DNA of 36,247 nt from Chthonomonadales bacterium (GTDB lineage: Bacteria > Armatimonadota > Chthonomonadetes > Chthonomonadales > CAJBBX01): the NCBI GenBank assembly GCA_012517255.1, contig JAAYVH010000298.1, forward strand, positions 1 to 36,247, in the 5' to 3' direction. Below the pieces are notes generated by a model that saw nothing but the letters and a program-made list of their open reading frames with translations, was not told the DNA's origin and ran no database searches. The stretch's first letter is position 1; the number at the start of each line of letters is the position of its first letter. Both the position numbers and the translations under genes were made by a program. Positions 1 to 36,247 of this stretch are shown here, one piece after another.

Positions 1-65
1 GGCAGGCATCGGTTCCCCGACGTTGCCACGTTCGCGGGAATGACGATCGTGGGCTGGCGGCGATT

Positions 66-92
66 GGTAGGGGCACGTTTTAGCGTGCCCCT
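66..92. repeat. Short perfect hairpin (GGGGCACG)
   Basis: Bases 70-77 (GGGGCACG) pair perfectly with 84-91 (CGTGCCCC) around a 6-base loop. A close relative lies at 518-538 with a loop of similar size. The sequence TTCGCGGGAATGACGAT at about 32-48 resembles a tract near 21092, which marks another piece of the same interspersed repeat family. No T-tract follows, so it is not a classic terminator. Confidence 0.6.
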
Positions 93-138
93 TCACGGCT
101 GCCCGTCGCGTCGTGGCGCCGGAGCTCGCGCGGCTGTC

Positions 139-345
139 GTAGGGGCGTATCAGCCGGACGACCGACGGTGCGATCAGATGATGGGAGGTCACAACCGGCT
201 GGTACGCCCTTGTTCCGACACATGGCGGGCCTCCCGCTCGCCTGCGCGTCATGCGCTACATGGGCGAACCAACCGCGCGCTGCCGCGTTCCTCTTCATCG
301 ACGTTCCGCTCGGCGGTTGATTCGCCCCTACGGGCCTCCGGAGCG
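139..345. repeat. Interspersed repeat, copy 1
   Basis: The left edge reads GTAGGGGCGTATCAGCCGG (139-157). The right edge reads GGCGGTTGATTCGCCCCTAC (about 315-335), which is close to the inverse complement of the left edge, so the element has imperfect inverted ends. Inside is GGGCGAACCAACCGCGC (about 265-281). The same left edge, inner motif and right edge occur again at 677-789, and the inner motif plus right edge occur at about 21137-21217. No transposase is present; a non-autonomous or REP/MITE-like element is the likely nature. Confidence 0.65.
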
Positions 346-373
346 CACGCACCATGGCGAGCGACGCTCCGCC

Positions 374-496
374 CACGTCATCGCGAGCAAAGCGACGCGA
401 TCCCGAACAGTCAGCGCCGATCCGCGTATCGGCGTCGCCAGACGTGACGGCCATAGGCGCTCGGGATTGCTTCGCTTCGCTCGCAATGACGTGTGG
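374..496. repeat. Long imperfect inverted repeat, copy 1
   Basis: The left arm (374-408, CACGTCATCGCGAGCAAAGC and onward) is nearly the inverse complement of the right arm (461-493, TCGGGATTGCTTCGCTTCGC and onward). The central spacer is about 50 bases. A second copy of the whole structure lies at 1001-1122, and half-copies occur at 959-984 and 35986-36009. Such a structure in RNA would form one long stem-loop. Confidence 0.65.
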
Positions 497-514
497 ATGT
501 GCCGGTCGCCATTG

Positions 515-586
515 GGAGGGGCACGCTGCAACGTGCCACTTCGGCATCGCGTTCCGCACCAATGTCGGGAGGGGCGTATGAGCCGA
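515..586. repeat. Fragmentary repeat copies
   Basis: GGGGCACG (518-525) and CGTGCCAC (532-539) repeat the hairpin seen at 66-92. They are followed at about 564-586 by a diverged copy of the GGGGCGTATNAGCCG edge motif found at 139 and 677. These look like broken pieces of the two neighbouring repeat types placed head to tail. Confidence 0.5.
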
Positions 587-676
587 ACGACCGCCATCCG
601 GACGAACATCGCCCGCCTGGATTTCGACACGGCGCTTCGCGCCGGCTCAATCACCGGCGGGCTCCGCACGCACCCC

Positions 677-789
677 GTAGGGGCGTATCAGCCGGACAGC
701 CAGCGTCATGCGTTACATGGGCGAACCAACCGCGCTCTACCACGTTCCCATACTCCGCGCCTCCGTTCGGCGGTTGATTCGCCCCTACC
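677..789. repeat. Interspersed repeat, copy 2
   Basis: This is a shorter version of the element at 139-345. The left edge GTAGGGGCGTATCAGCCGG lies at 677-695, the inner GGGCGAACCAACCGCGC at about 719-735, and the right edge CGGCGGTTGATTCGCCCCTA at about 769-788. The two edges are imperfect inverse complements. The region between them differs in length from copy 1, which suggests an internal deletion or a composite structure in copy 1. Confidence 0.65.
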
Positions 790-840
790 AGGTTCGGCTC
801 GCAAACACCATGGCGAACGACAATCCGTCCACGTCATCGC

Positions 841-958
841 GAGTTCAGACGCGGCGTGGCCGCGGTGGGTGTATGAGAAAGCGTAGAGTGCTTTCTTAGG
901 AGTTCGGACGCGGCGTGGCCGCGGTGCGTGAATCAGAAAGCGTAGAGAGCTTTCTTAG
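841..958. repeat. 59-bp tandem duplication with internal hairpin
   Basis: Bases 841-899 and 900-958 are two head-to-tail copies of a 59-bp unit that differ at only a few positions. Each unit carries a perfect 7-bp hairpin, AGAAAGC and GCTTTCT (876-882 with 890-896; 935-941 with 949-955), separated by 7 bases. The unit interrupts a repeat arm of the GCGAGCGCAGCGAAGCG type at 840/959. A third, partial copy of the unit is found about 35 kb away at 35951-35985, again joined to the same GAAGCGAAGC arm. Confidence 0.8.
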
Positions 959-1000
959 GAGCGCAGCGAAGCGATCCCGAGCAGCCCGCGCCTGCCGCGC

Positions 1001-1122
1001 CACCTCATCGCGAGCGCAGCGAAGCGATCTTGAGCGGTCAACGGAGATCAGCGCATTGGCGTCGCGAGACACGATGACCGTAAGCGTTCGGGATTGCTTC
1101 GCTTCGCTCGCAATGACGTGGA
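1001..1122. repeat. Long imperfect inverted repeat, copy 2
   Basis: The left arm at 1001-1034 (CACCTCATCGCGAGCGCAGC and onward) and the right arm at 1088-1122 (TCGGGATTGCTTCGCTTCGC and onward) repeat the structure at 374-496. The arms are better conserved between copies than the spacer, as expected if the stem is what is maintained or recognised. Confidence 0.65.
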
Positions 1123-1369
1123 GGCGTCGCATGGAGCGATCGCCAGGTGCTCTGCGTCCCGTCAGAGGTCCGTCGTTCGGGATCTCTGCATGCGTACCTC
1201 GTGCGCGATCCCTGCGCGCGGCTCCGTGGCTCCCCGGTCGCGCACAGGCTACTGTGCGGCTCAGTTTGCAGCCAGAATGCGCAGCTGCATCACTGAAAGT
1301 TTGCAGATTGCGCCTGACTGTACACGTCCTCAGGTAGGCGATGCAGATGGCCTGCCTGTTTCGATCTAC

Positions 1370-2434
1370 CTACTCTGCTGCCGGATAGGAGCCGAGGACC
1401 GTCAAGAAGAGGGTCTGCTCCTTGAGCAGGCTCAGGGCGCGCGCCACGTTGTCATCGCGGATGTGCCCCTGCACGTCCACGTAGAAGACGTACTCCCACA
1501 CAGCCATCTTGGCAGGACGGGACTCGATCATGGTGAGGTTTACATCGTACTTCTCGAACGCCGCCATCGCACGGAACAGAGCACCCGCTCGGTGATGCAC
1601 CGAAAACATGACCGAGGTCTTGTCGCGACCCGTAGGTTCTGGCTCGTTGTAGCCGAGCACGAGGAACCGGGTCCGATTGGACGGATTGTCCTCCGTGTGC
1701 TCAACGAGGATGGGAAGCCCGGTGATCTCGGCGGCGAGGGCAGGGCATAGCGCAGCGGCGCCATCTTCCGCGGCCGCTGCCTGGGCGGCGCGCACTGTGC
1801 TCGAAGCCTCGACGATCTCGGCATTAGGGAGATGTGCGCGTATCCACTGGCGGCACTGGGCCAGCGGCTGGGGGTGCGTATAGAGCCTGCGCACCTGGTC
1901 GAGATCGCCGCATCGCGTTGCCAGGTTGTGTACGATCGGCACGAACAGCTCGGAGACCACCCGGACGTTGCTCTGCGTGAACGTATCGAGCGTTTCGGGT
2001 ATGACGCCTGCCAGCGAGTTCTCGACGGGCACGACGCCGTAGTCAGACGCTCCGCGTTCGACCTGCGCGAAGATGTCGGGGATGGCATCACATGCCTGCA
2101 GCATGGCCGACGAGCCAAACCGGGTGATGGCGGCCTGATGCGAGAAGGTCCCGGCCGGTCCCAGATAGGCGATCGCGAGGGGTTTCTCCAGCGCACGGCA
2201 AGCAGAGATAACCTCACGGTAGACGGCACGCAACGCATCGGCCGGCAGCGGGCCCTTGCTGGCGGCTACCAGCCGCTTGACGACGGCCCGCTCCCTTTCA
2301 GGGGTAAAATACGGCGACTTCGTGTGGGCCTTGTGCGTGCCGATCTCGAGGGCAAGCTCGGCTCGACGATTCAGAAGCTCGACAATGCGTTCATCTATGC
2401 GGTCTATCTCCTTGCGCAGGTCGCTAACCGACAT
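1370..2434 (-). CDS. pheA: Bifunctional chorismate mutase / prephenate dehydratase (P-protein)
   Basis: The 354-residue cytosolic enzyme converts chorismate to prephenate and then to phenylpyruvate in phenylalanine synthesis. Residues 1-85 form an AroQ-type chorismate mutase helix bundle (IDRIDERIVELLNRRAE). Residues 86-265 form the prephenate dehydratase domain, with GPAGTFSHQAA at 92-102, the ENSLAG motif at 138 and the catalytic-type NRTRF at 253-257. Residues 275-350 are an ACT regulatory domain (GALFRAM, INLT-like VNLTMIESRP), so feedback control by phenylalanine is expected. The ATG at 2434 follows AAGGGAG at a workable distance, and the length fits the family. The open frame continues upstream, but only as antisense to accD. 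The gene diverges from accD across an 81-base gap. Confidence 0.95.
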   Translation of the reverse strand: MSVSDLRKEIDRIDERIVELLNRRAELALEIGTHKAHTKSPYFTPERERAVVKRLVAASKGPLPADALRAVYREVISACRALEKPLAIAYLGPAGTFSHQAAITRFGSSAMLQACDAIPDIFAQVERGASDYGVVPVENSLAGVIPETLDTFTQSNVRVVSELFVPIVHNLATRCGDLDQVRRLYTHPQPLAQCRQWIRAHLPNAEIVEASSTVRAAQAAAAEDGAAALCPALAAEITGLPILVEHTEDNPSNRTRFLVLGYNEPEPTGRDKTSVMFSVHHRAGALFRAMAAFEKYDVNLTMIESRPAKMAVWEYVFYVDVQGHIRDDNVARALSLLKEQTLFLTVLGSYPAAE

Positions 2435-2515
2435 GGCACACGGGACTCCCTTCTCAAAGGTGGAGTTCGTATTACCACATCCGGACGCGAACGTCCTGCA
2501 GGAGATCGAGGCACG

Positions 2516-3382
2516 ATGAATCCCGGAGGCTGGTTTTCTCGGCGAAGTCGCGGGGCACGGGAGATGGACACTGTGCCCGACGGCGTGGCCAGCAAGTGCC
2601 TGGGGTGCGATGAGATCATCTTTGTGCGTGAGCTCGAGCGCAATCTGCAGGTTTGCTCCAAGTGCGGCTATCACCACCGCCTGACTTCGGCCGAAAGGCT
2701 TGCGATCACCGTAGACCCCGACTCCTTTGTCGAGACCGACGGCGACCTGCTGCCCGACGATCCGCTGGAGTTTCCCGGCTACGTCGAAAAGGCCAGTACC
2801 GCCGCGGCCAGCTCGGGCGTACGCGAGGCGATCACGACCGGCGACGCGACCATCGAGGGATTGCCTTGCGTCATCGGCGTTGCCGACTTCGGGTTCATGG
2901 GAGGGTCCATGGGCTCGGTGGTCGGCGAGAAGATCGCCCGCGCCTTCGAGCGCGCCGTTGAGAGAGCGGTGCCCATCGTGATCTTCAGCGCGTCGGGCGG
3001 CGCCCGCATGCAGGAAGGGCTGGTCGCCCTCATGCAGATGGCCAAGACATCGGCAGCGGCCAAGCGCGCATCCCTGGCGGGAGTGCCCTTCATCAGCGTG
3101 TTGACGGACCCGACCACCGGCGGGGTCTACGCCAGCTACGCGTCGCTGGGCGACGTGATTCTGGCCGAGCCCGGCGCCGTCGTGGGCTTTGCAGGCCGAC
3201 GAGTTGGCCGGCAGGATCTGGGCGGTCACCTGCCAGCGAACTTCCAGACCAGCGAGTTCCAGGCCGAGCATGGATTCGTTGATCGGACGGTGCCCCGGAA
3301 GGAGATGCGCGCCACGCTGGCATTCCTGCTCCGGTTCTTCGCGGCATCAGAAGCGCGCGAGGGAGAGGCCGATGGCAGCTAA
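2516..3382 (+). CDS. accD: Acetyl-CoA carboxylase carboxyltransferase subunit beta
   Basis: The 288-residue beta subunit pairs with AccA to move the carboxyl group from carboxybiotin to acetyl-CoA and make malonyl-CoA for fatty acid synthesis. The N-terminal four-cysteine zinc ribbon is present (C28, C31, C47, C50). The oxyanion-type SASGGARMQEG and the DPTTGGV motifs are intact. The ATG at 2516 follows AGGAGA. The gene overlaps accA by 11 bases, which implies translational coupling. One oddity is that the usual GFAGPRVIEQTI stretch reads GFAGRRVGRQDL (R228 where Pro is normal), an unusual change in a conserved segment that matches the altered partner AccA. Confidence 0.93.
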   Translation: MNPGGWFSRRSRGAREMDTVPDGVASKCLGCDEIIFVRELERNLQVCSKCGYHHRLTSAERLAITVDPDSFVETDGDLLPDDPLEFPGYVEKASTAAASSGVREAITTGDATIEGLPCVIGVADFGFMGGSMGSVVGEKIARAFERAVERAVPIVIFSASGGARMQEGLVALMQMAKTSAAAKRASLAGVPFISVLTDPTTGGVYASYASLGDVILAEPGAVVGFAGRRVGRQDLGGHLPANFQTSEFQAEHGFVDRTVPRKEMRATLAFLLRFFAASEAREGEADGS

Positions 3383-3533
3383 CGTGCTCGACTTCGAACG
3401 CCCGATCATCGAACTCGAGAACCTGATCGCCGAGCTCCGCAAACCGGAGAAGCGCGCGGAGGCCGTGGCGTCCGGCATTGACCTGGATGCGGAGATTGTT
3501 CGTCTCGAGAACGAGCTGCGCCGTGCCACCTAG
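3372..3533 (+). CDS. accA: N-terminal piece of acetyl-CoA carboxylase subunit alpha, cut by an in-frame TAG
   Basis: The ATG at 3372 lies inside the end of accD and opens a 53-residue frame starting MAANVLDFERPIIELE. This matches the coiled N-terminus of AccA (typically LEFEKPIIELE) and continues to LENELRRAT. Codon 54, at 3531-3533, is TAG. Beyond it the same frame continues as normal AccA (QVFANLSPW; typical family sequence is K-E-I-Y-x-N-L-T-P-W). The family usually has Lys at this site, and one base change AAG to TAG would produce the stop. This could be a nonsense mutation, an assembly error, or a site of readthrough or reinitiation. Confidence 0.75.
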   Translation: MAANVLDFERPIIELENLIAELRKPEKRAEAVASGIDLDAEIVRLENELRRAT

Positions 3534-3536
3534 CAG

Positions 3537-4379
3537 GTGTTCGCCAACCTCTCGCCATGGGAAGAAGTTCTCATCGCCCGCCACAAAGACCGACCCTACG
3601 CGCTCGACTACGTGCGGATGATCTTCGACCAGTACATGGAGCTGTCCGGTGATCGGGTGTGGGCCAACGACGAAGCCGTGATCGGGGGGCCGGCTTTCCT
3701 CGACGGTCGGCCGGTCGTGGTGATCGGTCAGCAGAAAGGTCGGGATCTGCGCGAGCGTCAACGACGCAACTTCGGGTGCGCGCGCGGCCCCGGTTTCCGC
3801 AAGGCATTGCGCCTTGCGCGCCTCGCGGAACGGTTTGGCCGTCCGCTGATCTCCTTTGTCGACACCTCCGCGGCAGCGGCCGATCTGCGAGCCGAGGAGA
3901 CCGGCGTCAGCGAGGCCATCGCGCGGAACATGGCAGAGTTCGCGTTCCTGCGAACCCCCATCGTCGCCATCGTGATAGGCGAGGGCGGGTCAGGAGGCGC
4001 CATGGGGATGGCGGTTGGCGACAGGGTGCTCATGCTGGAGCACGCTGTCTTCTCGGTCATCCCTCCTGAAGGATGCGCGGCGATCCTGTGGCGTGATAAG
4101 GAGCAGGCTCCGCAGGCTGCCACGGCTCTCAAGCTCACCGCAAAGAGCGCGCAGCATCTCGGGATCGTCGAGCACGTACTGCCCGAGCCGCTCGGCGGCG
4201 CTCACCGTGACCCGTCGGCCATGGCGGCCTCCATCAAACTGAGCATCACTGCCGTGCTCGAGGAGCTGGGGCGCATGAGCCTCGACGACCTCGTCGCGGC
4301 ACGCTATGCCCGCTACCGCCGCATGGGAGTCTGGCGCACCGAGCCTCCATCGGAACGCGCCGCCGAGAAGCCTTCCTGA
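3537..4379 (+). CDS. accA: Acetyl-CoA carboxylase carboxyltransferase subunit alpha, main body
   Basis: This 280-residue frame is in phase with the piece at 3372 and begins at a GTG two codons after the TAG. It holds most of AccA: RPYALDY, QQKGRD, RNFG, IGEGGSGGAMG (147-157), PEGCAAILWRD and EPLGGAHRD. The normally near-invariant loop D-T-P-G-A-Y-P-G-I-G is replaced by DTSAAAADLR (109-118), of equal length but without its prolines and glycines, while both flanks remain excellent matches. Together with the TAG this suggests either a decaying gene or a divergent enzyme. Expression would need readthrough or reinitiation at the GTG; no good ribosome binding site is visible. The gene ends 12 bases from a convergent TlpA-like gene. 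Confidence 0.85.
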   Translation: MFANLSPWEEVLIARHKDRPYALDYVRMIFDQYMELSGDRVWANDEAVIGGPAFLDGRPVVVIGQQKGRDLRERQRRNFGCARGPGFRKALRLARLAERFGRPLISFVDTSAAAADLRAEETGVSEAIARNMAEFAFLRTPIVAIVIGEGGSGGAMGMAVGDRVLMLEHAVFSVIPPEGCAAILWRDKEQAPQAATALKLTAKSAQHLGIVEHVLPEPLGGAHRDPSAMAASIKLSITAVLEELGRMSLDDLVAARYARYRRMGVWRTEPPSERAAEKPS

Positions 4380-4391
4380 CCGCCTGCCCGT

Positions 4392-4925
4392 CTATTCGTT
4401 GAGCAGACGGTCGACGGCATCATCCATCTCGTGCTCGCGCCCCGGCGCAAAGCCGCTCTGCGACCAGCGAACCTTACCTTTGCGATCCACGAGGAACACT
4501 GTCGGTATGCCTGTGGACGGTTTCATCCACCCGCCGACATCCTCGGGCGGATCGGCCATGCCGACCGGATAGGTGACCCCCATCTCCCGAACGTAGTCCG
4601 GTATCTGCTGGCCGTCATCGTTCTCGAGCGCGACACCGATCACTTCCAGCCCCTTGTTCTTGCGCTTCTCATACAGCGCCTGGACGTGGGGCGTTGACAT
4701 AGCGCACTGACCGCACCAGGTCGCCCAGAACTTCACCAGCACGACCTTGCCCTTGAGGTCAGCGAGCGCGATATGATCGCCCGAAGGCGTCTTGATCCTG
4801 ATCGGCGGGGCCGGGCCCTCGGGAAGCAGGCCTTGGTCTCCCGAGGGAGCTTTGGGCGAGAGCACGGTCAGGAACAGAAAGAAACCTATGGTTGCGAGCG
4901 CGATCAGCACGAGCGGTCGTCTCAT
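4392..4925 (-). CDS. TlpA/ResA-like membrane-anchored thioredoxin
   Basis: The protein is a periplasmic or extracytoplasmic thiol-disulfide oxidoreductase of 177 residues. Residues 4-22 are a hydrophobic anchor, followed by a short linker and a thioredoxin fold of the AhpC/TSA-Redoxin type. The active site WCGQC has C71 and C74 in the usual FWATWCxxC context, and the cis-proline motif is GIPTVFLVD. Two in-frame ATGs lie close together (4931 and 4925). AAGGGG directly abuts the first and lies 6 bases before the second, so the second start is preferred. Proteins of this kind reduce disulfides during cytochrome c maturation or similar work, but no cytochrome genes are nearby, so the partner is unknown. 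It converges on accA. Confidence 0.9.
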   Translation of the reverse strand: MRRPLVLIALATIGFFLFLTVLSPKAPSGDQGLLPEGPAPPIRIKTPSGDHIALADLKGKVVLVKFWATWCGQCAMSTPHVQALYEKRKNKGLEVIGVALENDDGQQIPDYVREMGVTYPVGMADPPEDVGGWMKPSTGIPTVFLVDRKGKVRWSQSGFAPGREHEMDDAVDRLLNE

Positions 4926-5041
4926 GTCCATCCCCTTGTGGTCCGGTTTTTCGCTTCGGTAGGATCTATACGCGAGTCTACCCGCCCGTCATCGCTCGGA
5001 GGGCATCCTCGATCTCGGCAACCGAGGGCATCCCGGCGCGG

Positions 5042-5050
5042 TGCTATAAT
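5042..5050 (+). promoter_or_regulatory. Extended -10 promoter of alaS
   Basis: TGCTATAAT (5042-5050) is a perfect extended -10 element (TGN plus TATAAT). No good -35 hexamer lies 17 bases upstream, as is usual for extended -10 promoters. Transcription would begin near 5057, giving a leader of only about 15 bases before the ATG at 5072, so there is no room for a T-box or other leader riboswitch. Confidence 0.7.
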
Positions 5051-5071
5051 GCCGCGGGAGTGCCAACACGT

Positions 5072-7765
5072 ATGTTATCGGCGGATCTACGCAAGAGCTA
5101 TACCGACTTCTTCGTTGAGAAGGGACATCTGCATCTGCCCAGCGCGCCGCTCATTCCCATTGACGCACTGGGTGTCGAAGACAAGAGCACCCTGTTCACC
5201 AGCGCTGGCATGCAGCAGTTCAAGCCGTTCTTCACCGGCGAGGCCACGCCTCCGTCCCGGCGCATTACCACGGTGCAGAAGTGCGTGCGGACGGGCGACA
5301 TTGACAGCGTCGGCGATCTGTCGCACTGCACGTTCTTCGAGATGCTCGGCAACTTCAGTTTCGGCGACTACTTCAAGGCCGAGGTCATTCCGTGGACCTG
5401 GGAGTACCTGGTTGATCGGCTGAAGCTTGACCCTGATCGGATGTGCGTCACCGTCTATCTCGACGACGATGAGGCCTATGACGTCTGGCATCGGGTGGTC
5501 GGACTGCCTCATGACCGTATCCATCGTCTCGGCGGCGACAAGAACTACTGGCCAGCCAACGCCGTCACCGAGGGCCCCAACGGCCCATGCGGCCCCTGCA
5601 CCGAGCTCTTCTACCGGGTCGTGCCGGAGTCAGAGATGACGCACGATCCGAACCTGAGCCCGACCGAGCGCTACAAGATCGACGACGCGGCAGGCCGCTG
5701 GCTGGAGCTCTGGAACAACGTCTTCACCCAGTTCAACCGGGCGGAAGACCCCGACGGCGCGCCGCGCCTCGATCCGCTCCCATCGAAGAATAACGACACG
5801 GGCGCCGGTTTCGAGCGCATCGTCTGCGTCCTTCAGGGGGCAGGCAGCGTGTTCGAGACGGACCTGTTCAGCCCCGTCATTGCCCGGATCGCTGAGATCA
5901 GCGGCAAACGGTACCGCGGAACGATGGAGCCGACCGACTTCGCCTTCCGGGTCGTTGCCGAACATGTACGCACCGCCTCGTTCTGCATTGCCGACGGTGT
6001 CCTGCCGCTCAACGAGGGCCGCGGCTATGTGTTGCGACGCATCATGCGCCGTGCGGTCCGGTTCGGCAAGACCGTCCTCGGCATGGAGGAGCCGTTCCTG
6101 CACGAAGTGGCGCCGGCCACCATCGCCGTGATGGGCGCCGCCTATCCCGAGCTCGAGGAGCGCCGGGAGCACATAATCCAGACAATACGCGCCGAGGAGG
6201 AGCGGTTCCGACGCACGCTTGAAGGTGGCATGCAGCGGTTCTATGATTTCGTGGGTGCGTCGGGCGACGGCAAGTCCCTGTCTGGTCAGGACGCCTTCAC
6301 GCTGTATGACACCTACGGCTTCCCGCTGGAGCTGACCCAGGAACTGGCTGCCGAGCAGGGGGTGAGCGTGGACCTTGACGGGTTCAGCGCCGCCATGGAA
6401 GATCGCCGCAGACAGTCGCAGGCGGCCTCCGGTCTCGACAAGGACGTGTTTGGTTCCATCGGAGCCGCCCTGGCCGAGGTTCAGCGGAACGTGCCGCCGA
6501 CGGAGTTCGTCGGGTACGAGACCCTCGCGCTGGACGACGCTCGAGTCGTGGCCATCATCCGCGAAGGCGATCTGGTGGAGCATGCCGACGCTGGCGAAGC
6601 GGTGGACATCGTGCTGGATCGAACGCCGTTCTATGCGGAGTCTGGCGGTCAGGTGGGGGACACCGGCCAGCTTACTACGGATGTCGGATGCACAGGGGAC
6701 GTCCATGACACAGTGATCGCGGCCGGCGTGCGTCTGCATCGGACGGTCGTGCGGTCAGGTCGCCTGCTTTTGGGTGATGTGGTCCACGCTGAGGTGGATC
6801 GTGCCAGACGCGCATCGATTCTTCGCAACCACACCGCGACTCACCTGTTGCATGCCGCGCTCCGTCAGGTCCTCGGCACCCATGTGCATCAGAAGGGATC
6901 GCTGGTGGCGCCCGAGCGCCTCAGGTTCGACTTCACGCATACCAAACCCATGACCGACGAGGAGATACGCGCGGTCGAGGATCTTGTCAATGAGCAGGTG
7001 CTGAATGATCGGCCCGTTACCGCGCAAACGGGCGTTTCGCTCGACGAAGCGCGCCGCCGCGGCGCCATGGCGCTGTTCGGCGAGAAGTACGGCGACACGG
7101 TGCGCGTGGTCGAGGTTCCTGGTTTCAGCATGGAGCTTTGCGGAGGTACCCATCTGGAGCGGACCTCGCAGGTGGGCCTCTTCAAGATCGTCTCCGAGAC
7201 CGGTGTCGCTGCGGGCGTTCGTCGAGTCGAGGCATTGACGGGCTCGGGAGCCTGGGAACACGTGAAGCATCTGGAAGACACGGTCCGTGCTGTGGCTGCC
7301 ACGCTTCGCGCCCCTCAGGGCGACGTGCTGCAGGCGGCAGCGCGCCTCGTGGCTCAGCGCGCCGAGATGGAGAAGCAGTTAAGGCAGTTGCGCTCAGGAT
7401 CGGTGCGTGCAGACGATCTGCAGACCACTACGGTTCATGGCGTGACGCTCGTGACGGGCAGCGTCGCGGGCGCTGACCCGCAGACCATCGCGGCTCTGGC
7501 GGACCGCGCCGTTTCGCACCACAGGTCGGCGGTCGTGCTGGTCGGCGGCAGCGATGACAGCCGGGTTCTTTTCGTGGCGAAGGTGACCCCCGATCTCGTC
7601 AAGCGCGGAGCCCATGCGGGCAACCTCGTGCGCGAGGTCGCTCGCATCGTCGGGGGCAACGGCGGGGGCAAGCCGGAGTTCGCACAGGCAGGCGGCAAGG
7701 ACCCATCGAAGCTCGAAGCGGCCCTGGAAGCTGCGGCCGAGATCGTGGCAAGGCAGCTCCAGTAG
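5072..7765 (+). CDS. alaS: Alanine-tRNA ligase
   Basis: This 897-residue class II synthetase charges tRNA-Ala and edits mischarged Ser and Gly. The catalytic core carries FTSAGMQQFKPFF, the TVQKCVRTGDID segment, GAGFERIV and RRIMRRAVRFG. The editing domain has the zinc-site HTATH (H587 and H591) and CGGTH (C690 to H694). The C-Ala region ends in GGNGGGKPEFAQAGG, typical of the DHHA1 domain. The length is normal. The ATG at 5072 gives a standard start (LRKSYTDFFVEKGH); a GTG at 5060 is an alternative. An extended -10 promoter sits just upstream. Confidence 0.97.
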   Translation: MLSADLRKSYTDFFVEKGHLHLPSAPLIPIDALGVEDKSTLFTSAGMQQFKPFFTGEATPPSRRITTVQKCVRTGDIDSVGDLSHCTFFEMLGNFSFGDYFKAEVIPWTWEYLVDRLKLDPDRMCVTVYLDDDEAYDVWHRVVGLPHDRIHRLGGDKNYWPANAVTEGPNGPCGPCTELFYRVVPESEMTHDPNLSPTERYKIDDAAGRWLELWNNVFTQFNRAEDPDGAPRLDPLPSKNNDTGAGFERIVCVLQGAGSVFETDLFSPVIARIAEISGKRYRGTMEPTDFAFRVVAEHVRTASFCIADGVLPLNEGRGYVLRRIMRRAVRFGKTVLGMEEPFLHEVAPATIAVMGAAYPELEERREHIIQTIRAEEERFRRTLEGGMQRFYDFVGASGDGKSLSGQDAFTLYDTYGFPLELTQELAAEQGVSVDLDGFSAAMEDRRRQSQAASGLDKDVFGSIGAALAEVQRNVPPTEFVGYETLALDDARVVAIIREGDLVEHADAGEAVDIVLDRTPFYAESGGQVGDTGQLTTDVGCTGDVHDTVIAAGVRLHRTVVRSGRLLLGDVVHAEVDRARRASILRNHTATHLLHAALRQVLGTHVHQKGSLVAPERLRFDFTHTKPMTDEEIRAVEDLVNEQVLNDRPVTAQTGVSLDEARRRGAMALFGEKYGDTVRVVEVPGFSMELCGGTHLERTSQVGLFKIVSETGVAAGVRRVEALTGSGAWEHVKHLEDTVRAVAATLRAPQGDVLQAAARLVAQRAEMEKQLRQLRSGSVRADDLQTTTVHGVTLVTGSVAGADPQTIAALADRAVSHHRSAVVLVGGSDDSRVLFVAKVTPDLVKRGAHAGNLVREVARIVGGNGGGKPEFAQAGGKDPSKLEAALEAAAEIVARQLQ

Positions 7766-7882
7766 ACGAAGGATCAGGGATGAAGACCGCACCACTGAAG
7801 GAAGGCCCACCGATGAGGTTGCGCATCCGTCTTGCGTCGCCCGACAGCCATTGCCGTCGCCAGGCACAAGGGGGTGAGTGAC

Positions 7883-9397
7883 ATGATCCGCGTGGATCTG
7901 TCGGCCACAGACGTCGCCATCGAGGCAGGCCAGACCGCCCAGCTCGACGTGTCGCTAACCAACAAGCAAGAGACCGACGACAACATCGCCATCGAGATCG
8001 AAGGACTGGATGTCGAGTGGTACGCCGTGCCCGTGCCTTCCGTGCATGTCGCTCCCGGCGAGACGCGCTCGTTGCGGGTGCTGTTCAAGGTTGGGCGCTC
8101 GCCGGACGTCGCGGCAGGCACCTATCCCTTCGTGGTGCGGGCTCGCGGCATGGAATCCGGCGAGACGGGCATTCATCAGGCCGCGCTCACCATCAAGCCT
8201 TTCAGCGCGCTGCAGCTGGATCTCGACCCAAAGCGAGCGACCTCAACGCTGTTCCGCCGAGCGTCCATATTCGAGCTCCGCATCACCAACCTCGGGAATC
8301 ACACCGAGACCCTCGATCTTTCGGCATCGGACTCGGACGATGCCTGCGCGTACGAGTTTGAGAACGATCGCATCGTGGTAAAGCCGGGCGGCACCGAGGC
8401 AGTGGGACTGGCGGTGGAGCCGCGCTCGCGCCCTCTGGTCGGTTCGACCTGTCTGTACCAGTTTACTGCGACCGCCCGTTCGGCGTCCGACGCCTACGTC
8501 TCGGCAAGCGCCCATGGCCAGCTAGAGCGGCGGGCCATCCTCTCCACCGTGATGGCTTCGCTGTTGCTGGTCGCTGCCATTGCGGCGGCGGGATGGTGGA
8601 TCTTCCGCCCGAGACCGGTCGCCATTCGGTCGTTCACGGCGGAGCCGCAGGAAGTTGTCGCCGGCGACCCGGTCACGCTGTCATGGGATATCGAGAACCC
8701 CGGTGAGGGCACCAAGATAGACCCGGGCAACATCCCGGTGCGTTCATCTGTGGGCACGGTGACGGTGAAGCCTGAGATTCCCACTCTCTACAAGCTCGTG
8801 GCCCGTGGGGGAGGGCGCGAGGTGAGCCGCGAGATAGCGGTGGCGGTGAGACCGAGGCCGCCTCTGCCGTCGGCGCGGATACGCGAGTTCACCGCGAGCG
8901 CGAAGCGCATCCATCAGGGCGACGTGGTCACCCTCACGTGGCGTGTGGACGGAGCGACGGCGCTGGTGCTGAACCCCATTGGCGAACTCAATCCCAAGAT
9001 GGATCGCAGTCGGCAGGTTATGCCCGAGGTGACGACAACGTATGTCCTGAGCGCGCAGGGCCAGAACGGCGAGGTGGTCACCAAATCGGTGGACATCGAG
9101 GTGGTGCCGCCGAACGTTTCGATTGCGGAGATACGTGGGTTCCGCGCGGTCCCTGACAAGATCGAGGCAGGCGGCAAGGCCCAGCTTCGATGGACGGTGG
9201 CGAACGCGGCCGCCGTGGAGATAGACAACGGAATCGGCGATCAGTTGCCTGCCCAAGGGCAGTTCGACGTCACGCCGGCGGTCACAACCGTATACACGCT
9301 CAGGGCTTCGGACAGCAAGGGCAACGCTGTGTCCAAGCAGGTCACAGTGACCGTGGTGCCGCCGGCTCCGCAGTCTGACGAGCCGATCACCCCGTGA
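7883..9397 (+). CDS. Membrane-anchored protein with Ig-like repeats, function unknown
   Basis: The product has 504 residues. It lacks an N-terminal signal peptide. Residues 1-210 form beta-rich domains of the NPCBM/CARDB-like kind (VTLTNxG-like phrases such as LDVSLTNKQETDDN and LRITNLGNHTETLDL). One transmembrane helix lies at about 218-241 (MASLLLVAAIAAAGWWIF) and is followed by RPRP. The remainder holds three Ig-like repeats of roughly 85 residues, each with a FTAxPxxVxxGDxVTLxW-type opening and a TTxYxLxA-type close. The ATG at 7883 sits 8 bases after AAGGGGG; a GTG at 7874 is also in frame. It follows alaS by 117 bases with no clear promoter, so it may be cotranscribed. The cellular role is not recognised. 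Confidence 0.8.
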   Translation: MIRVDLSATDVAIEAGQTAQLDVSLTNKQETDDNIAIEIEGLDVEWYAVPVPSVHVAPGETRSLRVLFKVGRSPDVAAGTYPFVVRARGMESGETGIHQAALTIKPFSALQLDLDPKRATSTLFRRASIFELRITNLGNHTETLDLSASDSDDACAYEFENDRIVVKPGGTEAVGLAVEPRSRPLVGSTCLYQFTATARSASDAYVSASAHGQLERRAILSTVMASLLLVAAIAAAGWWIFRPRPVAIRSFTAEPQEVVAGDPVTLSWDIENPGEGTKIDPGNIPVRSSVGTVTVKPEIPTLYKLVARGGGREVSREIAVAVRPRPPLPSARIREFTASAKRIHQGDVVTLTWRVDGATALVLNPIGELNPKMDRSRQVMPEVTTTYVLSAQGQNGEVVTKSVDIEVVPPNVSIAEIRGFRAVPDKIEAGGKAQLRWTVANAAAVEIDNGIGDQLPAQGQFDVTPAVTTVYTLRASDSKGNAVSKQVTVTVVPPAPQSDEPITP

Positions 9398-9437
9398 GCT
9401 GGCTGGCGCTACGAGGCGCGCCGGGGATGGGCCCTGC

Positions 9438-9460
9438 AGCGGCGGTGTGCCGCCGTCGCT
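9438..9460. terminator. GC hairpin between the Ig-like protein gene and gpmI
   Basis: CGGCGG (9440-9445) pairs with CCGCCG (9450-9455) around TGTG, and the flanks extend the pairing with one bulge. No T-tract follows, so this is a possible factor-dependent terminator or a structural element only. Confidence 0.3.
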
Positions 9461-9532
9461 GGGCACGCGCCTGCAAAGCGGCTCGACGGTCAGACCATCA
9501 CGAACAACGATAGACGCGTACAAAGGACCATC

Positions 9533-11092
9533 ATGCGACCAGTCTGCCTGATCATCCGCGACGGATGGGGCTATAACGAGGACCCGCGAGGCAACGCAGT
9601 CCTCGCAGCTCACACTCCCAACATTGACGGCTACAAAGCCTCGTATCCATGGACCCTCCTCGAATGCTCGGGCGAGGCAGTCGGCCTGCCCGCCGGCTTC
9701 CAGGGGTCCAGCGAAGTCGGTCATCTCAACATGGGCGCCGGACGCATCGTGGTTCAGGAACTGAAGCGCCTGGACGAAGCCCTGACCGGCGGCACGCTCT
9801 TCGAGTACGAAGCATGGCGCAACCTTGTGCGACGATGGCGAGAGCGCGGCGGACGGCTGCACCTTCTCGGCCTCCTGCAGGACGAGGGCGTCCATGCGCA
9901 TCAAGACCACCTGTTCAAGATCATGCGCCGAGCCCGGCAGGAGAATCCTGACGGCGCGATCATCATCCATCCGTTCCTCGACGGCAGAGACACGCCTCCC
10001 CGGAGCTGTCTCGAGTACTTCGAGATGCTGAAACCTGTCATGGCCGAGGTCGGCAACGCCGTGATCGGCACCGCCATGGGGCGCTACTACGCCATGGACC
10101 GATCGCGGAACTGGGGACTGACCGACATCGCCTACACGTGTCTGGTCGATGCCGAGGGCAGGCGCGCCGGCAGCTTCGAGGAAGCCGTGGACTGGTCGTA
10201 TGAGCACGACCGGACACCCGATGACAAGGCCATGTTCGACGAGTACATACCGCCCTACGTGTTCGGCGACTATGACGGCATGCGCGACGGCGATTGCGTG
10301 TTTCATACCAACTACCGACAGGATCGCGCGGTTCAGCTCACCATGGCATTTGTCGAGGACGACTACGCCGGAGTCCGCAAGCGCAGGCCGGATCTCTGTT
10401 ACCTTGGGTTCACGCGCTACTACGATGAGCTGGAGCAATACCTCATGCCGCCCATGAGCGAGGGCGGCGGCATGGAGGGACTGCTCGGCGAAGTCATAGC
10501 GAAGGCCGGTCTGAGGCAGCTTCGCATCGCGGAGACGCAGAAGTTCCGTCACGTGACCAGCTTCATGAACGGCAAGGCGACAACGCCGTATCCGGGCGAG
10601 GACCAGGTGGAGGTGCCCAGCCGCTTCGATCCGGCCACGTTCGCCAGCCATCCCGAAATGGAAGCGTACAACGTCACGGAAGAGCTCCTTCGCCGACTGA
10701 GCGACAACCCCTATGCCTTCATAGCGGTCAACTATGCCAACGGCGACATGGTAGGTCATACCGGCGAGTTCGATGCGGCGAAGCGTGCCATCGAGATCGT
10801 GGACGAGTGCCTCGGGCGTGTCGTGAAGAGGATGCTCGAACTCGACGGCCAGATCATAATCACGTCGGACCACGGCAACTCGGAGCAGATGATCTACTAC
10901 GACTCGGGCCGAGTCCGCACGAGCCACACCGTGTGCCCCGTCGAGTGCATCTATGTTGCGCGGGATGCCGTCGGTCGCAAGCTCCGGGAACGGGGCAAGC
11001 TCGCCGACATCGCGCCCACAGTGTTGAGCCTCATGGGGCTGCCCATTCCGGCAGATATGACCGCCGATAACCTATTGGCGAGCGAACCCTAG
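9533..11092 (+). CDS. gpmI: 2,3-bisphosphoglycerate-independent phosphoglycerate mutase
   Basis: The 519-residue enzyme interconverts 3- and 2-phosphoglycerate in glycolysis, using two Mn ions and a phosphoserine intermediate. Visible signatures are LIIRDGWG at the start, GSSEVGHLNMGAGR with nucleophile S60, FLDGRDTPP, RYYAMDRS, TNYRQDRAVQ, ETQKFRHVTSFMNG, NYANGDMVGHTG and TSDHGNSEQM. It belongs to the alkaline phosphatase superfamily and has normal family length. The ATG at 9533 follows AAAGGA. The reverse strand has long open frames here that are coding shadows of this gene. Confidence 0.96.
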   Translation: MRPVCLIIRDGWGYNEDPRGNAVLAAHTPNIDGYKASYPWTLLECSGEAVGLPAGFQGSSEVGHLNMGAGRIVVQELKRLDEALTGGTLFEYEAWRNLVRRWRERGGRLHLLGLLQDEGVHAHQDHLFKIMRRARQENPDGAIIIHPFLDGRDTPPRSCLEYFEMLKPVMAEVGNAVIGTAMGRYYAMDRSRNWGLTDIAYTCLVDAEGRRAGSFEEAVDWSYEHDRTPDDKAMFDEYIPPYVFGDYDGMRDGDCVFHTNYRQDRAVQLTMAFVEDDYAGVRKRRPDLCYLGFTRYYDELEQYLMPPMSEGGGMEGLLGEVIAKAGLRQLRIAETQKFRHVTSFMNGKATTPYPGEDQVEVPSRFDPATFASHPEMEAYNVTEELLRRLSDNPYAFIAVNYANGDMVGHTGEFDAAKRAIEIVDECLGRVVKRMLELDGQIIITSDHGNSEQMIYYDSGRVRTSHTVCPVECIYVARDAVGRKLRERGKLADIAPTVLSLMGLPIPADMTADNLLASEP

Positions 11093-11146
11093 GGCTGCCA
11101 TTCGGGCTGCCCTGTCCGTACCATCACTCCCTTCAGGAGACACAAA

Positions 11147-12502
11147 GTGCAAGAGACCGACATTCCAGCGAAGCCGATCAGCGCCGAGGACCTCAGCGCC
11201 TTTCGCGCGGCTTTCGAGCGGGATCCAGCTCGACGCGCCGCCATGAACGCCGTCGCGAAGACGACGGTGCGGGCCGTCGCCATGAACCGCGAAGCGGTTG
11301 TGCGCTGCAATCACACCTTCTCGCATGTGGTGAAGGCCGGTGAGGCGACCAGCCAGAACGCCAGCGGACGATGCTGGCTGTTCGCTGGGCTCAACACGTT
11401 TCGGATGGCCGCAGCCGAGGCGATGAAGCTGGAGAACTTCGAGCTTTCGCAGAACTACCTGATGTTCTGGGACAAGCTGGAGAAGGCCAACTACTTCCTC
11501 GAGAGCATTCTAGAGACGCTGGACGAGGAGACCGACAGCCGCCTCATCATGTGGCTTGTTCAAAACCCGATCCAGGACGGCGGCCAGTGGGACATGTTCG
11601 TGAATCTGGTGCGCAAGTACGGCGTGGTTCCGAAAGAGGTCATGCCGGAGACCGAGAGCAGCAGCAGCACGGGGGTCATGAACGAGCGGATCACCCTGAA
11701 GCTCCGTGAGTACGCCGCGCGGCTGCGCAAAGCCTATCGGGCCGGCGCGACGATGGCGGATCTCCGCGCCCAGAAGACCACCATGCTGGAAGAGGTCTAT
11801 CGGATGCTGTGCATCCATCTGGGTGTCCCGCCGACCTCGTTCCTCTGGCAATGGCGCGACAAGGACAAGGAGTTTCATCGGGACGGCGTGCTGACGCCCC
11901 ATGAGTTCATGGCGAAGTACGTCCCCGTGCCGCTTGACCAGATGGTCTGCCTGATCCACTGCCCGCAAGCGAGCAAGCAGTACAACACGGTCTACACCAT
12001 CAGCTATCTCGGCAATGTCGTCGAGGGCGACGTGATCCGCTACCTCAATGTCGAGATGGGCGTGATGAAGCGGGCCGCCGTCGAGATGATCAAGGACGGT
12101 AAGCCGGTCTGGTTCGGTTGCGATGTGGGCAAGCACTTCGACCGTGATCTCGGATTGATGGACATGGAGCTCTTCGAGTACGAGCCGATCTACGGGCTGG
12201 AGTTTGGGCTCGACAAGGCGGAGCGGCTCGACTACGGGCAGAGCGCCATGAACCATGCCATGGTGTTTACGGGAGTCGACCTGGACGATGCGGGCCGTCC
12301 CGTCAAGTGGCGTGTGGAGAATAGCTGGGGCGACAAGCCCGGCAACAAGGGCTTCATGGTCATGACCGACCGGTGGTTCGACGAGTACAACTACGAAGTG
12401 GCCGTGGAGAAGAAATACCTTTCGCCCGAGTTGCTCGACGTGCTCAAGATGGAGCCTGTCAAGCTGCCGCCCTGGGATCCGATGGGCGCCCTGGCGCGGT
12501 AA
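11147..12502 (+). CDS. C1B-family cysteine aminopeptidase (PepC / bleomycin hydrolase type)
   Basis: The 451-residue cytosolic papain-fold peptidase normally trims N-terminal residues from peptides as a hexamer whose C-terminus reaches into the active site. The catalytic set is present: Q70 and C76 in QNASGRCW, H370 in MNHAM and N392 in ENSWGD. Other family phrases are LSQNYLMFWDKLEKANYFLE and PIQDGGQWDM. The start is GTG at 11147, 6 bases after AGGAGA; no ATG fits as well. Length is in the normal range for the family. It lies 54 bases downstream of gpmI on the same strand and may share its transcript, ending at a strong hairpin. Confidence 0.93.
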   Translation: MQETDIPAKPISAEDLSAFRAAFERDPARRAAMNAVAKTTVRAVAMNREAVVRCNHTFSHVVKAGEATSQNASGRCWLFAGLNTFRMAAAEAMKLENFELSQNYLMFWDKLEKANYFLESILETLDEETDSRLIMWLVQNPIQDGGQWDMFVNLVRKYGVVPKEVMPETESSSSTGVMNERITLKLREYAARLRKAYRAGATMADLRAQKTTMLEEVYRMLCIHLGVPPTSFLWQWRDKDKEFHRDGVLTPHEFMAKYVPVPLDQMVCLIHCPQASKQYNTVYTISYLGNVVEGDVIRYLNVEMGVMKRAAVEMIKDGKPVWFGCDVGKHFDRDLGLMDMELFEYEPIYGLEFGLDKAERLDYGQSAMNHAMVFTGVDLDDAGRPVKWRVENSWGDKPGNKGFMVMTDRWFDEYNYEVAVEKKYLSPELLDVLKMEPVKLPPWDPMGALAR

Positions 12503-12518
12503 TCATCCGATCTGGCCT

Positions 12519-12551
12519 CGCGACCCGCGCTCCTATGGGAGGCGGGTCGCG
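12519..12551. terminator. Strong hairpin between converging genes
   Basis: CGCGACCCGC (12519-12528) pairs perfectly with GCGGGTCGCG (12542-12551), and the loop itself contains CTCC/GGAG pairing around TATG. It lies 17 bases past the peptidase stop and just past the end of the convergent RNHCP gene, so it could stop transcription from both sides. There is no clear T-tract. Confidence 0.55.
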
Positions 12552-12580
12552 AACTATGGCCTGCCGCATCCGTGCCGGCT

Positions 12581-12964
12581 TCAGCTTTCAGCGGTTAGCT
12601 CAAGATGGCTGAGCGGAAACGGCGGTTGCGCGATGGCGCGGACCGCAATCGCCACCAGCGCGATCTCATTGTCGTCGCCGGCGACACGGTTGGAGTGGAG
12701 GGTGCCGCATGCACGGCACTGGTGGATGATCGCCCAGTCACCGCCGCGACGCGCCCAGATGGCGATGGGCTCCATGGCCCCGCCGCATTCGGCGCGGCGG
12801 TCGCCGGGACGGTCATCCACGTGGCGGCTCCACAGACACCACGGGCAGTGATTGCGGTGGTCTGTCCCCGGTGCGTCCCGCGTAACCGGCCTGTTACATC
12901 GTATGCAATGGAACCATGTGCCGCTGTGGGCACGACGGCTCCGAGTGTGTTCGTTTGATCTCAA
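12581..12964 (-). CDS. RNHCP domain zinc-ribbon protein
   Basis: The 127-residue protein matches the RNHCP family, small cysteine-rich proteins of unknown role. The defining RNHCPWCLWSRHVD lies at about 37-50 and is followed by PGDR, ECGGAMEPI and HQCRACGTLHSNRVAGDDN. Cysteine pairs at C20/C23, C40/C43 and C83/C86 look like metal-binding knuckles. The likely start is TTG at 12964, 7 bases after AAAGGA; no ATG upstream serves. It converges on the peptidase gene across a hairpin. A 23-bp alternating purine-pyrimidine tract lies just upstream at 12990-13012. Confidence 0.8.
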   Translation of the reverse strand: MRSNEHTRSRRAHSGTWFHCIRCNRPVTRDAPGTDHRNHCPWCLWSRHVDDRPGDRRAECGGAMEPIAIWARRGGDWAIIHQCRACGTLHSNRVAGDDNEIALVAIAVRAIAQPPFPLSHLELTAES

Positions 12965-12989
12965 CGGAGGGTCCTTTCGGTCTTGCAGT

Positions 12990-13030
12990 CACGCGTGCGC
13001 GCGTGCGCGCACTCCGACCGTTCAGGTCGG
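12990..13030. promoter_or_regulatory. Alternating purine-pyrimidine tract and hairpin upstream of the RNHCP gene
   Basis: Bases 12990-13012 alternate pyrimidine and purine without a break (mostly CG/GC steps), a sequence type prone to adopt the Z-DNA form under negative supercoiling. Directly next to it, CCGACC (13014-13019) pairs with GGTCGG (13025-13030) around a 5-base loop. Both lie upstream of the minus-strand RNHCP gene, where a promoter would be expected. The role is inferred from position only. Confidence 0.45.
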
Positions 13031-13091
13031 GCACGATGAGACAATGCGCAGTGACAGCAGCGACCGACATACAACGCCTCCTTGAGACAGC

Positions 13092-13285
13092 TTAGAAAGT
13101 GCGCCGAGCGCTCGTCGGCAGGGCGCCGATCCGCGGCTCGATCACAGCCTGACAGGTTACCACATAGCGCACCCGCATCGGCCGATCAAACCGCTTCGCA
13201 TCGAAGTCCGTGTTGACCATCAGCGTGATCGCCGCAGTGTCGCAGCATCCAGCCGACGAGCGTGGTGGGTATGCGACCCCAGGGT
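13092..13285 (-). pseudogene. Probable frameshifted C-terminal gene remnant
   Basis: On the minus strand a frame with coding character runs to a TAA at 13092-13094 and reads ...AAITLMVNTDFDAKRF, DRPMRVRYVVTCQAV and SARRTF. Just upstream, in a different frame, lies another plausible protein stretch (GAPWGRIPTTLVGWML). The two look like parts of one reading frame broken by an indel near 13220. No start codon or ribosome binding site is attached. It sits directly downstream of the glycosidase-like gene ending at 13294 and may be the tail of a lost neighbour. The family was not recognised. Confidence 0.3.
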
Positions 13286-13293
13286 GCGCCTAC

Positions 13294-16074
13294 CTATTTC
13301 CGTTTCATGAGCCACACCTCGCTGCAGAGCGTTCCCCAGCCGCCGCAGTTGCGCCACTGCTCGATGCTGACGCGGTCGCCGGCGGCAACGTCGGGCATTT
13401 TGCGGAAGGTGATGGTGAGGACGCCGTCGGCGGTGGCTTCAGGCGGGATGTCGAAGGTGAAGAAGTCGCTCATCTTCGCGGGCAGCTCGAGCCCCTCGGC
13501 CAGAGGGATGCCATCGGCGTAGATACTCTGTGCCTTCTGGTTCATGCGATGGGCGTAGCGGGGCTGAAACCAGGGGCGCACGAAGGTGAAACGGATGCGA
13601 TAGCGCGCGTCTGGATCGAGACCCTCGTAGCGCAGCGCGATGCCCTCGGCTTCGTCCTGCGTGTAGCCCATGGTGCGCTGGCTGATGCGGTTGCCTTCGT
13701 CCAGCATGTCGCCGACATAGGGCTGTCCGTGGTCGTAGGGATAGCCGTTGACGAGATGGGGCGAGCGTTCGTACGTGCCCAGGTTGTCGTAGAAGCCTCC
13801 CGGGCCGGGATTCTCGTAGTCGGCGATGGTTGCCAGAAGCTCCAGCTTCTCTTCTCCCTGTGCGGCGTGGGCACGCTCGAGCTGGCGCTTCAGCCAGCCC
13901 AGTCCGATGAAGTCGTGGTCCAGGCTGACGAGCCCCTCGCTGCGCACGCCGTAGAGCGCGTTGCTCTCGTCGCCCAGGCGCATGGCTTCCTCTCGCAGGC
14001 GGCGCATGGCGGGAGTCTCGAATCCCCCTCCACCTTGCCCCCGCCCGCCAGGGGCGGGGATAACTACTGATCCCGCCGCCGTTTGACCGGCGCCGCCAGG
14101 GGCGGGGATAGCGGCGGACGCGAGACGGGCCAGGCATCGTGCGACTACAGCATTCACGCGGGATGGGTCGGACACTAATAGAGCCCGGGCGATGTCCCGC
14201 TCAACGCTTTTCTGCAGAGCTATCTGCCGGGCCACCGCGAGTTTGGTGCGCTTGTCTATGGCGGCCTTCTGCGCGAACTCGCGCCAGAGCCAGTTGCGCT
14301 CGCGAATCCACGGCGGCATGGCCTTGCCCGCCTTCATGACGAGGTCGTAGTACCGGTCAATGCTGGTCTTCTGCGTGATGGGCCGCTGCGGGTCCCACTG
14401 GAGGTATTCCTCCATGAGGAAGATCGCCTTCGCCATGAACGGCGCCGCCTCGGGACCGAACCAGGCGCGGCAGTACTCGTCGACCACGTCCTCGACAGGC
14501 CGATGAGGCGACCAGAGGAGCCGCTGCCACATCCACTGGTTGAAGTGGTCGTGGGTTCCGCTGGAGTGTGTGCAGTCCCCCAAACCATGCCGGACAACCT
14601 CGCCGAAGACCCAGCGATAGAAGCGGGGCCACGCGAAGAACGTGAGCCGATCGTAGACCTGCGTCAAGTAGGGATCGGGCATGCGTTCGTAGATGAAGTG
14701 GTTCCAGTGTGGCGGATGATTGCCGTCCTTATCGGGCCGAGGATAGGCCTGAATGTAGGCGTGCTGAGCGTAGCGCCAGTGGGTGATCTCGTTGTAGAAC
14801 GCGAGGTCTACGTAGGGCGGCAGCTCGTGGACGATCTCCTGCATGTAGCGGCTGAACGGACCGAAGCGGGGATAGCGGAAGAGGTCCATGCGGTGGTGCT
14901 GCCGATGGCCGGGCTGCCATGACATGGCATCGGAGCCGGGTCCCACGCAGAACGCTCGTATGCCCGTGTTCGGCGTCTCGCGCAGGTACCGGAAGATGGC
15001 CAGATCGTCTTCGTTGTCGAACTTCTGGTTGGTGAACATCACCTGCGCATCGGGGTGGTACTTGTGGACGATTGTCGCATAGTCTTCGATGAGGCGGATG
15101 AAGACCGCGCCGTAGGGCTTGCATCGGTCGCATTCGCATCCGCCGCCGTCGCCGCCCGAGAAGCTAACATAATCGAAATGGGGCGACCTGGAGAAGGCTG
15201 CCTCGACCGAGCGCAACAGCTCCTGTCGGGCCTCAGGGACAGACGGGCACAGGTAGCCGGTCCGGCCGATGCTCTCCTTCGCCTGCCACTCTGGCGGGCC
15301 GCTGCCCGCATTGGCCGACCAGTGGACGAGGGTCTTCAGACCGAGGCTCTTGATGTAGCGGTAGGTCGGATCGTCCTCGGTGCTGCTGACGGGCACTTGC
15401 AGGACGTTGGCTCCGGCAAGCGCGAAGTCGGCGATCTTGCTCTCTACTTCCGCCTGGGTCCACTTGCGCACTCCGGCTTTCTGGATGGCGACATGGCTCT
15501 GTCCGAACTGAGTGCCGCGTATCTCGAACGCAGGGGCCGTCCGGAGCTCAAGCTCGGTGGGGAAGCCGATGGCCCCATTCAGGAAATGGGTTCGCCGCAG
15601 GATCTCGCCGGCGGCATAGACGCATCCCCGGTCGTCCCGTCCCGCGGCGATCAGAACGCTTCCGCCGCTGCCCGGAAGAGTCTTGAGCAGGAAGCCTTCC
15701 GGTCCAGGCGCCAGATCGGTCAGGGGCGGAATGCGCAAGCGGCCAAATAGCGAGGCCAGCTCGTCATGGCGCTCGAGGGTGCCGAAAACGATCGTGAGAG
15801 CGGACCGGTCGGCGCTTCGTTCCGGATAGCGCTCATGAGTCAGGACCACATGCACTCCCGCTGCGGCAGTTAGCCTCTCGCCGAGCAGGCGCGCGGCGTT
15901 GAACTCGACGGTAACCGGGTTCAAGCCGTGGCCAGGGGTTTCCGCCCGGTCGCCGATCACGATGCGGACGCGATCGAAGCGCGCCTCAGCCGTGCTGGGC
16001 GCGGCCGCAGCGGGCACCGCCGCCAGCGCAACCGCGGCGATGCCGCTCACGTGCTGTAACACCGGGTTGACCAT
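13294..16074 (-). CDS. Secreted DUF4838-type glycoside hydrolase-like protein
   Basis: The product has 926 residues. An N-terminal signal peptide (VAALAAVPAAAAP type, about residues 8-27) predicts export. Residues about 30-190 resemble the N-terminal domain found before alpha-glucuronidase and GH20 catalytic barrels (AARLLGERLTAAAG, GCVYAAGEILRRTHF). The central barrel has the DUF4838-type FSGGDGGGCECDRC at about 305-318. A beta-rich C-terminus ends in CSEVWLMKRK. The ATG at 16074 lies 9 bases after AAGGAG; a TTG further upstream is not supported. A repeat has inserted in frame at about residues 652-684. It is the last gene of a minus-strand group led by the AAA+ fusion, 143 bases after the GH99-like gene. 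The substrate is unknown. Confidence 0.82.
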   Translation of the reverse strand: MVNPVLQHVSGIAAVALAAVPAAAAPSTAEARFDRVRIVIGDRAETPGHGLNPVTVEFNAARLLGERLTAAAGVHVVLTHERYPERSADRSALTIVFGTLERHDELASLFGRLRIPPLTDLAPGPEGFLLKTLPGSGGSVLIAAGRDDRGCVYAAGEILRRTHFLNGAIGFPTELELRTAPAFEIRGTQFGQSHVAIQKAGVRKWTQAEVESKIADFALAGANVLQVPVSSTEDDPTYRYIKSLGLKTLVHWSANAGSGPPEWQAKESIGRTGYLCPSVPEARQELLRSVEAAFSRSPHFDYVSFSGGDGGGCECDRCKPYGAVFIRLIEDYATIVHKYHPDAQVMFTNQKFDNEDDLAIFRYLRETPNTGIRAFCVGPGSDAMSWQPGHRQHHRMDLFRYPRFGPFSRYMQEIVHELPPYVDLAFYNEITHWRYAQHAYIQAYPRPDKDGNHPPHWNHFIYERMPDPYLTQVYDRLTFFAWPRFYRWVFGEVVRHGLGDCTHSSGTHDHFNQWMWQRLLWSPHRPVEDVVDEYCRAWFGPEAAPFMAKAIFLMEEYLQWDPQRPITQKTSIDRYYDLVMKAGKAMPPWIRERNWLWREFAQKAAIDKRTKLAVARQIALQKSVERDIARALLVSDPSRVNAVVARCLARLASAAIPAPGGAGQTAAGSVVIPAPGGRGQGGGGFETPAMRRLREEAMRLGDESNALYGVRSEGLVSLDHDFIGLGWLKRQLERAHAAQGEEKLELLATIADYENPGPGGFYDNLGTYERSPHLVNGYPYDHGQPYVGDMLDEGNRISQRTMGYTQDEAEGIALRYEGLDPDARYRIRFTFVRPWFQPRYAHRMNQKAQSIYADGIPLAEGLELPAKMSDFFTFDIPPEATADGVLTITFRKMPDVAAGDRVSIEQWRNCGGWGTLCSEVWLMKRK
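14022..14118. repeat. Interspersed GC repeat inserted in frame inside a coding region
   Basis: CGCCAGGGGCGGGGATA occurs twice, at 14046-14062 and 14094-14110, within a G/C-skewed tract starting CCCCCTCCACCTTGCCCCCG. On the coding strand it is translated as two copies of IPAPGGxGQ joined by a Gly-rich linker. The insertion keeps the frame and lies in a linker between the helical and beta domains of the glycosidase-like protein. Its style matches mobile intergenic palindromic repeats rather than protein-level repeats. Confidence 0.7.
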
Positions 16075-16217
16075 GGGTAGGGGCTCCTTCGCTTGGGCCA
16101 ATGGGACATATGGGACCGATGGTAGCTGCTTTCACGCTTCGTGCCGTACGGCAGACCATCCTGCAGTGTCTGATCGGAGCATGCTGCACAGGCGGCGGTC
16201 CGATGTGCCCGATCCGG
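16075..16217. other. Intergenic spacer between two glycosidase-like genes
   Basis: This 143-base gap on the minus-strand operon contains TGGGACATATGGGACC (about 16102-16117), a small direct repeat of TGGGAC. It also contains the AAGGAG ribosome binding site of the downstream gene near 16084-16089. No clear promoter or terminator was found, so cotranscription of the flanking genes is plausible. Confidence 0.4.
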
Positions 16218-17543
16218 TCAGTTCCTGGTCGGCATGCGCTCAGTAAGCGGGATCTTGCCGGCGATCATTCGGGTCGCCTGGCCCACCAGCCACAGGTAGT
16301 GATCCGACGGCAGTCCCTCGTAGGTCAGGAAGCTTGTTCCGCCGGTGTTGGGCGGATCGTTGGTGCACTTGAAGATGGCCGTGCCCTCGTCCACCTCGTC
16401 GAACATAGCCTGATAGACCATGGTTGCGCCTGCGCGCCGTGCCGCGACATACTGCGCCCACAGGAATGCGCCGCCCCGCCGCGGTATCTGGTCCTGCGGG
16501 CTGTCGGGCTTCATGTTGTGCCAGCTGAAGCCGGGGAAGACCACCGGCATGTACTCCACATGGCGCTCGCGGCACCATGCCATGTCCGGCTCGAAGATCA
16601 TGCGACCGAACCGCGCGGCGTCTTCGACCGTGCCGAACCGGCCCACCATCCACGGGCTGACGATGTCGGCTGCTGCGATGAGCCTGTGCAAGAGCGGATC
16701 GGCCACGGCATCGTTCTTCAGCTCGCGCCAGTACGTCGGAACCCCCAGCATCACGGTGCAGCCGCCATACTTCGGATCGTTCTTGAGGAAGTCCACGAGA
16801 TCGAGCCCCTCCTGCAACGTGTAGCGGCGACCGTCGCTGAACCCGAAGCCCCACACCGCGACGACCGGCTTTCCTCGGTGCCGGAGGTATGCCGGATCGG
16901 CAGTGATGCGCATGCGCTCGACGAGCAGTCGCCAGTCCTCCTTCACCCGATCCATCTGTCCCGCACCCATCCCCGAGAGGTCATACATGACGGCATAGGC
17001 CCGGCCATACCGATTGGCGCCCTCGCGGCAATGCCCGAGCACGGTCGTTGCCTGGCGGAGGCCCAGAGCGTGAAACGTCTCGCCGGCGAACCGCTGCACG
17101 AACACGCCATCCAGTCCGTGCTCCTTCATCCATCGGAAGTGCCGCAGGACCGTCTTCATGTTGAAGGAGCTGAACACCTGAGCGACCCTGCCATCGGCGT
17201 GCCGGAAGGCGGTGTCATACCGCTCGTCGGCGTCGAGTTCCGACATGTCGGGCCAGAAGTCCACTGTGGCCGTGCCGGGGCGCATGTCGCCGCGGCCCCA
17301 GTGGAACCAACCGCGTCCTGATCCGTCGCCCGGGGCAGTGAACCAGCCCTGATAGCCGCTCATGACCTTGCCGGCGAGAGTGGTCCGATCGACGCCTGCG
17401 GCGGATGGGCCGGAATAGGGTCGCATGGTGGCGGCGATCACCTGTTCGCGGTCTGGCTGCTGGCTCACGGCGACCCCCACGCAGGCAGAGGCGAGTGTGC
17501 CGAAGGCCAGAACCGGAAACGCCAGTCGGGGCAGCGCATCCAT
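16218..17543 (-). CDS. Secreted GH71/GH99-like glycosidase family protein
   Basis: The 441-residue product has an N-terminal hydrophobic export signal (LAFPVLAFGTLASAC; a lipoprotein Cys is possible but the box is weak). It then carries the signature KVMSGYQGWFTAPGDGSGRGWFHW typical of GH71/GH99-like proteins that act on alpha-glucans, alpha-mannans or related polymers. The barrel continues with DMSELD, SSFNMKTVLRHFRWMKEHGLDGVFVQRF, RGKPVVAVWGFGF and MVYQAMFDEVDEGTAIF, whose acidic residues are candidates for catalysis. The ATG at 17543 follows AGGGAG by 6 bases. The upstream AAA+ fusion gene stops at 17545 (TGA, one base, ATG), so translation of the two is probably coupled. Confidence 0.87.
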   Translation of the reverse strand: MDALPRLAFPVLAFGTLASACVGVAVSQQPDREQVIAATMRPYSGPSAAGVDRTTLAGKVMSGYQGWFTAPGDGSGRGWFHWGRGDMRPGTATVDFWPDMSELDADERYDTAFRHADGRVAQVFSSFNMKTVLRHFRWMKEHGLDGVFVQRFAGETFHALGLRQATTVLGHCREGANRYGRAYAVMYDLSGMGAGQMDRVKEDWRLLVERMRITADPAYLRHRGKPVVAVWGFGFSDGRRYTLQEGLDLVDFLKNDPKYGGCTVMLGVPTYWRELKNDAVADPLLHRLIAAADIVSPWMVGRFGTVEDAARFGRMIFEPDMAWCRERHVEYMPVVFPGFSWHNMKPDSPQDQIPRRGGAFLWAQYVAARRAGATMVYQAMFDEVDEGTAIFKCTNDPPNTGGTSFLTYEGLPSDHYLWLVGQATRMIAGKIPLTERMPTRN

Positions 17544-17544
17544 A

Positions 17545-20500
17545 TCAGTCTCCCTCTTCGCTCTGGTTGAAATGAGCGCGACCATAGGCGAGCAGGAAGT
17601 CGTCTATGTCTCCCGCCAGGACCGCTTCGGTATCCTGCGTCTCCTGCCCCGTTCGCGGGTCGCTGACGCGCCGTGGTGCGTGCAGTGAATACGTGCGGAC
17701 GATCGGCGGCAGATCCTTGGCCCTGGGGGCGGCATCCTCACCATCCAGAGCAGCCATGTGGTCGAGGTTCAGGATCTCTGCGTCCGCCTCCGTCTGGCTG
17801 AGCCGTACCAGGGCGATCTGCGTGCGGCCGGAACCGTCGTCCGCGAGCTTGTGCAGTCCGGCCTCGCCCGCAAGGAGCGCCGCGGTTGCGGAACCCCGGA
17901 CGGTGATCACCGTCCGGGTGTGGCCCTGCTCTGTGAGCGCCGCCACCAGACCCTCTGGACGATCGATAGTCTCGATCTGCTTCCATGGCTTGTTCCCGCG
18001 ACGATGGGCTTCTGCGTCGAAGGCTGCAACGCTGATGGCATGTCCCTTACGCTGAGCATAGGCAGCGTACATGCCGATCAGCTTGATCGGCCACGCCGAC
18101 ATCATGCCATGCGCGGGATGGGATCCGACCGGCGAGATCTCCAGGCTCACCCTGTCCTCCCAGCCGTTGATCTCCGCGAGCATCTCGATCTCGAGGTAGT
18201 CGACGTTGCGACGGAGCTCGATCGTCGAAGCGACAAGCTCGCCCATGTAGGCATCGTTGTGCTCGCGACGACACATCACTGCGAGCTCCTCCAGATAGTC
18301 AGCCCGGTCGCGGAGTTGCTCGACGCGGCGGATTACGCGATCCGTTGCGTGCGCTTGCATCCATGTCTCTTGCTGCGACTCCGAGTCCACAAAGCCGGGC
18401 GCGCGCGTCTCCGCGAGCAGCGCTGACAGGCGGTCACGCAGTTCGCCCATCTGCTCGCCCTCATCCCACGCATGGAGCCGTCGCCGCAGGTCCCCCAGCA
18501 CATCAATCATCTCGTCGGAGCTCATGGCCACCGACGGGCGTTCCCCCTCGCCGGTGACCCGGTATCGCGTCGTCTCGATGGTCCGGGAGTCGACCAGCAC
18601 AGACCCATCCTTGACACGGAGCCGCACCAGGTCGTGGGGATCGGCGGGATGCTCGGCCAGACGCCGTGACAGCGGCAGGATGATGCGCTGCTCGATGGCC
18701 CGCTTCAGCGGACGCGCGCCGTACTCGACGTTGAAGCCCGTATCGAGCAGGAGCTCAAAGACATCCTCGTCGAGCGTGAGCGTGATCCCGCGGCGAGCAA
18801 TGCCCTCACGCTCGAGGAGCTTCCGCACCTCCGCCTCTGCGATCCTCAGCATCGCATCGCGATCGAGATGCCGGAACACAACGATCTTGTCGAGGCGGTT
18901 CACGAACTCGGGGCGGAAGTTCGACTCGACCACATGCCGGTAGTACCCTTCGATCGCAGTGAGACCCTCCGCCGGACGCAGCCCGAGCTTGCGTTGCTCT
19001 CGCGAGGAAGCTCCAAGGTTGCTCGTCATCACGACGATGGCGCTGCGGAAATCGGCGGTCCTGCCCGCAGCGTCGGTCAGGCGTCCTTCGCCGAGAACCT
19101 GCAGCATGATGTCGAAGATACTGCGGTCGGCTTTCTCGAACTCGTCCAGCAAGACCAGTGAGAACGGCTGCGAGCGAATGCGGGCGGTCAGCTCGCCCTC
19201 GGCGCGGCCATCCGCAGAGCCGATGAGCTTGCCGACGGTGAACGGCTCGGAATACTCGCTCATATCGAACCGGATCATGCGGTCCGGCGATCCGAAGAGG
19301 TAGGCAGCAATCTGCTTGGCCAACTCGGTCTTGCCGACACCGGTCGGCCCGACGAACATCAGGCATGCAAGGGGCTTGTCGGGATCGTTCAGTCCAGCCT
19401 TGATGACCGTGAGCAGATCCGCGACCGCCTGCACCGCATCGGGCTGTCCGATGACGCGCCGACCGATAGCCTCAGCAATCGAAGCCGTGCTCAGGCTCAC
19501 GTGATCCGACAGGATCATCTCGGGCAGTCCCGTGTACCGGGCGAAAGCGAGCGTGGCCGCCTTTCTGTCCAGCACCGGCGCCCGCGCCGATGCGCGTCGA
19601 GCTCCTTTCTGGGGCGACGATTGGTGCTGTCTCGCTGCGTCGAACGTGAGCTGTTCGAGGAACCGCACGGCCTTGCCAGGAAAGGCGCGATAGGGCTGGA
19701 ATCGCCGGCACAGATGATAGATCGCGTCAAAGATGCCCGGGTCAATGCGCACGGAATGCTGGCGCTCAAGATCGGCGGCGACCATACGGATAATGGACAG
19801 CGTGCTCTCCCGGTCGGGCTCTGCGATCTCCATGGTTCGGAACATGGCCGCAAACGACGGGTCGCGGTTGTCGAGGAAGCGGCGTCGTTCGTCGGTGGCT
19901 TCTCCTATGATGGTCACGGTGCCGTCGGCGAGGTAGGGCTTGAGGAACTGCGACATGTTCTGATCGGTCTTGTCGGTTCGGCCTGCGTCGAGCAGTCCGG
20001 CCACGTCGCGGATTACCAGGATGTGCCGCTCCTTGCGCACGGTCTCGAGTACCGAGTGCAGCCGCTCTTGCCACTGGCCGATATAGCAGCACCCGGCGAT
20101 CAGGTGATCGGGCGACGTCTCGTAGACCCTGCGGTTCTTGAGCTCGTCGGGGCAACGGCCTGCAGCGATGCGCCGCACGACCTCGTGGATGACGGCGCTC
20201 TTGCCGCACTCGGATCGTCCGGTGACCAGCACCGACGGCGATGACTTGCTCGACAGGGCGAGCAGCAGTTCCTCCACCTCGGCGCCGCGCCCGTAGGTTC
20301 GGCCAAGCCGCTTGTCGGCCGCCAGCGCCGTCAGGTCCGTGCCAACCTGTCGCAGATCGGCGCCCTGCTCCTGACCATCCGACGTCTTTTTCCTCGCAGC
20401 CGATGGAGTAACCGGCGTGAAGCTGACCTCCAGCTCGTCCAAATGCTCGTGCCTGACAGGCCGGAACTGAAGCAGCTGCTCTGGTGTCATATCGGCACAG

Positions 20501-20967
20501 ACGGCGAGAATCTCGCGCGCCGCAGCGATCCCGAGATCGTCGTCGGGATGCCAGTAGAACTGAAGTCCTTCGTCGCCAATGGCCGGGGCGATCACGAGCC
20601 GCTGGCCATCGGCGTCCGGCGGGTTGACGATCAGGCTCAACACGACGCTGATTGGCTCCTCGCGCCGCCTGCCATGGCGATTGGCAGGGCGGAACTCCAA
20701 CCTGACAGCGTCGAGTCCTTGCTCTGGCCAGTAGTTCGATGCCGCTCGGATCCATTCGGGATCGGCCCAAGGGAGCCACAGCTCGAGCGCTTCACGTATC
20801 TCGGACTTCACTTCCTCGAGCACGGGTCCGTAGGCCGCGAAGCGGGGCGACGCCGGATAGTCGTCGTAGTTACCGTCGATGGGAACGAACTTCGGCACGC
20901 CGGGTAGCGTGACCGTGTAGGTGCCCTGGTCAGTTCGACGGACATATAGACGGAACCGGAGTTTCAT
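17545..20967 (-). CDS. ClpB/ClpA-type double AAA+ ATPase fused to a GGQ-less release factor 2-like module
   Basis: The product has 1140 residues in one uninterrupted frame. Residues 1-210 form an N-domain I do not recognise, and there is no Clp_N repeat. AAA+ domain 1 has Walker A GRSECGKS (250-257) and a pore-loop-like AGCCYIGQWQERL (291-303), but its Walker B reads LVIRDV at 317-322 where ClpB has FIDE. AAA+ domain 2 has GPTGVGKT (540-547), intact LLDEFEKA (606-613), the FRPEFVNRLD finger region and sensor GARPLKR, but GRAEG replaces the aromatic GYVG pore loop. Residues about 821-1065 align with RF2 domains 1, 2 and 4 (RLSALLAETRAPGF, MYAAYAQRKGHAISV, GEAGLHKL), and 1089-1128 with the RF2 C-terminus (VRTYSLHAPRRVSDPRTG, AVLAGDIDDFLLAYG). 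The GGQ domain and the SPF anticodon motif are absent. The ATG at 20967 has only a weak ribosome binding site. The stop is coupled to the next gene. Confidence 0.85.
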   Translation of the reverse strand: MKLRFRLYVRRTDQGTYTVTLPGVPKFVPIDGNYDDYPASPRFAAYGPVLEEVKSEIREALELWLPWADPEWIRAASNYWPEQGLDAVRLEFRPANRHGRRREEPISVVLSLIVNPPDADGQRLVIAPAIGDEGLQFYWHPDDDLGIAAAREILAVCADMTPEQLLQFRPVRHEHLDELEVSFTPVTPSAARKKTSDGQEQGADLRQVGTDLTALAADKRLGRTYGRGAEVEELLLALSSKSSPSVLVTGRSECGKSAVIHEVVRRIAAGRCPDELKNRRVYETSPDHLIAGCCYIGQWQERLHSVLETVRKERHILVIRDVAGLLDAGRTDKTDQNMSQFLKPYLADGTVTIIGEATDERRRFLDNRDPSFAAMFRTMEIAEPDRESTLSIIRMVAADLERQHSVRIDPGIFDAIYHLCRRFQPYRAFPGKAVRFLEQLTFDAARQHQSSPQKGARRASARAPVLDRKAATLAFARYTGLPEMILSDHVSLSTASIAEAIGRRVIGQPDAVQAVADLLTVIKAGLNDPDKPLACLMFVGPTGVGKTELAKQIAAYLFGSPDRMIRFDMSEYSEPFTVGKLIGSADGRAEGELTARIRSQPFSLVLLDEFEKADRSIFDIMLQVLGEGRLTDAAGRTADFRSAIVVMTSNLGASSREQRKLGLRPAEGLTAIEGYYRHVVESNFRPEFVNRLDKIVVFRHLDRDAMLRIAEAEVRKLLEREGIARRGITLTLDEDVFELLLDTGFNVEYGARPLKRAIEQRIILPLSRRLAEHPADPHDLVRLRVKDGSVLVDSRTIETTRYRVTGEGERPSVAMSSDEMIDVLGDLRRRLHAWDEGEQMGELRDRLSALLAETRAPGFVDSESQQETWMQAHATDRVIRRVEQLRDRADYLEELAVMCRREHNDAYMGELVASTIELRRNVDYLEIEMLAEINGWEDRVSLEISPVGSHPAHGMMSAWPIKLIGMYAAYAQRKGHAISVAAFDAEAHRRGNKPWKQIETIDRPEGLVAALTEQGHTRTVITVRGSATAALLAGEAGLHKLADDGSGRTQIALVRLSQTEADAEILNLDHMAALDGEDAAPRAKDLPPIVRTYSLHAPRRVSDPRTGQETQDTEAVLAGDIDDFLLAYGRAHFNQSEEGD

Positions 20968-21376
20968 GATCGGCAAGCCTCGGTCTGGGTGATCGCATGG
21001 GCCTACGGCGGCACCATGGGAATGTACCACAGCCGAATGTCGTAGGCGGCGTCCTTCATCCGGCATCTCCGTAGTCGGTGGGTTCCGCCTTCGCGGGAAC
21101 GACGATGGGGCCCGGGAAGGACGGTTGAGACTCCGACAATGCTTGGGGCGAACCAACCGCGCGATACATTGTCACCGTGAACGCTACGTTCGGCCGGCGG
21201 TTGATTCGGCCCTACGGGCTGTCGGAGACCGCGCACCATGCCGAACTTCGATCCGCCCACGTCATCGTGGGTCCGAACACGGCGTGCCCGCGAACCGGAA
21301 CTGCGGCGACAGCAGGTACTCTAGCGACAGAGCATGTAGCAAGGCTAACGGCCACTCCCGGCAAGGAGTAGACAGC
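20968..21376. other. Divergent intergenic region carrying a repeat
   Basis: The 409-base gap between the AAA+ fusion gene and the metallophosphatase gene holds an interspersed repeat (described separately) in its middle. Near the right end is the AAGGAG ribosome binding site at 21363-21368. No strong sigma70-type promoter is evident for either gene. Confidence 0.5.
21085..21260. repeat. Interspersed repeat, copy 3
   Basis: The tract starts with TTCCGCCTTCGCGGGAAC, an imperfect hairpin related to the sequence at 32-48. It then has GGGGCGAACCAACCGCGC (about 21140-21157) and CGGCGGTTGATTCGGCCCTA (about 21195-21214), the inner motif and right edge of the elements at 139-345 and 677-789. It continues with GCGCACCATG and CCGCCCACGTCATCG, in the same order as after copy 1 (about 347-383). 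Confidence 0.7.
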
Positions 21377-23212
21377 ATGGATAGACACTTTGCGCAAAGA
21401 TCGCGGCGGCACGTTGTGGTCCTGGGCATTCTCCTTGCGACGCTGCCCACAGTATGCATCGGCGCTCCGCCCAGCCCAATCGCCTCGACCATCGAAACGA
21501 TCGTAACGCGGATGCGCTCGGAGCTGTCCATCGAGTCCCTCCTGAGCGCCGATGCCGCCACGGTGGAGCGATTCGTGACCGAGGCTGACCGCGACGTGCT
21601 CGGCACGCGCTACTGGTCCTTCACAGCCAGCGTCCCGTGCCGCGTGTTCGTCATGCGCCATACAGCTCAGGCGACGCCGCCTTTCTGGCTCGATGCGCGG
21701 GGCTTCACGAGAACCGATCTGCGCGTCCGCAACGAAGAGTATGAGTACGAGGTATGGCAGAAGGACTTCCCGGCCGGGCGTATCGGGCTCGGGATCAACG
21801 GCTTCGATCGGCACCGTCCCCACTACTTCGTCTGCGTCCAGCCGGCGCAGACCGGGTCCGCCTTGAGACTCTCAGAGTTCGATCCGCCCGGTCAGGTGTT
21901 GTCCACCATGCGCGAAGGGGCCAGCATCTACCACGACTGGCCTGACCTCGTGCTGACATCGGTGCCCGAGACCCTGAAAGGCGCCATCCTGCTGCCGACC
22001 ATTCGGGGCAGGGCGCGCGAAGCCCATCTGATCGGCGGTTTCCGAACGACGCCATTCCCAGCGTCAGGCAAGCCGGATCTCATTGCGCTCTCGTGGAGCG
22101 GCGATCCGCGGACGACTCAGACGGTGCAGTGGCGCACATTGGCATCGGTCAAGTCCGGCCGGTTGCGTTGGCGGCCTGCCCCCAGTCCTGTGGTCCGCGA
22201 TCCTCGCGTGAAGCGCAGGCAGGCGCAGGAAGCCTGGCGGACGGTAGCGGCAACGCACGAAGATCTCAGGGATGCCCGCATTCTGAACAACCCAGTCGTG
22301 CGACGGTTCACCGCCACGATCAGCGGCCTGCGCCCGGGCGTTGCCTACGAATACAGCGTGGGATCGCCGGGCGGGTCATGGAGCGCTCCGGCGACGTTCC
22401 GGACGGCGCCTGCGGCTCCTCGGAGCTTCTCGTTCGTATGGCTGAGCGACACGCACAATCGTCCGGACACGGCTCCCTTGCTGGAGCGCGCGCTGAAGAC
22501 CCATCCCGATGCCGCGTTCTGTGCCATCACGGGCGATCTCGTCGGCACTGGTCAGCATCGCGACGATTGGGATCAGTTCTTCACGCATGTCGGCTCCTTC
22601 GCTCGAACCCGACCTATCGTGCCCGCCATCGGCAACCACGACACGATTGACGGCCTCGGCGCCGGCCTCTACCTGGCGCACTTCGGGCTGCCTCGCAACG
22701 GCGCCCCGGGACTGCAGCCGGAGCGGTCCTACCACTTCACCTATGGCAACGCGCTCTTCGTCGTGCTCGATTGCACCGACTCCGTCGAGGCTCAGCGCCC
22801 ATGGCTGGAACGCGTATTGCGGGCGAGCAAGGTGACATGGAAGTTCGCGCTCTTCCACTTCCCGCCCTATGCGCTGAGCGAGGACTACCCGGATATCCAG
22901 CGCGAATGGTGCCCGCTCTTCGAGCGCTACGGCGTGGACCTCGTGCTGAGCGGGCACGTGCACCATCTCCAGCGCACCCACCCCATCCGGAACGGCAGGG
23001 TCGCGCCGCCTGGCGCGCGCGCCCCGATCTACATGACTACGGTCGCCGTCGGGCAAGGCAAGACGATTGATGCCGTCCCGTCCAACTCGGCGATCGCCAT
23101 GGAGCCCGGCCCGCCGCTCTATCACGCGTTCCGAATGACGCCGACGACGCTCACCATGGAATGCCGGGATGCGACGGGCCGAGTGTGGGACACGCTCACG
23201 CTGAGGAAGTGA
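21377..23212 (+). CDS. Secreted calcineurin-like metallophosphatase, purple acid phosphatase type
   Basis: The product has 611 residues. A signal peptide is present (VVVLGILLATLPTVCIGAP). The middle has a fibronectin-like domain typical of purple acid phosphatases (VQWRT..., ATISGLRPGVAYEYSVGSPGG, ATFRTAP). The catalytic metallophosphoesterase domain has all expected metal motifs: SDTH (D358, H360), GD at 387, GNHD (N420 to D422), FHFPPY and GHVHH (H527, H529). It should hydrolyse phosphate monoesters or diesters outside the cytoplasm; the substrate is unknown. The ATG at 21377 is 8 bases after AAGGAG. The stop at 23212 is followed after one base by the start of a cysteine phosphatase gene. 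Confidence 0.9.
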   Translation: MDRHFAQRSRRHVVVLGILLATLPTVCIGAPPSPIASTIETIVTRMRSELSIESLLSADAATVERFVTEADRDVLGTRYWSFTASVPCRVFVMRHTAQATPPFWLDARGFTRTDLRVRNEEYEYEVWQKDFPAGRIGLGINGFDRHRPHYFVCVQPAQTGSALRLSEFDPPGQVLSTMREGASIYHDWPDLVLTSVPETLKGAILLPTIRGRAREAHLIGGFRTTPFPASGKPDLIALSWSGDPRTTQTVQWRTLASVKSGRLRWRPAPSPVVRDPRVKRRQAQEAWRTVAATHEDLRDARILNNPVVRRFTATISGLRPGVAYEYSVGSPGGSWSAPATFRTAPAAPRSFSFVWLSDTHNRPDTAPLLERALKTHPDAAFCAITGDLVGTGQHRDDWDQFFTHVGSFARTRPIVPAIGNHDTIDGLGAGLYLAHFGLPRNGAPGLQPERSYHFTYGNALFVVLDCTDSVEAQRPWLERVLRASKVTWKFALFHFPPYALSEDYPDIQREWCPLFERYGVDLVLSGHVHHLQRTHPIRNGRVAPPGARAPIYMTTVAVGQGKTIDAVPSNSAIAMEPGPPLYHAFRMTPTTLTMECRDATGRVWDTLTLRK

Positions 23213-23213
23213 G

Positions 23214-23705
23214 ATGACCATCATCGGCAGCGTCACCGAGTCGGGGCCGCTGGAGCCGGACGTGTTGGGCGGGCCGCGCATGTGGTTTCTGGTGCTCAGT
23301 CGCCAGCGCGCGGCGCGAATCCGCCCAAACGTGCCGCATATCGTGATATCCATCACCGACCCGGGCACCCGCGAAGCCGCGCTCGCGGACAGTCCTCTGC
23401 GCATGGGTGTGCTCAGGCTGCAGTTCTGGGATGCATCCGAGCATGACAACTACGCGGACGTGCCGTCGGAGGAGCATGCGGCGGCCATTGTTGACTTTGT
23501 GCGGCGGCACCTATCCGATGCCGATCTGATCGTGACCCAGTGCGAGGCTGGCATCTCGCGATCTTCAGGAGTCGCCGCCGCCCTGTCGCGCTGGCTGAAC
23601 GGCCATGACGAGGAGTTCTTCCAGCGCTACATCCCCAATCGCCTGATATACAGGCTCATCCGGCGGGCTCTGGGCGACGACGCCGTCATGCTTCCGCGCC
23701 TCTGA
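23214..23705 (+). CDS. Dual-specificity/tyrosine phosphatase-like protein
   Basis: The 163-residue cytosolic protein has the CX5R phosphate loop CEAGISRSS (C110, R116) of the cysteine phosphatase superfamily. D73 or D78 in FWDASEHD could act as general acid. It lacks a signal peptide. The start codon lies one base after the metallophosphatase stop (TGA, G, ATG), so the two are translationally coupled, yet one is exported and the other is not. Likely substrates are phosphoproteins or small phosphoesters; the sequence does not decide. It converges on the UroD-like gene with a 24-base gap. Confidence 0.85.
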   Translation: MTIIGSVTESGPLEPDVLGGPRMWFLVLSRQRAARIRPNVPHIVISITDPGTREAALADSPLRMGVLRLQFWDASEHDNYADVPSEEHAAAIVDFVRRHLSDADLIVTQCEAGISRSSGVAAALSRWLNGHDEEFFQRYIPNRLIYRLIRRALGDDAVMLPRL

Positions 23706-23729
23706 GAGGCGCCGCGACTGCCCGGGATT

Positions 23730-24797
23730 TCACGCTCCGCAGTATGCCCGTTCGCCGTACTCCCGTCCGGCCCGGAACATGGCAAGAATGTTCTCGATGG
23801 GGATCCCGTCATGCAGCGAGTGATCGGATGCCAGCACATAGCCGCCGCCCGGCGCTGCTGTGGCGATGGCCTCTTGCACCTCCGCCGCGACCTCATCCGG
23901 AGTCCCGTAGGGCAAGGTCCGCGACGAATCGATGTTGCCGATCAGGCAGAAGTGCTTGCCGTGTTCGGCCTTCACTTGTGCGAGGTCCATGCCCGCGGTC
24001 CGCTGCAGCGGATGGATGGCGGCAATCTTCGTCTGGGCCAGATCGGGCAGGTAGTCGGTGATATGCCCGCACGAGTGCAGAAGGATGGGCGCACCCATCG
24101 AGGCGATGTGCTCGGTGATCTCGATCAGGTACGGCAGGTAGACCGACCGGAAATGGTCCAGCTTCAGAAAGCCGTGGGAGCTGTCGCCCAGATCCTCCGA
24201 CAGCCATAGCGCATCGCAGCCGGCTTCGACGCAGATGCGCGCGGCCTCCATGTTGTAGGCGTTGCTGATCCGGAAGACCTCGCGCAGCAGGTCCGGGTCG
24301 TCATAGAGCGCGAGGGCCATCCGCTCATATCCCATAAGGAGCCAGCACGTTGTGAAGGGACCGGCAACGCCTCCCGTGAGCGCCATGCCGTCGTTGGGCA
24401 GCGCGTGGAACGCCTCTATCTCGGAGGCGCGCCCCGGCAATGTCGGATCGGGCGGACGATACCGGTTCAGGGAGTCTCGATCGGCGATCGGATAGGCGAC
24501 GGGGGCGTCAATGGGCCATGAGCTCTCGTTGGTCCGATACGTCGTGCCCCACTCGTCAATGTAGGTGCTGCCGTCCAGATACTCGGGCTGGAAGCCGTTA
24601 AACCCTCCGAACGGAAGCCAGATGGCGTCATGGTCGAGCTTCAGCGCAAGGGCGACGGCGTCACGCGCGTTGTATGCCCCAGGCCGCCGCCCGATGAGCG
24701 CCTCGTAGAGCGGCTGCTGGAACAGGAAGTCGAACATCGGCACACGATCCGGCACGCCTCCGCCGACCGCCGTCAGGAATCGCTCTTTGCGTGTCAT
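23730..24797 (-). CDS. Uroporphyrinogen decarboxylase (URO-D) family methyltransferase-like protein
   Basis: The 355-residue barrel protein opens with MTRKERFLTAVGG and VPDRVP, as URO-D superfamily members do. It has HSCGH (H241, C243), of the kind that binds zinc in MtaA/CmuA-type corrinoid methyltransferases, which true heme-pathway HemE lacks. GNIDSSRTLPYG and ENILAMFRAGREYG are further family phrases. The ATG at 24797 follows GGAGG by 6 to 7 bases. It lies 21 bases after an O-methyltransferase gene in the same orientation, so the two probably form an operon. A methyl-transfer or demethylation role is inference; no corrinoid protein gene is seen nearby. Confidence 0.87.
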   Translation of the reverse strand: MTRKERFLTAVGGGVPDRVPMFDFLFQQPLYEALIGRRPGAYNARDAVALALKLDHDAIWLPFGGFNGFQPEYLDGSTYIDEWGTTYRTNESSWPIDAPVAYPIADRDSLNRYRPPDPTLPGRASEIEAFHALPNDGMALTGGVAGPFTTCWLLMGYERMALALYDDPDLLREVFRISNAYNMEAARICVEAGCDALWLSEDLGDSSHGFLKLDHFRSVYLPYLIEITEHIASMGAPILLHSCGHITDYLPDLAQTKIAAIHPLQRTAGMDLAQVKAEHGKHFCLIGNIDSSRTLPYGTPDEVAAEVQEAIATAAPGGGYVLASDHSLHDGIPIENILAMFRAGREYGERAYCGA

Positions 24798-24818
24798 GGG
24801 GTGCCTCCGGGCGTTCTT

Positions 24819-25808
24819 TCAGGGCTTTCGGGCTTCGACAAGACCGTCCATTACGCTGTCCTCATGCAGGACGCGCGGATTGACGAACCCTGCCTTGCGA
24901 AGCCCATCGGCGATCTCGTCAAACGTGTAGCTGTTCCCGCCGCTCGTCCCGCACAGCATGTTCACGGCGAAGATAGCGCCCGATCGTGGCGCGGTGCGGT
25001 CGCCGCTCATGAGGTGATCGCGAATGATGATCCGCCCGCCGGATGCCATCGAGTCGTAGCAGTGACGGTAGAGGACGATGTTCTCTTCGGGGCTGTTCTG
25101 ATGCACGATGGCGCTGAGCAGGCAGAGATCATGCTGGCCAGGAATGCTGTCCTTCAGGTAGTCGCCTCCTACCAGAGTCACGCGGTCGAGAAGTCCTTCG
25201 TTGGACAGTCGCTCACGCGCCATCTCGATCACGTTGGGCAGGTCAAACAGGGTGGCTCTCATGGCGGGGCAGGCCCGGAGGAAGGCGATCGTATAGGTGC
25301 CCGATGCGCCGCCCACATCGAGGAACGCCCGAGCATCGCCCGGGGCCACATGCTCCACCAGCCCGGGCGCGCGGCGCTTGGCGAGCACGTGCATCCCCTC
25401 GATGAACGCACGGAACTGCTCGGGGGTGCGCGTGGCGACCGTCGGCTCCTCCGATGGAGCGCCGCGCACGATGTCCGTCAGCCGCGACCAGCGCCGCCAC
25501 ATGTTGGCATAGTGGAGGATGATCGGCAGAACGCTCTCCGCGCCGCTTCTGGCGAGCGCCGCAGCGACCTCCTCTGGCGTTCGGTAGCGGCCTTCGGACT
25601 TGATCAGCAGCTCCATCGCCGCCAGAGCGTCGAGCAGGATCGTGACGGCCCGGATGTCGCCGTCCACGGCGTCACGCACCTCCTGGGCGGTCATTGGCCG
25701 ATCGGCCAGCAGCGTGAAAAGGTCCAGCTCTGCCGCGCTGAGCACGATCCGGCTCTCCATGAACCCTCGAACCTGCGCCATCACGGTGTCCTGTAGCGGT
25801 GCGGTCAT
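24819..25808 (-). CDS. SAM-dependent O-methyltransferase (Methyltransf_2 family)
   Basis: The 329-residue protein has an N-terminal winged-helix dimerisation domain (about 15-95; SAAELDLFTLLADRPMT, AMELLIKSEGRYR) and a C-terminal SAM-binding fold. Motif I is FLDVGGASG (162-170), followed by the acidic FDLPNVIEMAR and by GDYLKDSIP. H236 in AIVHQNSPEE stands where the family catalytic His lies. The ATG at 25808 has a strong AGGAGGAGAG ribosome binding site 9 bases upstream. It is first in a two-gene operon with the URO-D-like gene and is divergent from the GxGYxYP gene. The acceptor is probably a small phenolic or similar hydroxyl compound, but that is unproven. Confidence 0.9.
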   Translation of the reverse strand: MTAPLQDTVMAQVRGFMESRIVLSAAELDLFTLLADRPMTAQEVRDAVDGDIRAVTILLDALAAMELLIKSEGRYRTPEEVAAALARSGAESVLPIILHYANMWRRWSRLTDIVRGAPSEEPTVATRTPEQFRAFIEGMHVLAKRRAPGLVEHVAPGDARAFLDVGGASGTYTIAFLRACPAMRATLFDLPNVIEMARERLSNEGLLDRVTLVGGDYLKDSIPGQHDLCLLSAIVHQNSPEENIVLYRHCYDSMASGGRIIIRDHLMSGDRTAPRSGAIFAVNMLCGTSGGNSYTFDEIADGLRKAGFVNPRVLHEDSVMDGLVEARKP

Positions 25809-25876
25809 CGTCGTTTCTCTCCTCCTGGTAGCGTGTGCGCTCGCACAACCATCGTACCACGCCGGACTTCGCAAGA

Positions 25877-25905
25877 TTGACGCCTCGAGTTGGAACCGGC
25901 ATAAT
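25877..25905 (+). promoter_or_regulatory. Sigma70-type promoter of the GxGYxYP gene
   Basis: TTGACG (25877-25882) and CATAAT (25900-25905) are separated by exactly 17 bases, each one mismatch from consensus. Transcription would start near 25912. That would exclude earlier in-frame starts and leave a short leader with GGAGGGG (25927-25933) in front of the TTG at 25940. Confidence 0.7.
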
Positions 25906-25939
25906 GCCCCCATGCAAGAGCAGAATGGAGGGGCATCGG

Positions 25940-28387
25940 TTGGCACGCGGGACAAGTCTGTTGTTGTGCGTCGCCTTGGGGGCATTCCTCGCGGCAATGA
26001 CTGATCCATTGTCGGCCGCTGATGCGGCATCGAGGCCTCCCGTCACGGTCGTCTTCGATGTCACCGGTCTGCAATGGGACGAGCTATGCACCGTCGAGGC
26101 CCTGCAGGGGCTGGTCAATCGGCAGGGTCCGCGGCTCTATCTCCACCATGGCGAGCCGGCCGACAGGCGCTGGCTCGACATATACTCCGAACGGGCCGGG
26201 CTCACGTATGAACGTGTCGCCTCGATGCCCGAGTTGCTGAAGCGGTTTCGCCCGGCGTGCCGCGGCCTGGTGGTCTATGATGCAGCCGTGGACGGATGCC
26301 GGTACGTTGCGATCACCATGGCGGGGGTTGAGACCCTGCTGCCCGTTTCCCCCGCGGTGCTGGAGGGGTCGTCGCCGGCCATGCGGGTTGACGGCCAGGC
26401 GCTGCCTCTTTCGTCGCTCGGCTACCGGATTGTCCAGGACCTGCGCGGAAGGTTCGGCAGCAGCATTTCGGCCTACGAGTGGGCGCTCACGGAGTTGATG
26501 CCCAGGTGCAGCCGACGGCTGGCTCATTCGGTGGACGGCGGGCGCGTGGACGGCATCCTAACGGGCGTGTGCGGCCCCATGTCGGGCTTCGATTGGCAGG
26601 TCATGAACAAGGGGTTCGTGTTCAACCTCGGCGCTCAGGCCAGGAAGATGGTCAGCTATGGCGCCGAAGTCGGAGGCGATCCCGCGCATGCGGCCATGTA
26701 TGAGCGCATACTCCGAGCCTTGAGGACGCCGGCTCAGATCACCGGATACGGCGACCCTGAGGACTTCTGGTGTCTTCTGCTGAGCCGCCACGGTCACTAC
26801 TCATTTCATGCCTTCCACAACTGGAGCTTCCACAGCAAGGTGCCGGCGCGCATGGAGGCCCTGCGCCAGGCTGTACGGCCCTCGCCCGATCTGGTGAAGC
26901 CCGAGACAGACCGGTACTACGTCTGCTTCATGACCAGCGAGGGCGACACCATGAAGGGACCGCTTCCATTCTTCTACGACAGCTGGTTCGATCCGGCGCG
27001 CGGCACGGTACCCATCAACTGGGGCATCAACCCGCTCATGGCGCGCCTGTTTCCGGCCATGCTCGACTACTACTACGCCACGGCGACGCCCAACGACGGT
27101 TTCTTTGCTGGACCGTCTGGCGCCGGATACACCTATCCCGATGTCATGCCGAATGTGGCCGAGTTCGGGCGCCACACGCGGCGCTTCGGCAGACTGGCCG
27201 ATGTCGCGTGCTTTGATCTGTGGGGTGCGGCCAGGCCCGATGTTCTGGAGACCTACGGCCGTGCGTCGCGTCCGCTGGGCCTGAGCACATTCACCACTCC
27301 CGCGCGCATGTGGTTCCTCTCCGATGGCACGCCCGTGGTTCACCATGAGCTCGGCTACTGGCAGACCTATGGTCTCGGCAGTGATCCATGGCCCAGGGCG
27401 TTCGCGGATGCCGCAGAGCGAGCCAGGGCCATCCGGCGTCTCGTGCAGCGCATCGAGCGCATAGCATCACGCGTCCGGCCACCGTTCATCATCCTCGTGT
27501 ATGGCGATCTCCACAGCTATGCGCGCCACGCCAGTCTCTATGCCGAGGTCGCCGCAGCCCTCGATCCCGCGCGATTCCGTCCGGCACGCCTTGACGAGGC
27601 ATTCGCCGGAGTCCGGGCGTGGGCGCAGCAGCGGATCATGGTTGGAACGCACAGCATCAATGAGAAGCCCGCCTGGGCCGTCCTCTCGGAGACGACAACG
27701 CGTCTGCCTCTCCGGCTGACCAATGGCCGCAACCGGCGGAGTGCGGTGTCGATCACGACTGCCGGGGCCCATCCGGTGCGCGCCGAGCTGAAGGCCCATG
27801 AGGTGCGCGATGTGGCGGCGCTCACCGTGTCTCCCGGCGCACGCTTGCCCGGCACGGTTCAGGTCACCGTCTCTGCGTCGGGCAGCGAGGAGCGTCTGGA
27901 CGTTGACACTGTGGTGGTACCAGGCGGCAGGACCCACACGAGCATCTCGTGCATGGGAGTGTTCGGCGCCGACTACATGGGCCATCCCTCAGGTGAGGCA
28001 TTGGCCGATGCCGACGCGTTGCGAGGCTCGGCATGGCTGACCCCTCGACCGGACGGGCAGTACCGCTGCGTCGTTTCCGGTCCATACGCCGCCATGGCAA
28101 AGGGCCGTTACGCTGTGGCCTTCCGATTGCGTCGGGTTGGCGATGCGCCCGCGGCATCGGACGTGAAAGCCGTCACGCTCGACATCGCCTCGGGCGGCTA
28201 CGGGGCGACGGGCGGAGTCCGTGCCCAGAAGACCATTGCCGCACTCGCCCTTGGCTCCGAATGGAGCTGGCACGTCGTCGAAGCGGAATGGCTGGGCTTG
28301 CCCGACCTCATGGAGACCCGAGTCTGGAGCCACGGTACCCTGCGCGTGGCTGTGGATCGCATTGCCGTCTTCCACATCGGTCCCTGA
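25940..28387 (+). CDS. Secreted GxGYxYP domain protein, putative glycosidase
   Basis: The 815-residue product has a signal peptide (TSLLLCVALGAFLAA, about 5-19). The diagnostic GAGYTYP motif of the GxGYxYP family lies in the central domain, preceded by YYVCFMTSEGDTMKG and INWGINPLM. The N-terminal part (VVFDVTGLQWDELCTVEALQGLVNRQGPRLYL) is typical of the same family. The C-terminal 200 residues form a beta-rich domain that may bind carbohydrate. The family is predicted, not proven, to act on polysaccharides. The TTG at 25940 lies 6 bases after GGAGGGG and 28 bases past the predicted transcript start; the ATG at 25925 is the alternative. It diverges from the O-methyltransferase operon. Confidence 0.85.
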   Translation: MARGTSLLLCVALGAFLAAMTDPLSAADAASRPPVTVVFDVTGLQWDELCTVEALQGLVNRQGPRLYLHHGEPADRRWLDIYSERAGLTYERVASMPELLKRFRPACRGLVVYDAAVDGCRYVAITMAGVETLLPVSPAVLEGSSPAMRVDGQALPLSSLGYRIVQDLRGRFGSSISAYEWALTELMPRCSRRLAHSVDGGRVDGILTGVCGPMSGFDWQVMNKGFVFNLGAQARKMVSYGAEVGGDPAHAAMYERILRALRTPAQITGYGDPEDFWCLLLSRHGHYSFHAFHNWSFHSKVPARMEALRQAVRPSPDLVKPETDRYYVCFMTSEGDTMKGPLPFFYDSWFDPARGTVPINWGINPLMARLFPAMLDYYYATATPNDGFFAGPSGAGYTYPDVMPNVAEFGRHTRRFGRLADVACFDLWGAARPDVLETYGRASRPLGLSTFTTPARMWFLSDGTPVVHHELGYWQTYGLGSDPWPRAFADAAERARAIRRLVQRIERIASRVRPPFIILVYGDLHSYARHASLYAEVAAALDPARFRPARLDEAFAGVRAWAQQRIMVGTHSINEKPAWAVLSETTTRLPLRLTNGRNRRSAVSITTAGAHPVRAELKAHEVRDVAALTVSPGARLPGTVQVTVSASGSEERLDVDTVVVPGGRTHTSISCMGVFGADYMGHPSGEALADADALRGSAWLTPRPDGQYRCVVSGPYAAMAKGRYAVAFRLRRVGDAPAASDVKAVTLDIASGGYGATGGVRAQKTIAALALGSEWSWHVVEAEWLGLPDLMETRVWSHGTLRVAVDRIAVFHIGP

Positions 28388-28434
28388 CAGAATCGCCGCG
28401 CTTCATACACATATCCCCCGTCTGGTCAACAAAA

Positions 28435-28456
28435 CGCCGCCTCCGCGGCGAAAAAA
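28435..28456 (-). terminator. Hairpin flanked by A-tracts
   Basis: CGCCGC (28435-28440) pairs with GCGGCG (28445-28450) around CTCC, with AAAACGCC before it and AAAAAA after it. In the minus direction the stem is followed by TTTTG, the form of a Rho-independent terminator. In the plus direction no T-tract follows, so it does not clearly terminate the GxGYxYP gene, which ends 48 bases upstream. Confidence 0.4.
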
Positions 28457-28461
28457 CTCGC

Positions 28462-28518
28462 TTGTGATAGTTCTTCGAGGCGTCTTGTGACGCTGTTGTG
28501 ACGCTGCTGTGATAGTGG
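28462..28518 (+). promoter_or_regulatory. Array of 11-bp-phased TGTGA direct repeats
   Basis: Three tandem 11-base units begin TGTGACGCTGT (28486), TGTGACGCTGC (28497) and TGTGATAGTGG (28508). A fourth TGTGATAGT lies 23 bases before the first (28463). Spacing of one helical turn places all sites on one DNA face, as in operators of OmpR/PhoB-type regulators or other direct-repeat binders. The array lies 80 to 135 bases upstream of the start codon at 28598. No regulator gene is adjacent. Confidence 0.55.
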
Positions 28519-28597
28519 ATGTGCACAATGGCCTCTGGGACACGCTTCGGCCTCGACGCGCTGGAGCCCACGAACCAGTCCAGAAGGAGGTAGTTCA

Positions 28598-29200
28598 ATG
28601 CGTAGATGGAGTTGGTTGACGGCAGCCACTATTCTTGCCCTCCTCGCGTGTGGCCCAATGGGGCGGGCCGACACCGGCACCGTCTGGGGCTGGGGATGGA
28701 ACGACTATGGCCACATCGGAGACGCGTCGTATGACTGGCGCGCATCGCCGGTCAAGCTCATCAGACCTCCGGAGGGTATCGCGGCAGTATCGGCGGGCGG
28801 CGTACACACGTTTGCTGTGAAGTCCGACGGAACCGTGCTTGCCTGGGGTGCAAACTGGAACGGGCAACTGGGAGACGGGACCAACACGGATCGCCTGACC
28901 CCGGTGCCCGTGTCGGGTCTGAGCGGAGTTCCAACGGGGATCGCGGCGCCGGGACACTACAGCATGGCGCTCCTCGCGGTCCGCACCATGCATCGGAACG
29001 GCGCCCTCGCCGGAGAGCCAGGCACGTGGGCAATCATCGCATCGGGGGCCAGCGTCTGCTCGCCTCTCCCGGATACCACCCGCATCGAGCCGACCTTTCG
29101 CGCCACGGTCCGGAGCCGCTGCCTCCTGCGGCTCCGGGCCATCTTCACGCTTTGCTGTCTCGCGTACGCGGGTTCATGTCGAGTTTCTGCATGGCGATGA
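28598..29200 (+). CDS. Truncated RCC1-repeat lipoprotein, possible pseudogene
   Basis: The frame of 200 residues starts with an export signal and lipobox-like LALLAC (C18), then about one and a half RCC1-type blades ([48 protein letters not shown]). The third blade fades after [13 protein letters not shown] near 28980. The remaining 70 residues look unlike RCC1, are Arg- and Cys-rich, and run over the 3' end of the opposing solute-binding protein gene. RCC1 proteins normally need about seven blades for a propeller, so this is most likely a truncated gene. The start is exceptional: AAGGAGGT, a full Shine-Dalgarno sequence, lies 6 bases before the ATG, and an array of phased repeats sits upstream. 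Confidence 0.6.
29110..29137. terminator. 10-bp perfect hairpin after the solute-binding protein gene
   Basis: CCGGAGCCGC (29110-29119) pairs perfectly with GCGGCTCCGG (29128-29137) around 8 bases. It sits 7 bases beyond the stop of the minus-strand solute-binding protein gene, the right place for a terminator, but lacks a T-tract. It also lies inside the doubtful tail of the RCC1 frame, which supports reading that tail as non-coding. Confidence 0.45.
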
Positions 29201-30659
29201 CGCGCGGGATGGCATCTACGATGGTCTTCTGGTACCGGCGAAGGAACTCGGTGAGGGTGAGCCGGCCATCCATATAGCGCTGGGCCCAGACGGTCCATTC
29301 CCACACGCTTTGCTGCTCATCCATGAGACCGCGCCATGACAGGCGCTCGAAACCGCGGCCCTCGAACGGGCTGAACAGCCTCCGGATATGCTCGGGGAAC
29401 TCAACACCCGGCACGAGCATCGGCCCGGTCAGCGGGCGCTTGTTGCGCAGCGCCTGCTCCACCAGAATGCGCGCTGATGACGGGGAGCTCAGATACATGA
29501 GGAAGTCCATGGTCCGTGCGACCTGAGCGGCGTCTTTCTTGACGACGCCGAGGACGAGACCCGGGCCGCCGACGCCGCGGAACGGCGGTATGCGGAACCG
29601 GCTTGTGGTCAGAGGAGGCACGGCGAAGATGCCCCAGCGGAACCGGGCACGCTCGGGAAGGTCATCCATGTCCTTGAGCAACTGGCCGATCTGGGCCGAG
29701 GTTTCCAGCAAGACCGCCGCTCGCCCGCTGAGGAAGAGATGGTAGGCCGTCTGGCTGTTGGCCCCGTGAAAGCCCCGCTGCCAGTGGCGCGAGAACTCCC
29801 GGATGCGCTGATACACCTCGGCGAACCTCTCATCGTCCACGCGTATACGCCCATCTCGCACTGCAACAAGCGTGCGCTCGCCGTTTGTGACCACGTAGGC
29901 GTCGTTGTAGGGATCGTTCAGGTTCAGTTTGAAGCCCGCGTTCTTGGCCGCATCATAGTCCCAATCGCCCGGCTGCGAGAGAACCATGGGGACGATGTGG
30001 CGCGTGTAGGCATCGGTGAAGAAGCGCGCGATCCATCCGACGGTGCCCGACCAATAGGAATCGGCGTTGCCCGGGACAGCGAACGGGATCACTCCCGCAT
30101 TGCGAATGCGCCCCGCCTGACGCAGCATCTCTTCCCAGGTGCGGGGCGTTGTCAACCCGAGCCTCGCGAACAGATCGGCGTTGTAGTAGAACGCGATCTC
30201 GATGAAGTCCATGGGGATGAACGAGACATCGCCGCCGACCTTGAACTTCTCGATGAACTGCTGGCTGAGAGTCTCGATCCATGGCTTGCCGGTGTAGGGG
30301 TTGCGGCGCGCAAGATAGGGCGAGATGTTCACCATGAGGCCCTTTTCGTACATGCCCCAGGCATAGTTGGCGTTGAACAGATCGGGCGCTCCTGAGCTGC
30401 CGCCGGGGATCTGGGTGCGAAGCCAGGTCTCGTACCCGTTGACGGGCATGACCTGCACGTTCACGCGCGTGCCGGGATGGCGCTTCTCGTAGGCACGAGC
30501 GATCTGCTCGAAACCTTCCTTGTAGTTGGCGCTGACGGTCGCCAGCGTGATCTGACGCGCCGCGGTTGCTCCCGCTGATGCGCACAGAGCGCATCCGCAT
30601 GCGCCTGCGACGAGTGCCCGTCGAGATATGCCGTGATCGGCGCCGTCTGGCCGGTGCAT
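29145..30659 (-). CDS. Tat-exported ABC sugar-type extracellular solute-binding protein
   Basis: The 504-residue protein belongs to solute-binding family 1, which delivers sugars or oligosaccharides to ABC importers. The N-terminus has a twin-arginine signal, [21 protein letters not shown], pointing to folded export through Tat. The mature part has [17 protein letters not shown], a [10 protein letters not shown]-type segment, [13 protein letters not shown] and PRTWEEML, all usual for this family. The ATG at 30659 lies 9 bases after GGAGG; a TTG at 30668 abuts the site and is less likely. No permease or ATPase gene is present in the window, so it must use a transporter encoded elsewhere. It diverges from the esterase-like gene. 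Confidence 0.9.
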
Positions 30660-30716
30660 GGTGAACAACCTCCGGCGATATGGTACCTTGCGGGTAATGG
30701 CCCGCAGGGACCTACT

Positions 30717-31916
30717 ATGAGGGACACCATCGCCATGCTCTACGCTCTCAGCATGCTATCTCTTGCTGTGGTGACCGCGGCTGCGCCGGCGCAGCCCATC
30801 TGGGACATGAAAGCGCTCGGCAAAGCGCCTCGCACCTATCCGGCGTCAGGCTTCGAGGAGCCAGGTGTGCGGGCGCTCTTCTTCGAGGGGCCCGCCTATG
30901 GCGACAAGCCCAGCACGCGCGTGTTCGCCTGGATCGGAATCCCGGACGTACCTGCCGGGCAGAAGGTCCCGGGCATGGTGCTGGTTCATGGCGGCGGCGG
31001 CACGGCCTTTGCCAACTGGGTCAGACTGTGGAATGAACGGGGCTATGCTGCCATCGCCATGGATACCTGCGGGTGCGTGCCCAGAGGCGCCTACGGCAAC
31101 TGGGAGCGCCATCCCGACGGCGGCCCTCCCGGGTGGGGAGGCTTCGATCAGACGGACCGTCCTTTGCGGGACCAGTGGCCCTATCATGCCGTCGCGTCGG
31201 CGATTCTGGCCCATTCTCTGCTGCGAGCCCAACCTCAGGTGGACGCTCGGCGCATTGGACTGACCGGCATCTCGTGGGGCGGCTGGCTCACCTGCATCAT
31301 CGCAGGAGTTGACAGTCGGTTCAGGTTCGCGGCGCCGGTCTATGGATGCGGCTACACCGACGAGAACGTGTGGCGCGACGTGTTCAAGGGCATGCCCCCC
31401 GATCGAGCGCGCGCCTGGATGACGAACTGGGACCCGTCGGTTCACCTGCCGCGCGTTCGCATGCCGATGCTCTGGGTGACGGGCACCAATGACTTTGCCT
31501 ACACGCTTGCGACGCTGCAGAAGTCCTATCGCCTGCCGCGCACGCCCAGGACGCTGGCCATTCGCCTCCGTATGCCTCACGGACACGGTCCGGCAGGGGA
31601 AGCCCCGAAGGAGATATGGGACTTCGCCGACAGCATCCTCAAGGGCGGCACTCCCATGGCGCGCATCGTTGCTCAGGGACGATCAGATGACACTGCCTGG
31701 GTAACCTTCCGAACGAGCAGGAACATCGTGCGCGCCGAGCTCTGTTACACACGCGACACGGGCCCGTGGCCTGACCGGCTCTGGGAGACAGCTCCGGCCA
31801 GTGTGGCGCAAGGGAGGGCGACCGCCACTCTGCCGGCCGGCGCAAAGGTGTACTACATGAACCTCTTTGACGATCGCGATTGTGTCGTCAGTTCGGAGCA
31901 CGTCGAGTTGCCGTAG
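30717..31916 (+). CDS. Secreted alpha/beta hydrolase, acetyl xylan esterase-like
   Basis: The 399-residue protein has an export signal (about residues 5-24) and an alpha/beta hydrolase fold of the AXE1/dienelactone hydrolase type. The oxyanion region is VLVHGGGG (88-94), the nucleophile elbow GISWGGW has S186, the acid is D259 in VTGTNDF, and the base is H288 or H290 in MPHGHG. It should cleave esters, possibly acetyl groups on plant polysaccharides, which suits the surrounding glycosidase-like genes. About 70 C-terminal residues form an extra beta domain. The ATG at 30717 has a modest GCAGGGA upstream. It diverges from the solute-binding protein gene; a small hairpin with stem TGCGGG/CCCGCA lies in the gap. 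Confidence 0.85.
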   Translation: MRDTIAMLYALSMLSLAVVTAAAPAQPIWDMKALGKAPRTYPASGFEEPGVRALFFEGPAYGDKPSTRVFAWIGIPDVPAGQKVPGMVLVHGGGGTAFANWVRLWNERGYAAIAMDTCGCVPRGAYGNWERHPDGGPPGWGGFDQTDRPLRDQWPYHAVASAILAHSLLRAQPQVDARRIGLTGISWGGWLTCIIAGVDSRFRFAAPVYGCGYTDENVWRDVFKGMPPDRARAWMTNWDPSVHLPRVRMPMLWVTGTNDFAYTLATLQKSYRLPRTPRTLAIRLRMPHGHGPAGEAPKEIWDFADSILKGGTPMARIVAQGRSDDTAWVTFRTSRNIVRAELCYTRDTGPWPDRLWETAPASVAQGRATATLPAGAKVYYMNLFDDRDCVVSSEHVELP

Positions 31917-31987
31917 ATAAGCTGGATAGGCGCGGATGCCGTCGAAACAGGCGTCGCCTGCAACGCTCCCGTACGGAAGGATCGCAC

Positions 31988-33451
31988 ATGCTGAAGCGTC
32001 CCGGCATTCCCGCCCCGAATGTTGCCCGCATCGCCGTGTTCGGGGCCGTCATGCTGGCTGCGGTCGCCAGCGGTTCGCAACGTAATCCCAAGGCTCTGCT
32101 GACCTCCGAGGAGCCCAAGTACCTGCTGTTCTGGCGCAGTCCGGAGCAGGTTGGGGATCTGGTTCGGCGCATCGGCACGTGCGGCGACGGGCAGAGCCGG
32201 ATGCTCGGCTTCGGGCTGCCCTGCTCGACGTTTCCCCTTGAGCGGAGCGTACCGGAGCTTGTCAAAGCCGCGTTCCGCGCGGCTCGCGACAACGATGTGG
32301 CCGTCATGCTGCACTTCGACCTCCATATAGACTGGCAATGTCGTCCGGAGCTGTGGAACTGGTTTGATCCGAAGAAGCCCGGCTACAGCCCCGACAATCG
32401 CCGCAATGTCGAGTGGTTCGGCTGGGAGGGACCCCCCGCTCAGGTGCGCTATCTCAACTGGGGCAAGGCTGAGCGCATGGCTCCCCCCATGTGCTTCACG
32501 AGCAAGGCCATTCGGGCCGAATGGCGCAGGCTGATCCGGAAAGTTGTCGTTCCTGCCATCCTGCCGGAGGTGGCGCGCCTGAAGAAGGAAGGCAAGGAGC
32601 GCCTCTTTGCCGGAGTGCTCGTTGGGTCAGAGCCGACGTTTGACAACTACGCGCGAACCGATCCGGAGTCAGCCAAGCTTGCCGCCGAAGACGGCACCCC
32701 TCTTGGGCAGACCGGCTACCGCGCGTTGCTGGATAGAGGTTTCAGCGCCAAGAGGCCGCCCAAAGACCTGATCAACGCGCTGACTGATATCATCCAGGAG
32801 ACCGTGGCCTACTGGTGTCGCCAGTTTGCGGAGGCCGGCATTCCATCGTCGAAGCTCTACCCGCACATCCCCGCGGGAGCCGACGATGCCGTGACGTGCT
32901 CGCCGCCGCGAACAGCCTTCAACCGGTGGTCGCGTCCGGGATGGTCAACGTATGCCGTGGGGCCTCTGGAGGACGGTTTCTCGGTGCTGTATGACGAGTT
33001 GCGGAAGCACGGCAATCCGCCGTGGGGAGGCGTCGAAGCCAACTGCGGCTTCCCCGGCACGCTCGTGGACTGGGAGACCTATCTCGCGTGGCACTACAAC
33101 CACGGGGCCGTACTGGTGGGCATCAACACGGGTGCGACGGGCGTCGAGTTGCCCGACATGCTGGAGAAGAGCGCCTTCAGCGCCGATGCCCTGGCGGCGT
33201 ATCGCAAATGGCTCGGGGGCGGCAGGCTTGCCGAGAAGCCGATCAGCGACGATCATCCATCGAAGCGTCTCAAGGCGAAGATGGAACGACTCCAGCAGGG
33301 CTTCGCGAAGTGGCTAGCGGAAGGACGCGATCCATCACCCGTTGCGCGGGACGTGGAACGGGAGCTATCGGCGTTGCTTCAGGCTGGCAAGATCGCCGAG
33401 GCAGAGGCGGTGATTGAGAGAGCGCTGGCTCGCATCGCCGACGGCAAGTAG
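31988..33451 (+). CDS. Secreted glycosidase-like barrel protein, family uncertain
   Basis: The 487-residue product has an N-terminal export signal (RIAVFGAVMLAAVASG). The body reads like a glycoside hydrolase (beta/alpha) barrel of clan A: HFDLHIDWQC at 109-118, LVGSEPTFDNY with E215 as candidate acid/base, YPHIPAGADD, and GGVEANCGFPG with E350 as candidate nucleophile. I cannot assign a CAZy family. The C-terminal 80 residues are helical and charged. The ATG at 31988 follows GGAAGGA by 6 bases. It lies 71 bases after the esterase-like gene and is probably cotranscribed with it. Confidence 0.75.
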   Translation: MLKRPGIPAPNVARIAVFGAVMLAAVASGSQRNPKALLTSEEPKYLLFWRSPEQVGDLVRRIGTCGDGQSRMLGFGLPCSTFPLERSVPELVKAAFRAARDNDVAVMLHFDLHIDWQCRPELWNWFDPKKPGYSPDNRRNVEWFGWEGPPAQVRYLNWGKAERMAPPMCFTSKAIRAEWRRLIRKVVVPAILPEVARLKKEGKERLFAGVLVGSEPTFDNYARTDPESAKLAAEDGTPLGQTGYRALLDRGFSAKRPPKDLINALTDIIQETVAYWCRQFAEAGIPSSKLYPHIPAGADDAVTCSPPRTAFNRWSRPGWSTYAVGPLEDGFSVLYDELRKHGNPPWGGVEANCGFPGTLVDWETYLAWHYNHGAVLVGINTGATGVELPDMLEKSAFSADALAAYRKWLGGGRLAEKPISDDHPSKRLKAKMERLQQGFAKWLAEGRDPSPVARDVERELSALLQAGKIAEAEAVIERALARIADGK

Positions 33452-33538
33452 GGCGGACCCGCCGCTCCTGTGTTGGCTGGCGGCGGAGGGCGGTCGTGCC
33501 ACGGCCAACCGGCGGGCACGTAGGTGTCCGGTCCGCCC
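33451..33538. repeat. Long inverted repeat between operons
   Basis: GGGCGGACC (33451-33459) is the exact inverse complement of GGTCCGCCC (33530-33538). Nested inside, CGTGCC (33495-33500) pairs with GGCACG (33515-33520). The structure begins at the last base of the glycosidase-like gene stop and could terminate transcription or be a further interspersed repeat type. Confidence 0.5.
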
Positions 33539-33576
33539 GTAGTGCAAACAACGATCCTCATCGGGGAGGCTGGCCC

Positions 33577-34455
33577 ATGCTGAAGCACTTCAGGGAGCTT
33601 GACCGCATTCTGCGCGGCGATGCAACGCGCATCACGGCGCTTCGGCGCGGGACCATCGAGACGCCCGTCGGAGGACTGGCGCTGATCAGCGTTGTGCTCG
33701 GGATGCTGTACGGGCTGTGCGCCGCGTGCTTTGCCCTGTTCAAGCCCGGCGGCCCGTCCTACATGCAGGTTGTCGCCAGCATGGTGAAGGTGCCCATGCT
33801 GTTCTATCTCACGCTGGTGGTCACGCTGCCGTCGCTCTATGTGTTCAACGCGCTGGTGGGCTCGCGGCTCACCTTTCAGTCCGTCTTGCGGCTGCTTGTG
33901 GCGGCGATGGCGGTGCTGCTGGCTGTCCTGGCCTCGCTGGGACCCATCGTGGCGTTCTTCTCGGTCAGCAGCACGAGCTATGCCTTCATGCTCCTCTTCA
34001 ATGTTGCGGTGTGCGGAGTGGCTGGAGCGCTCGGCATGAAGTTCCTCCTGCAGACTCTGCACCGGCTGAGCATCGCTCGATCGGAAGACGCATCCGGTGA
34101 GGCCGAGCTGCCGGATGAGCCGGACTTCGACCTTGGGCCGCGTGTCGTGGCAGAACCAGCACAGGTCGCGCAGGCCGCGGAACCGCAGGCTTCTGCGCCT
34201 GCGCCATGGCCGCCGGTATGGAAGTCGGTCGGCCAGACGGGAGCCCTGACGCCCGTCAAGGGCCGGAAGCCCGGCAGCGAGACCGTGTCGGTGTTCCGCA
34301 CGTGGGTCATCGTGTTCGGGCTCGTGGGGATGCAGATGTCCTGGGTTCTGCGCCCGATCATCGGCGCACCGCATCTTCCGTTCGCGTGGTTTCGCCCGCG
34401 CGAGTCGAGCTTCTTCGAGGCCGTTCTGAACGCGCTCTACCGCTTGCTGGGATAG
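33577..34455 (+). CDS. Polytopic membrane protein ('actin-binding WH2' annotation type), paralog A
   Basis: The 292-residue protein has about five to six transmembrane segments: about 33-55, 66-90, 105-130 and 135-155, plus one near 235-255. A long Pro/Ala-rich cytosolic-type loop (about 165-225) interrupts them. It begins HFRELDRILRGDATRITALRRG and ends MQMSWVLRPIIGAP, FRPRESSFFEAV. Similar proteins are often labelled actin-binding WH2 proteins in bacterial genomes; I regard that label as doubtful and the function as unknown. The ATG at 33577 is 7 bases after GGGGAGG. It is the first of three tightly packed genes and is paralogous to the next one. Confidence 0.78.
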   Translation: MLKHFRELDRILRGDATRITALRRGTIETPVGGLALISVVLGMLYGLCAACFALFKPGGPSYMQVVASMVKVPMLFYLTLVVTLPSLYVFNALVGSRLTFQSVLRLLVAAMAVLLAVLASLGPIVAFFSVSSTSYAFMLLFNVAVCGVAGALGMKFLLQTLHRLSIARSEDASGEAELPDEPDFDLGPRVVAEPAQVAQAAEPQASAPAPWPPVWKSVGQTGALTPVKGRKPGSETVSVFRTWVIVFGLVGMQMSWVLRPIIGAPHLPFAWFRPRESSFFEAVLNALYRLLG

Positions 34456-34461
34456 GCTTGC

Positions 34462-35142
34462 ATGGCCAGCCTGCTGACGACCGCCGATCGGCTTCTGCGC
34501 GGGATGGACGTCCGCGACGGAGAAGCTCGGCCGCAGCGCTCATGGTCAGCCACGCTCCTGTGCCTCTGCGCTTTCGGCATGCTCTATGGCGCCATGATGG
34601 GCACCTTCACGGGCATGGCGCCCGGGCGGTGGATGCAGATGGTCTACTCGGCGATTAAGGTGCCGTTGCTCCTGCTTGCCACCTTTGCGATCAGTCTGCC
34701 GAGCTTCTGCGTGCTTACTACGCTCCTTGGCCTGCGGCGCGATCTCGGGCGCGCAGTGGGGGCTATCGTGTCATCGCAGGCGGTCCTGACGGTGGTGCTG
34801 GCGTCGCTAGCGCCCGTGACGCTGCTCTGGTACGTCTCATCGCCGCGCTACGAGGGCGCGATCCTGTTCAACGCGGTGATGTTCGGCATCGCGGCCATGG
34901 GAGCGCAGAGGGCGCTCCATCGTTCGTATGCCCCGCTCATCGCGTCCGACCGTCGGCATCGCAGCCTCCTGCGCGTGTGGTTGGCGACCTACGCCTTTGT
35001 GGGCGTGCAGATGGGCTGGCTGCTGCGTCCGTTCATCGGCGCGCCTCAGCATCCTCCGTCGCTCATTCGCGAGGGTGCGTGGGACAACGCCTACGAGATC
35101 GTGGCGCGCATGGCATGGCGGTTTCTGACAGGCACCGAATGA
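34462..35142 (+). CDS. Polytopic membrane protein, paralog B
   Basis: The 226-residue protein matches paralog A in layout: an N-terminal ADRLLRGMD, the same order of membrane segments (GMLYGAMMGTF, IKVPLLLLATFAISLPSFCVL, LASLAPVTLLWYVSS) and the closing VQMGWLLRPFIGAP. The Pro-rich loop of paralog A is missing, which explains the shorter length. It starts 6 bases after the paralog A stop and overlaps the next gene by 4 bases (ATGA), so the three are one operon. Two unequal copies in tandem suggest a heteromeric membrane complex, but this is inference. Confidence 0.75.
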   Translation: MASLLTTADRLLRGMDVRDGEARPQRSWSATLLCLCAFGMLYGAMMGTFTGMAPGRWMQMVYSAIKVPLLLLATFAISLPSFCVLTTLLGLRRDLGRAVGAIVSSQAVLTVVLASLAPVTLLWYVSSPRYEGAILFNAVMFGIAAMGAQRALHRSYAPLIASDRRHRSLLRVWLATYAFVGVQMGWLLRPFIGAPQHPPSLIREGAWDNAYEIVARMAWRFLTGTE

Positions 35143-35903
35143 CCGAACGAGATGCACATGCGCTGGCGCGGCTGGCCGCTGAGACCCGGGCGGAGGCACG
35201 GCGCTCCGTGGTTCGGATCTACGTCGCCGGGGCTCTGTGGATCGTAGCCGTGGCCGGAGTTGTGGCCGCGTCGGCCGGTGTGACTCAGGCTGTATGGTTC
35301 GCGTTTCCGTCGGCGGTTCTGGCCAGCGTGGTGAGCAGCATGGCTCGATCGCCGGTGCTGCGTCAGCTCCAGTCGCACGGCGGCGAGCATGCGCTGCCGA
35401 TCATCGCTGACCACATCGAAGACCTCGCAGCCAGTCATCGCCAGCGAGCTCTCAGCGTGCTTCGGCGCCTGCTTCCGACGATGCTCGAGCCCGACGCTCC
35501 GGTCCTCACGGATACGCAATGGGATGGTTTGGCCTGGGTTCTGCGCACGGCGGACGTCGAGCGTGAAGCCGATGTCATTGTTGTCCTGCTCAATGTGATG
35601 GCTGCGAAGGCGCCGACCCGGCTGGTATCGGCCGTGGAGCAACATGCGATGGGTCCCGCCCCTACGTTGCCGGAGACGCGTGTGCGCATCGCGGCGAGGG
35701 CCGCGCTTGGTGCATTGGCCGAGCGCGCGCGAGATGAGCGAGCTGCGCACATCCTGGTTCGTCCGGCTGAGCCACTGCCAGACCCGAACCTCAGCCTCCT
35801 GCGACCTGCCGACGGTGTCCCCGGCGCCGATGAGACGCTGCTCGTCAGACCCGTGGACGAGGCTCAGGCTCCCCCGAAGGACACCGACGCCGACCGCCCT
35901 TAG
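35139..35903 (+). CDS. Membrane protein of unknown function, third gene of the operon
   Basis: The 254-residue protein has two transmembrane segments (about 27-46 and 50-65). A cytosolic helical region of HEAT-like or general alpha-helical character follows (HALPIIADHIEDLAASHRQR, VLRRLLPTML, VVLLNVMAAKAP), and then a Pro/Asp-rich tail. The ATG at 35139 overlaps the stop of paralog B (ATGA). No family was recognised. The helical region could be a docking surface for the two channel-like partners. It ends about 50 bases before a repeat copy and an insertion sequence. Confidence 0.72.
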   Translation: MTERDAHALARLAAETRAEARRSVVRIYVAGALWIVAVAGVVAASAGVTQAVWFAFPSAVLASVVSSMARSPVLRQLQSHGGEHALPIIADHIEDLAASHRQRALSVLRRLLPTMLEPDAPVLTDTQWDGLAWVLRTADVEREADVIVVLLNVMAAKAPTRLVSAVEQHAMGPAPTLPETRVRIAARAALGALAERARDERAAHILVRPAEPLPDPNLSLLRPADGVPGADETLLVRPVDEAQAPPKDTDADRP

Positions 35904-35950
35904 CGGCTGGTCGGAGCCGCGACGCTGCCCAACCATGCGCCCAGGCCCCG

Positions 35951-36009
35951 GTCGGTGTGTAAGAAAGCGCTGAGAGCTTTGTTAGGAGCGAAGCGAAGCA
36001 ATCCCGAAG
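35951..36009. repeat. Remote copy of the 59-bp unit and the GAAGCGAAGC arm
   Basis: Bases 35951-35985 resemble the 3' half of the tandem unit at 841-958 (GTAAGAAAGCGCTGAGAGCTTTGTTAG against TCAGAAAGCGTAGAGAGCTTTCTTAG). They are followed at 35986-36009 by GGAGCGAAGCGAAGCAATCC, the same arm that follows the tandem unit at 959. The AGAAAGC/GCTTT hairpin is partly kept. This shows that the unit and arm travel together. Confidence 0.7.
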
Positions 36010-36015
36010 GCTAGG

Positions 36016-36247
36016 TGTGTTGGACCAACAGGTTGGGTAATGAGAGGCTGACCTTGGATATGCTGTAGTCGACAGACAAAACAGTCCAAGGAGCCCCTCG
36101 ATCATGAGTGTACATCGGAATGCTGCACTGAGTCTCGTTAAGCGCCGCGAGTTGGTCGACTTTGTTGCGGCAGGCGCGACGTTGAAGGCGGCCGCGGCCG
36201 CCTTCAACGTCGGCGGCAATACGGTTCGACGGTGGTGGCGGCGGTAC
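36016..36247 (+). mobile_element. IS481-family insertion sequence, left part only
   Basis: The left end reads TGTGTTGGACCAACAGGTTG (36016-36035), in the style of IS481-family terminal inverted repeats with a TGT tip and the GGTTGGGTAA inner block. A transposase start lies about 70 bases further in. The element continues beyond the window. It inserted immediately after a repeat copy; the bases before the tip (GGCTAG) may include the target duplication, but the right end is needed to tell. Confidence 0.8.
36104..36247 (+). CDS. IS481-family transposase, N-terminal fragment cut by the window edge
   Basis: The ATG at 36104 opens a frame of 48 codons that runs off the window: MSVHRNAALSLVKRREL, VDFVAAGATLKAAAAAFNVG and GNTVRRWWRRY. 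This is the N-terminal helix-turn-helix typical of IS481 transposases (consensus of the type M-x-x-H-K-N-A-x-L-T-P-x-x-R). The rve catalytic DDE domain would lie outside. AAGGAG precedes the start at about 36088-36093. Confidence 0.88.
   Translation, partial: MSVHRNAALSLVKRRELVDFVAAGATLKAAAAAFNVGGNTVRRWWRRY

Follow-up and report, generated by a model that had tools for sequence, protein, structure and literature searches.

The window analysed here, 36,247 nucleotides of a Chthonomonadales genome, encodes a two-ring Clp/Hsp100 ATPase in which motifs of both rings depart from the canonical sequences. A first-pass annotation had read this pattern as a changed mechanism and not as random decay, and the question raised by the locus is what kind of machine, if any, the altered protein represents.

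Gene, domain structure and family

The gene occupies positions 17545-20967 on the minus strand as a single long open frame of 1140 codons. The start codon was placed at MKLRF, which coincides with the start of the Chloroflexota orthologs, and full-length orthologs are 36–40% identical to the window protein. Pfam identified AAA_2 (6e-42), ClpB_D2-small (6e-15) and AAA_lid_9 (9e-6). The motifs quoted in the first-pass annotation are all present on this strand. The interval it had assigned, 18860-20230, misses a release-factor-like C-terminus; this domain and the loss of the arginine-finger pair in the first ring (D1) are two features that it had overlooked. The features are listed below; the D2 Walker A, arginine finger and sensor 2 were recognised by their motifs in the sequence.

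17545-20967, minus strand: coding sequence, 1140 residues, comprising N-domain, D1, D2 and release-factor-like domain
20401-20967, minus strand: N-domain, a repeated beta-beta-beta-alpha-alpha-beta unit, probably HicB/UPF0150-like
19561-20325, minus strand: D1 AAA+ ring, predicted to bind ATP without hydrolysing it
20197-20220, minus strand: D1 Walker A, GRSECGKS
20071-20091, minus strand: D1 pore loop, CCYIGQW
20002-20019, minus strand: D1 Walker B, LVIRDV (canonical FIDE)
19837-19851, minus strand: D1 arginine-finger site, AAMFR (canonical ERRFQ)
18589-19494, minus strand: D2 AAA+ ring with ClpB_D2-small, predicted to be hydrolysis-competent
19327-19350, minus strand: D2 Walker A, GPTGVGKT
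19192-19221, minus strand: D2 pore loop, GSADGRAEGE, in place of GAPPGYVGYEEGGQ
19135-19158, minus strand: D2 Walker B, LVLLDEFE
18976-18990, minus strand: xG[F/L] tripeptide (KLGLR) at the position of the ClpP-docking loop of ClpA/ClpC
18889-18912, minus strand: D2 arginine finger, PEFVNRLD
18700-18723, minus strand: D2 sensor 2, YGARPLKR
17548-18543, minus strand: release-factor-2-derived domain, consisting of release factor domain 1 and the codon-recognition superdomain, with the GGQ domain missing
17704-17790, minus strand: short linker replacing the ~100-residue GGQ domain of RF2, from alignment with RF2 of the source and related genomes

Relatives were gathered by one scan of 84,980 species genomes, and 79 family proteins were aligned with eight ordinary Clp controls, two of them from the source genome itself (the ClpC-like L001 and the ClpB-like L002). 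In the tree, a single branch with a support of 100 splits the family from the ClpB/ClpC controls. The window protein clusters with the homolog from a second genome of its phylum (G036) and with nine proteins from Chloroflexota, and the pattern described below recurs in relatives from seven or more further bacterial phyla. Within its own phylum the distribution is patchy, with a close homolog in only 2 of 291 genomes. The window protein clears the curated cut-off of none of the named NCBIfam Clp families (bits against cut-off: ClpB 415/1232, ClpA 389/993, ClpV 327/885, ClpK 300/1900, ClpG 293/1900). The ClpA model spans residues 194-769 in a single stretch, while the ClpB model requires two, which is consistent with the absence of the long M-domain. 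Judged by its sequence relationships, the protein belongs to a distinct family of double-ring Clp/Hsp100 unfoldases. A further Clp-like protein of 781 residues, encoded on contig C249 of the same genome (L003), lacks the D1 Walker A and has GFVG in D2.

The first-pass annotation was right that Clp_N is absent and that an unrecognised domain stands in its place. This N-domain, of about 190 residues, is predicted by AlphaFold2 to fold confidently as a repeated unit (pLDDT 88). UPF0150 matches 5 of 29 family members (best 1.3e-6; 0.063 for the window protein alone) and HicB_lk_antitox matches 2 of 29 (3.4e-5), and a fold search of the PDB with the N-domain gave no meaningful match. The domain that replaces Clp_N is probably a duplicated HicB/UPF0150-like module. 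We note that in a subclade from Verrucomicrobiota and Acidobacteriota (L052, L058, L062, L075, L083) an apparent N-terminal membrane anchor takes the place of the HicB-like domain, and that a mostly myxococcal subclade (L038, L051, L055) has another N-terminal region and no release-factor arm, with the same motif changes in D1 and D2.

A function based on an operon was rejected: the flanking genes in the window are of carbohydrate, phosphatase and similar types, and the neighbours of orthologs do not recur, with the exception of tandem paralogs (repeated neighbours in Saprospiraceae trace to closely related genomes). Among the ortholog neighbourhoods of the single-gene clade no conserved partner gene was found. 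A GH99-like gene with a signal-peptide-like start (16218-17543, minus strand) begins 1 nt past the stop codon of the Clp gene, and its likely ribosome-binding site sits within the 3' end of that gene, an arrangement seen in none of the orthologs.

The two AAA+ rings

As the first-pass annotation had proposed, D1 keeps its Walker A (lysine in 78 of 79 proteins) while its Walker B is altered. The pair DE occurs in no family member, and the catalytic glutamate, present in all eight controls, is replaced in all 79, mostly by Asn (35), Asp (29) or Ser (10). The accompanying claim that the acidic pair is lost needs to be narrowed. It describes the window, which reads RD, and the catalytic glutamate is indeed gone throughout the family, but the closest orthologs have not lost both acids: the ten aligned members of the window's clade read ED in six cases, DD in three and RD in the window alone. 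The homolog in G036 reads GD. On this alignment, what the clade shares is Asp in place of the catalytic Glu, and the arginine at the Mg-coordinating position is the window's own among these ten proteins, making the window the extreme case. The D1 arginine fingers are also mostly lost, with arginine surviving in 9/79 proteins at one position and in 2/79 at the other, compared with RR in 8/8 controls.

The D1 pore loop carries Tyr or Phe in all ten members of the window's clade, but family-wide an aromatic residue (Tyr, Phe or Trp) is found there in only 39 of 79. The earlier suggestion that one ring grips and the other burns ATP may therefore hold for the window's clade, and is not a rule for the family. 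Four residues past the pore tyrosine, Trp replaces the Phe of ordinary Clp proteins in 72 of 79 members, and on this count we regard it as a hallmark of the family.

D2 presents a different picture. All 79 proteins keep its Walker A lysine, the DE of Walker B, the arginine finger and the arginine of sensor 2, bearing out the description of this ring as catalytically intact. The GYVG pore loop, found in all eight controls, occurs in none of the 79 proteins. D2 had been described as having no aromatic pore loop, which is correct as regards GYVG; across the window's clade, the shortened loop carries one Phe in 5 of the 10 members.

No relative combines canonical FIDE with GYVG, the finding by which the first-pass annotation had proposed to recognise a decayed outlier. 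Selection is purifying in every domain of the close pair L010/L011, including the release-factor part (dN/dS 0.11–0.19); for L008/L013 the value is 0.09–0.15 in the domains that can be estimated, with synonymous sites near saturation. A decaying Clp paralog, with substitutions in D1 and D2 that represent neutral erosion, would suit the patchy occurrence of the gene in its phylum and a Walker B farther from canonical than in any close ortholog, but we reject it as hardly credible, because the frame is open, the losses are shared by all 79 relatives, the D2 catalytic residues do not vary and close orthologs diverge under constraint. From the alignment, the changes in D1 and D2 are a trait of the whole family and not decay, and the protein is very probably a functional remodeller in which D2 is the only motor.

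The D2 ring also carries a possible link to ClpP. In Actinomycetota, an LGF-type motif has been used to tell likely ClpP partners from independent unfoldases (PMC10149685). A docking loop of the form [LIV]-G-[FL] is found in the window (KLGLR) and, in similar form, in most of the family: the glycine is present in 70 of 79 members, flanked mostly by I/L/V/M before and F/L after, although most Saprospiraceae members lack the GF pair. The tripeptide aligns with IGL of the source genome's ClpC-like L001, and is absent from most other controls. The source genome encodes ClpP. However, the family lacks the GYVG loop that would lie beside ClpP, and the docking loop is for this reason suggestive only, and ordinary threading into ClpP unlikely. 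We regard a ClpP partnership of the family, as read from these motifs, as rather doubtful.

The release-factor-derived C-terminus

The C-terminal ~330 residues of the window protein are a derivative of RF2. They match PCRF in Pfam (5.2e-6) and prfB in NCBIfam (5.8e-15), and when a profile of the C-termini of 38 family members was searched against the PDB, RF2 chains came first, at 3.1e-32, and RF1 next. A Foldseek search with a structural model computed from the family alignment (pLDDT 89) gave 44 PDB chains at E<=0.001, all of them RF2 or RF1 (RF2 4.8e-13).

Comparison with release factors of the source and related genomes shows which parts have been kept. The family retains the domain-1 helices, the motifs W...L...Y..WA...G and G....YG.L..E.G.H, and R.Y.........D.RT.........V..G..D.F, and the window itself departs at some of these positions. 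What the arm has lost is the tip of helix 5 (GGTE/D), the SPF loop and the entire GGQ domain; in the window, both the GGQ catalytic domain and the SPF/PxT codon motif are deleted. The retained invariants look mostly like residues of the fold core, together with two motifs of domain 4, D-x-R-T and R-x-Y. By these comparisons the arm is a disarmed release factor, an RF2 scaffold without its decoding and GGQ parts.

Three divergent relatives, from Planctomycetota (L022, 9872-12898), Armatimonadota (L027, 9215-12793) and Chloroflexota (L039, 1192-4287), align over the full length of RF2 including domain 3, and lack GGQ. They are an apparent evolutionary intermediate, and because they cover the whole of RF2 without GGQ, their sequences suggest a stepwise history, in which a complete RF2 was fused, catalysis was lost, and the GGQ-type domain was lost afterwards.

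Two or three family genes stand in tandem in Verrucomicrobiota, Planctomycetota, Acidobacteriota and Myxococcota. Paralog A (~1100 residues) has an RF-like arm; paralog B (~1100 residues) has a very divergent arm, whose C-terminus has diverged too far to be called a release factor on its own; and paralog C (~780 residues) has no arm. Clusters with three paralogs, usually side by side, are found at L018, L019, L020, L021, L026, L034, L043, L044, L049, L060 and L069. In the tree, most copies of A, B and C join their own kind across phyla, and this grouping points to an old, possibly hetero-oligomeric, machine.

Proposed function and comparison with known systems

We propose that the protein is a Clp unfoldase targeted by its release-factor arm, with a static D1, a D2 motor and a possible hand-over to ClpP. 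We hold this explanation tentatively, at slightly less than an even call. The protein would assemble as a hexamer, in which D1 would hold ATP and act as an assembly platform and, by way of the Tyr/Phe pore loop in the window's clade, as a passive clamp; ATP-driven motion would come from D2. The disarmed arm would be a targeting module that brings the motor to its client. It would dock most likely near the ribosomal A site or the factor-binding region, leaving the peptide unreleased, and the docked motor would pull on or remodel a translation-bound client, with the LGL/IGF-like loop permitting substrate to be passed to ClpP. A ribosomal client is our first guess because the arm derives from a release factor, and release factors have the ribosome as their main partner; whether the arm contacts ribosomes is finely balanced, and we lean marginally against it. 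Loss of trans-translation was ruled out as an explanation, as the source genome has a tmRNA.

The arm may instead have left the ribosome and now serve another substrate, as an adaptor for assembly or client binding, so that the protein would be a specialised remodeller, similar to Clp proteins with exotic adaptor domains. The losses of the GGTE tip, SPF and GGQ, which remove the decoding and catalytic motifs, are the reason for considering this, together with retained invariants that are mostly of the fold core; the very divergent arm of paralog B and the armless paralog C point the same way. Against it, the full architecture of domain 1 and domain 2/4 is kept across phyla under purifying selection. 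We consider such a non-ribosomal arm a serious possibility, and on balance somewhat improbable.

It is improbable that the protein is a mobile ATPase of anti-phage defence, acting by sensing or disabling translation. The patchy distribution would fit, the AAA part of the DolB and PDC-M37B models is matched, and rescue factors have been tied to biological conflicts (PMC6514570). However, these matches are limited to a generic AAA segment, PADLOC gave partial AAA matches only and no full-length defence protein, and no toxin, nuclease or recurring defence partner lies nearby; we therefore rejected filing the gene as a known defence system. Phage or viral carriage was likewise rejected, as no relatives turned up in phage records searched by tblastn or in the viral contigs scanned.

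Returning to the arm-targeted unfoldase, its most specific form would be a class of ribosome-docked unfoldases. Here the disarmed release factor would recruit a Clp ring, static in D1 and active in D2, to ribosomes that are translating or stalled; the motor would there extract or unfold either the nascent chain or a factor bound to the ribosome, with ClpP as a possible recipient, and in several phyla two or three paralogs would work together as a hetero-oligomer. We consider this detailed form unlikely as a whole. Either outcome for the arm would be informative. An arm that binds ribosomes would directly connect translation with ATP-driven unfolding in bacteria, in a way comparable to the pairing of Vms1 and Cdc48 in eukaryotes. 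An arm that does not would leave the family as a clear example of a release factor recruited as an adaptor, and as a natural experiment on how a Clp ring works when its first ring is dead and GYVG is absent. In both cases the family uncouples three properties that are usually linked in Clp motors, namely hydrolysis in D1, hydrolysis in D2 and the aromatic pore loop of D2.

No description of a protein that joins a translation release factor to a Clp unfoldase was found in the literature searched, whose scope excluded subscription papers and preprints, and the release-factor survey of Burroughs and Aravind (PMC6514570) does not mention Clp. The fusion family is apparently undescribed, and its novelty is likely, not certain. 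With Hsp100/Clp proteins in general it shares the D1 and D2 modules with a Clp-type D2-small domain, but not the catalytic Walker B in both rings or the D2 GYVG. ClpA and ClpC resemble it most directly, with two AAA+ rings without a long M-domain, a tripeptide at the ClpP-docking position and the D2 catalytic set; they differ in that the window protein has lost the D1 Walker B and arginine fingers, has neither D2 GYVG nor Clp_N, and ends in a release-factor-like domain. ClpB, ClpV and ClpI share the double-ring Hsp100 core, but none has a release-factor module. ClpI shows that further Clp classes exist, with or without LGF loops (PMC10149685), but its own ATPase modules and unfoldase motifs are intact, unlike those of the window protein.

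RF2 (prfB) shares with the arm the scaffold of domain 1 and domain 2/4 and the motifs W...L...Y, G.H, R.Y and D.RT, whereas the arm has no GGQ domain, SPF or GGTE tip and is fused to a Clp motor. A division of labour between rings is familiar from the double rings of NSF and Pex1/Pex6, in which one ring binds ATP without efficient hydrolysis and the other provides the power. These belong to the classic AAA clade, however, while the window protein belongs to the Clp clade and its powering ring has no aromatic pore motif. Finally, the eukaryotic release-factor-like protein Vms1 interacts with the AAA+ chaperone Cdc48 (PMC6514570); there the two partners are separate proteins, whereas here the release-factor arm and the Clp motor are combined in one.
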